Below, in pieces: positions 1 through 64,000 of a stretch of DNA of 64,000 bases. Positions within the stretch are counted from its first letter, which is position 1. Every line of letters starts with the position of its first letter. The stretch lies in contig NZ_CP119802.1 of the NCBI RefSeq assembly GCF_029338355.1, positions 2,418,001-2,482,000 of the forward strand, given 5' to 3'. The notes beneath the pieces are model-generated. The model did not search any database. It was given only the letters and a program-made list of their open reading frames with translations, and had not been told where the DNA came from. The translations under genes were made by a program, and so were the position numbers. Source of the DNA: Halosegnis marinus. Its GTDB lineage: Archaea; Halobacteriota; Halobacteria; Halobacteriales; Haloarculaceae.

Positions 1-137
1 GGGGGTGTCAGAGGCGTCCCGGCACCCTCGGTTCGGCGGTACGGGGTTTCAGTTCACTCTCCGACGCGACCGTGCACGGTTCGGGCATCGGGTATCAAAC
101 CACCGGCCGTTGAAGTGGCCTCGGGGGATGAACGAAG

Positions 138-144
138 GTTTATG
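138..144 (+). promoter_or_regulatory. TATA-like box of the HTH regulator gene
   Basis: The sequence GTTTATG is centred 28 bases before the ATG at 169, the spacing expected for a leaderless haloarchaeal transcript. It supports the ATG at 169 over the in-frame GTG at 115, which lies upstream of the box. Confidence 0.6.
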
Positions 145-168
145 CGCGCGTCGTGGCACGTGTCACCA

Positions 169-957
169 ATGACGGACGTCGCCGACCTGCTCCCGGTGGT
201 CGCCCGGCGCGAGCCGCTCGTCTCCGCGCTCCACGGATCGCCGGCGGCGAAGTGCGACCTCGTGGACGCGCTCGACGTGTCGCGCTCGACCGTCGACCGG
301 GCGGTGAGACGGCTGGAGGCCGAGGGGGTCGTCGAGCGTCGCGACGGCGGATACGGGCTGACGCTCGCCGGCAGACTCGTCTTCGAGGAGTACCGTACCC
401 TCGAACGGCGGGCCGCGGGGGTGTTCGAGGCCCGTGACGCGCTCGACGCGCTCCCGGCGGACGCGGATATCGAACCCGCGGCCCTCGTCGGCGCGACGAC
501 CACCGTCTCGGACCGAACGACCCCGTACCGGCCGGGGGACCGCCACCTCGAACTCGTCGCCGAGGCCGACAGCATCGACCTGCTCTCGACGGCCGTCGGG
601 CCGCGCTACGTCGAGGCCGTCCACGACGCGGTCGTCGAGGGCGGGACGCGGCTCCGGCTCGGGGTCGCGCCGGGCGTCGCCGAGCGGCTCGTCGCGGGCC
701 ACGGCGACACCGTGACCGACGCCGTCGCCACCGGCCGGGCCGAGATACGCGAACTCGCTGACCCGCCGGCGTTCTCGCTGGCGACCTTCGACCGCGGCGA
801 CGACGCCGTGCTCGGCCTGCTCGTGTACGCCGACGGCGGGCCGCGCGCGTACGTCGAGAACGACGCGCCCGCCGCGGTCGCGTACGGCCGGGACCGCTTC
901 GAGCGTCACTGGGCGGAGGCGGAGCCGGTGGCGACGCCGGCCGCCACGGACGGCTGA
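169..957 (+). CDS. HTH transcriptional regulator, FilR1-type
   Basis: This 262-residue protein has an N-terminal winged helix-turn-helix (about residues 20-75, with DVSRSTVDRAVRRLEAEG as the recognition region) followed by a beta-rich C-terminal domain (about 125-245). That domain resembles the FilR1/methanogenesis-regulator middle domain common in haloarchaeal HTH proteins. It is a cytoplasmic DNA-binding protein and probably responds to a small ligand or phosphorylation state. The ATG at 169 fits a leaderless transcript. The next gene, PRC-barrel, is on the same strand with its own promoter box, so they are probably not one operon. Family call from sequence resemblance; targets unknown. Confidence 0.8.
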   Translation: MTDVADLLPVVARREPLVSALHGSPAAKCDLVDALDVSRSTVDRAVRRLEAEGVVERRDGGYGLTLAGRLVFEEYRTLERRAAGVFEARDALDALPADADIEPAALVGATTTVSDRTTPYRPGDRHLELVAEADSIDLLSTAVGPRYVEAVHDAVVEGGTRLRLGVAPGVAERLVAGHGDTVTDAVATGRAEIRELADPPAFSLATFDRGDDAVLGLLVYADGGPRAYVENDAPAAVAYGRDRFERHWAEAEPVATPAATDG

Positions 958-1000
958 GACGGCCGAGGCGGCAGACGCACGTCGGACGGACGCCGGCAGT

Positions 1001-1007
1001 GTTAAGG
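1001..1007 (+). promoter_or_regulatory. TATA-like box of the PRC-barrel gene
   Basis: GTTAAGG is centred 27 bases before the ATG at 1031, so this gene probably has its own leaderless transcript rather than depending on the upstream regulator. Confidence 0.5.
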
Positions 1008-1030
1008 AAACGGCCCCACTCCCGGCGCGT

Positions 1031-1321
1031 ATGAACGACGACGTGCCACAGGAGATCACCTCGCTCGTCGGCCGGGAGGTGTACTCCAAGAACGGGGTCT
1101 TCGTGGGTCAGGTCGAGGACCTCCGGCTCGACCTCGACGCGGAGTCCGTGACCGGGCTCGCGCTCGCCTCGCTGAACGACGACCTCTTCGCCGGCCGGGC
1201 GGCCGGCGCCCGCGGCGTCATCCTCCCGTACCGTTGGGTGCGCGCCGTCGGGGACGTCATCATCGTGAACGACGTGGTGGAACGGATGAAGACCGAGGAG
1301 GGCGAGGAAGCGCCGGCCTAG
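1031..1321 (+). CDS. PRC-barrel domain protein
   Basis: This 96-residue acidic protein is essentially one PRC-barrel domain: an N-terminal EITSLVGREVYSKNG strand pair, a VGQVEDLRLDLD segment and a C-terminal LPYRWVRAVGDVIIV strand. Small stand-alone PRC-barrel proteins of this kind are frequent in archaea; their exact role is unsettled (RNA metabolism or adaptor functions have been suggested). No catalytic residues are visible. The stop codon overlaps that of the convergent MGMT gene in a shared CTAG. Confidence is high for the family and low for function. Confidence 0.88.
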   Translation: MNDDVPQEITSLVGREVYSKNGVFVGQVEDLRLDLDAESVTGLALASLNDDLFAGRAAGARGVILPYRWVRAVGDVIIVNDVVERMKTEEGEEAPA

Positions 1322-1722
1322 TAGGCGCTCAGTTTCTGTTGGCCGCGCTCGTGGTCGAGCAGCGCCCGCTTCGCCGCCGGGCCGCCGGCGGCCGAGAAGC
1401 CGCCGAGCGAGTCCGTCCCGACGACGCGGTGACACGGTACGACCACGGGGACGGGGTTCGAGCCGCAGGCCTGCCCGACGGCGACGGCGCCGGTGTCGAG
1501 TTCCGCGGCGAGGTCGCCGTACGTTCGCGTCTCGCCGTACGGGATCGCCAGCATCGCGGCCATCACCTCCCCGAGGAGTCCCTCGGGGAGCGCCACGCCG
1601 AGGTCGAACGCCGTCCGCTCGCCGGCCCCGTAGGCGGCCACCTGCTCGCGGACCTTCTCGGGCGGGGCATCGAGGAACCGCTCGTCGAGGTCGAACGGGT
1701 AGCCGCGGACGGTGACCTGCAC
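1318..1722 (-). CDS. ogt: methylated-DNA--protein-cysteine methyltransferase (MGMT/Ogt)
   Basis: This DNA repair protein transfers the alkyl group from O6-alkylguanine to its own cysteine. The diagnostic active-site motif PCHRVVG is present, with the acceptor Cys at residue 97 of 134, preceded by the helix-turn-helix region IPYGETRTYGDLA. It is short, essentially the C-terminal DNA-binding/active-site domain with a reduced N-terminal part, as in other haloarchaeal members. The start is a GTG; a GCAAAAC box on the minus strand lies about 25 bases upstream. Its stop shares CTAG with the PRC-barrel gene. Confidence 0.92.
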   Translation of the reverse strand: MQVTVRGYPFDLDERFLDAPPEKVREQVAAYGAGERTAFDLGVALPEGLLGEVMAAMLAIPYGETRTYGDLAAELDTGAVAVGQACGSNPVPVVVPCHRVVGTDSLGGFSAAGGPAAKRALLDHERGQQKLSAY

Positions 1723-1762
1723 GCCCTCTCCTTCGCGCGCCGGGGCAAAACGGTGTCGTCGG

Positions 1763-3217
1763 TCAGGAGCCGTTCCCGGACTCGCCGCCGGACTCGACGC
1801 CCATCGCGGAGAACAGCTTCCCCTTCACGGCCTCGCGCACTAGGGAGAGCAGCGTCTCGCGGTTGTCCTCGTTCGCCTCGATGCCGGTGAAGATGCCGAG
1901 CGGTATCTCGACGGAGGCGTCCGTCGAGTGGCCGACCACCTCGCCGATGTCGCCGAAGCCGTCGTCGAGGACGGAGCCGATGTTCATGCGGATGTCCTTC
2001 GACCGGGCGGCGAGGTAGATGGTGTCGTCCGCGATGGCGAACACGGCCGTCGTGGTGATGCCCTCCAGATTGAGGAGGTGTTGGGCGGCCTCCGAGAGCG
2101 CCTCGCGGTTGCGGATGAAGCCGGCGTTCGAGACGAGGTGGCTCCCCTTCACGTCGCGGTTCCGGATGGCCTCCGCCAGCACGTCGAGCGTCTCGGGGCT
2201 CATCGACGGCGACTCCACCTGTTCGAGCGTGTCGTGGTCCGCGAACGGGTAGAGGTACGCCGCGGCGGTGAGGTCCGCCGGGGTGGTGTCGCGCTTGAAG
2301 TCGAGGGTCTCGGCGCGGATGCCGTACAGCAGCGCGGTCGCCACGTCCGCCGAGAGGTTCAGGTCGAACTCCTGGATGTACTTCGTGAGGATGGTCGAGG
2401 TGGAGGAGACGTTCGGCCGCACGTCCGTGAAGCGGGCGTCGTAGTCGATCTCCGGCTCGAAGCGGTCGATGAAGATGTCCACCCCCTCCGTCACGGAGGG
2501 TTCGGAGGTCTTGGCGTGGTCGACCAGCGCGACGGTGTCGTAGTTGTCGAGGTCGACCTCGGAGAGGGGCGACAGTTCGATGCCGAAGAGGTTCACGAAC
2601 GCGCGGTTCTCCTGGTGACCGATCTCCCCGTCGTAGAGGATGTCAGCCTCGATGCCGCGGGACTCGGCGATGGCCTGGAGGGCGACGGCCGACGCGATGG
2701 AGTCGGGGTCCGGCGAGCGGTGCGCGAGGATGGCCATGCGGCGCTCGGTGTCGTCGATGACGCCGGCCAGCTGTTCGGCCTTGTACTCCAGTTCGCCGGT
2801 TTCGAGCGCGCGCAGCGCGGAGTCGGCGATGACCGCCGAGGGGTTGATGACGACGTCGACGCCGAGCTCGGTGAGTTCGTCCGCGGTGACCGGGTCGGAG
2901 GCGCGCACGACGATGAAGTGGTCGTCGCCGTGCTCGCGGATGTTCCCGACCGCGGCCTTGTTCGCCTCCACGTCGGAGGCGAGCACGAGGATGACGTCGC
3001 GGTCCGCGACGGCCTCGGCCACCTCCGGCTCCGCGATGTCCGCCGTGCGGGCGTCGAGGTCCTGGTCGCGGAGCGCCTCGACGCGGCCCTCGTCCTTGTC
3101 GAGGATGAGGACGTCCTTCCCCTCCCCGACCAGCGCCTCCGCGACGGCGTGGCCGACGCTGCCACAGCCGAGGATGGCGTAGGTGGACATCGAGGCCATC
3201 GAGATACCGCTGCTCAT
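1763..3217 (-). CDS. TrkA-N / DHH-family phosphoesterase fusion protein
   Basis: This 484-residue protein fuses an N-terminal Rossmann TrkA-N (RCK-type NAD-binding) domain, motif GCGSVGHAVAEAL near residue 20, to a DHH/DHHA1 phosphoesterase domain. Metal-site motifs HRSPDPDS and VALVDHAK are visible in the middle, and the C-terminal DHHA1-like half contains SNAGFIRNREALSEA. The family is archaeal; a role in cleaving linear or cyclic oligonucleotides or pAp-like substrates is plausible but unproven here. Three in-frame ATGs exist (3217, 3199, 3190). A TTAAG-type box centred about 28 bases upstream of 3217 favours that one, although the Rossmann fold begins just after 3190. Confidence 0.85.
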   Translation of the reverse strand: MSSGISMASMSTYAILGCGSVGHAVAEALVGEGKDVLILDKDEGRVEALRDQDLDARTADIAEPEVAEAVADRDVILVLASDVEANKAAVGNIREHGDDHFIVVRASDPVTADELTELGVDVVINPSAVIADSALRALETGELEYKAEQLAGVIDDTERRMAILAHRSPDPDSIASAVALQAIAESRGIEADILYDGEIGHQENRAFVNLFGIELSPLSEVDLDNYDTVALVDHAKTSEPSVTEGVDIFIDRFEPEIDYDARFTDVRPNVSSTSTILTKYIQEFDLNLSADVATALLYGIRAETLDFKRDTTPADLTAAAYLYPFADHDTLEQVESPSMSPETLDVLAEAIRNRDVKGSHLVSNAGFIRNREALSEAAQHLLNLEGITTTAVFAIADDTIYLAARSKDIRMNIGSVLDDGFGDIGEVVGHSTDASVEIPLGIFTGIEANEDNRETLLSLVREAVKGKLFSAMGVESGGESGNGS

Positions 3218-3303
3218 GATACCGGTCCTGCGGGGGCCTCTCACTTAACCTCCCTCCCTCGCCGGCGTACGGCCCGGAACCGCACGACTGCGCCGAAACG
3301 CAA

Positions 3304-3310
3304 GGTATAT
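3304..3310 (+). promoter_or_regulatory. box A promoter of tRNA-Lys
   Basis: GGTATAT lies about 33 bases before the first base of the tRNA, a normal archaeal box A position for a tRNA with a very short 5' leader. Confidence 0.5.
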
Positions 3311-3339
3311 GCGCCGGCCTCCGCTACCCGGAGACGCCC

Positions 3340-3413
3340 GGGCCGATAGCTCAGCCAGGGAGAGCGACTGGCTCTTAACCAGTCGGTCGAGGGTTCAAAT
3401 CCCTCTCGGCCCG
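3340..3413 (+). tRNA. tRNA-Lys (anticodon CTT)
   Basis: A full cloverleaf can be folded: acceptor GGGCCGA with TCGGCCC, D stem GCTC/GAGC, anticodon stem ACTGG/CCAGT around loop CTCTTAA (anticodon CTT), variable loop CGGTC, T arm GAGGG-TTCAAAT-CCCTC, discriminator G. It is 74 nt without an intron; CCA is not encoded. Confidence 0.97.
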
Positions 3414-3935
3414 CTTCTCGGACGAACGGTATCCCCGAAGCGACCGCTCCGGTCGAAGAAGCCGCGGCGGGACGACAAGCGAGCGGCCCGCCGCGGTGTC
3501 AGCGGTTGCGGGGGTGTCCCCAGGACCCCCGTCGGACGGTCACGTGCGCCCCACTCCCGGGGGGCGTCCGGACGGATACCCCCGTGGATGTTAGTTATGG
3601 TCGGCATAACCCGCGTCCCGTCGGGCATCGGGCCGGGGGCGCCCCGAAGCGCCGTCGGCTCCCCCCGGCGTCCCACGGTGGTCGGAGGCGGCCCTCAACT
3701 ACGGCCGCGACACCGACACGGTCACGTAGCGGTCTGTGGCGCATAAGCTCACGCTGAAATCCGTTTTTGGACGATAGTCGACAGGTCCGCGCCGGGCGAA
3801 AGAACAGGCGTCGGGGCTCCCCGGACCCCGACCGGATGCCCTCGCGCATGACACTGCGGTTCGCACGCAGCGACCGGTCCTGCGCGGCGGGCGGGCGTAG
3901 TTATGTGCCGGCTACCCCGTCGGACGGGACGTCGA
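3414..3935. other. 522-bp intergenic region without a convincing gene
   Basis: No reading frame here has haloarchaeal protein character. It holds several symmetrical elements: a hairpin at 3509-3531 (CGGGG arm, then GTCC-CCA-GGAC), a perfect inverted repeat GTTATG/CATAAC with a 5-base spacer at 3594-3610, a hairpin GTCGGGG/CCCCGAC at 3810-3832, and a T5 run near 3770. It could hold a non-coding RNA or simply be decayed spacer between tRNA-Lys and guaB. Confidence 0.5.
3594..3610. repeat. perfect inverted repeat GTTATG-N5-CATAAC
   Basis: This 6-bp perfect inverted repeat with 5-base spacing, AT-rich in a GC-rich context, resembles an operator half-site pair. It sits in the middle of the gene-poor region, with no identified start codon within 300 bases. 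Confidence 0.4.
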
Positions 3936-3955
3936 CTACTCCTGCGGCGAGTAGT
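3935..3955 (-). terminator. inverted repeat spanning the guaB stop codon
   Basis: ACTACTC (3935-3941) and GAGTAGT (3949-3955) form a 7-bp stem with a 7-base loop that includes the stop codon of guaB. It would place a hairpin at the very 3' end of the message; a termination or stability role is only an inference. Confidence 0.3.
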
Positions 3956-5414
3956 TGGGCGCCTCGTCGGTGATCATCACGTCGTGGGGGTGGCCCTCCG
4001 TCTGGCCGGCCGAGGAGACGCGGACGAACTCCGCGCGCTCCTTGAACCCCGGAATCGTGTCCGCGCCGACGTAGCCCATCCCCGAGCGCATCCCGCCGAC
4101 GAGCTGGTGGAGTTCGGACTCGAGCGACCCCTTGTACGGGGTGGCGGCCTCGACGCCCTCGGGGACGAAGTCCTCGTCCTCGTCGGCGTCCTTCAGGTAG
4201 CGGTCGCCGCCGCCCTCGGACATCGCGCCGACGCTGCCCATCCCGCGGTATTGCTTGTACTTCTTGCCCTGCATCGTGATGACGCGGCCGGGGGCCTCGT
4301 CGGTGCCGGCGAAGTAGGAGCCGAGCATGACGGCGTCGGCGCCCGCCGCGATGGCCTTGATGGCGTCGCCGGAGTAGCGGATGCCGCCGTCCGCGATGAC
4401 CGGCACGTCCTCGGGCGCGGCCACGTCCGCGACCTCGGAGACGGCCGTTATCTGGGGCATCCCGGCGCCCGAGACGACCCGCGTGGTACAGATGGAGCCG
4501 GGCCCGATGCCGACCTTCAGCCCGTCGGCGAAGTCGACGGCGGCTTCCGCGGCCTCGCGCGTCCCGACGTTGCCGACGACTACGTCCGCCGCCACCTCGG
4601 CCTTGATCTCCCGCGCCGAGTCGAGGACGTTGAGGTTGTGTGCGTGCGCACAGTCGATGAACAGCACGTCCGCGCCGGCCTCGTCGGCGGCGACGGCGCG
4701 GTCCGTCTCGAACGGGCCGACCGCGACCCCGACGAGGAGGCGACCCTGTTCGTCGCGGGCCGCGTCGTCGTACTCCCGGCGCGAGAGGATGCCGCGCATC
4801 GTCACGAGGCCGGTGAGCCGGTCCTCGTCGTCCACGATGGGGACGCGCTCGACCTTGTGCTCGTACATGAGTTCGAGCGCCTCGCGCGCCTCGATGCCCT
4901 CGGCCGCGGTGATGACGTCGTCGGTCATCGCGTCGCGGACGAGGTCGTCCTCGGCGATGCCGATGTACGGCCGGATGTCGGTGCCCGAGATGATGCCGAG
5001 CACCTCGTCGTCGTCGTTCACGACCGGCGCGCCGGAGACGCCCGCCCGCCCCATCAGGCGGTCGACCGCCTCGACGGTCATGTCCGGCGACGCGGTCACC
5101 ACGTCGCGGATGACGAGTTCGTCCGCGCGCTTCACCTGCTCGACGTGTGCGGCCGTCTCCTCGACGTCCATGTTCCGGTGGAGGACGCCCAGCCCGCCCT
5201 GTCGAGCCATCTCCGTCGCCAGTTCGGCCTCGGTGACGGTGTCCATCGCCGCCGAGAGCACCGGGACGTTGAGTTCGACGGTGCGCGACACGCGGGTCGC
5301 GGTGTCGGCCTCGTCCGGCTCGACGCGCGACTCCATCGGTCGCAGGAGTACGTCGTCGAACGTCAGTGCCTCCGGTACGTCGAGTTTCCGCGAGAACGGT
5401 GAGTCCTCCGCCAT
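3936..5414 (-). CDS. guaB: IMP dehydrogenase
   Basis: This enzyme oxidises IMP to XMP with NAD, the first committed step of GMP synthesis. The 492-residue protein has the N-terminal half of the TIM barrel ([13 protein letters not shown], residues 14-26), two CBS domains inserted at about 100-220, and the catalytic loop [11 protein letters not shown] with the active-site Cys at residue 309. A flap region [11 protein letters not shown] follows, and a C-terminal substrate-site segment. The start at 5414 gives the family's usual N-terminus ([10 protein letters not shown]), and a box read as GTTTTTC on the minus strand lies 27 bases upstream. The frame stays open further upstream, but that extension is not conserved-looking. 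Monocistronic. Confidence 0.96.
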
Positions 5415-5622
5415 ATAAACGGTGTGTGAGCGCGGATGAAAAACGTTCCGAGAAGGGGAAGCGCCCGTGGGACGGGGCCACGGTACACGGACACACAACC
5501 GTCCGGATTCCGGCACCGATGTGGACGTTCGTACATCGTCGTCCGGTTTCGCGTCCCGGACGCCGCCGGAGCGGCGCGAAGCCGGCCGTTCGGTCGTTCC
5601 CTGTGTCCGTATCTCACACAAC

Positions 5623-5629
5623 GCTTATA
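5623..5629 (+). promoter_or_regulatory. TATA box of the 64-residue ORF / DUF5794 unit
   Basis: GCTTATA is centred 27 bases before the ATG at 5653. It is one of the clearest TATA boxes in the window and directly abuts the palindrome at 5628-5650. Confidence 0.65.
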
Positions 5630-5650
5630 CGAAGTACGAGGTATTTCGTA
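5628..5650. promoter_or_regulatory. putative operator palindrome between TATA box and start codon
   Basis: TACGAAGTA (5628-5636) and TATTTCGTA (5642-5650) are inverted repeats with one mismatch around a CGAGG spacer. The element overlaps the 3' edge of the TATA box and reaches to 2 bases before the ATG at 5653, covering the expected transcription start. Such a position is typical for an archaeal repressor site; the regulator is not known. Confidence 0.55.
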
Positions 5651-5652
5651 GT

Positions 5653-5847
5653 ATGGACGTCGCAAGTCCCATCGCGTCGCGCCTTGCCGGCCAGACGAAC
5701 CTCTCCTCCGGCAACTCGACAAAAACAGCGATGTTCGGATTTGCGGCACGGTTCGCGTTCGACTGGCTGGGCGGACGGCTCGCGTCCGCGCTCGGCTATC
5801 GCGACGCAGACCACCCACCGGCGACGGGGTATCGCCAACACCCCTGA
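5653..5847 (+). CDS. small hypothetical protein (64 aa)
   Basis: I do not recognise this 64-residue protein. It begins MDVASPIASRLAGQTN, has a central slightly hydrophobic segment (FGFAARFAFDWLGGRLASALG, roughly residues 29-48) that could be an amphipathic helix at the membrane, and ends in a Pro/His-rich tail. Evidence that it is real: a strong TATA box at leaderless spacing, a palindrome covering the start site, and a stop codon (5845-5847) directly followed by the ATG of the DUF5794 gene, implying translational coupling. Alternative: it is a leader peptide controlling the downstream gene. Confidence 0.6.
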   Translation: MDVASPIASRLAGQTNLSSGNSTKTAMFGFAARFAFDWLGGRLASALGYRDADHPPATGYRQHP

Positions 5848-6753
5848 ATGAGCGTCTCCCAACACCCGATAGCCGCACGCCTAGAGCGACAGGTGGGCGA
5901 GGGGACGAAGCTCCTCGCCACGGTCATGGGGCTGCCGCTCGTGGACGGCATCTTCCCCGCCCTCGTGCTCGCGGGCGCGCTCTCCTCGGTTCTGGGTATC
6001 ATCGAGGTGGGACTGCTCGTCTTCGGCGGCTCCGCCACCCTCGCGGTCGTCCTCGCGGAGATGGAGGGGACCCGCCGCGAGCAGATCGGCGCGGTGCTCG
6101 TCGTCGGCGCGGGCGTGATGCTCGTCGCCGCCGTCGAGACGGCCGTCGCCCCGACCATCGAGTCGGCGCTCGACACGGCCACGTTCGAGCGGTTCGCCGC
6201 GCTCGTCATCCTCGCTATCGCCGCGAAGACCGCCTCCGCCACGGTCGGCGAGTACCTCCCTTCGCCCGGCGTCATCGTGGGGCTGGGGCTGGTCGCCTCG
6301 TTCGACCCCTCGGGCTTCCAGTTCGCGCTCATCGCGGACCCCATGGACGTGGCCCGCGGCGTCGCCGCCGCCGGCGTGGGCGTCTCCTTCGCCCTCTCGG
6401 TGGCCGTCTTCGGCCCGTGGCTCCGCGGCAACGTCGACATCGACCGCTTCCGGTTCGGGAGCGCCGTCGCGCTCGGCGTCCTCCCGCTGACCATCCTCGA
6501 CGTCATCCGGACGGACGCGCCCATCGCGCTGGCCGTCCTCGCGGTCACGTCGCTGCTCGCGCTCGACCCCGGCGGGTCGCCGGTCGCGGAGAAGGACAAC
6601 GCGTCGAGCCCCCCCGAGGCGTCGCCCGCCACCGACGGCGGCGACGGCGCTGTCGCGTCGGACGCGGAGGCCGACGAGGTGGACGACGACTACGAGGAGG
6701 AGTCGTCCGGCTCGGACCGGCGCATGGGCGGCGACCGCGCCCCGTGGCTGTGA
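5848..6753 (+). CDS. DUF5794 family multi-pass membrane protein
   Basis: This 301-residue haloarchaeal membrane protein has an N-terminal cytoplasmic stretch (SVSQHPIAARLERQVG), about seven hydrophobic segments from residue 23 to 245, and a long disordered acidic C-terminal tail (DEADEVDDDYEEESSG region). It matches the pattern I know for DUF5794. Its function is unknown. It starts immediately after the stop of the 64-residue gene with no gap, so the two are likely co-translated under the palindrome-marked promoter at 5623-5650. A zinc-ribbon gene follows on the same strand with its own box. Confidence 0.85.
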   Translation: MSVSQHPIAARLERQVGEGTKLLATVMGLPLVDGIFPALVLAGALSSVLGIIEVGLLVFGGSATLAVVLAEMEGTRREQIGAVLVVGAGVMLVAAVETAVAPTIESALDTATFERFAALVILAIAAKTASATVGEYLPSPGVIVGLGLVASFDPSGFQFALIADPMDVARGVAAAGVGVSFALSVAVFGPWLRGNVDIDRFRFGSAVALGVLPLTILDVIRTDAPIALAVLAVTSLLALDPGGSPVAEKDNASSPPEASPATDGGDGAVASDAEADEVDDDYEEESSGSDRRMGGDRAPWL

Positions 6754-6797
6754 GCCGCGAGGACAACGCTTAGGGGCGTCGCTCGCTCCCTCACGCT

Positions 6798-7022
6798 ATG
6801 GCCGACAACCGTGTCGTCGAGGGGCGGATGGTGACGCCGAAGAAGCTCGCCGAACTGGTCGAGGGCGAGCGCGTGATGGACGCTGAGGGCATCGAGGACG
6901 CCGACCACGACTGCCCCGAGTGCGGCGGCGACGTCGTGAGCGTGGGCTACATGCCCTCGGTCACGGCGTTCGTCACCGGCTACAAGTGCCAGGAGTGCTC
7001 GTGGAGCGAGCGCGACGACTAA
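6798..7022 (+). CDS. DUF5795 family zinc-ribbon protein
   Basis: This 74-residue protein has a C-terminal zinc ribbon: CPEC at about residues 39-42 and CQEC at 64-67, separated by a conserved-looking VSVGYMPSVTAFVTGYK segment. It is a haloarchaeal-specific small protein of unknown function (DUF5795). A GCTTAGG box centred 28 bases upstream supports the ATG at 6798. Its stop overlaps the stop of the convergent ferredoxin-like gene (CTAA at 7019-7022). Confidence 0.85.
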   Translation: MADNRVVEGRMVTPKKLAELVEGERVMDAEGIEDADHDCPECGGDVVSVGYMPSVTAFVTGYKCQECSWSERDD

Positions 7023-7354
7023 CGCGGCAGTAGCTGGCCCCAGTAGCGTTTCTCCGGTATCTCCACCGTCAGCGGCTCCTCGACCGTGAGCTGACACGAC
7101 AGCCGCGGGTAGCCGTAGCGCGCCGCCAGCCGGTCGTGCCAGTGGTCGGCGTCGGCCGGGGCTCCGTCTCCCGTTTCGACGCGGACCCCGCAGGTCGCAC
7201 ACAGCCCCCGGCCGCCGCAGTTGGCGACCCGCGCCGCGGGGGCGTACACCTCGAACCCGGCGGCGAGCAATGCTCGCCGGAGATTCGCCCCGCGTTCCAC
7301 GGACAGCGTCTCCTCGCGACCCTCCGCGCGCACCGTGACGGGCACCTCCTCCAT
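7019..7354 (-). CDS. 2Fe-2S ferredoxin-like protein
   Basis: This 111-residue single-domain plant-type ferredoxin fold has the cluster-binding cysteines visible as NCGGRGLCATCGV (three Cys, residues about 46-54) and a fourth in LSCQLTV near residue 87. It is probably a cytoplasmic electron carrier; the partner is not evident from neighbours. It differs from the large halophilic ferredoxin in lacking the acidic insertion. A box read as GTTAAGC on the minus strand lies 27 bases upstream of the ATG. Confidence 0.86.
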   Translation of the reverse strand: MEEVPVTVRAEGREETLSVERGANLRRALLAAGFEVYAPAARVANCGGRGLCATCGVRVETGDGAPADADHWHDRLAARYGYPRLSCQLTVEEPLTVEIPEKRYWGQLLPR

Positions 7355-7437
7355 ACCCGCGAATGGGGCGCCCGACGCTTAACGGGGAGGGGGTGAATCG
7401 AAACCCCTTTAGGACGAATCGACATACGCAGAGGCGA

Positions 7438-7616
7438 GGGGCTGTGGCCAAGCCAGGCATGGCGACTGACTCCAGAGGCCACGCGCCCGGTGACGACACT
7501 CCAGACTGATATACCGAGCGGGCGACTGATCATCGCCCGTGTTGACGACCCTCTGGAGGACCGAGGCGCGCACCGGAGATATCAGTCGATCGGGGGTTCA
7601 AATCCCTCCGGCCCCA
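7438..7616 (+). tRNA. tRNA-Trp (anticodon CCA) with a 105-nt intron
   Basis: Exon 1 (7438-7475) has acceptor GGGGCTG, D stem GCCA/TGGC, anticodon stem ACTGA and loop CTCCAG. Exon 2 (7581-7616) continues with A38, TCAGT, variable CGATC, T arm GGGGG-TTCAAAT-CCCTC, acceptor CGGCCCC and discriminator A. The intron (7476-7580) interrupts the anticodon loop after position 37, the canonical site of the haloarchaeal Trp intron. Confidence 0.96.
7476..7580 (+). ncRNA. intron-encoded box C/D guide RNA of pre-tRNA-Trp
   Basis: Boxes in order: C (GTGACGA, 7490-7496), D' (CCGA, 7514-7517), a GGGCGA/TCGCCC hairpin (about 7520-7538), C' (TTGACGA, 7542-7548) and D (CCGA, 7561-7564). The guide before D' (ACTGATAT, 7505-7512) is complementary to 7579-7586; its fifth base before D' pairs with U39 (7582). 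The guide before D (CTCTGGAG, 7551-7558) is complementary to 7470-7477; its fifth base before D pairs with C34 (7472). Both predictions match the known 2'-O-methyl sites guided by the haloarchaeal Trp intron. Confidence 0.9.
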
Positions 7617-7722
7617 TTCCGTTCTTCACATTTTCGCAAGCCTCAGCTCCGCAGCCGGGGCGTCGAGGGCGCGCAACGCCGTCCCGCAAGCGACGGTCGT
7701 CGGGAGGGGTAATCAGGCCATA

Positions 7723-7729
7723 GCTATTA
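7723..7729 (+). promoter_or_regulatory. TATA-like box of the 37-aa zinc-finger gene
   Basis: The AT-rich stretch around GCTATTA is centred about 28 bases before the ATG at 7755. Confidence 0.5.
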
Positions 7730-7754
7730 CACCCCCGGCTGATACCTCCAGGTA

Positions 7755-7868
7755 ATGACGGACCTCCGAACCTGTGGCGACTGCGAGCGGACCTACGACG
7801 GGCTGGTGAACGAGGGATGCCCTCGGTGTGCGGCCCGGCGGTCGCTCGCCGGGACGGAACCCCGGTAG
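7755..7868 (+). CDS. 37-residue CxxC zinc-finger microprotein
   Basis: This is a very short gene with two zinc knuckles: CGDC at residues 7-10 and CPRC at 22-25, separated by ERTYDGLVNEG. Such one-domain zinc proteins below 60 residues are numerous in haloarchaea and some affect biofilm or swarming; the role here is unknown. Evidence for reality: the perfect CxxC-x11-CxxC pattern, an ATG at leaderless spacing from a TATA box, and a stop right after a short basic tail (AARRSLAGTEPR). It is easily missed by automatic callers because of its size. Confidence 0.7.
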   Translation: MTDLRTCGDCERTYDGLVNEGCPRCAARRSLAGTEPR

Positions 7869-8244
7869 CCGGGGCTCCGCGTGCGGTGTCCGTTCTGCCG
7901 CACGGTAAGGGCTCGCGGCGGCGCGGCAGGGCGCCGGCACGGACCCTTACCCCTTACCAACCCGTATGTCAGGGCACACAGGTCGGGGGATGCGGCAGCC
8001 GCGTCGAACGACGCGGGCCGGACGCTGAACTCGGTACCCTCGACCGGTAACGGAATCAGCGGAGTTCCGGCGTCCGAACGAACTCGCACATCGGTCATAA
8101 TGCTCCGGGGCTAAGATAGTAGCCCCGACACCGACAGCGCCGAGCCGTCCTTCGGTTTCGCGGCGCCGCCGATTCGTGGGTCGTCGCGAGCGACGGCGGT
8201 TCGTGGGCCGGCAGCGTTTTGCCCGTCTCGTCGCGAGTACGGCC
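7869..8244. other. 376-bp intergenic region with repeated and palindromic elements
   Basis: No convincing gene. It holds the octamer CCCTTACC twice in overlap (7944-7958) and its inverse complement GGTAAGGG at 7904-7911, and a perfect GGGGCTA/TAGCCCC inverted repeat with a 6-base AT-rich loop at 8107-8126. A minus-strand frame from 8098 to 7793 exists but overlaps the zinc-finger gene, loses protein-like composition after about 45 codons, and has no suitably placed promoter. Confidence 0.45.
8107..8126. repeat. perfect 7-bp inverted repeat with AT-rich loop
   Basis: GGGGCTA (8107-8113) and TAGCCCC (8120-8126) enclose AGATAG. It may be an operator, an RNA hairpin or a transcription-end signal; no adjoining start codon is at the right spacing to decide. 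Confidence 0.45.
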
Positions 8245-8739
8245 GTGAGCCGTCTCGTCGCGACGCTGACGTTCGGCCGTGAGCCCGCGCTGGGCGGCGG
8301 CGTCGAGCCGGTCGCGTTCGCCCACTGCTACGAGGCCCCCGTTCCGCGGTTCCTCGGCTACCTCGTGCGCGAGTCGGGCGACCTCGACCGCGTTCCGGGC
8401 GCGTACGCCCCGGACCTCGACGCCGACCCCGCGTACCCGGTCACCGACCTGTTGCTCGCGCTCGCGCCGGAGCTGTCGAGCATCGCCGGGCGTATCCGGA
8501 CGCTCGACACCAAGGCCGAGGCGAACTACGGCGTCGGCTTCCGCGAGAAGGCGTTCGACTCCGACGTCGCGTGGGGTTCGGACGGGTACGGCCGCCACTT
8601 CGAGGCGCGGTCCCAGGTGGAGAGCCACCCGATAGACGGCGCGGTCGCGTACACCTCCCTCGGGGCGGGGGAGGCGGTCCGCGCCGCGGTCGCCGACAAC
8701 CTCGTGCGACTCGACTGCACCGTCGTTCGCGGCGACTGA
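8245..8739 (+). CDS. conserved hypothetical protein (164 aa)
   Basis: I do not recognise a named family. The acidic soluble protein starts VSRLVATLTFGREPALGGG, with central segments RFLGYLVRESGDLDRVPGAY and IAGRIRTLDTKAEANYG, and a C-terminal YTSLGAGEAVRAAVADN helix. No metal-binding cluster, nucleotide motif or membrane segment is seen. The GTG at 8245 is chosen because a GCGTTTT box is centred 28 bases upstream; the frame remains open upstream but is Arg-rich and unlike coding sequence. Uridine kinase follows 54 bases downstream on the same strand. Confidence 0.65.
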   Translation: MSRLVATLTFGREPALGGGVEPVAFAHCYEAPVPRFLGYLVRESGDLDRVPGAYAPDLDADPAYPVTDLLLALAPELSSIAGRIRTLDTKAEANYGVGFREKAFDSDVAWGSDGYGRHFEARSQVESHPIDGAVAYTSLGAGEAVRAAVADNLVRLDCTVVRGD

Positions 8740-8793
8740 CGCTTCCCGGGACGAACCCGAGGGCTCATTTCCTCGGCCGGCGACGCTCGCGTA

Positions 8794-9426
8794 ATGCCCG
8801 TTCCGTCGCTCGTCATCGGTATCGCCGGGGGGACCGGCGCCGGCAAGACGACTATCGCCCGCGAGATCACGTCCGGCGTCGACTCCGTGACGCTCGTCCC
8901 GCTCGACAACTACTACGAGGACCGTTCGGGCCTGCCGATGGCCGAGCGCGAGGAGATAAACTACGACCACCCGGCCGCGTTCGACTGGGAGCTGTTGCGC
9001 GACCACCTCGTCGCGCTGTGTGAGGGGCGCGTTATCGAGATGCCGGAGTACGACTTCTCGGTTCACAACCGCACGGACGAGACCACCCGCGTCGAGCCGG
9101 GAGAGGTGGTCATCGTCGAGGGGATCCTAACGCTCCACGACGCGGCTGTCCGCGACATGCTGGACGTGAAGCTCTACGTCGAGACGGACGCCGACGTCCG
9201 CATCATCCGGCGTATCCGCCGGGACGTGGTCGAGCGCGGGCGCGACCTCGAAGGCGTGGTGTCGCAGTACCTATCGACGGTGAAGCCGATGCACGAGCAG
9301 TTCGTCGCCCCGACGAAGCGGGAGGCGGACCTCATCATCCCGGAGGGGGCCAACGATACGGCGGTCGGCCTGCTCCGCGAGCGGGTCCACGGCGTCGTGT
9401 CCGGGGAGGAGCGGCCGGAGTTCTAG
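8794..9426 (+). CDS. udk: uridine kinase
   Basis: This enzyme phosphorylates uridine (and cytidine) to the monophosphate with ATP or GTP in pyrimidine salvage. The 210-residue protein has the Walker A motif GGTGAGKT (residues 12-19), the nucleoside-binding LDNYYED segment, NYDHPAAFDWELL, the PEYDFSVHNR motif typical of uridine kinases, and the IRRIRRD lid arginines. Length matches the bacterial/archaeal Udk family. The stop overlaps that of the convergent DUF5785 gene (CTAG at 9423-9426). Confidence 0.94.
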   Translation: MPVPSLVIGIAGGTGAGKTTIAREITSGVDSVTLVPLDNYYEDRSGLPMAEREEINYDHPAAFDWELLRDHLVALCEGRVIEMPEYDFSVHNRTDETTRVEPGEVVIVEGILTLHDAAVRDMLDVKLYVETDADVRIIRRIRRDVVERGRDLEGVVSQYLSTVKPMHEQFVAPTKREADLIIPEGANDTAVGLLRERVHGVVSGEERPEF

Positions 9427-9737
9427 GCGGAGACGTCGTCGCCGATCATCGGGTTGTACTGCCAGTACGGCGAGGCGCGCAGGCCGTCGCCGACCGCCTG
9501 GTGGAACGAGACGATGTCGTCGTACTCGCCCTCCTCGACGTACTCGAACACGTCCGCGAGCGAGACGACCGTCTCGTGGTCCATACGGACGGGGTCGTCG
9601 CCGTACTCCTCGACGAACGCGGCGGTATCGAGCGGGAACGACTCCTCCTCGTCCACCTTCTTGACGATAACCGCGTGTCCGAACTTGCGCATCCCCTCGC
9701 TCCCCTCCTCGCCGTCGGGGTCGTGCGGCCAATCCAT
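9423..9737 (-). CDS. DUF5785 family protein
   Basis: This 104-residue acidic cytoplasmic protein is restricted to haloarchaea. It begins with the characteristic MDWPHDPDGEEGSEGMRKFG and has alternating helical segments and a C-terminal SPYWQYNP motif. No catalytic residues can be pointed to; function unknown. A minus-strand CGCTTTTGCG box is centred 27 bases upstream of the ATG. It shares CTAG at the stop with udk. Confidence 0.85.
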   Translation of the reverse strand: MDWPHDPDGEEGSEGMRKFGHAVIVKKVDEEESFPLDTAAFVEEYGDDPVRMDHETVVSLADVFEYVEEGEYDDIVSFHQAVGDGLRASPYWQYNPMIGDDVSA

Positions 9738-9827
9738 ACCTCGAATCGGTCCAGCGCGCGCAAAAGCGTTTCCGTCCCCGTGTACCGCTTCCGGGGCGCT
9801 CTTGCCGCTCGCGCGACTCCCCCGGGT

Positions 9828-10568
9828 ATGGACGTGGCCCTGCTCACCGTCGGCGACGAGGTACTCGCCGGCGACACGGTCAACACGAACGCCTCGTGGC
9901 TCGCCGCCGAACTCGCGGCGCGGGGGGCGACGGTCCCCCGCATCCTCACGGTGCCGGACGACCGCGGGGTCATCGCGGAGTGGGTCGCCCGCTTCCGCGC
10001 CGACTACGACGCCGTCGTCGTCACGGGCGGCATCGGCGGCACCCCCGACGACGTGACGCTCGAAGCCGTCGCCGAGGGCCTCGACCGCGAGTACGTCGTC
10101 TTCCCCGACGTGCGCGAGGGCCTCGTCGCCAAGGCCGAGGCGTTCCGCGAGGAGAACCCCGACCTCGCGGAGAGCTACGAGTTCGACCTGGACTTCGACG
10201 CGGCCGCGCGCCTTCCCGAGGGCGCGCGCCCGCTCGTCACCGACGCCGGGTGGGCCGCCGGCTGTGCCGTCGACGGCGTCTACGTGTTCCCGGGCATTCC
10301 CGACGAGATGAAGGCGGCGTTCGCGCTCGTCGCCGACGAGTTCGACGGCGACACCGTCTCCGAGACGCTGTACACCCCGACGCCAGAAGGAGCGATGGGC
10401 GACACGCTCGCCGAGGTTCGCGAGCGGTTCGACACCGAGGTCGGGAGCTACCCGGCGGGCCGCGGCACGCCGAACCGCCTGAAGGTCGTCGGCGACGACC
10501 CCGACGAGGTCGCCCGGACGGTCGCGTGGCTGGAGGACAACGTCGAGACGGTGCCGGAGCCGGAGTAA
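9828..10568 (+). CDS. CinA-type molybdopterin-binding (MoCF) domain protein
   Basis: This 246-residue protein matches the N-terminal domain of CinA (competence/damage-inducible protein A): LLTVGDEVLAGDTVNTN at the start and the MoCF signature VVTGGIGGTPDD near residue 65-76, followed by FPGIPDEM and the RGTPNRLKV region. CinA-family proteins bind or hydrolyse pyridine-nucleotide pyrophosphates and related nucleotides; the C-terminal deamidase domain of bacterial CinA is absent, as in other archaeal stand-alone versions. The frame is open far upstream, but the ATG at 9828 gives the conserved start. Confidence 0.88.
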   Translation: MDVALLTVGDEVLAGDTVNTNASWLAAELAARGATVPRILTVPDDRGVIAEWVARFRADYDAVVVTGGIGGTPDDVTLEAVAEGLDREYVVFPDVREGLVAKAEAFREENPDLAESYEFDLDFDAAARLPEGARPLVTDAGWAAGCAVDGVYVFPGIPDEMKAAFALVADEFDGDTVSETLYTPTPEGAMGDTLAEVRERFDTEVGSYPAGRGTPNRLKVVGDDPDEVARTVAWLEDNVETVPEPE

Positions 10569-10607
10569 CACGTAGGCGGCCGCTCACAGTTGTTCGCGGC
10601 AGCGTCA

Positions 10608-10691
10608 CGGTGGGATTGGGATTCGAACCCAAGAACCCTGACGGGTACCGGTTTTCAAGACCGGCGCAATCGGCCACTCTGCCATCCCACC
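10608..10691 (-). tRNA. tRNA-Ser (anticodon TGA)
   Basis: A class II tRNA with a long variable arm. Reading the minus strand: acceptor GGTGGGA paired with TCCCACC, anticodon stem CCGGT/ACCGG around loop CTTGAAA (anticodon TGA), variable arm, T arm TTGGG-TTCGAAT-CCCAA, discriminator G. It is 84 nt with no intron. Confidence 0.96.
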
Positions 10692-10730
10692 GCACCCGTA
10701 CGTTCGGCGTGCGGGGTTTTCCTCTTTCGG

Positions 10731-11462
10731 TCAGCGGGTCACGGCGAGGCGGTCGCCCTCGCTTTCGACTACGAGGCCGAGCCCCTCCAGGCGGTCCGCG
10801 ACGTGGCTCGGAACGAGCCGTCCGGCCTTCCGGCGCGTGCGTATCGCCACTAGCGCGTTCGCGAGGTCGCCCCCCGTCTCGACCACGGGCACCTCGGGGA
10901 GGAAGTCGGCGTCGTGGCCCGCGTCGAGCGCGCGGTCGGTGAGCGTCGCGAGCGCGGGCGGCTCGTAGGCGTTCTCGAAGTCCACCGGCTCGCGGAAGCC
11001 GGCGTAGTAGACGCGGCCCTCGGGCGCGGGCCCGAGGACGACGTCGCTCCGGCGGAGCTTCATCGCGGCCTCGTCGATGTGCTGGCGGGTGAGGAAGAGG
11101 GACTCGGGGCGCGTCGCGGCGACCGAGGGCGTCTCCTCCGTTTCCAACAGGTGTGAGACGGTGTTGCCCGCGCGCCCGGCGAACGTCTCGCCGACCTGCA
11201 CCTCGAACCGGGCGTCCTCGGCCACGTCCGAGACGACCGCGCGGAGTTCGGCCTCGGAGTCCCCCTCGCCCGGCAGGGCGTCGTCGGGCCGGTAGTTCAC
11301 GAGCAGGTCGCCGCCGCTGTTCGCGGCCGCGGCACACACGTCGCGGACGGCCGCGGCGTAGAGGTCGGCACACTCGGCCTCCGTGAGCGGCGAGGTGGCG
11401 GCGAGTCGCTGCATGACGAGGCCCTCCCGGGGCGGGTCGGCGAGGACGGCGATGGTGGTCAC
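10731..11462 (-). CDS. DUF2064 / glycosyltransferase-A-fold family protein
   Basis: This 243-residue protein resembles the DUF2064 (TIGR04282) group of GT-A-fold sugar-nucleotide transferase-like proteins. It has an N-terminal IAVLADPPREG and SPLTEAECADLYAA helix, a strand ending LLVNYRPDDA, a substrate-site stretch SDVVLGPAPEGRVYYAGF, and a C-terminal winged-helix-like tail (ARRKAGRLVPSHVADRL-type region). The classical Asp-rich metal motif is weak, so the reaction is uncertain. The start is a GTG; the AT box at 11492-11498 lies about 33 bases upstream and is shared with the divergent gene at 11522. Confidence 0.65.
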   Translation of the reverse strand: MTTIAVLADPPREGLVMQRLAATSPLTEAECADLYAAAVRDVCAAAANSGGDLLVNYRPDDALPGEGDSEAELRAVVSDVAEDARFEVQVGETFAGRAGNTVSHLLETEETPSVAATRPESLFLTRQHIDEAAMKLRRSDVVLGPAPEGRVYYAGFREPVDFENAYEPPALATLTDRALDAGHDADFLPEVPVVETGGDLANALVAIRTRRKAGRLVPSHVADRLEGLGLVVESEGDRLAVTR

Positions 11463-11491
11463 ACCGGGAACTGCCGCGCGAGCGTCTTGAG

Positions 11492-11498
11492 TTTTATA
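11492..11498. promoter_or_regulatory. TATA box of a divergent promoter pair
   Basis: TTTTATA is centred 27 bases before the GTG at 11522 on the plus strand. Its complement is also AT-rich and about 33 bases before the GTG at 11462 on the minus strand, so the same AT block may serve both genes. Confidence 0.55.
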
Positions 11499-11521
11499 TC
11501 TCCGGGCGCGAAGGTCCGGGC

Positions 11522-11734
11522 GTGAACCTCGAACGCCCTCTCGTCGCGTTGCTCGGTGCCGGAATCGTCGTCCTCGCGGTCGGCGCGCTCGTCACGCTGG
11601 CGTCACAGACCCTCTCCGGCGACCTCACGACCCCGGCCGCGGCCGTCGTGGCGCTGGTGGCGCTCTCGCTCGTCGCCGGCGTCGGCCTCGGCTTCAAGAA
11701 CAGCGAATGGGTCCGCAACCCCGGCTACTGGTAG
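11522..11734 (+). CDS. small two-helix membrane protein (70 aa)
   Basis: This 70-residue protein has two transmembrane helices: about residues 7-29 (VALLGAGIVVLAVGALVTLA) and 38-57 (AAAVVALVALSLVAGVGLGF), with a short polar tail NSEWVRNPGYW. Its function is unknown; such proteins are common in haloarchaea. The GTG start fits the TATA box at 11492-11498. The stop TAG (11732-11734) is followed with no gap by the ATG of the methyltransferase, so the two genes form a coupled unit. Confidence 0.75.
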   Translation: MNLERPLVALLGAGIVVLAVGALVTLASQTLSGDLTTPAAAVVALVALSLVAGVGLGFKNSEWVRNPGYW

Positions 11735-12337
11735 ATGCTCTCCGAGGGCGAGCGGTCGCGGCTCGTCGAGGGCGACGACGCCGACTTCTACGCACAGCCG
11801 CGGCTCGTCCACCACGTCGACGAGGGGTTCCGCGCGCGGCTCACGGCCCTCTACCGCGAACACCTCGCGGACGGCGACCGCGTGGTCGACATCATGTCCT
11901 CGTGGGTGAGCCACCTCCCGGAGGAGTGGTCGGGCGAGGTCGTCGGCCACGGGATGAACGCCGCCGAACTGGACGCGAACGACCGCCTCGACGAGTACTG
12001 GACGGGCAGTTTCAACGACGACCCGACGTTCCCGCTCGCGGACGCGAGCGTCGACGCCGTGCTCTGTGCCGTCTCGGTCCAGTACCTCCAGTACCCGGCG
12101 GAGGTGTTCGCGGAGATCGCCCGCGTGCTCCGGCCGGGTGGGGTCGTGGTCGTCTCCTTCTCGAACCGGATGTTCGTGCAAAAGGCGGTGCGGGCGTGGC
12201 GCGAGCGCGACATGGACGGGCGCGCCGACCTCGTGTGCGAGTACGTCCGCTCGACGGGCGCGTTCGACGAGCCGACGGTCGTGCGCGACCGCCCGGCGAC
12301 GGACCCCTTCTACGCGGTCGTCGCCCGGCGGCCCTGA
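11735..12337 (+). CDS. class I SAM-dependent methyltransferase
   Basis: This 200-residue Rossmann-fold methyltransferase shows motif I as DRVVDIMSSWVSHLP (a variant of the usual DxGxG loop), motif II/III region VVGHGMNAAELDAN, post-motif DAVLCAVSVQYLQYP and motif VLRPGGVVVVSFSNRMF. The degenerate glycine-rich loop (no GxGxG) is typical of a haloarchaeal subgroup. The substrate is unknown. It is translationally coupled to the two-helix membrane protein. The TGA stop directly abuts the TTA (stop on the minus strand) of aroC. Confidence 0.8.
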   Translation: MLSEGERSRLVEGDDADFYAQPRLVHHVDEGFRARLTALYREHLADGDRVVDIMSSWVSHLPEEWSGEVVGHGMNAAELDANDRLDEYWTGSFNDDPTFPLADASVDAVLCAVSVQYLQYPAEVFAEIARVLRPGGVVVVSFSNRMFVQKAVRAWRERDMDGRADLVCEYVRSTGAFDEPTVVRDRPATDPFYAVVARRP

Positions 12338-13567
12338 TTACTCCTCGTCGTCGACCGTCTCGGCGCTCGTCGCGGCGTCCTCCGGGTCGGCCCGCGGCGA
12401 CGACGGGTGGTACTCCGTGTCGTACGCGCCCGGGCGGCCGTCCAGCCGGTCGGGGTTGATGCGCCCGCCGAGCAGCATGAAGTCGAGCACCGTACAGTAG
12501 AGCATCGCCTCGACGACCGGCACCGCCCGCGGCGGGAGCGACGGGTCGTGCCGACCGACGACCTGTATCTCCTTCTCCTCGCCCGTCTCCCAGTCCACGG
12601 TGCGCTGTTCCTTCGGGATGGACGTGGGCGCGTGCCACGTCGCCTCGCCGTATATCGGCTCGCCGGTCGTGATGCCGCCCTGGAGGCCGCCGTGGTCGTT
12701 GCCGACGGGGACGGGGTCGCCCGCCTCGCTGACCACGTCGTCGCGGCTGCCGTCGTCGAACGCCCAGTCCTCGTTGCGGTCGCTCCCGCGCACGCTCGCG
12801 GAGTCGCGGCCCTGGCCGTACTCGACGGCCGTCGTCGCCGGAATCGCGAACATCGCCTGCCCCAGCCGCGCGGGGAACGAGTCGAACCGCGGCGCGCCCA
12901 GCCCGCGGGGAACGCCGCGCGCCTCGAAGTAGATGGAGCCGCCGATGGAGTCGCCCTCCTGCTGGTAGCGGTCGATGGCGTCGCGCATCTCCTCCGCGGT
13001 GTCGGGGTCGGCACACCGGACCTCGTTCTCCTCCGAGTATTCGAGTATCTGCTCGAAGCTCACATCGGGCGCCTCGATGTCGCCGATGCGGTTGACGTGC
13101 GCCTTGATCTCGACGTCATGGTCGGACTGGTCGAGGACCGCCTTCGCCACCGCGCCGGCCGCGACCCAGTTCACCGTCTCCCGCGCGGAGGAGCGGCCGC
13201 CGCCGCCCCAGTTGCGCGTCCCGAACTTCGCGGAGTAGGTGTAGTCGCCGTGGCTCGGCCGGGGAGCCGTCACGAACGGCTCGTACTTCCCCGAGCGGGC
13301 GTCCTTGTTCTGGATAACCATCCCGATGGGCGTCCCCGTGGTGTAGCCGTCCTGCGTGCCGGAGTTGATGACGACCTCGTCCGGCTCCCCGCGGGAGGTC
13401 GTTATCATCGACTGGCCCGGCTTGCGCCGGTCGAGTTCCCGCTGGACGACCTGCTCGTCTATCTCGACGCCGGCCGGGCAGCCGGAGACGGTGACCCCCA
13501 TCGCGTCCCCGTGGCTCTCCCCGTAGGTCGCGAACTGGAAGAGCCGGCCGAAACGGTTGCCGTTCAT
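12338..13567 (-). CDS. aroC: chorismate synthase
   Basis: This enzyme converts EPSP to chorismate, the last step of the shikimate pathway, using reduced FMN. The 409-residue protein has the N-terminal signature NRFGRLFQFATYGESHGDAMG, the FMN-site segments RPSHGDYTYSAKFGTRNWGGGG and RSSARETVNWVAAGAVAK, and RHDPSLPPRAVPVVEAM near the C-terminus, with a haloarchaeal acidic tail. The ATG at 13567 gives the canonical MNGNRFG start; an in-frame upstream start at 13606 only adds a poor extension. aroA follows divergently spaced on the same strand, 207 bases upstream. Confidence 0.95.
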   Translation of the reverse strand: MNGNRFGRLFQFATYGESHGDAMGVTVSGCPAGVEIDEQVVQRELDRRKPGQSMITTSRGEPDEVVINSGTQDGYTTGTPIGMVIQNKDARSGKYEPFVTAPRPSHGDYTYSAKFGTRNWGGGGRSSARETVNWVAAGAVAKAVLDQSDHDVEIKAHVNRIGDIEAPDVSFEQILEYSEENEVRCADPDTAEEMRDAIDRYQQEGDSIGGSIYFEARGVPRGLGAPRFDSFPARLGQAMFAIPATTAVEYGQGRDSASVRGSDRNEDWAFDDGSRDDVVSEAGDPVPVGNDHGGLQGGITTGEPIYGEATWHAPTSIPKEQRTVDWETGEEKEIQVVGRHDPSLPPRAVPVVEAMLYCTVLDFMLLGGRINPDRLDGRPGAYDTEYHPSSPRADPEDAATSAETVDDEE

Positions 13568-13774
13568 TACCACGGCGTCGGGCGCGCGCCCATTTGAACC
13601 TTGCATTAGAGGCGAGGGTTCATCCCCGGGGACGCGGCCACTCGCGCCGTGAGCTGACCGTCACCCGGGTCGAACACGGCCGGAGCGCGGCGCACCGACC
13701 CGGGACGAGCGAGCGCCGCCTGTCAGCCCGTCAGCCCGTCCAGCCGCGCCGCCGAGGAGCGGGTCGCGGACTCG

Positions 13775-15065
13775 TCACGCCTGCTCGGTTACGTCGGCGC
13801 CGAGGTCGCGGAGCGTCCCGAAGAAGCCGGGGAAGGAGACGTCGACGTGGTCGGCGCCCTCGACCGTCACGTCGCCGTCGGCGACGAGCCCGCAGAGCGC
13901 GAGCGACATGACGATTCGGTGGTCGTCGTGGCCCGAGACGGTGCCGCCGCGGAGCGTCGACTCGCCGCCGCGGACGACGAGCGTGTCGTGCTCCTCCTCG
14001 ACGACCGCCCCCAGTTCTCCGAGTTCGTCGGCCATCGCGCTCACCCGGTCCGTCTCCTTGTACCGGACGTGCTCGCAGTTCGTGATGCGGGTCGTCCCGT
14101 CGGCGGCCGCGCCCAGCGCCGCGATGGTCGGCAGGAGGTCGGGCGTGTCGCCCACGTCCACCTCGACGCCCGCGAGGTCGGCGCGGGAGACGGCTATCTC
14201 GCCGGCCTCGCGGTCCCAGTCGAGCGGCGCGCCCATCCGCGAGAGCACGTCCACGATGGCCGAGTCGCCCTGCGCGCTCGGGCGGGCGCCCAGAACGGTC
14301 AGCTCCCCGTCGGCCGCGAGCGCCCCCGCCGCGAGGAGGTACGACATCGAGGAGAAGTCGCCGGGGACCGCGTACTCACCGCCCGCGGGTGCGTACGTCT
14401 GCCCCCCCGGAACGCGGTAGCCGTCGTCCGTCGCCTCGGCCTCGACCCCGAAGTCGCGGAGGACTTCGAGCGTGATATCGACGTACGGCGCGGACTTGAG
14501 CTCCGTCGTCAGCTCCACGCCGACGCCCGTCTCCGTGACGGCACCGGCCATCAGCAGCGCGGTGACGTACTGCGAGGACACGTCGCCGGGGATGGCCACC
14601 TCGCCGCCGTCGATGTGGCCGCCGACGACGAGCGGCGCTCGTCCGTCGTCCCGGGTGGACTCGGCGCGCGCGCCGAGGTCAGCGAGCGCGTCGAGCAGCG
14701 GGCCCTGCGGTCGCGACCGGAGCGAGCCGTCGCCCGTGAGCACGGTCAGCCCCGACCCGAGCGCCGCGGTCGCCGTCGTGAGCCGCATCGTCGTCCCGGA
14801 GTTCGCGCAGTCGAGCACGTCCTCTGGGGTGTCGGGTCGGCCGTCGAACCCCTCGACGACGAAGGCGTCGTCGCCGCGCTCGACCGTCCCGCCGAACGCC
14901 TCGACGGCGCGGGCGGTGGCTCGGGTGTCGGCGGAGTCCAGCGGGTTCCGGACGGTCGCGCCGTCGGCGTAGCCGGCCGCGAGGACGGCCCGGTGGGTGT
15001 AGCTCTTCGACGGCGGCGCGCGGACCGACCCCCGGATACGGGAGGGGGGAGACGGTGACGTTCAT
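13775..15065 (-). pseudogene. aroA: EPSP synthase (3-phosphoshikimate 1-carboxyvinyltransferase), frameshifted near the N-terminus
   Basis: This gene adds the enolpyruvyl group of PEP to shikimate-3-phosphate. From codon 8 onward the minus-strand frame encodes a complete EPSP synthase: [65 protein letters not shown]. But the ATG at 15065, which encodes MNVTVSP, is in another frame. A six-G run (15044-15049, plus strand) has one G more than needed; with five the reading becomes [14 protein letters not shown] and the ORF is 429 codons long. In the sequence as given, the frame has a TGA just upstream and no start codon until the GTG at 14818, which would delete 82 residues including the phosphate-binding Lys-Ser pair. 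Sequencing error or recent mutation are both possible. Confidence 0.9.
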
Positions 15066-15123
15066 GCCCGTCCTCGCGGCCCGGCCGCAATCAGCGTACC
15101 GGACGCGGCCGCCCTCGCGACCG

Positions 15124-15131
15124 CGTTTTAT
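15124..15131 (+). promoter_or_regulatory. TATA box of the beta-propeller gene
   Basis: CGTTTTAT is centred about 29 bases before the GTG at 15157. It overlaps the in-frame ATG at 15130, so that ATG would not be in a leaderless transcript, which favours the GTG start. Confidence 0.5.
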
Positions 15132-15156
15132 GGCCGATGCCTCGGTCCGTGAGGGC

Positions 15157-16930
15157 GTGCGACTGACACGCCGCGGGCTGTTGGCCGCGACCGCCGGGGT
15201 CGCGGCCGTCGGCTCGCTTCCCCTCCGCAGTCGGCGCGACCGCCTCGCTCCCCGGCGTGGCGTGGCGCGCCGACACGCCGCCGAAGCGTACCCGGTTTTC
15301 GGATACCCCCTCGTTCGCCTACAGCGACGGCACGGTGTTCGTCCACCAGTACGGCGTCGTGGAGGCCCGCGACCCGGCGTCGGGCGCGCTCCGCTGGCGC
15401 GTCGAGGACGGCCCCGACGCGTTCGGCCGCCTCGTCGTCGGCGCGGAGGCCGTCGTCCACCGCTCGGACGACACCGTCCGCGGCTACGCGCCCGGCGACG
15501 GGAACCGGCGCTGGTCGTTCGCGGCCGACGCGCCCGTGACACTCCATCCGACCGGCGACCGAACCTGCGCGTACGTGGACGCCGACGACCCCGTGCTCGT
15601 CGGTCTCGGCGGCGCGTCGGGCGAGCGGTGGCGCGTCCCGGTCCCGGGCACCGTGACCGAGGTGCTCGGCCGCCGCGGCGACACCCTCTACGCCGCCGTC
15701 GCCGACGGCCCCGTCGTCGCCGTCGACACCGCCGCGGGGTCGGTCGAGGCCCGCATCGGCGACGGAACGGAGTACGCCGTTCTCGTCGGGGACACCGTCG
15801 TCGTCGCCACGCTGGACGGACACGTCGCCGGCTACAGGGCGGCGACCGGCGAGCGCCGGTGGGAGCGCGAGAGCGGCGCGCGCCCGTGGACGACGGACGG
15901 CGCGCTCGTGCTCGACGGCGGCACCGCGTTACGCCGCCTCGACCCGGCCACGGGTAACACGGTGTGGCGCCACGACCACGCGGACGGCCGGGGCCACAGG
16001 GTCGTCGCGGCCGACGACGGCGCGCTCCTCGCTGTCCGGGACGGTCGCCTCGCCGAGTTCGGGACGGACGGCCGACGGCGCTGGGTCGCGCCCCCGCTCC
16101 CCGGCTACTTCTTCGACGCGTCGTTCGCCGACGGGACGCTGTTCGTGCAGGGCGACGGCGTCACCGCGGCCATCGACCGCTCGGACGGCTCGCTCTCGTG
16201 GCTGTTCCGGCTCGCCAGCGGCCGCCGGGAGGCCGAGCCGTTCCCGTTCGCCGTCGGGCCGGAGCGCGTGTACGCCGGCGACGGCGAGCGCGTCGTCGCC
16301 ATCGCCCGCGACGGTCCGCCCGCGCCCGCCGCAGGGACACCGACACCGGACACGGACGAGGCCGTGACCTTCGACGCGACCGCGAGCAGTTTCGACGGGG
16401 CCGCCCGCTACGGCTGGCTCGTCGATTCCGCCCCGCGGCGGACCGACGAGTTCGAGGCGACGGGCCGGGACTTCGACCGGGCGTTCGGCGAGGCCGGGCC
16501 CCACCGGGTCGCACTCGCGATGGTGGACGCCGACGCGCCGAGCGCGCGCCGCGGGCCGACGATGGTCTCGTTCGTCGGCATCGAGGCGAGGGCGCCGTCC
16601 GGAACAAGGAGCGCCACCCCGACGCCGACGCCCGACGTGACCACTCGGGTGGCCGACGGAACCCCGGACGCGACGTCCACGCGGACGGCCGGGGCCGCGA
16701 CCCCCACCGACGGCCCGGACGCGACGGCGACGCCGACCGGGAGCGACACCCCACCATCGGCGACCGAGACCGGGTCGCCCACTGGGTCCGCGACCGACAC
16801 CCGCAGCGGAACGGGAACCGACGAGGCACCGACCGCCGCGCCGGGACAGCCGGGGTTCGGGGTGGCCGCGTTCGTCGCCGCCGGCGCGCTCGGGCTCGCC
16901 CGGACCGTCCGGCGGTTCGGCGGTCGGTAG
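15157..16930 (+). CDS. secreted PQQ-like beta-propeller protein with PKD-like domain and PGF-CTERM, frameshifted after the signal peptide
   Basis: The N-terminus, MRLTRRGLLAATAGVAAVG, is a Tat signal peptide. It is in a different frame from the mature protein: a CCCC run at 15220-15223 has one C too many; with three, SLP runs on as SAVGATASLPGVAWRAD. The mature part has repeated propeller blades of the PQQ type (ASGALRW, GDGNRRWSF, ATGERRW, ATGNTVWRH, DGSLSWLF), a PKD-like region (VTFDATASSFDGAARYGW, about residues 400-480), a Thr/Pro-rich linker and a C-terminal PGFGVAAFVAAGAL-RR tail. That tail is the PGF-CTERM signal processed by archaeosortase A, so the protein is predicted to be lipid-anchored at the cell surface. 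Without the correction translation could start only near 15257, lacking the signal. Function is unknown; surface binding or scaffold is likely. Confidence 0.85.
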
Positions 16931-16960
16931 GCATTTGTCCGGGGCCGTCCGACCCCGACC

Positions 16961-18133
16961 ATGGACCCCGACTTCTCGCGGCTGGACGCCCACCTCGACG
17001 ACAACGACCTCGACGGCTACCTCATCCACGCCGACGAGTCCGACGCCGACCAGCGGTACCTCTCCGGCTTCACCGCCCCCGACCCGTTCACGACGCTGTA
17101 CGACGGGGACGTTCACGTCCTGACGAGTTCGCTGGAGTACGGCCGCGCGAAGCGCGAGGCGCGCGCCGCGACCGTCGACCGCCTCGCCGACTTCGACTCC
17201 CGGGCCAAGATAGAGGAGTACGGCGGCGTCGAGGGACAACACCGGACGCTCGCCGCCTTCCTCGCCGAGTACGGTGCCGAGTCGGTCGCCGCGCCCGGCG
17301 ACTTCCCGCTCGGGGTCGCGGACGGCCTCCGCGAGCAGGGCGTGAGCGTCGATGCCGACCACGACGGCGTCATCGGTCACATTCGCGCCGTGAAACACGA
17401 CGAGGAGATAGCCCACATGGAGGCGGCACAGAAGGCCAACGAGCGGTCGATGGCCGCCGCCGAGGCGATGCTCCGCGAGGCCGACGTGGCCGACGACGGC
17501 ACCCTCGTTCACGAGGGGGAGACGCTCACCAGCGAGCGCGTGAAGGAGGAGATAGAGGTCTCGCTGCTCCGCGACGGCTACGCGCTCGACACGACCATCG
17601 TCGCCTGCGGCGCCGACGCCGCCGACCCCCACGACCGCGGCTCCGGGCCGCTGCGCGCGAACGAGTCCATCATCATCGACATCTTCCCGCGCTCGAAGGA
17701 GACCGGCTACTACGCCGACATGACCCGGACGTTCGTGAAGGGCGAGCCGAACGACACCGTCCGCGAGTGGTACGACGTGACGCAGGAGGCGAAGGAAGCC
17801 GCCCTCGACGCGCTCGAAGCCGGCGTCTCCGGGAGCGAGGTTCACGACGCGGTCTGTGACGTGTACGCCGACGCCGGGTGGCCGACGCTGCGCGACGACC
17901 CGAACACGGAGACGGGCTTCATCCACACCACGGGCCACGGCGTCGGCCTCGACATCCACGAGTACCCCCGCGTCTCGACGACGGACAACACGCTGGAGGA
18001 CGGCATGGTCGTCACCATCGAACCCGGCCTCTACGACCCCGAGTTCGGCGGCGTCCGCATCGAGGACATCGTCGTCGTCCGCGAGGGCGGCTACGACAAC
18101 TACACCGACTACGAGGAGTCGCTCGTCCTGTAG
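16961..18133 (+). CDS. pepQ: M24 family Xaa-Pro peptidase
   Basis: This 390-residue protein has a creatinase-like N-terminal domain (about 1-135) and a pita-bread catalytic domain. The five metal ligands can be seen: Asp in IIIDIFPRS, Asp in GYYADMTRTF, His in TTGHGVGLD, Glu in VTIEPGLY and Glu in VRIEDIV. It cleaves dipeptides or peptides with proline at the second position and acts in cytoplasmic peptide turnover. A GCATTTG box is centred 27 bases upstream of the ATG. It lies between the propeller gene and tyrA on the same strand. Symbol by similarity. Confidence 0.9.
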   Translation: MDPDFSRLDAHLDDNDLDGYLIHADESDADQRYLSGFTAPDPFTTLYDGDVHVLTSSLEYGRAKREARAATVDRLADFDSRAKIEEYGGVEGQHRTLAAFLAEYGAESVAAPGDFPLGVADGLREQGVSVDADHDGVIGHIRAVKHDEEIAHMEAAQKANERSMAAAEAMLREADVADDGTLVHEGETLTSERVKEEIEVSLLRDGYALDTTIVACGADAADPHDRGSGPLRANESIIIDIFPRSKETGYYADMTRTFVKGEPNDTVREWYDVTQEAKEAALDALEAGVSGSEVHDAVCDVYADAGWPTLRDDPNTETGFIHTTGHGVGLDIHEYPRVSTTDNTLEDGMVVTIEPGLYDPEFGGVRIEDIVVVREGGYDNYTDYEESLVL

Positions 18134-18178
18134 CGGGCGAACGAACCCCTTTTGCGCCGCCGCGGGCTACGCCGGTCC

Positions 18179-18898
18179 ATGAGAGTACTCGTCGTCGGCG
18201 CCGGGACGATGGGCCGCTGGCTGGCGGCCGAACTCGCCGGCGACCACGCCGTCGCGTTCGCGGACGCCGACGCCGACCGGGCGGCCGACGCGGCGTCGAG
18301 CCTCGACTGCGGGACGGACGACGGCGACCGCTACGACCTGCTCGCGCTCGCGGTCCCCATGTCCGCCGTCGGCGCGGCCGCACGCGACTACGCCGGCCGC
18401 GCGGACGCCGTTCTCGACGTGACCGGCGAGATGCGCGACACGCTCGCGGCGCTCCGTGAGTCGTTTCCCGACGCGGAGCGCGTCTCGACGCACCCGCTGT
18501 TCGCGCCGGGGAACGCGCCCGGCACCGTCGCCGTCGTGACGGACGCGCCGGGCGAACGGACCGAGGCCGCCCTGGACGCGCTCGCGGCCGCCGGCAACGA
18601 CCTCTTCGAGACGACCGCCGCCGAACACGACCGGGCGATGGAGACGGTGCAGGCGAAGACCCACGCCGCCGTCCTCGCGTTCGCGCTCGCGGGCGAGGAG
18701 GTGCCGCAACCGTTCCACACGCCCGTGTCGGGCCCGCTCTCCGACCTCGCCGACGCGGTCGTCTCGGGCGACCCGCGCGTCTACGCCGAGATACAGGCCC
18801 GGTTCGACGGCGCCGAGCGGGTGGCCGAAGCCGCCGAGCGACTCGCCGAGGCCGACCCGGAGGCGTTCGCCGACCTGTTCGCGGAGGCGCGCGAATGA
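18179..18898 (+). CDS. tyrA: prephenate dehydrogenase (tyrosine biosynthesis)
   Basis: This 239-residue protein has an N-terminal Rossmann fold (MRVLVVGAGTMGRWLAAEL) and a helical C-terminal half with STHPLFAPGN, the prephenate dehydrogenase substrate motif, and the conserved His/Gln region HDRAMETVQAKTHAAVLA. It converts prephenate to 4-hydroxyphenylpyruvate. It is shorter than bacterial TyrA and has no ACT domain, like other haloarchaeal versions. CCTTTTG is centred 28 bases upstream. Its TGA overlaps the ATG of the Rsm22-type gene by 4 bases, so they are co-translated. The substrate (prephenate versus arogenate) cannot be told. Confidence 0.85.
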   Translation: MRVLVVGAGTMGRWLAAELAGDHAVAFADADADRAADAASSLDCGTDDGDRYDLLALAVPMSAVGAAARDYAGRADAVLDVTGEMRDTLAALRESFPDAERVSTHPLFAPGNAPGTVAVVTDAPGERTEAALDALAAAGNDLFETTAAEHDRAMETVQAKTHAAVLAFALAGEEVPQPFHTPVSGPLSDLADAVVSGDPRVYAEIQARFDGAERVAEAAERLAEADPEAFADLFAEARE

Positions 18899-20292
18899 AC
18901 GCCGACCAGCGCGGCGCCGTTCTCGACAACGCCCGCTACCTGCGCGAGGTACGCCCCGTCGACCCGGACGAGATACACGAGTACGTCGAGGGACGGCCGC
19001 ACCCGGCCGTCGTCCGCCAGGTGCTCCGCGAGGAGTCGGTGGCGCTCGGCCTGCGCGAGACGGCGGAGGGGACCTTCGTTCCCGTCGAGGAGGGGCCGCT
19101 GTCGGTCGAGTTCGACGGCGTGGAGCGGTTCCCCCACGAGTACACGCTTCGGGTGGAGGACCTGCTCGTCTCGGAGTACGGCGCGGGGTGGCCGACGGGA
19201 GAGAGCGGCGACGCGCTCCGGGCGGTGTTACGCGACGTGAAGGCGGACTACTTCGCCGGCGACACGGTCGAGTACGACCGCGAGACGGCGCTGGCGTACG
19301 CCTGCTACCACCTCCCCGACAACTACGCCGTCGTCCAGTACACGCTCGCGCGGCTGGCGCGACGGGGCCTCCTGCCCAAGCGCCTGCGCGTGCTGGACGT
19401 GGGCGCGGGCGTCGGCGGCCCGATGCTCGGGGTCCACGACCTCGTCCCGGACGACTGCGCCGTGGAGTACCACGCGGTCGAGCCGTCCGCCGCCGCCGAC
19501 GTGTTCGAGGCGATGGCTGGCGAGACGCGCGCGGGCTTCCGCACGGAACTCCACCGCGAGACGGCCGAGGCGTTCGACCCCGACGGACAGTTCGACGTGG
19601 TACTGTTCGCCAACGTCCTCTCCGAACTCGCCGACCCGGACGCGACAGCCGAGCGGTACATGGACGCCGTCGCCCCCGACGGCTCGTTCGTCGGCATCGC
19701 GCCCGCCGACCGCGAGGCGGCCATCGGTCTCCGGGAAACGGAGCGTCACCTCGAAGGCGCCGGCTACGGCGTCTGGGGCCCGCAGGTGCGGCTGTGGCCC
19801 GGCTTCCGGCCCGAGGACCGCGGCTGGAGCTTCGACGTCCGCCCCGACATGGAGGTGCCGCCGTTCCAGCGGGAACTCGACGACGCGGCGGACGGGAGCG
19901 GGGAGTTCCGCAACGTGGACGTGCAGTACGCCTTCTCCGTCGTGCGTCACGACGACGCGCGGATGGTCACCCTGGAGCCGGACGCCTCCCGGTTCGCGAA
20001 GTTCGCGCGCAGCGAGGACCACGTCTCGAAGCGGGTGGACTGTCTGTGTCTGAAGCTCTCGGCGAACCTCGCGGACGGCGGGAACCCCCTGTTCAAGGTG
20101 AGCGACGGCTCCGAGCGCGCCGACCACTACGCCGTGATGACGCGCGAGTCCCTGCTCAACGACGACCTGCTCGCGGCGGGGTACGGCGACCCGCTCGTGT
20201 TCGAGAACGTCCTGCTGCTGTGGAACGACGACGAGGAGTCGTACAACCTCGTCGTGGACGGCGAGACGGTCGTGGACCGCGTCGTCGCCTGA
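18895..20292 (+). CDS. Rsm22-type SAM-dependent methyltransferase
   Basis: This 465-residue protein has an N-terminal helical region (1-95) and a Rossmann methyltransferase core with RVLDVGAGVGGPMLG (about residues 167-180), EYHAVEPS, and DVVLFANVLSEL, as in the Rsm22 family associated with the small ribosomal subunit. A long C-terminal domain (about 300-465) contains two cysteines in DCLCLKLS but not the classical four-Cys cluster of eukaryotic Rsm22. It may act in ribosome assembly or rRNA methylation. It overlaps tyrA by ATGA; whether the two are functionally linked is unclear. Confidence 0.8.
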   Translation: MNADQRGAVLDNARYLREVRPVDPDEIHEYVEGRPHPAVVRQVLREESVALGLRETAEGTFVPVEEGPLSVEFDGVERFPHEYTLRVEDLLVSEYGAGWPTGESGDALRAVLRDVKADYFAGDTVEYDRETALAYACYHLPDNYAVVQYTLARLARRGLLPKRLRVLDVGAGVGGPMLGVHDLVPDDCAVEYHAVEPSAAADVFEAMAGETRAGFRTELHRETAEAFDPDGQFDVVLFANVLSELADPDATAERYMDAVAPDGSFVGIAPADREAAIGLRETERHLEGAGYGVWGPQVRLWPGFRPEDRGWSFDVRPDMEVPPFQRELDDAADGSGEFRNVDVQYAFSVVRHDDARMVTLEPDASRFAKFARSEDHVSKRVDCLCLKLSANLADGGNPLFKVSDGSERADHYAVMTRESLLNDDLLAAGYGDPLVFENVLLLWNDDEESYNLVVDGETVVDRVVA

Positions 20293-20329
20293 CCTGTGGA
20301 CTTTTGTCGGGACCGTCCCTGACCCGGGT

Positions 20330-21115
20330 ATGGACGTCCTCCTCACGAACGACGACGGTATCGACGCGGAGGGTATCCACGCCCTCCACGACGCGCTCTC
20401 CGACCTCGACGGGGTGGACGTGACCGTCGTCGCGCCCGCGACGGACCAGTCTGCCGTGGGGCGGGCCCTGAGCCGCGAGGTGGACGTGGAGCCGAACGAC
20501 ATCGGCTACGCGGTCCACGGGACGCCGACCGACTGCGTCGTCGCGGCCGTCGGCGCGCTCGACCTCGACCCGGACCTCGTCGTCGCCGGCTGTAACCGCG
20601 GCGCGAACCTCGGCGAGTACGTCCTCGGGCGCTCGGGCACCGTCTCGGCCGCGGTCGAGGCCGCCTTCTTCGGGATTCCCGCCATCGCCGTCTCGCTGTA
20701 CGTCCCCGTCGCGGAGGACATCGCCTTCTCCGAGGTCCGCCCCGACAACGGGGCGTACGACGAGGCGAAGCGCGCGACCCGTTACCTGGTTCGGACCGCC
20801 CTCGACGTCGGCGTCTTCGAGGAGGCCGACTACCTCAACGTGAACTGCCCGGTCCCGGGCGACGACCCCGCGGAGATGACCGTCACCCGCCCGAGCCACG
20901 TCTACGACATGGACGCCGAGCGCGACGGCGACACCGTCCACATCACGGACCGCATCTGGAAGCGGATGTCGTCGGGCGACATCACCGACCCCGAGGGGAC
21001 CGACCGCCGCGCCGTCGTCGAGGGGCGCGTCTCCGTCTCGCCGCTCACCGCCCCCCACACGACGGAACACCACGAGGCCCTCGACGGCCTCGCGGCCGGC
21101 TTCGGCGACGACTGA
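20330..21115 (+). CDS. surE: 5'/3'-nucleotidase SurE
   Basis: This metal-dependent phosphatase acts on nucleoside 5'- and 3'-monophosphates and possibly polyphosphate. The 261-residue protein begins MDVLLTNDDGIDAEGI with the metal-binding Asp pair (residues 8-9), followed by APATDQSAVGRALS, a GTPTDCV segment and the invariant asparagine in AGCNRGANLG with FSGTVSAA-type stretch SGTVSAAVEAAFFG. Length and order match the family. A CTTTT box is centred 28 bases upstream of the ATG. Single gene, same strand as neighbours. Confidence 0.95.
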   Translation: MDVLLTNDDGIDAEGIHALHDALSDLDGVDVTVVAPATDQSAVGRALSREVDVEPNDIGYAVHGTPTDCVVAAVGALDLDPDLVVAGCNRGANLGEYVLGRSGTVSAAVEAAFFGIPAIAVSLYVPVAEDIAFSEVRPDNGAYDEAKRATRYLVRTALDVGVFEEADYLNVNCPVPGDDPAEMTVTRPSHVYDMDAERDGDTVHITDRIWKRMSSGDITDPEGTDRRAVVEGRVSVSPLTAPHTTEHHEALDGLAAGFGDD

Positions 21116-21152
21116 GGGAAACCGATTTCTTCCCGCCGGGTGACCCCCAGCC

Positions 21153-21833
21153 ATGCACGAGACGCTCGCCGACCTGCTGTCGCGCAACGCCGACCACGCG
21201 GCCGCCTACGCCGACCGCTTCGACGACCTGCAGGACGGTCAGGCCCCCGACGCCGTCACCGTCTGCTGTTCGGACTCCCGGGTGCTCCAGGACGCGATGT
21301 GGGGGAACGACGAGCCGGGACGGCTGTTCTCCGTCGGCAACATCGGCAATCGCGTCGTCCAGCGCACCGACGAGGGCGAGGTCGTCTCCGGCGACGTGCT
21401 CTACCCCGTCGCCCACACCGGCACCGACCTCGCCGTCGTCGTCGGCCACTCCGGCTGTGGCGCGGTCACGGCCACCTACGACGCGCTCACCGGCGGGCTG
21501 TCGGACGCGCCGGGCATCGAACACTGCGTCTCCCTGCTCCGTCCGGGGCTGAAGCCCGGCGTCGAGGCACTCCCCGACGACCGCTCGCGCGAGGACGCGG
21601 TGAACGACCTCGTCGAGTACAACGTCGACCGGCAGGTCGAGCACCTCCGCGACAGCGACGACGTGCCCGACGACGTGACGGTCGCCGGCGTCGTGTACGA
21701 CTTCGCCGACGCCTACCCCGGCGAGCGCGGCGAGGTCCACCTCGTCAACCTCGACGGCGAGCGCGACCCCGACGCGCTCCGCGCGGCGAACCCCGAAGTC
21801 GCCGACCGCGTGAGCCGCCGCTGGACGTACTGA
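21153..21833 (+). CDS. beta-carbonic anhydrase
   Basis: This zinc enzyme interconverts CO2 and bicarbonate. The 226-residue protein contains the motifs CCSDSR (zinc ligand Cys39, with the Asp41-Arg43 pair) and GHSGCGAV (His99 and Cys102 complete the zinc site), plus SVGNIGNRV. It belongs to the beta class and has no signal peptide, so it is cytoplasmic. A GATTTCT box centred about 28 bases upstream supports the ATG. No bicarbonate transporter is adjacent. Confidence 0.93.
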   Translation: MHETLADLLSRNADHAAAYADRFDDLQDGQAPDAVTVCCSDSRVLQDAMWGNDEPGRLFSVGNIGNRVVQRTDEGEVVSGDVLYPVAHTGTDLAVVVGHSGCGAVTATYDALTGGLSDAPGIEHCVSLLRPGLKPGVEALPDDRSREDAVNDLVEYNVDRQVEHLRDSDDVPDDVTVAGVVYDFADAYPGERGEVHLVNLDGERDPDALRAANPEVADRVSRRWTY

Positions 21834-21908
21834 CCGCACCCTCCCCTCGCCGTCCTCCGAACGCCTCCGAGCGTCGAACCGTCGGTTTCAGCCCGTAATC
21901 ATAAGAAA

Positions 21909-21915
21909 GCTTATA
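21909..21915 (+). promoter_or_regulatory. TATA box of the cysteine-rich lipoprotein gene
   Basis: GCTTATA, within an AT-rich stretch (21897-21916) unusual for the region, lies 25 bases before the GTG at 21937 and 31 before the ATG at 21943. Confidence 0.6.
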
Positions 21916-21942
21916 CTTCTGCTTCGCTTCGAGGACGTGATT

Positions 21943-23358
21943 ATGAGTCCACCACGGGGCGGTGTCGAGCGGGGTGTGTCGAACGGTACCATTAGTCGCC
22001 GCCGGCTCCTCGCGGCCGGCGGCCTCGTCGGCGCGGGGGCGCTCGCCGGCTGTCTGAACCGCGTCGCCTCGGCCGTCACGAACACGGGGGCCTCCCCCGC
22101 GGCGGCCTTCGCGGGAACGCAGGGGTCGAGCACGGGCGAGTTCGCCGTCGGCGACCCGCACGTGAGTCGGCTGGCGCCGACGCTGTCGGCCGGTCAGGTC
22201 GGGAACGTGGAGTTGGAAGGCTGGGTCACGTCGTCGCCGGTCATGGCGCAGAACCACAATTCGTCGCGGAGTAATGCCCCGGGGGAAGGATACGTTCGTG
22301 ACGACGACTCCGATGATGACGGACTCGGCGACGGTACTGAAGACGGCGACGCGGAACTGGAGCCTCTCTACGACTATCTGGGCGGCGAGGCGATGGTCGC
22401 GGAGCGGTTCACGGTCTGTCTGCCCGACGCGGAGGTGCCGGGCGGGAACGGGAGTATCCGTGAGGCGGTGACGCCGCGGCGGCTTCTCGCCTATCTGACT
22501 GACGGCGCCGGGCCCGGCGTGCTCTCGGAGGCCGATTCGGAGCGGCCGGGTGCCGTGGGGGGCGGTGATGACTGTGACGACTCGGACGAGGGAGTGTTCC
22601 CGAGCGCGGCGTGTGGGACCTCGCCGCACTTCGTCGCGGAGGTGACGGGGCCGGTGTCGACGGGCGGGAGTCTGGAGGCCGTTCGGACGGAGGACGGGTC
22701 GGCGCTGGTCGTGAGTTCGCCGCCGGGCTCGGACCGTGGCTCCGAGCAGAGTTGTAGTGTCCAGTGGCCGTTCGAACTGGAACGGTGCGGGTCGGGGGGC
22801 TGGGCGCGGACGACGGAGGACGGCTCGTCGACCGGAGTGTCGGTGTTTCAGGTGACGGTACAGCCGCCGCGGTGTCCGGAGTCGTTCCCGGCGCTGTTGT
22901 ACGTTCAGCGGTGTGAGAGCAACGATCAGCTCGTGTACACGGGCGGGTGGGTCATCGACGACGCCGCGCTGTACGAGAACTCGGCGACGGTGGTGTCGAT
23001 AGCCGGTCCGACGCCGGTTGTTCCTGTAGGGAGCGGTGACCTGGACGGGGACGGGCTGGAGGACGTGGTGACGCGGTCGCGTTCCGGCGAGCGTGCGCTG
23101 CGGGGGGCACGGATCGATTCGGGGACCGTGGAGGAGTTCGTCGAGCGAGGAGAGGACGGCTTGTCGGAGGACGTCATCGATGTCATCACCAGCCGAGGTG
23201 GGGAGACCAGAGGTGATGACGGTGTGAGCGGAGAGAATCACCGGTTCGTGACGCACGTATCGGGTGACGCGCCGGTGCTTCACCTGACGAGCGCGAGCCG
23301 GGCGTCGCGGGACGTGAAGTTCAAAGCGGGCGCCGAGCTGTCGAAGGCCGTGAACTGA
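21943..23358 (+). CDS. cysteine-rich Tat lipoprotein of unknown function
   Basis: The protein has 471 residues from the ATG (a GTG six bases upstream is an alternative). It has a Tat signal with SRRRLLAAGG and lipobox LAGC (Cys37), so it should be exported folded and lipid-anchored. The mature part has an Asp-rich DDDSDDDGLGDG stretch (about 125-140) and a second one, GDLDGDGLEDVV (about 365-376), both like calcium-binding loops. At least seven further cysteines (VCLP, DDCDD, AACG, SCSV, ERCG, PRCP, QRCE) suggest disulfides outside the cell. I do not recognise a functional family, though similar haloarchaeal N-termini exist. Codon use is less biased than in neighbours, with many GTG, TGT and CGG codons and visibly lower GC, suggesting acquisition or relaxed selection. 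Confidence 0.75.
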   Translation: MSPPRGGVERGVSNGTISRRRLLAAGGLVGAGALAGCLNRVASAVTNTGASPAAAFAGTQGSSTGEFAVGDPHVSRLAPTLSAGQVGNVELEGWVTSSPVMAQNHNSSRSNAPGEGYVRDDDSDDDGLGDGTEDGDAELEPLYDYLGGEAMVAERFTVCLPDAEVPGGNGSIREAVTPRRLLAYLTDGAGPGVLSEADSERPGAVGGGDDCDDSDEGVFPSAACGTSPHFVAEVTGPVSTGGSLEAVRTEDGSALVVSSPPGSDRGSEQSCSVQWPFELERCGSGGWARTTEDGSSTGVSVFQVTVQPPRCPESFPALLYVQRCESNDQLVYTGGWVIDDAALYENSATVVSIAGPTPVVPVGSGDLDGDGLEDVVTRSRSGERALRGARIDSGTVEEFVERGEDGLSEDVIDVITSRGGETRGDDGVSGENHRFVTHVSGDAPVLHLTSASRASRDVKFKAGAELSKAVN

Positions 23359-23375
23359 GCGCCGGAAACACGGGC

Positions 23376-23999
23376 CTAGAGTGCGCTCCGGATAGCGAGG
23401 AGGCCGAACGCGACGACGACCGCCCCCGCCAGTCGGTTCACGCGCCGCATGACCGGGCGCGTGAAGCGTGAACGGAAGCGGCTCACGCCGGCACTCAGGA
23501 CGAGCCACCAGAGCGCAGAGCCGAGGAAGACGCCGGCGACCAACACGGCGGCGTCGGCGTACTCCCCCGAGACGCCGACGCCCAGGCCGGTGAAGACGCC
23601 GACGAAGGCGACGACGGTCACCGGGTTGGTTACCGTCAACAGGAACGTCGAGCCGTAGTCGCCGGCGAGCCCCCGCACGTCCGGGGCGACCGCTGCCGTC
23701 TCGGCCGGCTCGGCGCGGAACGACCGGATACCGAGGTACACCAGGAGGAGTCCGCCGCCGAGCCGGATGCCCGTCCGGTAGTCGAGCAGGAGCGACGACA
23801 GCGCCGTGAGGCCGAACCCCGCGATGGCCCCGTACACGGCGTCCGCGGACGCGGCGCCGAGCCCGCTGACGAACCCCGAGAGCCGACCCTTAGCGAGCGT
23901 TCGCCGAACGCACAGCACCCCGACTGGACCGACCGGCGCCGCGATGGAGAACCCCAGTACGAGTCCCCGAACCAGAACGTCGATTGTCGTCGTTAATAC
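23376..23999 (-). CDS. LysE family amino-acid exporter, start codon unclear
   Basis: This membrane protein of about 207 residues has six predicted helices and the LysE/RhtB signature GFSIAAPVGPVGVLC near the N-terminus, then RTLAKGRLSGFVSGLGAASADAVYG, FLLTVTNPVTVVAF and a C-terminal helix. It probably exports amino acids or related small molecules. The coordinates include the full conserved N-terminus (LTTTIDVLVRG), but the frame has no ATG, GTG or TTG before it: the codon at the expected start is GTA (23999), preceded by TGC and a TGA. An ATG at 24003 and a GTG at 24006 are one base out of frame. The first in-frame GTG is 23918, which would remove the signature loop. Either a one-base error or a damaged start. 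Confidence 0.8.
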   Translation of the reverse strand, partial: VLTTTIDVLVRGLVLGFSIAAPVGPVGVLCVRRTLAKGRLSGFVSGLGAASADAVYGAIAGFGLTALSSLLLDYRTGIRLGGGLLLVYLGIRSFRAEPAETAAVAPDVRGLAGDYGSTFLLTVTNPVTVVAFVGVFTGLGVGVSGEYADAAVLVAGVFLGSALWWLVLSAGVSRFRSRFTRPVMRRVNRLAGAVVVAFGLLAIRSAL

Positions 24000-24033
24000 G
24001 CATCACCTACGACCGCCCCGAGGCCGTCGGCCT

Positions 24034-24040
24034 GTAAATA
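24034..24040 (-). promoter_or_regulatory. TATA-like box upstream of the LysE-type gene
   Basis: TATTTAC on the minus strand points to a transcription start near 24010-24012, just before the out-of-frame GTG/ATG at 24006/24003. Confidence 0.45.
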
Positions 24041-24062
24041 GGCTTCGCGGCCGTGAGGCGTG

Positions 24063-24377
24063 CTACCTCGACTCGCGCTGTTCGACCTTGTTCAGTTCGA
24101 TGAGCAGGCGGAAGACGGCCTTCACCAGGTTCGAGTCCACGTCGAACCGCTCGGCGTTCTCGCCGGCGCGGTCCATCACCGCGGCCTCCTGTTGTTCGTC
24201 CGTCGTCGGGATGCCCTCCTCGCGCTTCACCGCGGCGATGGACTCCGCGACGTAGGTTCGCTGGGCGATGAGTTCGACGATCTCGCGGTCGATGCTGCGT
24301 ATCTCCTCGCGGAGGTCGTCCAGTTCCGCGTCGGTCATCCGGTCCGTGCCCCGTCCGTCCGTGTCGTTGTCAGCCAT
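24063..24377 (-). CDS. aroQ: chorismate mutase (AroQ class)
   Basis: This 104-residue all-helical AroQ-type enzyme rearranges chorismate to prephenate, feeding tyrosine and phenylalanine synthesis. Conserved residues are visible in LDDLREEIRSIDREIVELIAQR (helix 1 arginine), AESIAAVKREEG (Arg/Lys of the active site) and the C-terminal helix VKAVFRLLIELNKVEQ. The start ATG at 24377 lies 43 bases inside the upstream shikimate kinase gene, in another frame, so the two are translationally coupled. Confidence 0.92.
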   Translation of the reverse strand: MADNDTDGRGTDRMTDAELDDLREEIRSIDREIVELIAQRTYVAESIAAVKREEGIPTTDEQQEAAVMDRAGENAERFDVDSNLVKAVFRLLIELNKVEQRESR

Positions 24378-25180
24378 GTGGTACCCTCGTAGTCGCTCCA
24401 GCGGTCGCGCGCCGCCCGCACCGCGTCCGTCTCCCCGACGGCGACGTAACTCGGCCCCGTCCCCGACAACGAGACGCCGGCCACGTCGGGCAGCGCCGCG
24501 ACCATCGGCTCCGTGTCGAAGCCGAGCGCCGCACAGAAGGCGAAGCCGTTGACCGTCATCGCCTCGCCGTAGCGGCCGTCGAGCGCGAGTTCCTCGACCA
24601 CGCGCGCGGTCGGGGCGACGCGCTCGCAGCGCGACACGTCGGCGTCGGCGGAGTAGGCGCGCTCGTCGGGGACGTACACCGCCACGTCCCACGCGACCTC
24701 GCGGCGGTCGAGCAGCGTGTCCGTCGTGTTGTCCGTGACGGTGACGCCGCCGAGCATCGACGCGCTGGCGTCGTCGAACGCCCCGGTCACCGTCACGCCG
24801 GCCTCACGTGCGGCCTCGACGCCGAGCAGACAGGCCGCCTCGCGGGGCATATCGGCGTCGAGCGCGTCGAGCGTCGCCAGTACCGTCGCGTTGGCCGCCG
24901 CGGAGGAGGACTTCAGTCCCCCCGCCATCGGCACCTCGCTCTCGGTGCGGACGTGGCCGCCCTCGCCGTCGCCGTGTTCGGCCACGACCCGCCGCACGCA
25001 CGTCTCGACGAGCGTCGTGTCCGCGTCCGGGTCGCCGGCAACCTCGCCGGTCACCTCGCCCGTGCGGTCGAGTTCGACGGTCGCGCGCACGTCCTCGTCG
25101 ATGGCGAAGGCGCTCCCCGTGCCGGTGGCGAGCGCGTTGAGGACCGTGCCCGCGGCGGGCGCTCGGGCGGTACCGACCAT
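24335..25180 (-). CDS. aroK: archaeal shikimate kinase (GHMP type)
   Basis: This enzyme phosphorylates shikimate at O3. Archaea use a GHMP-superfamily enzyme unrelated to bacterial AroK. The 281-residue protein shows the ATP-binding motif VPMAGGLKSSSAAANA (about residues 85-100), an N-terminal APAAGTVLNALATG and the C-terminal GHMP motif LSGTGPSYVAVG. It overlaps the chorismate mutase gene by 43 bases, so two shikimate-route enzymes are made from one message. A GTAAAG box (CTTTAC on the minus strand) is centred 27 bases upstream. Confidence 0.93.
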   Translation of the reverse strand: MVGTARAPAAGTVLNALATGTGSAFAIDEDVRATVELDRTGEVTGEVAGDPDADTTLVETCVRRVVAEHGDGEGGHVRTESEVPMAGGLKSSSAAANATVLATLDALDADMPREAACLLGVEAAREAGVTVTGAFDDASASMLGGVTVTDNTTDTLLDRREVAWDVAVYVPDERAYSADADVSRCERVAPTARVVEELALDGRYGEAMTVNGFAFCAALGFDTEPMVAALPDVAGVSLSGTGPSYVAVGETDAVRAARDRWSDYEGTTWLTTTRTDGARTG

Positions 25181-25272
25181 TACCCGAGGGTCCCGTCCCG
25201 CCGGGTAAAGCGGTGGCGGTCGTGGCAGTCGGCGGTCGCGCCGCTTTTGGCCCGCCGCCGCGAACCCCGGCT

Positions 25273-25725
25273 ATGGACCTGCGACACGACATCGCCCCGG
25301 ACACCCTCGGTATCTCGCTGGAACCCGAGGGCGTCGAGGTGACCTACGCCGACGGGCGGAGCGTCTTCTACCACGGCGTGCCGACCCGTGCCGAGGGAAG
25401 CGTCGTCTCCGGGCCGGGCAAGGACGTCCACGTCCTCGTCACCGACCCCACGGAGGAGGAGGGCGTGATGGTGTACGTGAACGACCGGACGACCGACGAC
25501 GAGATACTGGAGTCGTCGGGCGTGGGCCGCGTCATCGTGGACCGCGACGACACGGAGTCCATCTTCCCGGGCGTCGAGGCGACGAACGCGGGCTACCGCA
25601 TCGAGATCGAGGCCGACCCCGAGACCGCCCGGGGCCGCGTCTTCGTCTTCGTCGAGGACGAACTCGGCGAGCAGAGCTACGAGATACTCGGCGAGGACGG
25701 GGAGCGCGAAGAGGAGGAGGACTGA
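25273..25725 (+). CDS. DUF5796 family protein
   Basis: This 150-residue acidic protein is specific to haloarchaea. It begins MDLRHDIAPDTLGISLEPEG, continues with a beta-rich body (VEVTYADGRSVFYHG, VHVLVTDPTEEEGVMVYV) and ends in a run of Glu/Asp. Function unknown; no cofactor motif. A CGCTTTTG box is centred 27 bases upstream of the ATG. Its TGA overlaps the next ATG by one base (TGATG), with a strong Shine-Dalgarno-like sequence inside its 3' end. Confidence 0.8.
   Translation: MDLRHDIAPDTLGISLEPEGVEVTYADGRSVFYHGVPTRAEGSVVSGPGKDVHVLVTDPTEEEGVMVYVNDRTTDDEILESSGVGRVIVDRDDTESIFPGVEATNAGYRIEIEADPETARGRVFVFVEDELGEQSYEILGEDGEREEEED
25713..25720 (+). promoter_or_regulatory. Shine-Dalgarno sequence for the coupled 79-aa gene
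   Basis: GGAGGAGG ends 4 bases before the ATG at 25725, inside the coding sequence for the acidic tail of the previous gene. It decides the start of the coupled downstream gene. Confidence 0.6.
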
Positions 25726-25964
25726 TGCCGCTACGAACGGGCTGGAAGCCGCTCGAACGCGCGACGGTCGGGACGGCCCCCGACCGCTACGGGGTCGTGG
25801 AGTTCGGCACGGACGGGACGGTCGAGGCGGTCGAGGCGGGCGTCGTCCGCGACGTGCTGAAGGAGGCGCTCGCGTACGGGAGCCACGAACAGGTGCGCTG
25901 GAAGGCGGCCGAACACCGCGACCACGCCGAACGGCTCGCGGCCGAGCACCGCGACCGGCGCTGA
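25725..25964 (+). CDS. small conserved hypothetical protein (79 aa)
   Basis: This 79-residue protein begins MPLRTGWKPLERATVG; its middle DRYGVVEFGTDGTVEAVEAGVV has the look of two beta strands, and the C-terminal half is a charged helix rich in His, Arg and Glu (RWKAAEHRDHAERLAAEHRDRR). I cannot assign a function. It is translationally coupled to the DUF5796 gene by TGATG and a GGAGGAGG sequence. Its stop TGA directly abuts the TTA (reverse stop) of the convergent zinc-finger gene. Confidence 0.7.
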   Translation: MPLRTGWKPLERATVGTAPDRYGVVEFGTDGTVEAVEAGVVRDVLKEALAYGSHEQVRWKAAEHRDHAERLAAEHRDRR

Positions 25965-26099
25965 TTACTGGATGTAGCTCGGCTCCTCGCCGTCGCAGTC
26001 CGCCTCGTGGCTCTCCGCGTCCTCGCGCACGTCGAACAGCATCCCGCAGCCGTCGCACGCGTACCACGTCGCCCCGTCCCGTTCCGTCTCGTGGACCAT
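25965..26099 (-). CDS. 44-residue C2H2/CxxC zinc-finger protein
   Basis: This tiny protein (MVHETERDGATWYACDGCGM at the start) has CDGC at residues 15-18 and a His/Cys pair near residues 31-35 (SHEADC), a single zinc finger, and ends EEPSYIQ. Haloarchaea carry many such one-finger proteins; function unknown. The ATG at 26099 is supported by the minus-strand box CATTTATC centred about 25 bases upstream; the frame's upstream extension crosses that box and is rejected. Confidence 0.75.
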   Translation of the reverse strand: MVHETERDGATWYACDGCGMLFDVREDAESHEADCDGEEPSYIQ

Positions 26100-26120
26100 G
26101 GCGGTACTCTCGCCGTGAGC

Positions 26121-26128
26121 GATAAATG
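26121..26128 (-). promoter_or_regulatory. TATA box of the 44-aa zinc-finger gene
   Basis: CATTTATC on the minus strand, centred 25 bases before the ATG at 26099. Confidence 0.55.
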
Positions 26129-26182
26129 TGTTACCCCTACCCATACCGCGGGGTTGAAGCGACGGCGCCCCCACCTCCGGGT

Positions 26183-28321
26183 ATGTCGAACGAGGCCGTC
26201 CGCCTCCCCGTGAAGGCAGCCGAGAAGCGCGACGCCGGGCGCGGCGTCGCGCGGCTCCCCGAGAGCGCCCGCGCCCGCCTCGGCGTCCTCTCCGGCGACA
26301 CCGTCGTCGTGGAGGGCGACCGACAGGCCGTCGCGAAGGTGTGGCCCGGAACCGAGGAGGGCGTCGTCCGCATCGACGCCGACACGCGGGCCAACGCCGG
26401 CGTCACCGTCGGCGAGGAGGTGACCGTCCGGCGCGTCAGCGTCGAGACGGCGCGGGAGGTCGAACTCCGCATCGACGGCCCGGCCCCCGACGGCGCCGCG
26501 GACCTGCTGAAGCGCGCGCTGCTCGACCGGCCGCTCCGCGAGGGCGATTCGGTCCACGTCGAGCGGGCGGACCTCCGCGCGACCGTCACCCGGACCGACC
26601 CCGACGGCGTGGTGAAGGTGACGGAGACGACGCGGCTCGACCTGCGGAACGGCGAGGGCGGGGCGGACGACGACCGCTCGACCGATATCCCCGTGCGCGC
26701 CGAACCCGAGGCCGCCGAGCCAGAGGAGTCCGGCGGCGCGACGACCACCGGCGGGGTCGCCTACGAGGACATCGGCGGGCTGGACGAGGAACTCGACCTC
26801 GTCCGCGAGATGATAGAGCTCCCCCTGACCCAGCCGGACCTGTTCCGACAGGTCGGCGTGGACCCGCCGCGGGGCGTCCTCCTCCACGGCCCACCGGGGA
26901 CGGGCAAAACCCTCATCGCCCGCGCGGTGGCCAACGAGGTGAACGCCGCGTTCCGCGTCATCAACGGGCCGGAGGTCGTCTCGAAGTACAAGGGGGACAG
27001 CGAGGAACAGCTCCGGAAGGTGTTCGACGAGGCCGCGGCGAACCAGCCGGCCATCGTCTTCATCGACGAGATAGACGCCATCGCGGGCGAGCGCGACGAG
27101 GAGGCCGACATGGAGAACCGGCTCGTCGCCCAACTGCTCACCCTCCTCGACGGGCTGGAGGACCGCGGACAGGTCATCGTCATCGGCGCGACGAACCGGG
27201 TGGACGCGGTGGACCCGGCGCTCCGCCGGGGGGGCCGCTTCGACCGCGAGATAGAGATCGGCGCGCCGGGGGAGGCCGGCCGCCGGGAGATACTCGACGT
27301 CCACACGCGGGGGATGCCGCTCGCGGCGGACGTGGACCTCGACCGCCTCGCCGCGCGCACCCACGGGTTCGTCGGCGCGGACGTGAAGACGCTCACGCAG
27401 GAGGCCGCGATGGCCGCCCTGCGCGACCGCGAACACCGCGACCCGCTGGAGGTGACGCGCGCCGACTTCGAGACGGCGCTCGCCGCGGTCGAGCCGTCCG
27501 CGATGCGCGAGTACGTCGCCGAGGCCCCTGCCGTGGACTTCTCCGACGTGGGCGGGCTGGACGACGCGAAGGCCACCCTCCGCGAGGCCGTCGAGTGGCC
27601 CGTGCTGTACGCGCCGCTGTTCGAGGCGGCGCGGACGGAGCCGGCGTCGGGCGTCCTGCTGTACGGTCCGCCGGGCACCGGCAAGACCCTGCTCGCGCGG
27701 GCGCTGGCGGGCGAGTCCGAGGTGAACTTCATCCACGTCGCCGGGCCGGAACTGCTCGACCGCTACGTCGGCGAGTCCGAGAGGGCCGTCCGCGAGGTGT
27801 TCGACCGGGCGCGACAGGCCGCCCCGGCCATCGTCTTCCTCGACGAGATAGACGCCATCGCGCGGGCCCGCGGGAGCGGGAGCGACAGCGGCGTCACCGA
27901 ACGGGTCGTCTCGCAGCTCCTGACGGAGATGGACAACGCCGCGTCGAACCCGCAGGTCGTCGTGCTCGCGGCGACGAACCGGCGGGACACGCTCGACCCG
28001 GCGCTGTTGCGCCCCGGTCGCCTGGAGACGCACGTGGAGGTGCCGGAGCCGGACGCGGAGGGCCGTCGGGCGATTCTCGAAGTTCACACCGAGGGGAAGC
28101 CGCTCGCCGACGACGTGGACCTCGACGGGCTGGCGACCGAGACCGCGGGCTACTCCGGCGCGGACATCGCGTCGCTCGTCCGCGAGGCGTCGATGCACGC
28201 CATCCGGGCGGTGGCCGACGGCATCGACCCGAAGGAAGCCAACGAGCGGGCGGACGAGGTGGTGCTCACGGCCGAGGGCTTCGCGGCCGCGCTGGAGCGG
28301 CGCGGGCGCGAGCACGAGTAA
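26183..28321 (+). CDS. CDC48/p97-type AAA+ ATPase
   Basis: The protein has 712 residues with an N-domain (1-185: double-psi barrel start VRLPVKAAEKRDAGRGVARL), then two AAA modules. D1 has Walker A GPPGTGKT at 236-243 and Walker B FIDEIDA at 293-299; D2 has Walker A at 495-502 and Walker B FLDEIDA at 552-558. Both have arginine fingers (RGGRFDRE, RPGRLETH). It unfolds protein substrates, often feeding the proteasome. It is somewhat shorter than the main haloarchaeal Cdc48 (about 740-760), with a Glu/Ala-rich linker at 170-190, so it may be one of several paralogues. Monocistronic with its start at the first ATG after the short upstream spacer. Confidence 0.93.
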   Translation: MSNEAVRLPVKAAEKRDAGRGVARLPESARARLGVLSGDTVVVEGDRQAVAKVWPGTEEGVVRIDADTRANAGVTVGEEVTVRRVSVETAREVELRIDGPAPDGAADLLKRALLDRPLREGDSVHVERADLRATVTRTDPDGVVKVTETTRLDLRNGEGGADDDRSTDIPVRAEPEAAEPEESGGATTTGGVAYEDIGGLDEELDLVREMIELPLTQPDLFRQVGVDPPRGVLLHGPPGTGKTLIARAVANEVNAAFRVINGPEVVSKYKGDSEEQLRKVFDEAAANQPAIVFIDEIDAIAGERDEEADMENRLVAQLLTLLDGLEDRGQVIVIGATNRVDAVDPALRRGGRFDREIEIGAPGEAGRREILDVHTRGMPLAADVDLDRLAARTHGFVGADVKTLTQEAAMAALRDREHRDPLEVTRADFETALAAVEPSAMREYVAEAPAVDFSDVGGLDDAKATLREAVEWPVLYAPLFEAARTEPASGVLLYGPPGTGKTLLARALAGESEVNFIHVAGPELLDRYVGESERAVREVFDRARQAAPAIVFLDEIDAIARARGSGSDSGVTERVVSQLLTEMDNAASNPQVVVLAATNRRDTLDPALLRPGRLETHVEVPEPDAEGRRAILEVHTEGKPLADDVDLDGLATETAGYSGADIASLVREASMHAIRAVADGIDPKEANERADEVVLTAEGFAAALERRGREHE

Positions 28322-28334
28322 CCCCCGTCGTGTC

Positions 28335-28341
28335 TTTTATA
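28335..28341 (+). promoter_or_regulatory. TATA box of the MBF1 gene
   Basis: TTTTATA is centred 27 bases before the ATG at 28365, which excludes the in-frame ATG six bases upstream. Confidence 0.6.
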
Positions 28342-28364
28342 CGCGGCGCTGGCGAACCGTGGGT

Positions 28365-28895
28365 ATGGTCCAGTGTGAGATGTGCGGCACGGAGGTCGCC
28401 GACCCGAAGACCGTCAAGGTAGAGGGCGCGGAGCTCGACGTCTGCGGCGACTGTGCCGAGTTCGGGACCGAGGTCCGACAGGAGTCCTCGTCGTCGAGTT
28501 CGACGAAGTACTCCACGTCGTCGTCCTCCTCGTCCTCGTCGTCGAGCGGCTCCGGCTCGTCGGGCGGCTCCTCGTCGTCCTCGCGCCGCCGCCGCGACAT
28601 GTTCGACGAGATGGAGGAAGTCGCCACCGACTACGACGAGCGCATCCGGGCGGCCCGGGAGTCGCAGGGGCTCTCCCAGGAGGAACTCGCGAAGCAACTG
28701 AACGAGAAGGCCGGCGTCATCCGCAAGCTGGAGCGCGGCGACACCCTCCCGACCGACCAGGTCCAGCGCAAGCTCGAACGCGCGCTCGGCATCTCGCTGG
28801 CCGAGGGGAGCGGGTCGAGCGACGACTACGAGAGCGACTCCGGCGGCGCGACCGGCACCTACACGCTCGGCGACGTCGTGAAGCGCAAGGACTGA
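28365..28895 (+). CDS. archaeal multiprotein bridging factor 1 (aMBF1)
   Basis: This 176-residue protein has three parts: an N-terminal zinc ribbon (CEMC at 4-7 and CGDC at 27-30), a serine-only linker of about 35 residues (roughly 42-75), and an XRE-type helix-turn-helix (RIRAARESQGLSQEELAKQL, AGVIRKLERGDTLPTDQ). This is the architecture of archaeal MBF1, which associates with the ribosome and links translation to transcription. The serine tract is longer and purer than usual and is encoded by TCG/TCC repeats prone to slippage. It is expressed from its own TATA box. Confidence 0.9.
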   Translation: MVQCEMCGTEVADPKTVKVEGAELDVCGDCAEFGTEVRQESSSSSSTKYSTSSSSSSSSSSGSGSSGGSSSSSRRRRDMFDEMEEVATDYDERIRAARESQGLSQEELAKQLNEKAGVIRKLERGDTLPTDQVQRKLERALGISLAEGSGSSDDYESDSGGATGTYTLGDVVKRKD

Positions 28896-28924
28896 TTTTT
28901 CCCGGCGGCCCCCGCAGGGCCGGT

Positions 28925-29659
28925 ATGGCATCCGTCCGCCTCGTCCGCCACGCGACGCTCGACCTCGACTTCGACGGCACGCGCCTGCTCGTCGACCCGA
29001 TGCTCGGCGCGCCGGGCGACATCGACCCCATCCCGAACAGTCCGAACCAGCGGCCGAACCCGCTCGTCGAACTGCCCGACCTCGACCGCTCGGTCTTCGA
29101 CGCCGTCGTCGTCACCCACCTCCACCGCGACCACCTCGACGACGCGGCGCGCGAGCGTCTCCCCGCCGATATCCCCGTCATCTGTCAGCCCGAGGACGCC
29201 GAGGAGCTCCGGGAGACGTTCACGGACGTGCGGCCCGTCTCGGGCGTGGAGGAGTTCGACGGCGTCACCGTGTCCGCGACGCCGGCCCGTCACGGCACGG
29301 GCGACCTCGCCGAACAGATGGGCCCCGTCACCGGGTTCCTCTTCGACGCCGACGAGACCGTCTACGTCGCCGGCGACACGGTGTGGTACGGGCCCGTCGC
29401 GGACGTGCTCGCGAGCCACGACCCGGACCTCGCCGTCGTCAATACCGGCGAGGCGCAGTTCGTGGAGGGCGACCCCATCACGATGACGCGCGAGGGCGTC
29501 GCGGCCTTCGCGGGCGCGACCGACGCCGACGTGGTCGCGGTCCACATGGAGGCCATCAACCACTGTCTGTGTACCCGCGCTGACCTGCGCGACCACCTCG
29601 ACGCCGAGGGGGTGGAAAACGTCGCGATACCCGACGACGGCGCGACGGTGTCGCGGTAA
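28925..29659 (+). CDS. metallo-beta-lactamase fold hydrolase
   Basis: This 244-residue protein has an MBL fold of the UlaG/L-ascorbate lactonase-like group: RHATLDLDFDGTRLLVDPML at the N-terminus, the metal motif THLHRDHLD (HxHxDH), a third His in PARHGTGD, Asp in VYVAGDTVWYG and a C-terminal His in AVHMEAINHC. It probably hydrolyses a small metabolite or phosphoester; the substrate is unknown. The T-rich run at 28895-28900 is centred 28 bases upstream of the ATG and acts as its promoter box. Confidence 0.9.
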   Translation: MASVRLVRHATLDLDFDGTRLLVDPMLGAPGDIDPIPNSPNQRPNPLVELPDLDRSVFDAVVVTHLHRDHLDDAARERLPADIPVICQPEDAEELRETFTDVRPVSGVEEFDGVTVSATPARHGTGDLAEQMGPVTGFLFDADETVYVAGDTVWYGPVADVLASHDPDLAVVNTGEAQFVEGDPITMTREGVAAFAGATDADVVAVHMEAINHCLCTRADLRDHLDAEGVENVAIPDDGATVSR

Positions 29660-29721
29660 CTCTCCGGCCCGCGGCCGCGTGTACATAGCCCTCGGGAGCC
29701 CGTCGGACGGCTCATAGCGGC

Positions 29722-29728
29722 GCTTAAG
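29722..29728 (+). promoter_or_regulatory. TATA-like box of the DUF7511-type gene
   Basis: GCTTAAG is centred 28 bases before the ATG at 29753. Confidence 0.5.
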
Positions 29729-29752
29729 CCCCGTTGCCGGCGACTCGCGCGC

Positions 29753-29917
29753 ATGGAACGGGGCCCGGACGACACCGAACCGCTGGCGGCGACGCTGGTC
29801 CGCTACGCCGACGGCCCGGACCGCGCGACCCTCCACCCGCCGGACGAGCCGCCACTCGCCGACTCGTGGCTCTCTGTCGACGCCCGTGTGCTCGTATCAA
29901 CGGCGGCCTTCAGGTGA
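29753..29917 (+). CDS. DUF7511-like small protein (54 aa)
   Basis: This 54-residue protein follows the pattern LVRYADGPDRATL ... DSWLSVDARVLVSTAAFR, which I recognise as the short haloarchaeal family with consensus VVRYDDGPDRCT ... TWLSADADAFVDL (DUF7511). Function unknown. The gene has a leaderless-type promoter box. Its last four codons and stop lie in the first copy of a perfect 22-bp tandem duplication (29901-29944), so its C-terminus may have been altered by that event. Confidence 0.65.
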   Translation: MERGPDDTEPLAATLVRYADGPDRATLHPPDEPPLADSWLSVDARVLVSTAAFR

Positions 29918-29944
29918 GTAGGCGGCGGCCTTCAGGTGAGTAGG
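29901..29944 (+). repeat. perfect 22-bp tandem duplication
   Basis: Positions 29901-29922 and 29923-29944 are identical. The unit begins CGGCGGCCTTCAGG and ends GTGAGTAGG. The first copy carries the stop of the 54-aa gene. It looks like slipped-strand duplication. Confidence 0.9.
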
Positions 29945-30004
29945 GAGCCTCTACCGTCGGATAAGCGCGCCATTAGCTAAGCCCCTAGGGGAGAGAGGAG
30001 AGGT

Positions 30005-30208
30005 ATGAACAGGGGGAGGATGGCCGTCCGCTGGCCGGTGTACGCGGTCGTCTCGTCGCTGCTGTGGGTCGTCTTCGCCAGCACGGCCTACGGCGCCCCG
30101 CGGATGATGGCGGAACGGACGACGCCGCTGTGGTGGCTCTACGTCGTCCTCGTGGGCTCCGTCGTCGGCTTCGCCGGCGTCGTCGCCTTCACCTACTACC
30201 GGCACTGA
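30005..30208 (+). CDS. small two-helix membrane protein (67 aa)
   Basis: This 67-residue protein has two hydrophobic helices, about 10-30 ([20 protein letters not shown]) and 42-62 ([20 protein letters not shown]), joined by [12 protein letters not shown], with a short FTYYRH tail. Function unknown. A purine-rich stretch (GGAGAGGT) directly precedes the ATG, and an ATTAGCTAAG box lies about 30 bases upstream. It is followed by tpiA with its own promoter box. Confidence 0.7.
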
Positions 30209-30251
30209 CCGGAACGGACAGCTATTTGCGCGGGCCGACCGGCCTCGGGAT

Positions 30252-30893
30252 ATGTTCGTCCTCGTCAACCTGAAGGCGTACGACTGCGACCCGGTCGCCA
30301 TCGCGCGCGCCGCGGCGGACGTGGCCGACGACGCGGGGGTCCGCGTCGCCGTCGCGCCGCAGGCGACCCACCTCGCGCCCGTCGCGGGGACCGGCGTCGA
30401 GACGTTCGCACAGCACGTCTCCCCGACCGGGCACGGGAGCCACACCGGCTCGACGCTCGCCGCCGCCGTCGCGGAGTACGCCGACGGCACTCTGTTGAAC
30501 CACTCGGAGCGACGGCTCCGGCTGGCGGACATCGACGCGGCACTCGACGCCGCCGAGGAGGCCGGCCTCGAAACCGTCGCCTGCGCGAACAACCCCGAGC
30601 AGGTCGCGGCCGTCGCGGCGCTCGGCCCGGACGCCGTCGCCGTCGAGCCGCCGGAACTCATCGGCACGGGGACGCCCGTCTCCGCGGCCGACCCCGATAT
30701 CGTGACGGGGGCCGTCGCCGCCGCGGGGGAGGTGGACGACTCGGTTTCGGTGTACTGCGGCGCGGGCATCTCGACGGGCGAGGACGTGCTCGCCGCTCGG
30801 GAGTTGGGGTCGTCGGGCGTCCTGCTCGCCTCGGGGGTCGCGAAGGCCGACGACCCGCGGGCGGCGTTGGAGGATCTCGTCTCGGGGCTCTAG
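30252..30893 (+). CDS. tpiA: triosephosphate isomerase, archaeal type
   Basis: This enzyme interconverts dihydroxyacetone phosphate and glyceraldehyde-3-phosphate. At 213 residues it is the short archaeal form. Visible features are the N-terminal VNLKAYD with the catalytic Lys, [12 protein letters not shown], the catalytic His in LLNHSERR, the glutamate in [10 protein letters not shown] and the phosphate-binding [11 protein letters not shown] and [18 protein letters not shown] box is centred 28 bases upstream. Its stop shares CTAG with the convergent HerA-type gene. Confidence 0.95.
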
Positions 30894-32650
30894 TCCGCGG
30901 CCCGGTACGCGTCGGGCCACTCCTCGATGGACTCGGGCGGCCGTGCCGGCGGGAGCGCGGAGAGGACGTGGCTCACCGCGGCTTCGAGGTCCGCCTCGTC
31001 GAGGCGGTCGTCGTGCGCCTCGCGGACGGTCGCCCGGAAGCAGGTCGTGTAGCCGCCCCGCCCCGCGTGTTCGATGAGGTCGCGCTCGCGGAGTTCGCCG
31101 TTGCGCCGGTAGGCGGCGGTTCGGTCGCCGTCGCCGCCCGCCGCGACGTGGGCGTCGAGCGGCGAGGCGGGACCGTACTCGCGGTAGTACGCGACCATCG
31201 CGCGGGCCACGGGGTCGAGCGACTCGATGCGCTCGCGCAGGTCGCGCACCACGGGCCGGTCGCCGTTGCCGACGCGCTCGTCGGCGTCGAACTCCGGCTC
31301 GACGTCGCCGCCGGTCGGGGGAGCGGTGTCGGGGGCCGTGGGCTCGTCGCTCCCGTCGGTCTCATCGACCCCGTCGCGGGCGTCGCCACCGTCGCCGACC
31401 CGCTCGGCCATCCGGGCGGCGCCGAAGTCCTGCGACCGGAGCGGGTCGTGTTCGTTCGCCTCGGCGCTGCCCGCCGCGGCGTCCCGTTCGCGCGCCTCCT
31501 CGTCGTCCGGGTCGGGCTCGACGACCGACCCCCCGCCGCCGGCGTCGCCCGCGGGCGTCCGTGCGACTTCGGGGAGTTCCGACTGCCTGCCCGTCAGGTC
31601 GTCGCGGAAGGGACGACCCGTCGCATGGGCCATCATCGCCCGCGAGAACTGCTCCGCCATCTTCGAGAGGTCGCGCGCCTCCTCCAGTTCCGCCTCCAGC
31701 TCCTTGACGCGCTCCTCCTTGTCCTTCAGTTCGAGTTCGAGCTCCTGGACGCGCGACTCGCGCTGTTTCTCCGACTCCGTGATGGATTCGAGTTCGCCCA
31801 TCAGGTCCGAGGAGACGGACTTCAGCTCCGGTCGCTCGAAGTCGTCCAGCCCGGGGGTCGCGCCCGCGTCGAACGTCCGCTTGCGCTCCATCTGCACCTG
31901 CCGGAGCGACTCCTCGAAGTCGCTCATCATGAAGCACTCGCCGTCGCCGAGCTCCTCCACCTTGTCGCTGTACTCGCTGCCGAGGATGCGGCCGGCGACC
32001 TTCGTGTCGTTCGACCACGTGAGCCGGTGCCACAGCAGCCAGTCGCACTGCGTGATGAAGTCCTTCTTCACGTCGGCCGGCCGCTGGGAGATGCCGATGA
32101 TACCGAGGCCGTGTTTCCGGCCCCGCTTGCCCACCTTCACGAGCATCCGGCCGCACTCGTCCATCCCGCCGCCCTCGGGGATGTACTCGTGGACCTCCTC
32201 GACCAGCATCAGGAAGGGCTGTTTCACCTTCTTCTCCTTGGCGAACAGCTGTTTGGCGACCTCCTTCAGCAGTTCGCGGGCGTCGCGCTCGTCGAGGAAG
32301 CTCGACACGTCGAGGATGATGGGGACGCCCTGTTCGAGCGCGAGCGACGCCAGCTTCTCGGCGTGTTCGACCGACACCTGGAGGTCGCACTCCTCGTCGG
32401 CGCCGACGTGGAGTATCTCGTACTCCTCCTTCAGCCCGTAGTACTCCCCGTCGATGTCCACCGCGAGCAGGCCGTACCCCTGGTCGAGCAGCTTCTCCGC
32501 GATGACCGACGCGGAGTTGGACTTGCCCGACCCGGACTTGCCGGTGATGAAGCCCCGACCCGTGAGGATATCGACGATGGGCAGGTCGACCGACCGGCCC
32601 GCCGCCTCGCCGGCGCTCACCTCGCCGACGGTGATTCGTTCCGCTCCCAT
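30890..32650 (-). CDS. HerA-like DUF87 ATPase with coiled coil
   Basis: This 586-residue protein is a HerA/DUF87-type P-loop ATPase: Walker A GKSGSGKS at 37-44, Walker [12 protein letters not shown], and the helicase-like [19 protein letters not shown]. It carries a coiled coil (about 290-350: [21 protein letters not shown]), a disordered acidic segment (about 370-460) and a winged-helix-like C-terminal domain (about 475-586). HerA proteins translocate on DNA with NurA/Mre11 in repair, but neither partner is adjacent. A minus-strand GATTTATC box is centred 30 bases upstream of the ATG at 32650. An open frame continues another 900 bases upstream but only as antisense reading of the next gene. 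Confidence 0.85.
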
Positions 32651-32676
32651 TTGGTCCCAGAGAGCGTTCGCCCCCC

Positions 32677-32684
32677 GATAAATC
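32677..32684 (-). promoter_or_regulatory. TATA box of the HerA-like gene
   Basis: GATTTATC on the minus strand, about 30 bases before the ATG at 32650. Confidence 0.5.
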
Positions 32685-32688
32685 CGCG

Positions 32689-33285
32689 TCAGACGCGCGG
32701 CTTGCGGCCGCGGAGCCGGACGAGGAGTCGCCGGACCCGCGCGGTGGTCGCCGGGGCCGGATAGACGAGCCGCGCGAGCGCGGTCGGCCGGCCGCCGCGG
32801 AGTTCCCGGTGGGCCGTGCGGAGGCGCTCCTCGCCGACGGTTCCGAGCGCCGCGAGGTCGGCGCGCAGTTCGTCGAGCCACCAGACGGCGAGGAAGGCGA
32901 GCGTGGCGAGCAGGAACCCGGGGGCGGCGAGCGGCACCGCCGACCCGCCGACGAGCGTTCCGAGCCCCGAATAGACGAACAGCGCGCCAGCGAGCGACCA
33001 CGCGGCGAACGTCCCCCAGTAACAGCCGCCGAACAGGAGGCCGCGGCCGCCGTGGCCGCGCTCGTGGGCGAGCACGTACTCGCGGGTCGCGGGCGAGAGG
33101 CGCGCGAACGCCCGGCGGTTGAGGATGACCGTCCCGAACGGCGTCGCCTGCCCGACCGTGTCGCCGTCCGACTCGAACCAGTAGAGGCCGTCGCCGAGCG
33201 CCTCGCTCTCGGAGGCGTAGTAGGCATCGACGTAGGCGCGCGTCAGGCGGTCGCGGAGGCGGACGGCGAGCGGGCGGTCCGACAC
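32689..33285 (-). CDS. M48-type membrane zinc peptidase
   Basis: This 198-residue protein has an HExxH zinc site in LAHERGHGG (about residue 75), a NRRAFARLSPATREYVLAHE lead-in typical of M48/HtpX peptidases, two hydrophobic helices (about 85-140) and a third-ligand candidate in WLDELRADLAALG. It probably degrades membrane proteins, facing the cytoplasm. The GTG at 33285 is preferred over the GTG at 33303, because a TAAAAG-type promoter box lies 26 bases upstream of the former but only 8 upstream of the latter. Confidence 0.8.
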   Translation of the reverse strand: MSDRPLAVRLRDRLTRAYVDAYYASESEALGDGLYWFESDGDTVGQATPFGTVILNRRAFARLSPATREYVLAHERGHGGRGLLFGGCYWGTFAAWSLAGALFVYSGLGTLVGGSAVPLAAPGFLLATLAFLAVWWLDELRADLAALGTVGEERLRTAHRELRGGRPTALARLVYPAPATTARVRRLLVRLRGRKPRV

Positions 33286-33308
33286 ACCGTCCGATAGGAC
33301 CACCCGGG

Positions 33309-33314
33309 TAAAAG
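33309..33314 (-). promoter_or_regulatory. TATA-like box of the M48 peptidase gene
   Basis: CTTTTA on the minus strand is centred 26 bases before the GTG at 33285. Confidence 0.5.
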
Positions 33315-33315
33315 C

Positions 33316-33603
33316 CTACTCGCGGGCCCGGACGACGTAGTGGTCCGGCCCCTCGCCGTCCTGCCGGACGAGGTCGGCGTCCTCCCGGAGTTTGACGACG
33401 TAGCCCGTCGGCGATCGCTCGCGCTCGTGGGCCGCGTCGACGCGGACGAGGTGGCCGACGACCTGCGCGCGCGGCGGGGCCTGGGCCGCCCCGCAGTCGT
33501 AGACGGTGAGGAGTTCGCCCCCGTCCTCCGCCTCGTAGACGATGAGGTGCGCGTGGGGCGCGAGGCGCCACCGCCCGTCCCCGGCGGGCGCGAGCTTGTT
33601 CAT
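33316..33603 (-). CDS. conserved hypothetical protein (95 aa)
   Basis: I do not recognise this 95-residue protein. It reads as a small beta-rich fold: APHAHLIVYEAEDGGELLTVYDCG, then VVGHLVRVDAAHERERSPTGYVVKL and a final DHYVVRARE strand. There is a single cysteine and no metal site. The ATG at 33603 gives MNKLAPAGDG. It sits between the M48 peptidase and DinB genes on the same strand, 38 bases after the end of dinB. Confidence 0.65.
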   Translation of the reverse strand: MNKLAPAGDGRWRLAPHAHLIVYEAEDGGELLTVYDCGAAQAPPRAQVVGHLVRVDAAHERERSPTGYVVKLREDADLVRQDGEGPDHYVVRARE

Positions 33604-33640
33604 ACCCCGTTTCGCCCCCGCGGCCACATAGCCACGGCGG

Positions 33641-34879
33641 TCACCCGTCGAAGTCGTCGAGCGTGGTCCGGCCGCGCGTCGCGGGGGGACGGTCCCCGGC
33701 CTCGACGTCGCCCTCCGGGTCCTCCCAGCCCGCGAGCGACGCCTGCTCCGCGTCGGCGAAGTCGAGGTTCGAGACGCGCACCCCGAGCTTCCGGACGCGG
33801 TCGTCCGCGAACTCCGAGAGCAGGTCGAGCGCCACCTCCTCGACGAGGTCCGGGTCGTCCACCGGCCCGGAGAGGGACCGGGCGCGGGTGTTGATATCGA
33901 ACGGCGGGCGGACGACCTTCACGCCGATGGTCTTGTACAGCGCCCCCTTCGAGCGGGCGCGCTCGGCCACCTCCGCGGCGAGGCCGGCGACGAGTTCCCG
34001 CTTCGTCGTCCCGTCGTCGGTGGTGGAGAGCGCCTTCTCGGAGGAGAGCGACTTCGGCTTCCCCACCGGCGTCACCTCGCGGTCGTCCACGCCGCGGGCG
34101 TGGCGGTGGACGGCCCGACCGCGCGACCCGAACGCGTCGGCCAGCGCGGCGGGGTCGGCGGCCGCGAGGTCGCCCGCCGTCTCGATGCCGAGTTCGGCGA
34201 GGCGGTCGGCCGTCACCGGGCCGACCCCGTGGAGTTCCCCGACCGGGAGCGGCGCGAGGAAGTCGCGCACCTCGTCCGGGCGCACGACGACCAGCCCGTC
34301 CGGCTTGTCGTAGTCTGAGGCCACCTTCGCCGTGGACATGTTCGGCGCGACGCCGACGCTCGCGGTCACGCCCGCCTCGCGCTCGATGCGCTCGCGGAGC
34401 GCCGCGGCGAACGACTCGGCGGCGTCCCAGCCGACGGCCGACACGTCGAGGTACGACTCGTCGATGGAGACGTTGCGTACCGTCCCGTCGGGGTCGGCCT
34501 CGGCGACGGCGGCCTCGACCGCCGCGCGGACCTCGGCGCTGACCTCCTTGTAGAAACCCATGTCCACGGGCCGGTAGAACCCCGCCTCGGCGACGTCGAG
34601 GTCGTCGTCGCGGGCGGCATCGACCTTCCGCGGGAGCCGTTCGAGCGCCTCGGAGATGGGCATCGCGCTCCCGACGCCGTACTCGCGGGCCTCGTAGGAG
34701 GCGGTGGCGACCGCGCCGATGTCCTCGTTCGGCTCGTACCCCATCCCGACGACGAGGGGTTCGCCCCGCAGCGCCGGCTCCCTGAGGCGTTCACAGGCCG
34801 CGTAGAAGCAGTCCATGTCGACGTGGCAGACGACCCGGTCGTCGCGGGGGTCGCGCTCGGCCGACAGCGGCCCGTCCAT
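33641..34879 (-). CDS. dinB: DNA polymerase IV (Y family, translesion)
   Basis: This 412-residue error-prone polymerase bypasses damaged template. Palm motif I is VVCHVDMDCFYAACE (catalytic Asp), motif II NVSIDESYLDVS (Asp-Glu pair), then ASVGVAPNMSTAKVASDYDKPDG. The thumb helix-hairpin-helix is LHGVGPVTADRLAELG, and a little-finger domain contains RTRARSLSG-type sequence. The C-terminus RTTLDDFDG resembles a PCNA-interacting peptide (here ending in Phe-Asp rather than Phe-Phe). The ATG at 34879 gives an N-terminal acidic extension before the palm. Confidence 0.94.
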   Translation of the reverse strand: MDGPLSAERDPRDDRVVCHVDMDCFYAACERLREPALRGEPLVVGMGYEPNEDIGAVATASYEAREYGVGSAMPISEALERLPRKVDAARDDDLDVAEAGFYRPVDMGFYKEVSAEVRAAVEAAVAEADPDGTVRNVSIDESYLDVSAVGWDAAESFAAALRERIEREAGVTASVGVAPNMSTAKVASDYDKPDGLVVVRPDEVRDFLAPLPVGELHGVGPVTADRLAELGIETAGDLAAADPAALADAFGSRGRAVHRHARGVDDREVTPVGKPKSLSSEKALSTTDDGTTKRELVAGLAAEVAERARSKGALYKTIGVKVVRPPFDINTRARSLSGPVDDPDLVEEVALDLLSEFADDRVRKLGVRVSNLDFADAEQASLAGWEDPEGDVEAGDRPPATRGRTTLDDFDG

Positions 34880-34939
34880 ACCCCGGGGTTGCGAGCGAGG
34901 GGGTTTCATCCTTCGGAGAGCGGGGCGGAACTGAAGCCG

Positions 34940-36577
34940 TCAGAGCCGCGTGCTGACGTACGGCCCGTTCTGGTGGTATCCCAGCTTCTCGCGGTAGTAC
35001 TGCCGGACGCCGATGCCGGAGATGACCGCGAGCTCGTCGTAGCCGGCGTCGCGGGCGATGTCCTCGGCCCGCGCGAGGAGGCGGCGGCCCCAGCCGCGGT
35101 GCTGGTGGGTGCCCTCGCTCTCCGGGCCGCCGACGCCGACCTCGCTCCCGTAGACGTGGAGCTCCCGGACGACGGCCGCGTCGGCCAGCTCCCGGCGCAC
35201 GGGGTCGTTCGGGAACCGCAGGCGACAGAACCCCACGAGCAGGTCCTTCTCGAAGTCCTCGACGCTGATGAAGTACTCCGTGCCGCCGCCCGCCTCGTAG
35301 GTATCGACGCGGAGTTCGACGTCCTCGGGCTCGTCGTCGTTCATCCCGGCCTCGCGACACCGGATGCACTCGCACTCCCAGCCGTGCTTCTCCATCTCCT
35401 TCCACGCCAGCTGTCGGAGGTTCGACTTCCAGACCCCGGCGTCGATGTGGTCCGCGGGGATGTCCCGCTGGACGCGCTGGAGCCGGGTGTACCGGGGCAC
35501 CATCGACTTGATCTCCGCGACGAGTTCGGCCGCCTCGTCGTTCGTCAGGGGGTCGTACTCGCCGCGCCGCCACATGTCGTAGGTCAGGGTGTCGCGCACG
35601 ACGAGCGTCGGGTATATCTTCAGGTAGTCGGGCTTCCACTCGGCGCGCTCGAAGACGCGCCGGAAGTCCTCCAGACACATCTCCTTCGACATGCCCGGCT
35701 GGCCCGGCATCATGTGGAAGCCCACCTTGAAGCCGGCGTCGCGCAGGCGGCGGTTCGCGTCGATGCTCGCCTGCACGCCGTGACCGCGGTGCATCTCACG
35801 GTTGACGCGCTCGTAGGTCGTCTGCACCCCGACCTCCACCTTCGTCCCGCCCAGCCGGAGCATCCGGTCTATCTGCTCGGGGTCACACCAGTCCGGCTTG
35901 GTCTCGAAGGTGGTCCCGATGTTGCGGACCGCGGCAGTCTCGTTCTCCGCGATGACGTCCTCCAGATACCGGAACGGGTACGACTCCTCGGCGAACGACT
36001 CCTCCTCCGCGGGCGTCGGCTCCGCCTCGGGGTCGAACTCGTTCATCGCCTGCAGACACCGCTTCACGAACCACTCCTGGTAGTCGTGGCTCCGGGCGGT
36101 CATCGTCCCGCCCATCACGATGAGTTCGGCCTTGTCCACCGGGTGGCCGATCTTCCGCAGTTGGTTCAAGCGCAGCGTCACCTGTCCGTACGGGTCGTAG
36201 TCGTTCTGGACGCCGCGGGCCGCCGCCGGCTCGTGACCCGTGTACGACTGCGAGGAGTCGAACTCCGAGGCCGGCCCGCCCGGACAGTAGAGACACTTCC
36301 CGTGGGGGCAGGTGTGCGGCGAGGTCATCACGGCTACCGGGGAGACGCCGGAGGCCGTGCGAACCGGCTTGCGCTGGAGGACCTCCTCCAACTCCGAGCG
36401 GCGACCGTCGGGGGCGTGGTCGAGGATGTCGGCGTGCTTGGGAACCCGCGCCGCGCCGTGCTCCGAGCAGGCGTCGAGCTTGGCGCTCTCGACGTCGTCC
36501 TTCCCGACCTCCCCGTCGAGGATGCGCTCGGCGAGGTGTTCGCAGACGCGCTCGAAGGGGTCGGCGTCGGTGCTCAC
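34940..36577 (-). CDS. elp3: Elp3-type tRNA uridine-34 carboxymethyl synthase
   Basis: This 545-residue radical-SAM/acetyltransferase fusion makes 5-carboxymethyluridine at tRNA wobble U34 from acetyl-CoA. The iron-sulfur motif CPHGKCLYC uses Cys90, Cys95 and Cys98 (C-x4-C-x2-C). The SAM domain runs from about 75 to 370 (MPGQPGMSKEMCLEDF), followed by a zinc-binding segment CECIRCREAG and a GNAT domain (about 400-545) with QHRGWGRRLLARAEDIA. Archaea use Elp3 without the other Elongator subunits, as appears here. GTG start with a minus-strand box 27 bases upstream. Confidence 0.95.
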   Translation of the reverse strand: MSTDADPFERVCEHLAERILDGEVGKDDVESAKLDACSEHGAARVPKHADILDHAPDGRRSELEEVLQRKPVRTASGVSPVAVMTSPHTCPHGKCLYCPGGPASEFDSSQSYTGHEPAAARGVQNDYDPYGQVTLRLNQLRKIGHPVDKAELIVMGGTMTARSHDYQEWFVKRCLQAMNEFDPEAEPTPAEEESFAEESYPFRYLEDVIAENETAAVRNIGTTFETKPDWCDPEQIDRMLRLGGTKVEVGVQTTYERVNREMHRGHGVQASIDANRRLRDAGFKVGFHMMPGQPGMSKEMCLEDFRRVFERAEWKPDYLKIYPTLVVRDTLTYDMWRRGEYDPLTNDEAAELVAEIKSMVPRYTRLQRVQRDIPADHIDAGVWKSNLRQLAWKEMEKHGWECECIRCREAGMNDDEPEDVELRVDTYEAGGGTEYFISVEDFEKDLLVGFCRLRFPNDPVRRELADAAVVRELHVYGSEVGVGGPESEGTHQHRGWGRRLLARAEDIARDAGYDELAVISGIGVRQYYREKLGYHQNGPYVSTRL

Positions 36578-36614
36578 GGTTCGACGTACGCGGCGAGAAA
36601 GAAGTGTCGTGCGG

Positions 36615-38771
36615 TTACAGCCGGTCGACCGTGGCCGCGAGGACGGCGTCGACGGCCTCCTCGCGCCGGCCCGACAGGAAGGCGAGCTTCCCGGTGCGGA
36701 GCCCCTGCGCGGAGATGCCGGCGGTCGGCGCGCGCTCGGCGGCGTCCTCGGCGACCGCGTCGAGGTCCACGTCGCCCGTCGCGCGGACGAACAGCTCGTC
36801 CGTCGCGTGGCCGACGACCACGGGCGTGTCGTCGCGCCCGCGGCGGTGGAGCTCGTCGAGCAGCAGCGCCTTCGGCGGGAAGTCGAAGCGGTGGGTGTAC
36901 GCCTGCGTGTCGAGCACGGAGACGGCCGTGCCGTCCACGTCGCGCGTCTCGATGTTCGCCTCGGCGACGGCGAGCTCGGCGTCGAGCTTCTCGCGGAACT
37001 GCTCGGAGACCGCCTCGGCGAGCCCGACCTCCTGGTCGAACAGCAGGTCGATGATGAGCTCGCGCTTGTCCTCGTAGCTCTGGTAGAACGCCTCCAGCGC
37101 GACGGCCTCGCGCAGGCGGCCCGCCGCGGCGGCGTCGATGCCGGCCTCCTCGGCGAGGGCCGCGTACGCCTCGGGCGTGTCCTCCCAGAACGTCACGGCG
37201 GGGAGGTGACCCAGGTCGTCGCGCACGTCGTCGTTGACCGCGGCGGCCACGTTGGCGGCGACGACGCCGGCGGTCGTGCCGGCGACGGTCGCCGTCCCGG
37301 CCGCGAGGTCGCGCACCGCGTCGGCGGCCTCGATGCCGTCCACGACGACCGTCTCGACGCCGTAGAGGTCGAGCAGTTCCAGCCCGTCCAGCGAGTCGGC
37401 GGTCGAGCCGGCGGCCGCGAACACGAACAGCGGGAGCTTCTCGTCGTGGCGCTCGCGGTTGTCGAGCATCCGCGTCGTGTCCTTCGTCGCGTCGTTCATG
37501 TCGTAGCTCCCGGCTTCGAGCGGGCGACGGTCGAAGTAGTGGTACGGGGCGTCCGTGTTGGCGTGTTCCTCGCGCACGAGCGGGAGGACGGCGCGTTCGA
37601 TGGCCGCGCCGGCCACGTAGCCGTCCGTCGTCGCGTCGTGGCGGACGACGACCGGGCGCGACTCCAGCACCGCGCGCCGGATGGTGGTCGCCACGGCCTC
37701 GACGTCGTCCACGATGTCGGCCACCACGCCGTCCTCGGCCAGCGGCTCGAAGGCGTCCGGGCTGGCCTCGGCGTCGAGCGCGTCGGCCATCCGCGTCTCG
37801 ACCGTCTCGCGCTCGTCGCCCTCCAGCGCCACGAGCGCCTCGGTCTCCACCTGCAGTTCGTCGCGGCGGACGCGCACCTCGCCGTCGAGCCGGACGACGT
37901 CCCCGGTCTCCACCTCGGGGTACGCGCGGACGCCGGCCTCGACGAACGCGGCACAGTCGACGACGCCCGACTCGTCGCCGAGTTCGAACACCGTCGGTCC
38001 GGAGGTCTGGCGGACGGAGACGACCTCGCCCTCCAGCCGGACGTTCTCGCCGACGTGGTCGCGGAGGTCGCCGACCGGGAGCCGCGCGTAGCCGAGGTCG
38101 GTCGCGTCGTCGGCCCCGCTCTCGGCGTCGGTTTCGGCCTCTACCGCTGTCTCGCTCTCGGTCTCCGCTTCGGTCTCGGCTTCGACCTCGGCCCCGGCGT
38201 CGTCGGCCGGGGTCTCGGTCTCCGCCTCGACTTCCCGCTCCGGTTCCTGCTCGACCTGCACGCTCGCTTGCGAGCCGCCACTCGCCGTCTCCGGCTCGTC
38301 GGCGACGTCGGCCTCCATGTCGTCTGCGACGCGGGAGGCGTCCGCGGATTCAGCTGATCGTGCGTCGTCGCCCGCGTCCTCCTCTTCCTCCTCGTCCGGG
38401 AGCCGGTCGCCCTCCGGCTCGTCGATGAGCGTGCCGCGGAACTCCCGGTCGGTCTGCCGGATGGACCAGCCGAGGTCCACGTCGCCGTTGTCGCGCACGT
38501 TCGTCACCTGCACGTAGACGGAGTCGCCCGGCTCCCAGTCCAGCGATTCGAGGCGCTTGTCGATCTTCGAGCGGTGGAGGAGGCCGGTGACGCGCGGCGA
38601 GAGGTCGATGAAGACGCCGAAGTCGGCGTAGCCGTCGACGACGCCGCGGTAGAAGCGGCCCTCGGTCAGCTGTCCGGCTCGGTCGCCGCGGAACTCGAAG
38701 ACGACGTCCTCCTGATGCGTGTCGCAGACGGGCCCATCAGTGGACGTGCCACAGATAATGCACTTACCCAT
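36615..38771 (-). CDS. RecJ/DHH-like protein with zinc, S1 and OB domains, degenerate DHH motif
   Basis: This 718-residue multidomain protein has a zinc knuckle (CIICG ... CDTH, residues 4-17), an S1 RNA-binding domain (about 35-105, RGVVDGYADFGVFIDL), and an extremely acidic low-complexity linker of about 100 residues (Glu-Ala-Glu-Thr repeats, about 125-225). An OB-fold (LEGEVVSVRQTSGPTVFEL) and a DHH/DHHA1 region (from about 360) follow. Where active RecJ-like enzymes have a metal-binding Asp-His-Asp cluster, this one reads RHDATTDGYVAG, and the later DHH triad is VVVDGIEA, so catalysis is doubtful. It may be a scaffold like archaeal GAN/Cdc45 relatives. A GTAAAAC box (minus GTTTTAC) lies 27 bases upstream. 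Confidence 0.82.
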   Translation of the reverse strand: MGKCIICGTSTDGPVCDTHQEDVVFEFRGDRAGQLTEGRFYRGVVDGYADFGVFIDLSPRVTGLLHRSKIDKRLESLDWEPGDSVYVQVTNVRDNGDVDLGWSIRQTDREFRGTLIDEPEGDRLPDEEEEEDAGDDARSAESADASRVADDMEADVADEPETASGGSQASVQVEQEPEREVEAETETPADDAGAEVEAETEAETESETAVEAETDAESGADDATDLGYARLPVGDLRDHVGENVRLEGEVVSVRQTSGPTVFELGDESGVVDCAAFVEAGVRAYPEVETGDVVRLDGEVRVRRDELQVETEALVALEGDERETVETRMADALDAEASPDAFEPLAEDGVVADIVDDVEAVATTIRRAVLESRPVVVRHDATTDGYVAGAAIERAVLPLVREEHANTDAPYHYFDRRPLEAGSYDMNDATKDTTRMLDNRERHDEKLPLFVFAAAGSTADSLDGLELLDLYGVETVVVDGIEAADAVRDLAAGTATVAGTTAGVVAANVAAAVNDDVRDDLGHLPAVTFWEDTPEAYAALAEEAGIDAAAAGRLREAVALEAFYQSYEDKRELIIDLLFDQEVGLAEAVSEQFREKLDAELAVAEANIETRDVDGTAVSVLDTQAYTHRFDFPPKALLLDELHRRGRDDTPVVVGHATDELFVRATGDVDLDAVAEDAAERAPTAGISAQGLRTGKLAFLSGRREEAVDAVLAATVDRL

Positions 38772-38936
38772 TAGCGGGAGAGAACGGTCCCGGGGTAAAA
38801 CTGTTGTCGGAATCCTCCCGGCGCGGCGCCCGTGAGCGGCCGCGCGCGGGAATCGGGGCGGACCGAGCGCCGGCCCGGGGTTCCCGTCGCACGGAGAACG
38901 GGAGCCTCATGTGCCCCCGCGTGATACGGGGTGTAG

Positions 38937-39761
38937 ATGCGTGTCGAACAGTTGGGCGAGGGGGAGCCGGACCTCGCCATCGTCGGGAGCATCCACGGCG
39001 ACGAGCCGTGCGGTGCGCGGGCGGTGGAGCGACTGCTCCTCGAGGCCCCCGACGTGAGCCGCCCGGTGAAGCTCGTCGTCGCCAACGAGGAGGCGCTCGA
39101 ACGCAACGTCCGTTACGTCGAGGAGGACCTCAACCGCGCGTTCCCCGGCGCGCCCGACGCCGACACCCACGAGGGACGGTTGGCCCACGAGCTACTGGCC
39201 GAACTCCGCGGCTGTACCGTCCTCTCGATGCACTCCACGCAGTCGTACGACCGTCCCTTCGCGCTCTCGACGGACACGGACGCGCTGGCCCGCGCCGTCG
39301 TCCCCCACCTCGGCGTGGACGCGCTCGTCCAGACGGGCGAGTTCGCCGAGGGCCGGCTCATCGACTTCATCGACGTGGTCGAGGTCGAGTGCGGCTACCA
39401 GGGCTCCGACGAGGCCGCGGAGAACGCCTACCGGCTCTGCCGGGAGTTCCTCGGGGCCGTCGGTGCGCTCGGCGAAGCCTCGCCCGAGCGGACGGACATC
39501 CCCGTCTTCCGGCTCGAACGACAGCTCCCCAAGCCCGTCGGCGCGACGGAGTACGAGACGTACGCCGAGAACTTCGAGCGCGTCGCGGAGGGGGACCGCT
39601 ACGCCCGCGCCGACGACGAGGAGTTCGTCGCGGAGCGGCCCTTCTACCCGATACTGCTGTCGGCGTACGGGTACGAGAACGTCTTCGGCTACGCCGGGTC
39701 GCTCGTCGGCCGGCTGGACGACCACGCCGAGGCGGACCCGGAGCCGACGCCCGAGCGCTAA
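38937..39761 (+). CDS. succinylglutamate desuccinylase/aspartoacylase family (M14-type)
   Basis: This 274-residue zinc-dependent deacylase/carboxypeptidase-fold protein has SIHGDEPCGARAVERLL (His and Glu zinc ligands near 20-23), NEEALERNVRYVEEDLNRAFPG and the third zinc ligand in LSMHSTQSYDRPF. The substrate is unknown; family members remove N-acyl groups from amino acids. Its stop shares CTAA with the convergent methyltransferase. A second, longer member of the same superfamily is found at the end of the window (63146 on). Confidence 0.88.
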   Translation: MRVEQLGEGEPDLAIVGSIHGDEPCGARAVERLLLEAPDVSRPVKLVVANEEALERNVRYVEEDLNRAFPGAPDADTHEGRLAHELLAELRGCTVLSMHSTQSYDRPFALSTDTDALARAVVPHLGVDALVQTGEFAEGRLIDFIDVVEVECGYQGSDEAAENAYRLCREFLGAVGALGEASPERTDIPVFRLERQLPKPVGATEYETYAENFERVAEGDRYARADDEEFVAERPFYPILLSAYGYENVFGYAGSLVGRLDDHAEADPEPTPER

Positions 39762-40426
39762 ACGACGAGCGTCGTCGTCGCGCCGGGCTGGAACTCGTAG
39801 TCCACCTCCCGGAGCGCCGGGTCGTGTCCCCGCTCGCGCAGGCGCGCCAGACACGGCTCCACGTACTCCGACCGCGTCCGGTCGAGCGACGCGAGCGGGA
39901 AGACGCGCGCCTCGTCCGCCACGCGGGCGAGTTCCGACAGCGCGTCGACGTGGAACTCCAGGGAGAGCCGGTCGTCGTAGAGGAACAGCAGGTTCGCCGA
40001 CAGCGCCAGCCCGAACGCCCCGTCGCGGAAGGGGAGGGCCGGCAGGCCGGCGGCGACGTACGGCCCCGCCGGATAGTCGGCGAGGAAGCGCTCGTTCGCC
40101 CGCCGGAGGTAGTCGGCCCGGGTAGCGGGGTCGCCGTAGAAGTCCCAAACGAAGGCGTCGCGCTTCTCGCGGAGCTGTTCGGTGTTGCGGGCGCGGGCGT
40201 CGGCCGCTCGCTCCCGGAGGGTCGCGCGGTCGGCGGTGTACGCCGGGTCCGCGCCGACGGCCGCCACGCCGCACTCGCGCGCCTCCGCGACGAACGAGCC
40301 GACGCCGGAGCCGCAGTCGAGGACGGGGCCCGCGGGCGAGTCGAGGCCGAACATCGCGGCGTACTCGGCGTATGTGCGGCCGATGAGCAGGAACTCCTCC
40401 TCGACCTCGAAGGCGTCGTCGGTCAC
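39758..40426 (-). CDS. class I SAM-dependent methyltransferase-like protein
   Basis: This 222-residue Rossmann protein has the motif PVLDCGSGVGSFVAEAREC (SAM-binding loop), AAVGADPAY, and LPALPFRDGAFGLALSANLLFLY where a methyltransferase would have motifs II-III. The substrate is unknown. GTG start. It precedes, on the minus strand, no obvious partner; its 3' end overlaps the stop of the convergent aspartoacylase-like gene. Confidence 0.8.
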   Translation of the reverse strand: MTDDAFEVEEEFLLIGRTYAEYAAMFGLDSPAGPVLDCGSGVGSFVAEARECGVAAVGADPAYTADRATLRERAADARARNTEQLREKRDAFVWDFYGDPATRADYLRRANERFLADYPAGPYVAAGLPALPFRDGAFGLALSANLLFLYDDRLSLEFHVDALSELARVADEARVFPLASLDRTRSEYVEPCLARLRERGHDPALREVDYEFQPGATTTLVV

Positions 40427-40475
40427 GGGGGGAGCGCGGGACGGGACCGTGAAAGGGGTTGGCCGGATATGTGAC

Positions 40476-41243
40476 TCAGTACCACGTCCCGCCGGCGTCC
40501 ACGCCGATCTCCTGTGCCGTGACGTGTCGCCCGTGCGGGCCCGCGAGGTAGGCGACCTGTTCGGCCACCTCCTCGGCCTCGACCACGTAGTCGGGGAGCG
40601 CGAAGTCGTCCGGGCCGATGGCGTACGGCTCGGCGTCCTCGACCTCCGCGAGCCGTTCCTGCTTGGCGACCACGTCCTCGATGCGGTCGCCCGCGACCGG
40701 CCCCGGGAGCACGGTGTTGACCGTCACGTCGTCGCGCCCGAGTTCGTACGCGAGCGTCCGGGTGAGTCCGATGAGCCCCATCTTCGAGACGGCGTAGGGG
40801 ACTCGGTTGGGGTAGGGGAGCTTCCCCCCGATGGAGCCGATGTTGACGACGCTCCCGCGCTCGCTCGCGCGCAGGTGGTCCGCGGCGTGTTTCGCACACG
40901 TCGCGGCGCCGGTGACGTTCACGGCCACGGTCTCCTGGATGTCGCTCGGGTCGAGGCGGTCGAACGGTTGCGTGGGGCCGGCGACGCCGGCGTTGTTCAC
41001 GAGACAGTCCAGCCCGCCGAAGGCGTCCACGGTGTCGGCTATCGCGGCAGCGACGCTGTCCTCGTCGGTCACGTCCGTACGGACGGCGATGCCGTCGTCG
41101 CCGAGTTCGGCGGCCGTCTCCTCGATGCCGTCGCCGCGGGCCGCACAGGCGACCGTCGCGCCGTGGTCCGCGAGCGTGTAGGCTATCTGTCGGCCGATGC
41201 CGCCGCTCGCGCCCGTGACGAAGGCGGTGGTTCCGTCGAGCAT
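40476..41243 (-). CDS. short-chain dehydrogenase/reductase
   Basis: This 255-residue classical SDR has cofactor motif TGASGGIG (residues 10-17), NNAG (83-86), catalytic Ser137 and Tyr150-x3-Lys154, and a C-terminal IGVDAGGTWY. It resembles FabG-type 3-oxoacyl reductases or sugar/sterol dehydrogenases; the cofactor preference is probably NADP (ARGDG after beta 2). The physiological substrate is not evident from neighbours. ATG at 41243; a box read as GTTTTG on the minus strand lies 28 bases upstream. Confidence 0.88.
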   Translation of the reverse strand: MLDGTTAFVTGASGGIGRQIAYTLADHGATVACAARGDGIEETAAELGDDGIAVRTDVTDEDSVAAAIADTVDAFGGLDCLVNNAGVAGPTQPFDRLDPSDIQETVAVNVTGAATCAKHAADHLRASERGSVVNIGSIGGKLPYPNRVPYAVSKMGLIGLTRTLAYELGRDDVTVNTVLPGPVAGDRIEDVVAKQERLAEVEDAEPYAIGPDDFALPDYVVEAEEVAEQVAYLAGPHGRHVTAQEIGVDAGGTWY

Positions 41244-41274
41244 CGTCCCGAGCGCGCGGCCCGGAAGCAAAACT

Positions 41275-41727
41275 CTACTCCCCGTCGCCGGGGGCGAACT
41301 CCACGAGCGTCAGGTCGCGTTCCAGCATGCAGTAGTCGTGGGGCGGGTCGCCGAGCACCTCCTCGATGCGGTACTCGGCGTCGAAGTCGGCGCCCGCCGG
41401 CTCGCAGTACTCGTGGCTCGGACACTCGGTGTAGGGGCACGACCCGGCGAGCGACGCCGTGGAGCCGGCGTAGGCGGCGTTCGACGGGACGTTGGCCGTC
41501 ATCCCCGCGGGCTCGACCTCGACGGCGCGCACGCCGTCGTCGTGGACGGCACACTCCAGCCGCTGGGTGTTGTCCCGGACGCCGGTGACGCGGTAGCGGT
41601 GCCCCTCCGCGAGGTTGAGACACTGCCCGCGGTAGGGGCACCCCTCGCAGGCGGCCGACTCACCCCCGTAGACGAACTCGACGCCCTCCTCCGCGAGGCG
41701 GGTGCCGATGAGCGTGACCTTCGACAT
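41275..41727 (-). CDS. UPF0179 family protein
   Basis: This 150-residue archaeal family has eight cysteines arranged in pairs (CEGCPYRGQC, RLECAV, CPYTECPSHEYC, DYCML), consistent with iron-sulfur or zinc binding. Function is unknown. The start MSKVTLIGTRLAEEG and the paired Cys pattern match UPF0179. A GGTTTAC box on the minus strand is centred 28 bases upstream. Confidence 0.9.
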   Translation of the reverse strand: MSKVTLIGTRLAEEGVEFVYGGESAACEGCPYRGQCLNLAEGHRYRVTGVRDNTQRLECAVHDDGVRAVEVEPAGMTANVPSNAAYAGSTASLAGSCPYTECPSHEYCEPAGADFDAEYRIEEVLGDPPHDYCMLERDLTLVEFAPGDGE

Positions 41728-41765
41728 GAACGGAGCGATGCGACGGGCGGCCGTAAACCCCGCGG

Positions 41766-42143
41766 CTACCGGCCCGTGAGTTCGTCCAGCCGCGCGAAGT
41801 ACTCCTCGCGGGGGACCTGATACAGCCCCCGGTAGTCCACCTCGCCCGCGGCGAACGCGCGGGCCAGGTGGGTCGCGCCCGCGACGGCCGCCTCCCGGTC
41901 GGGGTACTCCCGCTCGTCGCCGCTCACCTCCGGTTCGAGGAAGAGGGTGACGTACCACGGCGTGTCGGGGTCGTCGTTCCGCTCGGCGCCCGGCCGGCGC
42001 GACCGCTTCCCCCGCGTGACGTACAGCGTCGGCAGACACGGCGGGGGGAACGCCCCGCCGTCGAACACGTCCGGCCGGTAGGCCCAGACGAGTTTCCGCT
42101 CGCCCTCGCTCCAGCGCGTCCACCCCTCGGGCAGGTCGGTCAT
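41766..42143 (-). CDS. DUF5820 family protein
   Basis: This 125-residue haloarchaeal protein begins MTDLPEGWTRWSEGERKLVW and contains PPPCLPTLYVTRGKRSRRPG and a C-terminal DYRGLYQVPREEYFARLDEL. No catalytic motif is obvious; function unknown. The gene is followed on the same strand by UPF0179, 38 bases away. Divergent from the prkA operon, with 256 bases between the start codons. Confidence 0.8.
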   Translation of the reverse strand: MTDLPEGWTRWSEGERKLVWAYRPDVFDGGAFPPPCLPTLYVTRGKRSRRPGAERNDDPDTPWYVTLFLEPEVSGDEREYPDREAAVAGATHLARAFAAGEVDYRGLYQVPREEYFARLDELTGR

Positions 42144-42399
42144 ACCGGCGGTCGGGCGCGAGGCCGCTTCAGACCCGCGGTTCCGGGCGGGGGAAGTCGG
42201 GGGAAAACCGGGACAAGGGTTATGTTAACGCGACTCATGGTATTAGTTACTGTCGGAACGGGAAAGCCCGACCGACGCCGCCGACCTCCCCGCTATCGAC
42301 CCGTCCGCACAGCGACGGGTGTACCGGGCGCGCCGGGGGGTTCCCCCTCGGCGCGCGTCGCGGGACTCGGCGACGACGCCGGCCACGCCGGCTGATAGC
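42144..42399 (+). promoter_or_regulatory. promoter and long structured leader of the prkA-spoVR operon
   Basis: Two AT-rich boxes (GGGTTATG at 42217-42224 and GGTATTAG near 42239-42246) would start transcription around 42245-42270, leaving a leader of about 130-150 nt before the ATG at 42400. Such a leader is exceptional in this window, where most genes look leaderless. It contains the hairpin at 42328-42356. A small frame from the ATG near 42221 to 42395 (MLTRLMVLVTVGTG...) is not protein-like. Confidence 0.5.
42328..42356 (+). promoter_or_regulatory. 13-bp hairpin in the prkA leader
   Basis: GCGCGCCGGGGGG (42328-42340) pairs with CCCCTCGGCGCGC (42344-42356) through 13 pairs, one of them G-U, closing a three-base loop. 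Its 3' edge is 43 bases before the start codon. It may act as an attenuator, RNA-stability element or binding site. Confidence 0.6.
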
Positions 42400-44469
42400 A
42401 TGACCGACATGGAAACACTGCAGACGCTCTCCGAGGAGTACCGGGACACGATACCGACGGACCTGCGGGAGGCCCGCCCGTTCGACTGGTACTTGGAGGA
42501 GTGTTACGCCGACCCCCGAATCGCCCGCAACGCCCACCAGCGCGTCGCGGATATGTTCGACTTCTACGGCACCGACTACGACGAGGAGTCCGGTGTCGTC
42601 GAGTACCACCTCGCGAGCGAGGACCCCCTCGACGACGGGGAGAACGTCTTCTACGGCCGGGAGGTCCACGCCTCGATACACGAGTTCGTCAACAAGGTGA
42701 AGTCCGGCGCCCGCGGACTCGGCCCCGAGAAGCGCATCAAGCTCCTGCTCGGGCCGGTCGGCTCGGGCAAGTCCGACTTCGACCGGCGGGTCCGCCGCTA
42801 CTTCGAGGACTACACCGCCCGCGACGCGGGGCGGATGTACACCTTCCGGTGGACGAACCTCCGCGACGTGCTCCGCGACCAGGACCCCGAGGACGACACC
42901 GTCCGGTCGCCGATGAACCAGGACCCGCTCGTCCTGCTGCCCCAGCGGCAACGGGACCGCGTCATCGCGGACCTGAACGAGCGGCTCGACGCGCCGTACA
43001 CGGTGCGCAACGACCAGGCGCTCGACCCCGCCTCGGAGTTCTACATGGACGCGCTGCTCGACCACTACGACGACGACCTCGCGGCCGTCCTGGAGACCCA
43101 CGTCGAGGTGGTGCGGCTGGTCGCCGACGAGAACAAGCGCCGCGCCGTCGAGACGTTCGAGCCGAAGGACAAGAAGAACCAGGACGAGACGGAGCTGACG
43201 GGCACGGTCAACTACTCGAAGCTCGCGGTGTACGGCGAGTCCGACCCGCGCGCGTTCGACTACTCCGGCGCGTTCTGTAACGCGAACCGCGGGCTGTTCT
43301 CCGGCGAGGAGCTGTTGAAGCTCCAGCGGGAGTTCCTCTACGACTTCCTGCACGCCTCCCAGGAGCAGACCATCAAGCCGAAGAACAACCCCCGAATCGA
43401 CATCGACCAGGTCATCGTCGGCCGGACGAACATGCCCGAGTACCGGGACAAGAAGGGCGACGAGAAGATGGAGGCGTTCAACGACCGGACGAAGCGCATC
43501 GACTTCCCGTACGTCCTCCAGTACGAGGCCGAGGCCGAGATATACGGGAAGATGCTGCGCAACGCCGACGTGCCGGACATCAACGTCGAGCCGCACACCC
43601 TGGAGATGGCGGGGCTGTTCGGCGTCCTCACGCGCATCACCGAGCCGGACGGCGGCGAGGTGTCGCTGCTCGGGAAGGCGAAGGCGTACAACGGCGGGAG
43701 CGACGAGGCCGAGGAGGTCGACGTGCGGAAGCTCCGCGACGAGGCCGCCGAGGCGACCGACATCGGCGAGGGGATGGAGGGCGTCTCGCCCCGGTTCATC
43801 GGCGACGAGATCGCCGAGGCCATCATGGACTCGATGCACCGCGGCCGGGACTTCCTCTCGCCGCTGACGACGTTCAACCACCTGGAGGGGAACCTGGAGA
43901 ACCACGGCTCCATCCCGCAGGAGAACTTCGAGCGCTACCACCGGTACCTCGAACTCGTCCGCGAGGAGTACAGGGAGCGCGCCATCGAGGACGTGCGCCA
44001 CGCCCTCGCGTACGACGTGGACGAGATACGCCGGCAGGGCGAGAAGTACATGGACCACGTGATGGCGTACATCGACGACGACACCGTCGAGGACTCCATC
44101 ACGGGCCGCGAGCAGGAACCGGACGAGAAGTTCCTCCGCGACGTGGAGGGCCACCTCGAAGTGCCGGAGGACCGGAAGGACGACTTCCGCCAGGAGGTCG
44201 CCAACTGGGTCAGCCGGCGCGCCCGCGAGGGCTCGTCGTTCGACCCGCATGACAACGACCGCCTGCGCCGCGCGCTCGAACGCAAGCTGTGGGAGGACAA
44301 GAAGCACAACATCAACTTCTCCGCGCTGGTGTCGAGCGGCGACATGGACGACGACGAGCGGAGCGCGTGGATCGCCGCGCTGACCGAGCAGGGCTACTCC
44401 GAGGCCGGGGCCCGCGAGGTGCTGGAGTTCGCCGGCGCGGAGGTCGCCCGCTCCGAGATGGAAGGATGA
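42400..44469 (+). CDS. prkA: PrkA-type serine protein kinase (first paralogue)
   Basis: This 689-residue protein belongs to the PrkA/YeaG family: an AAA-like ATPase core with Walker A GPVGSGKS at 118-125 and a C-terminal kinase-associated region (about 560-640) rich in acidic residues. Strong family stretches include LEECYADPRIARNAHQR, NKVKSGARGLGPEKRI, SGAFCNANRGLFSGEELLKLQ and KPKNNPRIDIDQVIVG. In bacteria PrkA works with YeaH and SpoVR in stress and nitrogen-starvation responses; here all four genes are one overlapping cluster. The stop TGA overlaps the next ATG. Confidence 0.93.
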   Translation: MTDMETLQTLSEEYRDTIPTDLREARPFDWYLEECYADPRIARNAHQRVADMFDFYGTDYDEESGVVEYHLASEDPLDDGENVFYGREVHASIHEFVNKVKSGARGLGPEKRIKLLLGPVGSGKSDFDRRVRRYFEDYTARDAGRMYTFRWTNLRDVLRDQDPEDDTVRSPMNQDPLVLLPQRQRDRVIADLNERLDAPYTVRNDQALDPASEFYMDALLDHYDDDLAAVLETHVEVVRLVADENKRRAVETFEPKDKKNQDETELTGTVNYSKLAVYGESDPRAFDYSGAFCNANRGLFSGEELLKLQREFLYDFLHASQEQTIKPKNNPRIDIDQVIVGRTNMPEYRDKKGDEKMEAFNDRTKRIDFPYVLQYEAEAEIYGKMLRNADVPDINVEPHTLEMAGLFGVLTRITEPDGGEVSLLGKAKAYNGGSDEAEEVDVRKLRDEAAEATDIGEGMEGVSPRFIGDEIAEAIMDSMHRGRDFLSPLTTFNHLEGNLENHGSIPQENFERYHRYLELVREEYRERAIEDVRHALAYDVDEIRRQGEKYMDHVMAYIDDDTVEDSITGREQEPDEKFLRDVEGHLEVPEDRKDDFRQEVANWVSRRAREGSSFDPHDNDRLRRALERKLWEDKKHNINFSALVSSGDMDDDERSAWIAALTEQGYSEAGAREVLEFAGAEVARSEMEG

Positions 44470-46751
44470 CGCGCGGGAGCGACTACCTCGCGGCCGCGGA
44501 CGACGCGCTCCGCGAGACGTACGAGCCGCCGATGGGCCTCGCGGAGTACCTCGACTACGTCGTCGAGCACCCGACGACCGCGGCCCACGCCTCGAAGTAC
44601 CTGCTCGACGCCATCGAGGCGCCCGGGACCCGGACCGTGGTCGAGGAGGGCGAGGAGCGCGAGCGCTACCGCTTCTTCGACGACCCGTACAACGACGGGG
44701 AACACGCCGTCCTCGGCAACACGGCGACGCTCAACGACTTCGTGGCCGACCTCCGGGCCATCGCCGCCGGCCGCGGCAAGGAGGAGAAGATCGTCTGGCT
44801 CGACGGGCCGACGGCGACGGGGAAGTCGGAGCTGAAACGGTGTCTCGTCAACGGCCTGCGCGCCTACTCCAAGACCGAGGCGGGCCGCCGCTACACCCTC
44901 ACCTGGAACGTCCGGGGCGAGGCGTCCTCGCCGGGGATGACCTACGGCGACGCCGCCGAACCCGCGGAGGACGACTGGTACCGCTCGCCGGTGCAGGCCC
45001 ACCCGCTCGCCGTCCTCCCCGACGCCGTCCGCGACGAGGTGCTCGCGGACGTGAACGCGGAACTTGACGACCACATCCCGGTGCGGGTGCCCGCGCGGCT
45101 GGACCCCTTCTCCCGGGAGGCGTACGACCACCTCGCGGAGCAGTACCGCCGGCAGGGCCGCGAGGACCTGTTCTCGGCGGTCGCCGACCCCCAGCACCTC
45201 CGCGTCGAGAACTACGTCGCGGACCTCGGGCAGGGTATCGGCGTGCTCCACGCCGAGGACGACGGCACGCCGAAGGAACGGCTGGTCGGCTCGTGGATGC
45301 CCGGGATGGTGCAGGCGCTCGACTCCCGGGGCCGGAAGAACCCGCAGGCGTTCAGCTACGACGGCGTCCTCTCGCAGGGGAACGGTCTGCTGACGGTCGT
45401 GGAGGACGCGGCCCAGCACGCCGACCTGCTCTCGAAGCTCCTGAACGTCCCCGACGAGGGGAGCGTGAAACTGGACAAGGGCATCGGGATGGAGGTGGAC
45501 ACGCAGATGCTCGTCATCTCGAACCCGGACCTCGGCGCGCGGCTGAACGAACACGCCGCCGCCGGCGAGTCCGACCCGCTGAAGGCGCTCAAGCGCCGGC
45601 TGGAGCGCCACGAGTTCGGCTACCTCACGAACCGCTCGCTGGAAGCCGAACTCGTCCGCCGGGAGCTCACCGACGAGACGGCGGTGTGGACCGCGGAGGA
45701 GGGCCTCGACCCGGACGACCGGGCGCGCGAACCGCTCCGCGTCCGGGTGCGCGTCGGCACCGGGACCGAGGTGCGCGACCGGGAGTTCGCCCCCCACGCC
45801 ATCGAGGCCGCGGCGCTGTACGCCGTCGTGACCCGGCTTGACGCCGACGACCTGCCGGGCGACCTCGACCTCGTGGAGAAGGCGCTGCTGTTCGACCGCG
45901 GCTACCTCCAGGACGGCGACGAGCGGCTGACGACCGACGACTTCGCGTTCGCCGACGACGCGACCGACGGCGAGCGCGGCATCCCCGTCACGTTCACCCG
46001 GGACGTGCTCGCCGAACTGCTCGCGGAGCCGTCCGACAGGAGCCACGCGACGCTCCCGGTCGAGGACGTGATAACGCCCGGCGACGCCGTCTCGGCGATG
46101 GCCGACCGGCTGGCCGACGCGCCCGTGTTCTCGACGGGCGAGCGGCGCGACTACGGCGAGCGCGCGACGCTCGTCCACCGCTACGTCCGCGAGCGCGAGG
46201 AGGCCGACGTGCTCGACGCCCTGTTGCGCGACGACCGCCCCGACCCCGGGACGGTCGCGGAGTACGTCGAGGGCGTCCACGCGTGGGCCGAGGGCGAGCA
46301 GGTCGTCAACGCCCGCGGCGAGCGCGTCGACCCCGACCCGCTCGCGCTGAAGGTGTTCGAGACGGAGTCGCTCGGCCGGTTCGGCGAGGAGGACTACGCC
46401 GGCACCGCCCCCTCGACGGCCGTCGAGCGCTTCCGCCGCGAGCAGGTCGTCACGGCGATGAACCGCCACGCGTGGCGCAACCGCGACGAGCGGTACCGCG
46501 CCGCGGAACTCGCCTTCGAGGAGATACCCGCGCTCCGGGCCGTCCTCGAACGGAACGACTGGGACGACGTGGCGCGGCTGTACGACGAGTTCGAGCCCGC
46601 ACAGTGGCCCGACCCGCCGGAGGGAACCGTCACCGCGCGGCTGAAGCGCGAGACGATAGCGAACATGGTGGAGCTGTTCGACTACAGCGAGGCGTCGGCC
46701 GAACTGGCGAGCCGGCGCGTCCTCGCGGAGGTGCGCGACCGATGGGACTGA
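44466..46751 (+). CDS. PrkA-type serine protein kinase (second, divergent paralogue)
   Basis: At 761 residues it is longer and more divergent than its neighbour, with Walker A GPTATGKS at 114-121, a YTLTWNVRG strand, [21 protein letters not shown] and [12 protein letters not shown] segments. It starts four bases before the end of prkA1 (ATGA overlap), preceded by GAAGG. The two paralogues resemble each other in overall order (N-terminal segment, P-loop, Ser/Asp-rich middle, C-terminal helical domain), suggesting an ancient duplication forming a hetero-oligomeric kinase. This pair arrangement is known from haloarchaea, not bacteria. Confidence 0.9.
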
Positions 46752-48052
46752 GGGAGGACCTCGAACGGTTCCGCGAGGTGGGCGAGGCCCGCCGGCAGGA
46801 CCTCGCCGACTTCATCCAGCACGGCGACCTCGGGGCGTCGCGCCCCGACCGCGTGCGCGTCCCCATCAAGATAATCGACCTCCCGGAGTTCGCCTACGAC
46901 GAGCGCGACGCGGGCGGCGTCGGGCAGGCGGACGGCGACGTGGAGCCGGGCGACAAGGTCGGCGACCCCGAACCCGGCGACGGCGAGGACGGCGACCCCG
47001 GCGAGGAGGGGGCCGACCACGACTACTACGAGATGGACCCCGAGGAGTTCGCCCGCGAACTCGACGAGGCGCTCGGCCTCGACCTCGACCCCAAGGGGAA
47101 GGAGGTCGTCACGGAGAAGGAGGGCGAGTACACCGACGTGCGCCGGTCGGGCCCGGCCAGCACGCTCGACTTCGACCGGCTGTTCAAGTCCGGGCTGAAG
47201 CGGAAGCTCGCCACCGACTTCGACGAGGACTACGTCCGCGAGGCGCTGCGGGTCCGCGGCTGGGGGCCGAGCCGCGTCTTCGAGTGGGCGCGCGAGTCCC
47301 GGATACCCGTCTCGCGGGTCTGGCTCGCGGACGCCTACGAGTCGATACCCGACGACGAGCGCGGCCGGTGGGAGAGCATCGAGGAGATGGAGGCGAACGT
47401 CGAGGGCGAGCCGACCGCCGTGCGGCTCCGGCGCGAGGGCGTGAAGGACGTCCCGCTCCGGCGCGAGGACGAGCGCTACCGCCACCCCGAGACGGTCGAG
47501 GAGCGGGAGACGAACGTCGTCGTCGTGAACATCCGCGACGTGTCCGGGTCGATGCGCGAGACGAAGCGCGAACTGGTCGAGCGCACCTTCACCCCGCTGG
47601 ACTGGTATCTCACCGGGAAGTACGACCGCGCGGAGTTCGTCTACATCGCCCACGACGCGGAGGCGTGGGAGGTCGAGCGCGAGGAGTTCTTCGGCATCCG
47701 GTCGGGCGGGGGCACCCGCATCTCCTCGGCGTACGACCTCGCCGCGACGGTCCTCGAGGAGCGCTACCCGTGGGCCGACTGGAACCGCTACGTGTTCGCG
47801 GCCGGCGACTCGGAGAACTCCTCGAACGACACCGCGGGGCGCGTCATCCCGCTGATGGAGGAGATAGACGCGAACCGCCACGCGTACGTCGAGACGCAGC
47901 CGTCGGGGACGGCCATCAACGCCACCCACGCCGAGGAGGTGGAGCGCCACTTCGCCGGCGACGACGGCGTCGCGGTGGCGTACGTCTCGGACGCCGACGA
48001 CGTGGTCGAGGCCATCAGAACCGTGCTGACGACGGAGGAGGACGATGACTGA
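46742..48052 (+). CDS. YeaH/YhbH-type von Willebrand factor A protein
   Basis: This 436-residue protein starts [19 protein letters not shown] and has an acidic segment (about 60-120), a helical middle ([18 protein letters not shown]) and a C-terminal VWA domain. The metal-dependent adhesion-like site reads [15 protein letters not shown] and is followed by [34 protein letters not shown]. It matches the YeaH/YhbH group co-occurring with PrkA and SpoVR. It overlaps the end of prkA2 by 10 bases and the start of spoVR by 8, so the operon is translated without gaps. Confidence 0.92.
48034..48041 (+). promoter_or_regulatory. Shine-Dalgarno sequence for spoVR
   Basis: GGAGGAGG ends 3 bases before the ATG at 48045, within the acidic C-terminal coding region of the YeaH-type gene. 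It marks the coupled start of spoVR. Confidence 0.6.
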
Positions 48053-50060
48053 CACGACCCGATTCGCCAAGCGCCGCATCGCCGACGACCTCGAACCGCA
48101 CGTCCGGGCCGCCGGACAGCTAGCGCGGAAACTGGGGCTCGACCCCTATCCGGTGAACTACTGGATCGTGGACCACGACGAGATGAACGAACTCATCGCC
48201 TACGAGGGGTTCCAGGAGCGGTACCCTCACTGGCGGTGGGGGATGAACTACGACCGCCAGCGCAAGCAGCGGCAGTTCCTCGGCGGGAAGGCGTTCGAGA
48301 TAGTGAACAACGATGACCCGAGCCACGCGTTCCTCCAGGAGTCGAACGCGCTGGCCGACCAGAAGGCCGTCATCACCCACGTCGAGGCGCACGCCGACTT
48401 CTTCCGCAACAACGAGTGGTTCCGGCTGTTCGTGGACGGGGGCGACGACGCGACGCCCCGCGGCGAGCGGGGCGGCCCCGACGCCGCGGCGATGCTCGCG
48501 CGCCACGCCGAGACGGTCCGCGAGTACGTCGCCGACCCCGACATCGACCGGGAGGCGGTCGAGGCGTGGATAGACCACGTCGCCTGTCTCGACGGCTGCA
48601 TCGACCAGCACCGGCCGTTCCGGCCGACCGACGCGTGGGAGCGCGAGGCGCCCGAACCGGAGGACCCCGACGAGACGCTCGCCGAACTCGACATCTCCGA
48701 GGAGGTCCGCGACGAGGTGTTCGACGACGCGTGGTTCGAGGCCCGCGAGGCGAGCGACGAGGGGCCGCTGGCCGAGAAGGACCTGCTGGCCTACCTCGCC
48801 GTCCATGGCCGCGCCTACGACGAGGAGTCGGGCAAGGCCGTCGCGTACGAGGAGTGGCAGCGCGAACTGCTCGAACTGCTCCGTCGGGAGGCGTACTACT
48901 TCGCGCCCCAGCGGATGACGAAGGTGATGAACGAGGGGTGGGCCGCCTACTGGGAGTCGCTCATGATGACCGGCGAGAACTTCGCGGCCGACGAGGAGTT
49001 CGTCGCCTACGCCGACCACATGGCCCGCGTCCTCGGCTCGCCCGGCCTCAACCCCTACGCGCTCGGCCTCGAACTGTGGACCTACGTCGAGAACCGCGCG
49101 AACCGCGAGGCCGTCCTCGAAGCCCTGCTGCGCGTGGACGGCGTCACCCCCGAGACGTTCCGCGACCGCGTGGACCTCGACGCGGTCCTCGCCGGGCTCG
49201 AACCCGACCCCGAACTCGCGGACGTGCCGGGGCACCTCGACGCGCTGGACCCCGACGACCCCCGCGTCGACGCCGACGGCCTCGCGGCGGCCCGCGCCGG
49301 CGAGTTCGACCCCGAGCGGTACCCGTGGCGGGTGCTCACCCGCGCGGGGCTCGTCGAGCGCCACTACTCGCTCGTCCAGCCGGCGAACCGCGGCTTCCTG
49401 AAGCGGGCGGGTCGCGACGACCTCGACCGGATATCGCGCTACCTGTTCGAGACCGACCGCTACGCGACCGTCGAGGAGGCCGTCGCGGCGGTGGACCGCG
49501 GCGCCGGCTGGGACCGGCTGTTCGAGGTCCGCGAGAGCCACAACGACGTGACGTTCCTCGACGAGTTCCTCACCCCGGAGTTCGTCGCGGCGGGCGGCTA
49601 CTTCGCCTACGAGTACAGCGAGCGCCACGGCGACTACCGCGCGACCGCCACGGACGCGGCGGCGGTGAAGCGGAAGCTCCTGCTCCGGTTCACGAACTTC
49701 GGGAAGCCGACGGTGACGGTCCACGACGGCAACTTCGGCAACCGGAACGAACTGCTGCTCGCCCACCACTACAACGGCGTCGCGCTCGACGTGCCGCGGG
49801 CGAAGCGCGTCCTCGAACGCGTGTTCCGGCTGTGGGGCCGCCCGGTTCAGCTGCTCACCGTCGTGAAGGAGGTGGACGACCACGACGTGGAGGTGGCCCG
49901 GCGGCGCGGCCGCGAGCCCGAGCCGGAGGAGGTCGGCGTCCGGTTCCGCTACGACGGGGAGCGGTTCGAGCGGACGGAGGTGCCGCGCTCGGAGTGGGCG
50001 CCGCTCGCGTCGCCGACGGTCGGGTACGACACCACCCCCGACGAGTGGCGGCGCCGCTGA
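48045..50060 (+). CDS. SpoVR family protein
   Basis: At 671 residues it is longer than bacterial SpoVR (about 500). Family landmarks are [72 protein letters not shown], and [18 protein letters not shown]; the C-terminal third ([40 protein letters not shown]) is also conserved. In Bacillus it is needed for spore cortex formation; in other organisms it accompanies PrkA and YeaH in stress survival. Archaea make no spores, so here it is presumed to act in a stress pathway. Biochemical activity unknown. Confidence 0.92.
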
Positions 50061-50103
50061 CCGCCGCGACAGCTTCAAGAGCCGGGGGGCGGAACCGCCG
50101 AGC

Positions 50104-50643
50104 GTGGCAACGCAGTCCTCCGATTCCGAGCTGGCGGCCACGGAGATACACGACGTCCTCCGCAACGACCGCCGGCGGCTCGCCCTGAAGTGCCTCCAGG
50201 ACGCCGAAGCGGGCGGACTGACCGTCCGTGAGCTCTCCGAACGAGTGGCGACGATGGAGACGGGCGAGGAGCCCGCCCCGCGCGACAAGCGCCAGTCGGT
50301 GTACGTCTCGCTCCACCAGACGCACCTCCCGAAACTCGACCGGCTGGGCATCGTCGGCTACGACGACGCCGACAAGACCGTCGCGCTGGCCGAGCGCGCC
50401 CCGGAGGTGACCGTGTACATGGAGGTCGTCCCGCGCTACGGGCTCTCGTGGGCGGAGTACTACCTCGGCGTCGGACTGCTCGGCGCGCTGGCGACGGTGG
50501 CCGTCCTCATCGGCGTGCCGGGCATCTCGCGGCTCGGCCTCGTCGCCGTCGCCGGCGGCTTCTTCGCGCTCGTGACCGGGTCGGCCGCCTACCAGATAGC
50601 GACCCAGCAGGACGGCTCGGTGTTCCGGCGCTTCCGCGGCTGA
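50104..50643 (+). CDS. DUF7344-type HTH protein with two membrane helices
   Basis: This 179-residue protein has an N-terminal winged helix (about 12-95: ATEIHDVLRNDRRRLALKCLQ, YVSLHQTHLPKLDRLGIVGYD) like the haloarchaeal DUF7344 regulators, then two transmembrane helices (about 115-135, GVGLLGALATVAVLIGV, and 138-155, SRLGLVAVAGGFFALV). It would anchor a DNA-binding domain at the membrane. The GTG start has a CTTCAAG box 27 bases upstream. It follows the prkA-spoVR operon by 43 bases and may respond to the same signals, but this is inference only. Confidence 0.75.
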   Translation: MATQSSDSELAATEIHDVLRNDRRRLALKCLQDAEAGGLTVRELSERVATMETGEEPAPRDKRQSVYVSLHQTHLPKLDRLGIVGYDDADKTVALAERAPEVTVYMEVVPRYGLSWAEYYLGVGLLGALATVAVLIGVPGISRLGLVAVAGGFFALVTGSAAYQIATQQDGSVFRRFRG

Positions 50644-50653
50644 GCCGGGTACG

Positions 50654-50659
50654 CTTTTA
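50654..50659 (+). promoter_or_regulatory. TATA-like box of the YjbQ gene
   Basis: CTTTTA is centred 28 bases before the ATG at 50685. Confidence 0.55.
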
Positions 50660-50684
50660 CCCCGCGGCGGCGTCGCTCCGGACG

Positions 50685-51059
50685 ATGCGCTTCGAGGTCG
50701 AGACCGAATCACCCGTCGATACCGTCGACGTGACCGACAGGGTCGCCGGGGGCATCCCCCGCGGCCGCAACGGCACCGTCACCGTCTTCTGCCGACACAC
50801 CACCGCCGGCGTCGTCGTCAACGAGGCCGAGCCGCGACTGCTCGCCGACATCGAGTCGTTCGCCGACGCGCTCGCGCCCGGCGCCGGGTGGAGCCACGAC
50901 GAGATCGACGACAACGCGGACGCCCATCTGAAGTCGATGCTGCTCGGGCGCTCGGTGACGCTCCCCGTGATGGACGGCGCGCTCGACCTCGGCACCTACC
51001 AGTCCGTGCTCCTCGTGGACTGCGACGGGCCGCGGGTTCGCTCGCTCGACGTGGTGTAG
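50685..51059 (+). CDS. YjbQ / UPF0047 family protein
   Basis: This 124-residue beta-sheet protein has the family motifs VFCRHTTAGVVVNEAEPRL (conserved histidine) and NADAHLKSMLLGRSVTLPV, with the HDEID segment between. YjbQ proteins have been reported with secondary thiamine-phosphate synthase activity; the physiological role is unclear. ATG at 50685 is in line with a TATA-like box at leaderless distance. The photolyase-family gene follows on the same strand after 46 bases. Confidence 0.92.
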   Translation: MRFEVETESPVDTVDVTDRVAGGIPRGRNGTVTVFCRHTTAGVVVNEAEPRLLADIESFADALAPGAGWSHDEIDDNADAHLKSMLLGRSVTLPVMDGALDLGTYQSVLLVDCDGPRVRSLDVV

Positions 51060-51105
51060 TTTCCCCTTCCCGTACCGCTTTTCGGCCGGCGCGCGTTGAC
51101 CGGCC

Positions 51106-52536
51106 ATGGACACCGCAGTCGTCTGGTTCCGCCGGGACCTCCGCCTCCACGACAACGAGACGCTCGTCCGCGCGCTCGCCGACGCCGACGAGGTCGTTCC
51201 GCTGTACGTCTTCGACCCCGACGAGTACGCCGACTCGCGGTACGTCGAGGAGCCCAAGACCGGCCCCTACCGGGCGCGGTTCGTCCGCGAGAGCGTCGCG
51301 GACCTCCGGGCGAACCTCCGGGCGCGCGGCGGCGACCTGCTCGTCCGTCACGGCGACCCGCGCGAGGTCGTCCCCGCCGTCGCGAGCGAGTACGACGCCG
51401 ACGCCGCCTACGCCCAGACGATGCCGGCGACCGAGGAACTGACCGTCGAGAACGGGACGAAGGCCGCGCTCGCGGAGGACGGCGTCCCCCTCGAACGGTT
51501 CTGGACGCACACGCTGTACCACGTCAACGACCTCCCGACCCCCGTAGACGACATCGCGGACACGTACACGCCGTGGCGCAAGGAGGTGGAGAACGGCGCC
51601 GAGGTGCGCGAGACATTCGAGACGCCCCCGAGCGTCCCGACCCCGGAGTTCGACCCCGGCGACCTCCCGTCGCTCGACGACCTCGGCATCGAGGGACGCG
51701 ACGTGGACGACCGCGCGGCCATCGACTTCCGTGGCGGCGAGTCGGCGGGTCGCGAGCGGCTCCAGGCGTACGTCTGGGAGGCGGACCGCCTGCGACGGTA
51801 CAAGGAGACGCGCAACGGCCTGCTCGGCCCGGACTTCTCCTCGAAGCTCTCCGCGTGGCTCTCGCAGGGCTGTCTCTCGCCGCGGTACGTGAGCGAGGAG
51901 GTGGACCGCTACGAGGCCGAGCGCGTCGCCAACGACTCGACGTACTGGCTCGTCTTCGAACTCCTGTGGCGCGACTTCTTCCAGTTCCAGTTCATCAAAC
52001 ACGGCGGCGACTTCTTCGGCGAGCAGGGCATCCGCGGGAGCGCCGCGGGCAAGGAGTGGCGGCGCGACGGGGCCGCCTTCGAGCGATGGGCCGCGGGCGA
52101 GACGGGCGTCCCGTTCGTGGACGCGAACATGCGGGAACTGAACGAGACCGGGTACATGAGCAATCGGGGCCGACAGAACGTCGCCTCGTTCCTCGCGGAC
52201 GTGCTCGGCATCGACTGGCGGCGGGGGGCCGCGTACTTCGAGTCGCGGCTCACGGACTACGACGTCTGCTCGAACTGGGGGAACTGGGCGTACCAGGCGG
52301 GCGTCGGCAACGACTCGCGGGACAACTACTTCAACGTCCTCTCGCAGGCCGAGCGGTACGACTCGAACGCGGAGTACGTGACCCACTGGCTCCCGGAACT
52401 CGACGGCCTCCCGCCGGAGTTCGCCCACCGGCCGTGGCGGATGGACGAGGGGACGCAAGCGGAGTACGGCGTCCAGCTCGGGCTCGACTACCCCGCGCCG
52501 ATGCTCGACGTGGAGGAGTGGTACCGGATGCACTGA
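51106..52536 (+). CDS. cryptochrome/photolyase family protein, DASH type
   Basis: This 476-residue FAD flavoprotein has an N-terminal alpha/beta antenna domain (WFRRDLRLHDNETL, 8-21) and a helical FAD domain with YKETRNGLLGPDFSSKLS, WLSQGCLSPRYVSEE, NDSTYWLVFELLWRDFFQF and the DASH-diagnostic DYDVCSNWGNWAYQAGVGND. DASH cryptochromes repair cyclobutane dimers in single-stranded or looped DNA. This suits a light-exposed halophile. A GCTTTT box is centred 27 bases upstream of the ATG. Confidence 0.92.
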   Translation: MDTAVVWFRRDLRLHDNETLVRALADADEVVPLYVFDPDEYADSRYVEEPKTGPYRARFVRESVADLRANLRARGGDLLVRHGDPREVVPAVASEYDADAAYAQTMPATEELTVENGTKAALAEDGVPLERFWTHTLYHVNDLPTPVDDIADTYTPWRKEVENGAEVRETFETPPSVPTPEFDPGDLPSLDDLGIEGRDVDDRAAIDFRGGESAGRERLQAYVWEADRLRRYKETRNGLLGPDFSSKLSAWLSQGCLSPRYVSEEVDRYEAERVANDSTYWLVFELLWRDFFQFQFIKHGGDFFGEQGIRGSAAGKEWRRDGAAFERWAAGETGVPFVDANMRELNETGYMSNRGRQNVASFLADVLGIDWRRGAAYFESRLTDYDVCSNWGNWAYQAGVGNDSRDNYFNVLSQAERYDSNAEYVTHWLPELDGLPPEFAHRPWRMDEGTQAEYGVQLGLDYPAPMLDVEEWYRMH

Positions 52537-52547
52537 CCCCCTGAAGA

Positions 52548-52554
52548 GCTATAC
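52548..52554 (+). promoter_or_regulatory. TATA box of the four-helix membrane protein gene
   Basis: GCTATAC is centred 26 bases before the ATG at 52577, which favours this ATG over the in-frame GTG at 52571. Confidence 0.55.
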
Positions 52555-52576
52555 GGGCGGGGGAGTCACCGTGTGC

Positions 52577-53020
52577 ATGGCTCTCGCCCTCGGCCTGCGG
52601 ACCGCGCTCCTCGGCGCACGCCGCCCCCGCGACCACGTCGGTGCGGTCGGACTCCTCGCGATCGCGGCCTTCGTCGCCTCGCTCGGCGGCTACCTCGCGC
52701 GGCTATACGAGCCGACGGGCGGCGTCCTCCTCGTGCCGTTCTGGGCCGCGGTCGTCGCCGTCGCCGGCGGGGCGGTCGCGGGGCTCGCCCGGACGGGGCT
52801 CCCGAGCGCGGTCCTGTTCGCCGTCGCCGCGATGCTCGGGTTCGGCGTGGACGACGCGTTCCTCGACGGGGGGACGGTCGTCGAGGGACTGACGTACCTC
52901 CTCCGGCCGAACGTGGTCGGCGCGCTCGGCGTCCTCGCGGCGCTGTTCGGGGGTGTCGGGTTCATTTTCGGAACGACAGTGTGGGGCGCGGGAGAAGTCG
53001 GGCGGCGAGCGGTCGCGTGA
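52577..53020 (+). CDS. multi-pass membrane protein of unknown function
   Basis: This 147-residue protein has about four predicted transmembrane helices (GAVGLLAIAAFVASLGG, VPFWAAVVAVAGGAVAG, AVLFAVAAMLGFGV and the C-terminal GALGVLAALFGGVGFIFG) and few charged residues. I do not recognise it. Its stop is one base from the end of the convergent acyl-CoA synthetase. Confidence 0.7.
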   Translation: MALALGLRTALLGARRPRDHVGAVGLLAIAAFVASLGGYLARLYEPTGGVLLVPFWAAVVAVAGGAVAGLARTGLPSAVLFAVAAMLGFGVDDAFLDGGTVVEGLTYLLRPNVVGALGVLAALFGGVGFIFGTTVWGAGEVGRRAVA

Positions 53021-53021
53021 C

Positions 53022-55004
53022 CTACTCGTCGTCGCGGCCGTATATCTCCTCGACCTTGTGCTCGTAGCGGTCGAGGACGTTCCGGCGCTTGATCTTCATC
53101 GACGGGGTGAGCAGGTCGTTGTCCGGCGTCCACTCCGTGCCGACGACGCGGAACTCCTTGATGCGCTCGTGCTTGGCGAGGTCGGCGTTGACCGCGTCCA
53201 CCTCCTCGCGTATCCACTCGACGACGCGCTCGTCGGTTGCCAGTTCCTCGGGGTCGTCGGGCAGGTCGAGGTCGTTGCGCTCGGCCCACCGGGCCATCGC
53301 CTCCATGTCGGGGACGAACAGCGCCGAGATGAACTTCTCGTTGTCGCCGAGCACCATCGCCTGCGCGATGCGCTCGCTGGTGGCGAACTCGTCCTCGATG
53401 GGGCCGGGCGCGACGTTCTTCCCGGTGTCGAGCACGAGCACCTGCTTGAGGCGGTCGTGGTAGACGAGGTAGCCGTCGTCCGTCGCCTCGATGATGTCGC
53501 CCGTGCGGAACCACGGGTCGCCGCCGTCGTCGGCCTCGGTGAACGAACTCTCCGTCGCGTCCGGCCGGTTCCAGTAGCCGTCGGTGACGTTCGGGCCGCG
53601 GAGCAGGAGTTCGCCGATGTCGCCGGTCGCCTTCTCCATCTGGTCGGCCGAGACGACGCTCGCGTCGAGCTTCCCCTCCATGCCGACCATCAGCGGGCCG
53701 AGCGTGCCGGGGCGGAGGTCCTCCGGCGGGTTCGTCGTGGCGACCGGCGAGGTCTCCGTGAGGCCGTACCCCTCGTGGATGGGGAGGCCCATCCCCTCGA
53801 ACAGCTCCGCGAGCCGCTGGGAGAGCGAGCCGCCGCCCGAGGTGAACATCTCGATGTTGCCGCCCATCGACTCCTTCACGGTGGAGTAGACGAGGCGGTC
53901 GGCGACGGCGTGCTTCGCGCGCAGGACGGCCCCCGGGCGCTCCGTGCGCGACCACTCGCGGGCGACGCCGACGGCCCACTCGAAGATGGACTCGCTCACC
54001 GAGGAGCCGCTGGCCTGCTCGCGCATCGACGCGAAGATGCGCTCGTACACCCGCGGGACGGAGTTCGCGGAGGTGGGGCCGACCGCCTCGATGTCCTCCG
54101 CGACGGTGTCGGTCGACTCGGCGTACGCGACGGTGACGCCGGACGCGAACATCACGAAGTGGCCGGAGGTGCGCTCGTACACGTGGGCGAGCGGGAGGAA
54201 GGAGAGCACGCGGGAGTCCGTGTCGAGCGTGGGAACGTCGGGGCCGCGGTCCGGGCGGGGGCCGAAGCGGCGGCGTACCTGGTTCACGTTCGAGCGGAAG
54301 TTCGCGTGCGTGAGCTGGACGCCCTTGGGGCGGCCCGTCGTCCCGGACGTGTAAATGAGCGAGGCGAGGTCGGCGGGGTCGATGGCGTCGACCCACTCGT
54401 CGACGGCGTCGGCGTCGTAGGCGTCGGCGCCGAGGTCGTACACGTCGGCGAGCGTGTACACGTCGTCGCGGTCCTCGTACCCCTCGTACTCGTCGATGAC
54501 GACGACGAACCCGAGGTCGAGGTCGTCCTCGACGGAGGCCACGGTGTCGAGCAGTTCCCCGTTCTCGCAGACGACGCCGGTCGCGCCGGGGTCGTCGAGG
54601 AGGTACTCGACCTGCTCCGCCGACGACTCGGTGTACACCGTCGTGACGGTCGCGCCCGCGGTCAGGAGCGCGAGGTCGGACTGGGCCCACTCCATTCGCG
54701 TGTCGGCGTAGATGCCGACGCGGTCGCCGTGCTCGACGCCGAGTTCGCGGAAACCGGTCGCCAGCCGTCGGACGATGTCGCCCATCTCGTCGTAGGTGAT
54801 GGAGCCCCACTCGCCGGCCGGCGGTTCCGGAACGACGTCGGGGGCGAGCGAACGGTCGTACACGCCGCTCTTGAACCACTGGGCGTCGAGCGAGCCGTTC
54901 CGGTCGACGCTGTCGAGGAACATCCGCGGCAGTACCGACTCCCCGATGACCTCGTCCTCGTGGCTCGCCTCCGCGCGGAACCACTCCGTATCTGTGGAAA
55001 TCAT
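53022..55004 (-). CDS. long-chain acyl-CoA synthetase (AMP-forming)
   Basis: This 660-residue ANL-superfamily enzyme ligates fatty acids to CoA with ATP. The P-loop reads SLIYTSGTTGRPKGVQLTH, later motifs are EGYGLTETSP, GYWNRPDATESSF and the hinge/lid RTGDIIEATDDGYLVYHDRLKQ, ending in a Lys region SMKIKRRNVL that adenylates. The N-terminal 60 residues are a large archaeal/actinobacterial-type extension. Its neighbours (beta-oxidation genes at 57-60 kb) suggest activation of fatty acids for degradation or membrane-lipid remodelling. ATG at 55004. Confidence 0.92.
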   Translation of the reverse strand: MISTDTEWFRAEASHEDEVIGESVLPRMFLDSVDRNGSLDAQWFKSGVYDRSLAPDVVPEPPAGEWGSITYDEMGDIVRRLATGFRELGVEHGDRVGIYADTRMEWAQSDLALLTAGATVTTVYTESSAEQVEYLLDDPGATGVVCENGELLDTVASVEDDLDLGFVVVIDEYEGYEDRDDVYTLADVYDLGADAYDADAVDEWVDAIDPADLASLIYTSGTTGRPKGVQLTHANFRSNVNQVRRRFGPRPDRGPDVPTLDTDSRVLSFLPLAHVYERTSGHFVMFASGVTVAYAESTDTVAEDIEAVGPTSANSVPRVYERIFASMREQASGSSVSESIFEWAVGVAREWSRTERPGAVLRAKHAVADRLVYSTVKESMGGNIEMFTSGGGSLSQRLAELFEGMGLPIHEGYGLTETSPVATTNPPEDLRPGTLGPLMVGMEGKLDASVVSADQMEKATGDIGELLLRGPNVTDGYWNRPDATESSFTEADDGGDPWFRTGDIIEATDDGYLVYHDRLKQVLVLDTGKNVAPGPIEDEFATSERIAQAMVLGDNEKFISALFVPDMEAMARWAERNDLDLPDDPEELATDERVVEWIREEVDAVNADLAKHERIKEFRVVGTEWTPDNDLLTPSMKIKRRNVLDRYEHKVEEIYGRDDE

Positions 55005-55144
55005 TCGTTACCGACCGATACGACGGCAGGGTCTTGAATGTAAGCTATCCTGACGGGTCGAGAAGTCGAACGTCGGCGTGCGTAGCGTGTGCGGCCCGTT
55101 CCCCCGCGGGCCGCGGGTGCATCCCTCTGCGGTCACTCCGCGCG

Positions 55145-55576
55145 TCAGTCGATGTCGATACGGCGGCTGTCGTCCTCGGCCTCGTCGTCGAGCGCCGGGA
55201 GGCGCACTTCGAGGACGCCGTTGCGGTAGGTGGCCTCGATGCCGTCCTCGACGACCTCGCCGGGGACGCGGACGGACTCGTTCACGCGGCGCGAGCGGGA
55301 GAGCGCACCGTGTTCGTCCGACTCGGAGACCTCGTGGCTCGCGGCGAGGTGGAGCATCCCGTCGTGGAAGCGGAGGTCTATCTCCTCCTTCTCGAAGCCC
55401 GGCAGGTCCGCGAGGACGACGTAGTGGTCGCCGTCGCGGTCCACGCTGAGGTGCGCGCCGGAGCGCGCGCCCCACGACCGGACGTCGTCGACACCCTCGT
55501 ACATCGAGCGTCGCATGCTCTCCATCATTCGGTCCATCTCGTCGAACACGTCGAAGGGGTATCGTCGGTCAGCCAT
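55145..55576 (-). CDS. Hsp20/alpha-crystallin small heat-shock protein
   Basis: This 143-residue protein has an N-terminal arm (VFDEMDRMMESMRRS), an alpha-crystallin domain (about 42-130: HLSVDRDGDHYVVLADLPGFEKEEIDL, VRVPGEVVEDGIEATYRNGVLEVRLP) and a C-terminal RRIDID in the place of the usual I-x-I anchor. It prevents aggregation of unfolding proteins. The AGGTTTAATA box on the minus strand lies about 39 bases before the ATG, giving a leader of about a dozen bases, a common arrangement for haloarchaeal heat-shock genes. Confidence 0.93.
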   Translation of the reverse strand: MADRRYPFDVFDEMDRMMESMRRSMYEGVDDVRSWGARSGAHLSVDRDGDHYVVLADLPGFEKEEIDLRFHDGMLHLAASHEVSESDEHGALSRSRRVNESVRVPGEVVEDGIEATYRNGVLEVRLPALDDEAEDDSRRIDID

Positions 55577-55610
55577 TCTGTTTCACCGACCACTTGGAGG
55601 CGCTATCCGA

Positions 55611-55618
55611 TATTAAAC
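55611..55618 (-). promoter_or_regulatory. TATA box of the Hsp20 gene
   Basis: GTTTAATA on the minus strand; transcription would start near 55588, about 12 bases before the ATG at 55576. Confidence 0.55.
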
Positions 55619-55633
55619 CTCGCGAGCATTGTG

Positions 55634-56869
55634 CTAACTCGTCGCCGACCCGGCGTCGGCGGCCACCGGCCCCCGCCACGCGATGAGCAGCGCCGCGCCG
55701 ACGAGGAGGGCGCCGCCCGCGACGGCGAGCGCGAACAGCGGGGAGACGAGGTCGGAGACGTAACCGCTCGCCAGCTGGAACGGGACGACGGCGAGGCCGC
55801 TCACCATCGCCATCGCCGACAGCACCGTCGCGCGGCCCGCGGTCTCGATGCGGTCGTTGACGTACTGGCCCGCGAACGAGCGCGTCACGTCCGAGAGCCC
55901 GCGCACGAGCAGGAACGTCGGGAGCGCGAGCAGCGGGACGAGGTACATCCCGACGAGGGCCCCGCCGACGACGAACGGGAGCGCGAGGAACCACAGCCGC
56001 AGGCCGACCCGCTCGCGGATGGCCCCGGTGTAGTAGCTCAGCCCCGCGCCGACGAGGCTGTACGCCGCGTAGAACCACCCGAGCAGGGGCTCGACCTGTG
56101 CGCGGGCGACGCCGGCGTCCACGACCACCGTCTCGAATATCGGCTGCAGGAAGACGAACACGAGGTACGTGACGGCCGCGTACAGCACGTAGTAGTAGAC
56201 GACGAACGGCGCGATGTTCGGGCGCGAGAGCGTGTCGCGGACGAGCGTGAGCGTCTCGCGCAGGCCCATGCGTTCCGACTCCTCGTAGCTCTCCGACTCG
56301 TCGACCGTGAGCAGGACGCCGACGCCGAGCGCGGTCACCCCCGCCGCGACGAACCACGGGTACGAGAGGTCGATGCCGCCGAGGTACCCCCCGACGACGG
56401 CCGCGCCGGCCCCGACGGCGAGCGCGACGGACTCCCCGCGGCCCCGTACGCCCGCGAAGTCGTCGCCGGTCAGGTCGTCGGTCAGCGTGTCGTAGAGCCA
56501 CGCGTCCTCGCTCCCCGAGCGGAAGTTGTACCCCATCGACCAGCAGACGTAGAGGGCCGCGAGCGCGAGAAACGACTCCGCGAGCCCGATGGCGAACAGG
56601 GTCGCGGAGATGAGCGCGGTGCCGGCGAGTAGGCTGTTGCGCCGGCCCAGCCGGTCGCCGAGGTAGCCGGTCGGTATCTCGCCCAGCAGGGTCGTGAGGT
56701 TGTACAGCGCCTCCAGCACCGCTATCTGGGTGAACGTCAGCCCCTGCGCGAGGAAGAAGAGGTACATCACCGGCCGGTAGAACTCCACCGCCTTCGTCGC
56801 CTTGTAGAGGTAGTACTTCGCCACGCTCGCGGGAGGACGGCGGGCGGACGCGAGCAACGGAACGGTCAC
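55634..56869 (-). CDS. major facilitator superfamily transporter
   Basis: This 411-residue protein has 11-12 hydrophobic helices and an MFS signature after helix 2: GEIPTGYLGDRLGRRNSLL (about 64-82). The N-terminus KYYLYKATKAVEFYRPVMYLFFLAQGLTF is typical of a drug/sugar-like subgroup. It probably exports or imports a small molecule; the substrate cannot be predicted. GTG start; a box read as GTTTATC on the minus strand lies about 26 bases upstream. Confidence 0.9.
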   Translation of the reverse strand: MTVPLLASARRPPASVAKYYLYKATKAVEFYRPVMYLFFLAQGLTFTQIAVLEALYNLTTLLGEIPTGYLGDRLGRRNSLLAGTALISATLFAIGLAESFLALAALYVCWSMGYNFRSGSEDAWLYDTLTDDLTGDDFAGVRGRGESVALAVGAGAAVVGGYLGGIDLSYPWFVAAGVTALGVGVLLTVDESESYEESERMGLRETLTLVRDTLSRPNIAPFVVYYYVLYAAVTYLVFVFLQPIFETVVVDAGVARAQVEPLLGWFYAAYSLVGAGLSYYTGAIRERVGLRLWFLALPFVVGGALVGMYLVPLLALPTFLLVRGLSDVTRSFAGQYVNDRIETAGRATVLSAMAMVSGLAVVPFQLASGYVSDLVSPLFALAVAGGALLVGAALLIAWRGPVAADAGSATS

Positions 56870-56941
56870 GGCCGATGGTGAGAGGGGGGAGATAAACGCG
56901 TTGCGCTACCGCCGTAGCTCGACGGGCGAGGTCGGAAGGAG

Positions 56942-57016
<75 letters not shown>

Positions 57017-57066
57017 CTTCGGTTCGGCGTACCGGAGAAATCCGTATAAGGGTTCCGTTCCGGACT

Positions 57067-59040
57067 CTACTTCCCCTCGAACTCGGGTTCCCCGTCGCCC
57101 ATGAACGCCGTGATGCCCTCCATCAGGTCGTCCGTGCCCATCAGGTGGCCGAACGACTGCGCCTCCAGTTCGAGGCCGGCGTCGACGTCCTCCCAGCCGC
57201 GCAGCATCGCCTTCTTCGTGAGCGCGCGCGAGACCGGCGGGCCGCCCGCCATCTCGGCGGCGAGTTCGTGGGCACGCTCCTCGAACTCGTCGTTGGCGAC
57301 GACCTCGTTCACCACGTCGTAGTCGTACATGGTGTCGGCGTCGAACCGCTCCGCGGTGAGGATGATCTCCTTCGCGCGGGACATGCCGACGAGCCGCTGG
57401 AGCCGCTGGGTGCCGCCCCACCCGGGCAGGAGGCCGAGGTTGTGCTCGGGGAGGCCGAGCTCCGAGCGCTCGGAGGCGAGCCGGTAGTCACAGCACATCG
57501 CGAGTTCGAAGCCGCCGCCGAGCGCGAAGCCGTCGATGGCCGCGACGACGGGCAGCGGCGACTCCTCGAACGCCCCGAACGTCTCCTGGCCCTTCCGGGA
57601 GAGCTCGATGCCGTCGAGCGGGCTGGCAGAGGAGGCCATCGAGGTCACGTCCGCGCCCGCGGAGAACGCGCGGTCGCCCTTGCCGGTGATGAGGACGGCG
57701 CGCACCTCGTCGTCGTCCTCGAACTCGTCGAGGGCGGCCCGGAGCTCGTCGAGCATCTCGGGGTTCATCGTGTTCATCCGCGCCTCCCGGGAGAGGACGA
57801 TATGGCCGACCATCTCGCCGGGGTACTCCACCTCGATGTTGGTGAACTCGGGCGCGTCGTCGTCGGCGTCGTCGCCGCCGTGGAAGCCGCCTGCCTCGGC
57901 GGCCTCGCGCAGCGCGGGGCTCACCTCGAAGCGCGGGTGGCCGCGCTCCTCGTGGAGCTCCTCCAGCGTCTCGACGAGCTTGTCGAGGCCGATGTCGTCG
58001 GCCATCTTCGCGGGGCCGTCCGGGTAGCCCGCGCCGAGCATGACGGCGCGGTCGATATCCGTCGGGTTCGAGACGTCCTTCTCGACGAGGTGGGCGACCT
58101 CGTTGGCCATGACGGCCGCGAGCCGCTTCGTGACGGCCTCGCTGCCGGCGTCCGTGGGAACGTCGGCCCCGTCGCCGTCCTCGTAGTCGTAGAAGCCCTT
58201 GCCGGACTTCTTGCCGTAGTTCTCCGTCTCGACCGTCTCGGCGAGGAACGGAGCCGGCTCGTAGGCGTCGCCGAGCACCTCGTGGAGGTACTCCAGGACG
58301 TGGTGGATGACGTCGATGCCGGTGAGGTCGGCGAGTTCGAACGCGCCCATCGGGAGGCCCATGTCGAACTTCGTCGTGGAGTCGATCTCCGCGACGGTGG
58401 CGTCCTCCTCCGACACCATCCAGCAGGCCTCGTTCATCAGCGGGACGAGGATGCGGTTGACGATGAAGCCGGGCGAGTCCTTGTGGACGCGCACGGGCGT
58501 CTTGCCGAACGCCTCCGCGAGTTCCTCGACGGCCGAGAGCGTTTCCTCGGAGGAGTGCTTCCCGGAGATGACCTCGACCAGCTGCATCCGCACGGGCGGG
58601 TTGAAGAAGTGCATCCCGCAGAACTGCTCGGGGCGCTCCGTGACCTCCGACAGCTCCGTGATGGACAGCGAGGAGGTGTTCGTCGCGAATAGGGCGCGGT
58701 CCGGCGCGTGCTCCTCGACCTCGTTGTACACGTCCTTCTTTATCTCCATCTTCTCCGGGACGGCCTCGATGACCACGTCGGCGTCGGCGACGGCCTCCTC
58801 GACCGGGACGACGGGCGTGATGCGCTCCTCGGCCGCCTCGGCGTCCTCCTCGCTTATCTGCTCCTTCTCGGCGAGCTTGTCGAGCGACCAGACGATCTGG
58901 TCGTAGCCGTTCTGCACGAACTCCTCCTTGATGTCGCGCAGGAACACGTCGTAGCCCGCGAGCGCCGCGACCTCCGCGATGCCGTGACCCATGTTGCCGG
59001 CCCCGAGCACCGCGACGGTCTCGATGTCCTCGAATTCCAT
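57067..59040 (-). CDS. fused 3-hydroxyacyl-CoA dehydrogenase / enoyl-CoA hydratase
   Basis: This 657-residue bifunctional protein has a 3-hydroxyacyl-CoA dehydrogenase N-terminus (NAD motif VAVLGAGNMGHG, 9-20; CGMHFFNPPVRMQLVEVI; KDSPGFIVNRIL) and a C-terminal crotonase domain from about residue 400 (oxyanion loops TGKGDRAFSAGADVT and IDGFALGGGFELAMCCDYRLA; the catalytic glutamate region PEHNLGLLPGWGGTQRL). Bacterial FadB/FadJ have the reverse order, hydratase first; this one is the dehydrogenase-first type found in archaea. It performs two consecutive beta-oxidation steps. ATG at 59040. Confidence 0.94.
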   Translation of the reverse strand: MEFEDIETVAVLGAGNMGHGIAEVAALAGYDVFLRDIKEEFVQNGYDQIVWSLDKLAEKEQISEEDAEAAEERITPVVPVEEAVADADVVIEAVPEKMEIKKDVYNEVEEHAPDRALFATNTSSLSITELSEVTERPEQFCGMHFFNPPVRMQLVEVISGKHSSEETLSAVEELAEAFGKTPVRVHKDSPGFIVNRILVPLMNEACWMVSEEDATVAEIDSTTKFDMGLPMGAFELADLTGIDVIHHVLEYLHEVLGDAYEPAPFLAETVETENYGKKSGKGFYDYEDGDGADVPTDAGSEAVTKRLAAVMANEVAHLVEKDVSNPTDIDRAVMLGAGYPDGPAKMADDIGLDKLVETLEELHEERGHPRFEVSPALREAAEAGGFHGGDDADDDAPEFTNIEVEYPGEMVGHIVLSREARMNTMNPEMLDELRAALDEFEDDDEVRAVLITGKGDRAFSAGADVTSMASSASPLDGIELSRKGQETFGAFEESPLPVVAAIDGFALGGGFELAMCCDYRLASERSELGLPEHNLGLLPGWGGTQRLQRLVGMSRAKEIILTAERFDADTMYDYDVVNEVVANDEFEERAHELAAEMAGGPPVSRALTKKAMLRGWEDVDAGLELEAQSFGHLMGTDDLMEGITAFMGDGEPEFEGK

Positions 59041-59226
59041 GAACACCCGAACCTCTCTCGGCGCGCGTTTCAACGTTTCCGTCGCCCGAATCGGCAACCC
59101 CGCGCCCGTGGTTCGGGGTTTACGCACGAGGGGTCGCCGACCGCCCCCGAAACCGTAAACACCGCGTGCGTTGTCGGGAGTGGAAAACGCCCGCCTCCGG
59201 GCCGCTACGGGTCGTTAGTGAGGTGG

Positions 59227-59233
59227 GTTTATG
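59227..59233 (+). promoter_or_regulatory. TATA box of the acyl-CoA dehydrogenase gene
   Basis: GTTTATG is centred 28 bases before the ATG at 59258, in the 217-bp region between two divergent beta-oxidation genes. Confidence 0.6.
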
Positions 59234-59257
59234 TAGGTCCGTCCGAAGCAGTGAGCC

Positions 59258-60412
59258 ATGGACTTCGATCTGTCCGAGGAACAACGACAGCTCAAGAACG
59301 AGGTGGCACGGTTCGCCGAGGAGGAGGTGAAGCCGGTCGCCAAGGAGTACGACCGCGCCGAGAAGTACCCGTTCGAGGTCGTGGACAAGGCCGCGGAGAT
59401 GGGCCTGCTCGCCCCGCAGATACCCTTCGACTACGGCGGTGCGGGCTACTCGACGCTCGACCTCGCGGTCATCATCGAGGAACTGTTCGCCGCGGACCCC
59501 GGCATCGGGCTCTGTCTCACCTCCACCGGCTTCGGGAGCGAGGCCATCATCGAGTTCGGCACCGAGGAGCAGAAGGAGGAGTACCTCCCGCGCATCGCGA
59601 GCGGCGACGCCATCTGCGGCGCGGCCATCTCCGAGCCGGACACCGGCTCCGACGTCTCCTCGGTCTCGACGCGCGCCGAGAAGGACGGCGACGAGTGGGT
59701 CATCAACGGCAACAAGATGTGGATCACCAACGGCTCCGTCGGCGACTTCTACGTCGTCCTCTGTAAGACGGACCCCGACGCCGAGGGCCGCTACAACGGC
59801 TTCTCGCAGATCATCATCGAGTCCGACCGCGACGGCTTCGAGGCCGACAAGATCACGGGCAAGCTCGGCATCCGCGCCTCCGACACCGCCGAACTCCTCT
59901 TCGACGACGTGCGCGTCCCCGAGGAGAACCTCGTCGGCACGCGCGGCGCCGGCTTCCTCCAGCAGATGCAGTTCTTCGACGAGACGCGGACCGGCGTCGC
60001 GGCGCAGGCCGTCGGCATCGCCCGCGGCGCGGCCGAGCGCGCGCTGGAGTACGCGAAGCAGCGCGAGCAGTTCGGCCGCCCCATCGGCGACTTCCAGGCC
60101 GTCCAGCACAAGCTCGCGGACATGCACACCCGCACCGAGGCGGCCCGCCAGCTGACCTACAAGTCCGCGTGGTCCGTGGACAACAAGGAGGAACAGCTGA
60201 CGACGCTCGCCTCGATGGCGAAGGAGTTCGCCTCCCGCGTCGCCGTCGACGCCGCGAACGAGGCCGTCCAGATCCACGGCGGCTCCGGCTACGTGGACGA
60301 CTTCGACGTGGAGCGCTACTACCGCGACGCCAAGATCACCCAGATCTACGAGGGTACCACGGAGATACAGAAGAACATCATCGCGCGCGAACTGCTCGGC
60401 AAGGGCTTCTGA
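59258..60412 (+). CDS. acyl-CoA dehydrogenase
   Basis: This 384-residue FAD enzyme catalyses the first dehydrogenation of beta-oxidation. The three-domain pattern is clear: an N-terminal helical domain ([16 protein letters not shown]), a middle beta domain with [13 protein letters not shown] and [13 protein letters not shown], and a C-terminal helical domain with AMKREQFGR-type sequence [20 protein letters not shown], the [11 protein letters not shown] motif and a [17 protein letters not shown] tail containing the catalytic glutamate region. It is transcribed divergently from the hydratase/dehydrogenase fusion, 217 bases away. Substrate chain length unknown. Confidence 0.94.
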
Positions 60413-60625
60413 AGGCCCGAACCCGCCCGAAACTCGCTCCGCCCGCATCGCCCGCCCGACACCTTTTCACGCCCCCGCCGTCTCGACCGGGGTATGTTCG
60501 GCCACTCCCGCCGTGGTCGCCCCGCCCGCCAGCCGACGGTCCGTGCCGTCGGTCCCTGTCGCCGTCGCTGATTCTCCCTCGCGCGCCCCGTCCGCAGACC
60601 ACACCCCCGACAGCGACACCACACT

Positions 60626-61135
60626 ATGTTCGACAGACTCCGCGACGACGTCCGTACCGCGCTCGACACCGACCCCGCCGCCACCTCGACGGCCGAGGCG
60701 CTCCTGTATCCCGGCCTGCACGCCGTCTGGCTCCACGTCTACCTCTGCGGGCCGCTGTGGGGGCGCGGCCACCGACTCCTCGCGCGCTTCCTCTCGCAGG
60801 TCGTCCGCTTTCTCACCGGCGTCGAGATACACCCGGGCGCGACGCTCGGCCGCCGCGTGTTCGTCGACCACGGGATAGGCGTCGTCGTCGGGGAGACGGC
60901 CGAGGTGGGCGACGACGTGAACATGTACCACGGCGTCACGCTCGGCGGGCGGTCGAGCGAGCGCACGAAGCGCCACCCGACCGTCGAATCGGGCGTCACC
61001 CTCGGGGCGAACGCGACGCTCGTCGGGGCGATAACCGTCGGCGAGGGCGCCACAGTGGGCGCGGGCGCGGTCGTCGTCGATGACGTGCCGGCGGGCGCGA
61101 CGGTCGCCGGGAACCCGGCGCGGCGCGTGGACTGA
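60626..61135 (+). CDS. cysE: serine O-acetyltransferase
   Basis: This 169-residue left-handed beta-helix enzyme acetylates serine, the first step of cysteine synthesis. It has an N-terminal helical part (DRLRDDVRTALDTDPAA, LLYPGLHAVWLH), then hexapeptide turns with GVEIHPGATLGRRVFVDHG, the active-site His pair in YHGVTLGGR, and GAGAVVVDDVPAGATVAGNPARRVD at the end. It is shorter than E. coli CysE, matching the EpsC-type. The 213 bases before it (60413-60625) carry no gene. The stop is 3 bases from that of the convergent glycosylase. Confidence 0.93.
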   Translation: MFDRLRDDVRTALDTDPAATSTAEALLYPGLHAVWLHVYLCGPLWGRGHRLLARFLSQVVRFLTGVEIHPGATLGRRVFVDHGIGVVVGETAEVGDDVNMYHGVTLGGRSSERTKRHPTVESGVTLGANATLVGAITVGEGATVGAGAVVVDDVPAGATVAGNPARRVD

Positions 61136-61138
61136 GCG

Positions 61139-61708
61139 TCAGTCGTCGGCGCGCCAGAGATACCGGGCGGCGTACGAGCGATACGGCGCCCACCGCTCGG
61201 CGTGTTCGGTCATGCCGGCGCGGTCCTCCACGTCGAAGCCGTACAGCGCGGCCATCCCCTTCCGGATGCCGAGGTCGCCGACCGGGAACACGTCCTCGCG
61301 CGCGAGGACGAACAGCAGGAACATGTCGGCGGTCCACGGTCCGACGCCCGTGATGCCGGTGAGCGCGTCGCGGACCTCGTCGTCGGTCATGTCGTCGAGC
61401 GCCGCGACCGAGAGGTCGCCGTCGAACGCGCGGGCGATGTTGCGGACGTACCCGACCTTCTGACCGGACAGCCCCACGTCGCGCAGGGCCTCGTCGTCGG
61501 CCGCCAGCATCGCCGCGGGCGTCACGTCGAAGCGGTCGAACAGCCGTTCCTCGATGGCCGCGGCGGACGCCTGCGAGAGCTGTTGGTTACAGACGGCGAC
61601 GACCAGCCGCGCGAAGGGGTCGTCGGCCCGTTCGAGTTCCAATTCGCCGTGGTCCGCGACGAGCGGGCCGAGTTCGGGGTCCTCGCGGAGCCGGTCGTGC
61701 GGGTCCAT
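61139..61708 (-). CDS. AlkA-like DNA-3-methyladenine glycosylase
   Basis: This 189-residue HhH-GPD superfamily enzyme excises alkylated bases. It has VAVCNQQLSQASAAAI helices, a helix-hairpin-helix ALTGITGVGPWTADMFLLFVLAREDVFPVGDLGIRKG with the catalytic aspartate in the VGDLGIRKG turn, and a final EHAERWAPYRSYAARYLWR tail typical of AlkA. It directly precedes the end of the RimK-type fusion gene on the same strand (stop of that gene 1 base from this start). Confidence 0.9.
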   Translation of the reverse strand: MDPHDRLREDPELGPLVADHGELELERADDPFARLVVAVCNQQLSQASAAAIEERLFDRFDVTPAAMLAADDEALRDVGLSGQKVGYVRNIARAFDGDLSVAALDDMTDDEVRDALTGITGVGPWTADMFLLFVLAREDVFPVGDLGIRKGMAALYGFDVEDRAGMTEHAERWAPYRSYAARYLWRADD

Positions 61709-63055
61709 CTACTCCAAGGCGACCTCGTCGGCCGGCGTCTCGTCGTCCTCCTCGTCGGCGCGCCGGCGCACGTCGACGTGGTAGTGCTGGAGGATGTCGC
61801 GCCCGAGCAGGAGCGGGTAGTCCATGTGCGCGCGGTCCTCGACGCTGGCCGTGACGGTGTGCTGGCGGCCGCCGATGCCGACGACGAGGTCCACGACCGG
61901 GCGGGACTTCCCGCTCTTGAGCGACCCGGACTTGATGCGCACGATGTCCTTGATGGGGCCGGTGCCGATCTCGGCCGCGAGCCGGGAGTCGATGCTGGTC
62001 CGGGTCGCGCCGGTGTCCGACTTGGCAAGGACGGACTTCTGGCCGCGCGTCCCCATCGCGACGACCTCCTCGATGTAGCCGATGACGGAGAGCTCCGTCG
62101 TCGTCTCCTGCGGCTTGCGCGGCATACACGCCGGCCGGGAGTCGTCGAGGGTGGCCGCGAGTTCGTAGACGCGCTCCTCGTCCACCTCGCCGCCCGCCCG
62201 CTCGATGGCCAGGCGGGCGATGAAGGGCGCGGGCGAGCGGCCGGTCGCCTGGAACAGCCCCTTGAAGCCGGCCGTCGGGTTCACTTCGAGGATGTAGTAG
62301 CCGTCGGCGCCCTCCACGATATCGACCCCGGCGTAGTCGAGGCCGACCACGTCGGAGGCGCGCTTTGCCATCGTCTTCACCTCGTCCGTGAGCCCCTCGG
62401 TGGCGTTCTCCACGTCGCCGCCGAGCGCGACGTTCGTCCGCCAGTCGCCCTCCGGGGCGTAGCGGTTCATCGCGCCGACGACCTTCTCGCCGACGACGTA
62501 GACGCGGAGGTCGGAGTGGCGCTGTTGGTCGTGGTCGATGAAGCGCTGGAGGAACGCCTGCCGGGAGCCGACCATCGGGTTCACCGGCTCGCCGGCGTCT
62601 ATCTTCCACGTGCCGCCGCCGTGGGTGCCGATAGCCGTCTTGTAGACGACCTCCTCGCCGAACTTCTCGCGGTCCTCGTTCAGCCGGTCGGCCGACAGCG
62701 CCATGAACGCGTCCGGGACGGGGAGGCCCGCCTCCGCGAGCGCGGTGCCGGAGGCGAACTTGTGCATCGCCGTCATCGTCTCCATCGGGTGGTTCAGCAT
62801 CGGGCGCATCCGGTCGAGCATCGTCGCCAGCCCGAGCGCCTCCGCCGGCTGTTCCTCCTTCGAGAGCAGCAGGCGGTTCACGATGATATCCACGTCGGGG
62901 GCGAGCGTCACCTCGCCGTCGTCGATGTCCACGGAGAGCGTCTCCTCGCGGAGCCACTCCGTCCCGGCCCCGAGGTCGTCCGCCGCGTTCAGGATGGCCT
63001 TCGTCTCCTTCGAGTTGTGGAGGCTCAGCACCCCGACCGTGATGTCGTCGTTCAT
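61709..63055 (-). CDS. RimK-type ATP-grasp ligase fused to a RimK-linked aspartic protease
   Basis: This 448-residue fusion has two parts. The N-terminal ATP-grasp ligase (about 1-290) has VVYKTAIGTHGGGTWKID and YYILEVNPTAGFKGLFQATG, as in RimK/LysX enzymes that ligate glutamate-like residues to a carboxyl group. The C-terminal domain (about 315-448) carries a retropepsin-like active site VLAKSDTGATRTSID, typical of the ATP-dependent zinc-protease family PF05618 linked to RimK. It thus combines a ligase and a predicted protease for amide bonds. The natural substrate (coenzyme F420, ribosomal protein or amino-group carrier) is unknown. It is divergent from the deacylase at 63146. Confidence 0.9.
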   Translation of the reverse strand: MNDDITVGVLSLHNSKETKAILNAADDLGAGTEWLREETLSVDIDDGEVTLAPDVDIIVNRLLLSKEEQPAEALGLATMLDRMRPMLNHPMETMTAMHKFASGTALAEAGLPVPDAFMALSADRLNEDREKFGEEVVYKTAIGTHGGGTWKIDAGEPVNPMVGSRQAFLQRFIDHDQQRHSDLRVYVVGEKVVGAMNRYAPEGDWRTNVALGGDVENATEGLTDEVKTMAKRASDVVGLDYAGVDIVEGADGYYILEVNPTAGFKGLFQATGRSPAPFIARLAIERAGGEVDEERVYELAATLDDSRPACMPRKPQETTTELSVIGYIEEVVAMGTRGQKSVLAKSDTGATRTSIDSRLAAEIGTGPIKDIVRIKSGSLKSGKSRPVVDLVVGIGGRQHTVTASVEDRAHMDYPLLLGRDILQHYHVDVRRRADEEDDETPADEVALE

Positions 63056-63116
63056 TGTCTGACGGGGGTTGCCCCCCGAGAAAGAACTGACGGATGCGCG
63101 CCGCGTCCGACGCGGC

Positions 63117-63122
63117 TTTTTA
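63117..63122 (+). promoter_or_regulatory. TATA-like box of the terminal deacylase gene
   Basis: TTTTTA is centred 26 bases before the ATG at 63146. Confidence 0.5.
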
Positions 63123-63145
63123 CGTGCGGCCGGCCGACGGGAGGT

Positions 63146-64000
63146 ATGGTCGCCGGCGCGTTCACGTACGACGGCGGTAGCGTCGCCCCCGGGGAGACCC
63201 AGAACATCCGGTACTCGGTCTCCGAGACGTATCTCGGCGACCCCATCCGCATCCCCGTCACCGTCGTCAACGGCGAGCGGGACGGCCCGACCGCGTTCCT
63301 CTCGGCGGCGGCCCACGGGGACGAACTCAACGGCATCGAGGTCGTCCGGGAGGTCGCCCACGACTGGGACCACACGGACCTGCGGGGGACGCTCGTGTGT
63401 ATGCCCGTGTTGAACGTCCCCGGCTTCATCGCCCAGGAGCGGTACCTCCCCATCTACGACCGCGACCTGAACCGCTCGTTCCCCGGCGACCCCGACTCCA
63501 CGAGCGCGAAGCGCATCGCGAACCGCGTCTTCCGCAACTTCATCGAGCCGTGCGACGTGGGACTCGACTTCCATACCTCGACGCGGGGCCGCACCAACAT
63601 GCTCCACGTCCGGGCGGACATGGACGACCCGGCGGTCGCGCGCGTCGGGAACGCGTTCGCGTCGAACGTCATCATCGACGGGAGCGGCCCGAGCGGGTCG
63701 CTCCGCCGGGAGGCCTCCGAGTCGGGGACCCCGACCATCACGATAGAGATGGGCGAGGCCCACCGCTTCCAGCGCGCGCTCATCGACCGGGCGCTCTCGG
63801 GGACGCTCTCCGTCCTCGCGGAGTTCGGCCTGCGCGACGAGGCGGTCGTCGCGTGGCCCGGCTGGCGCACCGTCATCGACGACGACGTGGAGAAGACGTG
63901 GCTCCGGGCGGACACGGGCGGCCTCGTGGAGATGCACCACGACCGCGGCGCGCTGGTGGAGGCCGACGACCGCATCTGCACCATCACGAACCCGTTCAAG
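63146..64000 (+). CDS. succinylglutamate desuccinylase/aspartoacylase family protein, truncated by the window end
   Basis: The first 285 residues are visible and the frame runs off the window. Zinc ligands: FLSAAAHGDELNG (His57, Glu60) and a later His in VGLDFHTSTRGRTNM; other motifs are YLPIYDRDLNRSFPGD and EMGEAHRFQ. The family hydrolyses N-acyl amino acids or similar. It is divergent from the RimK-type ligase, with 90 bases between starts, suggesting a shared pathway of amide formation and cleavage, though this is inference. The missing C-terminus probably adds 30-70 residues. Confidence 0.9.
   Translation, partial: MVAGAFTYDGGSVAPGETQNIRYSVSETYLGDPIRIPVTVVNGERDGPTAFLSAAAHGDELNGIEVVREVAHDWDHTDLRGTLVCMPVLNVPGFIAQERYLPIYDRDLNRSFPGDPDSTSAKRIANRVFRNFIEPCDVGLDFHTSTRGRTNMLHVRADMDDPAVARVGNAFASNVIIDGSGPSGSLRREASESGTPTITIEMGEAHRFQRALIDRALSGTLSVLAEFGLRDEAVVAWPGWRTVIDDDVEKTWLRADTGGLVEMHHDRGALVEADDRICTITNPFK

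Follow-up and report, generated by a model that had tools for sequence, protein, structure and literature searches.

In trp-type leader-peptide attenuators, a short translated leader and an RNA structure are placed ahead of the regulated gene. The leader described here, upstream of the haloarchaeal DUF5794 gene, differs from this arrangement in that no run of regulatory codons is discernible by eye and in that its structure begins at what is probably the 5′ terminus of the mRNA. Termination–reinitiation in Haloferax volcanii, in the parts of the two reports cited here (PMC6728339, PMC10666635), resembles the leader with respect to (i) the spacing of stop and start codon, which lies within −8 to +10 nt, and (ii) the delivery of ribosomes to the downstream gene by the upstream frame, as proposed for the leader. 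There, however, the upstream frame is an ordinary gene, whereas here it is a short leader in which conservation concerns the RNA rather than the protein. In the cited sections of PMC10666635, spacings of −8 to +10 nt are taken as predictive of reinitiation, and reinitiation measured in H. volcanii is nearly lost at about 20 nt. The fluoride riboswitch of the archaeon Thermococcus kodakarensis, in the cited portion of PMC8241225, resembles the leader in that an archaeal mRNA begins with a structured RNA and translation is the presumed level of control. Unlike this riboswitch, the DUF5794 leader has no Rfam match and no known ligand, and its RNA lies inside an open frame.

Within the window, by which we mean the whole 64-kb stretch of DNA that was analysed, the leader open reading frame comprises 64 codons and a stop on the forward strand (5653–5847), with its ATG at 5653 and its TGA at 5845–5847. 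It is preceded by the TATA-like element CTTATA (5624–5629, forward strand) and followed immediately by the ATG of the DUF5794 gene at 5848 (5848–6753, forward strand; Pfam PF19107, E 3.5e-54). An earlier reading of this DNA from its letters alone (the sequence-only reading) had named precisely these elements, a 64-residue frame, a TATA-like element and DUF5794 right after the stop, and all of them hold at these positions. DUF5794 occurs in 385 of 391 Halobacteria genomes, and the genome of H. volcanii carries it. Its product is probably a membrane protein and is predicted to be all-helical (AlphaFold2 model, mean pLDDT 81); comparison of the model to solved structures by Foldseek returned no relative (best E 0.56), so the target does not point to a signal. 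An additional, weak match to DUF5794 (G075:C2:825405-825833, E 2.6e-12) suggests a divergent paralogue in some genomes. A plasmid search with DUF5794 found one Natrinema megaplasmid, and the same search with the leader peptide gave no match.

IMP dehydrogenase is encoded divergently upstream (3936–5414, start codon at 5414) and is found in this position in 77 of the 90 loci compared below; the other 13 have no IMP dehydrogenase gene within the examined ~1 kb. A DUF5795 zinc-ribbon gene (PF19108, E 5e-45) follows DUF5794 at 6798–7022; it lies downstream in 63 of 90 loci and is absent mostly in the set of family f3. Both domains encoded behind the leader, PF19107 and PF19108, are domains of unknown function, and the leader peptide itself lies outside Pfam. 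Further downstream, the sequence at about 7440–7614 resembles an intron-containing tRNA, presumably for Trp; ARAGORN reports none there, and Rfam yields split tRNA matches of 175–181 nt downstream of DUF5794 in several relatives.

The comparison comprised 90 DUF5794 loci from 10 families (the window, 29 of the best-scoring matches and 60 loci chosen to cover further genera), and leader starts were chosen by us among the open candidates according to their place behind the promoter. An open frame of 47–88 codons is present just upstream of DUF5794 in every locus, so that the small frame is conserved across the class. None of its 5,873 codons is a stop, compared to 80 and 108 stops in the other two frames; frame 0 is open in 90 of 90 loci and the others in 30 and 27, where composition predicts 19.6. 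This difference argues for selection on translation of the leader, although the candidates from which starts were chosen were themselves open frames. The distance from the leader stop to the DUF5794 start amounts to −8 to +6 nt in 89 of the 90 loci, all of them inside the interval of −8 to +10 nt associated with termination–reinitiation, and to −38 nt in the remaining one. A tblastn search with the window's leader peptide alone found matches in only 23 of 391 genomes, and the peptide therefore diverges fast.

Neither the purifying selection on amino acids nor the codon-position composition of an ordinary protein-coding gene is found in the leader. Its pN/pS ranges by group from 0.60 to 1.10, far above the 0.06–0.27 of DUF5794 and close to the values of the leader's other two frames, and its GC content by codon position is flat (0.62/0.62/0.70) compared to 0.73/0.47/0.88 for DUF5794. 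In g20, a group of eight loci from one genus, the leader changes less than DUF5794 overall and has no codon rhythm, a divergence that we read as the pattern of a conserved RNA. Taken by these measures, constraint on the leader acts much more strongly at the RNA level than at the protein level. An alternative explanation, that the frame encodes a true small protein working with the DUF5794 membrane protein while RNA pairing is secondary, would account for the frame being open in all loci, for a frame-0 pN/pS of 0.70–0.77 (0.69–1.64 in the other frames; frame 0 lowest in three of four groups), a weak remaining amino-acid signal, and for a C-terminal motif of the peptide that recurs in 58 of 90 loci. 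It would also agree with the enrichment of complex subunits among close gene overlaps stated in the cited part of PMC10666635. This explanation has to contend, however, not only with the high pN/pS and the flat codon-position composition, but also with peptide lengths of 47–88 aa, a middle part that varies freely, and the lack of Pfam matches for 10 and of NCBIfam matches for 9 leader peptides, which agrees with the sequence-only reading that the small protein has no recognisable family. We therefore regard a small protein as unlikely. The same reading had proposed a regulated unit with either a leader or a partner peptide; the leader is borne out by the open frame and the spacing of its stop, and the partner peptide is weakened by the RNA-type constraint.

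The conserved promoter feature is a TCTCACACAAC box ahead of the TATA element, represented in the window by TCTCACACAACGCTTA (5612–5627, forward strand), an upstream element/BRE that runs into the TATA element. Of the 90 loci, 88 have a box of the C[AG]CA type (CACACAA type) that starts between −41 and −36 relative to the leader ATG, 72 of them at −39, and T is the consensus at −30 to −28 in 57–93% of the 90 loci. The box pattern occurs once in the window's own genome, with two more places at one mismatch. In L084 (G021, family f5), no promoter box was recognised. Given the distance from TATA element to ATG, the leader transcript is very probably leaderless, with a predicted start that coincides with the ATG at 5653 or lies only a few bases away. 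The promoter of guaB, the IMP dehydrogenase gene, has in relatives its own conserved TCTCGCAACGTTTTT, similar to the leader's TCTCACACAACGTTTAT, and it is possible that both promoters are under a shared regulator. The guaB start region and the leader promoter also share a 17-nt match in inverted orientation, which was considered as a common promoter box and rejected, since guaB of the relatives has this element of its own; the long match is probably due to chance.

The end of CTTATA is overlapped by a palindrome, TACGAAGTA-CGAGG-TATTTCGTA (5628–5650), with 9-bp arms, one mismatch and a 5-nt spacer, whose last base lies two bases before the ATG. The sequence-only reading had seen in it an operator, and the only one of such quality in the window. 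The inverted repeat is real as such, but a search of the 64-kb window for 9-bp arms with no more than one mismatch and a spacer of 3–10 nt finds 205 distinct places, which contradicts the claim to uniqueness. By eye, none of the four congeneric loci inspected (L018, L085, L087, L098) has such a palindrome in the corresponding position, and it is hence species-specific and not retained at the promoters of these relatives as a transcription-factor operator would be. The small frame and the palindrome had been expected together beside DUF5794 in relatives, where the frame is present in 90 of 90 loci and the palindrome is missing from these four. As a conserved element, the operator was rejected on the grounds of these four loci and of the 205 places. 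That the palindrome is nevertheless a repressor operator controlling the unit agrees with its place between TATA element and start, with a site that is unique in its own genome even if 3 mismatches are allowed, and with its being one of two inverted repeats of such quality in the window that have AT-rich arms; weighed against the four congeners and the 205 equal places, we hold this to be highly improbable. The unit picked out was a real one, for partly wrong reasons, and the palindrome is a minor part of it.

The structured core of the leader RNA, which is the part matched by the covariance models R1 and R2 described below, spans 5653–5750 on the forward strand. In its main helix, about +5 to +23, within the first 25 nt, pairs with about +75 to +115. 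The helix consists of P1, in which 5659–5669 pairs with 5737–5747, and P2, in which 5670–5675 pairs with 5728–5733 (GCGATG), both from duplex prediction and the minimum free energy (MFE) fold and the former with covariation in relatives; the register of P2 is less certain than that of P1. The MFE fold further contains a hairpin P3 formed by TTGCCGG (5684–5690) and CCGGCAA (5708–5714). All strands lie on the forward strand. The window's own fold is moderately better than that of shuffled sequences (z −2.6), and consensus folding of three groups yielded z values of −3.7, −3.9 and −6.6 relative to column shuffles.

Covariation was assessed by a swap test, in which the pairing energy between +3 to +25 and +70 to +140 was calculated for a locus's own partners and for partners swapped between loci. 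Own partners pair with −22.8 kcal/mol compared to −17.3 kcal/mol for swapped ones; in 88 of 90 loci, the own energy is lower than the mean of the swapped ones (p 3e-16), and three pairs of control regions gave null results. After thinning of near-duplicates, the effect persists in 69 of 71 loci (p 3e-13, controls null), and within families it is observed in 15 of 16 (f1), 5 of 6 (f2), 13 of 19 (f3) and 17 of 19 loci (f4). Controls in the promoter, the inner leader, the later leader, the reversed strand and DUF5794 were all null. Resolved by helix, the signal is strong for P1 (p 1e-13) and P2 (p 5e-7) and weak for P3 (p 0.008). Changes on both sides of a pair were found for 4 of 17 pairs in the sequence-only alignment A1 (score 0.111; 0.051 shuffled) and for 14 of 17 pairs in alignment A2, which was fitted to model and structure (score 0.440; 0.167 shuffled). 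Covariation beyond relatedness, as expected for a conserved structured RNA, is found by the swap tests, by their thinned and within-family versions and by the pair counts. L084 has the most divergent DUF5794 (E 1.6e-20) and, at −32.0 kcal/mol, the strongest own helix of the 90 loci.

Near the DUF5794 start, a stop-anchored scan of 15-nt window pairs detected no covarying helix (nothing below p 0.001), and the fold is thus linked to the DUF5794 start codon only via the frame. Hairpins of the type CATCG..CGATG seem, by eye, to surround this start codon in f3 loci such as L071 and L062, where the window-pair scan gives no support. A hairpin at the start codon or in the 3′ part of the leader, as suggested by eye in some loci, was dropped as a candidate when the stop-anchored scan gave no signal.

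Covariance models were grown from one family because MAFFT alignments of diverse leaders left the 3′ strands unaligned. Model R1, built from 15 loci of family f3 with the window left out, finds the window's leader as the only match in its own genome (E 5e-5). Of 20 genomes, 17 have a match and three, all of f4, have none; one f3 genome has two further weak matches. Model R2 was built from 33 loci, with the window as one of its 33 rows (E 7.3e-15 for the window), and at E≤0.01, where about four chance matches are expected, it has matches in 293 of 391 genomes. The window's genus is represented by five genomes, three of which are among the 98 with no match, and in these three the leader is found once R2 is restricted to the loci (E 1.5e-4 to 3e-3). 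In a separate set of 16 named loci, which includes at least three from genomes already used, R2 places its best match correctly in 16 of 16 (E 1e-14 to 0.07). Some genomes have a second R2 match, and one weak match (E 0.0038) lies in a genome that has no DUF5794. The position of the RNA was compared with that of the DUF5794 domain match in 63 genomes, and in every one of them the RNA begins 452–516 nt ahead of this match, that is, in the 5′ leader of a gene, where a riboswitch would act in cis, and the single R1 match in the window's own genome is consistent with this placement. A conserved promoter, a structured RNA and a single copy in most genomes would also fit a small RNA acting in trans, either the leader itself or a product of its processing; in every locus and genome compared, however, the RNA adjoins DUF5794, and its frame is kept open up to the DUF5794 start codon, which makes a role in trans very unlikely.

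The RNA matches no known Rfam family: there were 0 matches at E≤5 for window 5400–6000, and when 10 of the 90 loci were searched, none of their leaders had a match at E≤1. The leader is unannotated in the one annotated record examined (Natrinema thermotolerans). Our literature search found no paper on DUF5794 and, judged by titles and the beginnings of abstracts, no such leader in work on haloarchaeal riboswitches, leader peptides, leaderless structure and small proteomes. Two sequence motifs stand out within the fold. A UUUACA-type motif, unpaired and situated before the 3′ strand of P2, occurs in the +50 to +100 stretch of 50 of 90 loci compared to 2.6 in shuffles, and an apical GGYCRGACGA occurs in 15 of the 90 loci compared to 0.02. 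Together with the one conserved gene context, they would suit a ligand-sensing riboswitch proper, in which P1, P2, P3 and the conserved unpaired bases form the aptamer and the leader frame serves as expression platform. Such a riboswitch has no known ligand, its target is a DUF gene with no solved fold relative, an Rfam match is absent, and the conserved core is modest and differs by family. This narrower form of the preferred explanation we consider rather doubtful.

The explanation that we prefer, and judge somewhat probable from comparative sequence evidence, is that the region constitutes an unannotated, structured and translated cis-acting RNA leader that gates leaderless initiation and, by termination–reinitiation, DUF5794. 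The comparison of loci shows an open frame, a conserved promoter box, a covarying helix and one copy per genome at the DUF5794 locus; start site, coupling, direction of gating and the signal that opens or closes the helix we infer as follows. Transcription would start at or near the ATG at 5653, yielding a leaderless mRNA that begins with the short open frame. In this mRNA, about +5 to +23 could pair with about +75 to +115 to give the long helix P1/P2, closing over hairpin P3 with the conserved unpaired UUUACA. Once formed, the helix would place the 5′-terminal AUG directly against it and hinder leaderless initiation. With the helix open, ribosomes would translate the leader, stop a few bases from the DUF5794 start and reinitiate there. 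Reinitiation at DUF5794 would require translation of the leader, so the frame would stay open while its codons drift and its amino acids matter little. In the cited part of PMC8241225, fusing a tetracycline riboswitch to the start of a leaderless transcript is reported to repress its translation completely in H. volcanii.

Whether read as a class-wide haloarchaeal riboswitch or as an equivalent sensor of ions or salt, a sensing function built into the frame that is translated from a leaderless mRNA is a tentative proposal that we put below even chance. If it were true, selection would hold one and the same stretch to two tasks, folding into a sensor and remaining an open frame that feeds ribosomes to a membrane-protein gene. 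According to the cited portion of PMC8241225, the fluoride element was, as of 2021, the one natural riboswitch of archaea that had been established experimentally. A structured leader that is present in most haloarchaeal genomes searched and absent from Rfam would be a ready system for studying RNA regulation of leaderless mRNAs, and it could be tested in H. volcanii, which has DUF5794 in its genome.
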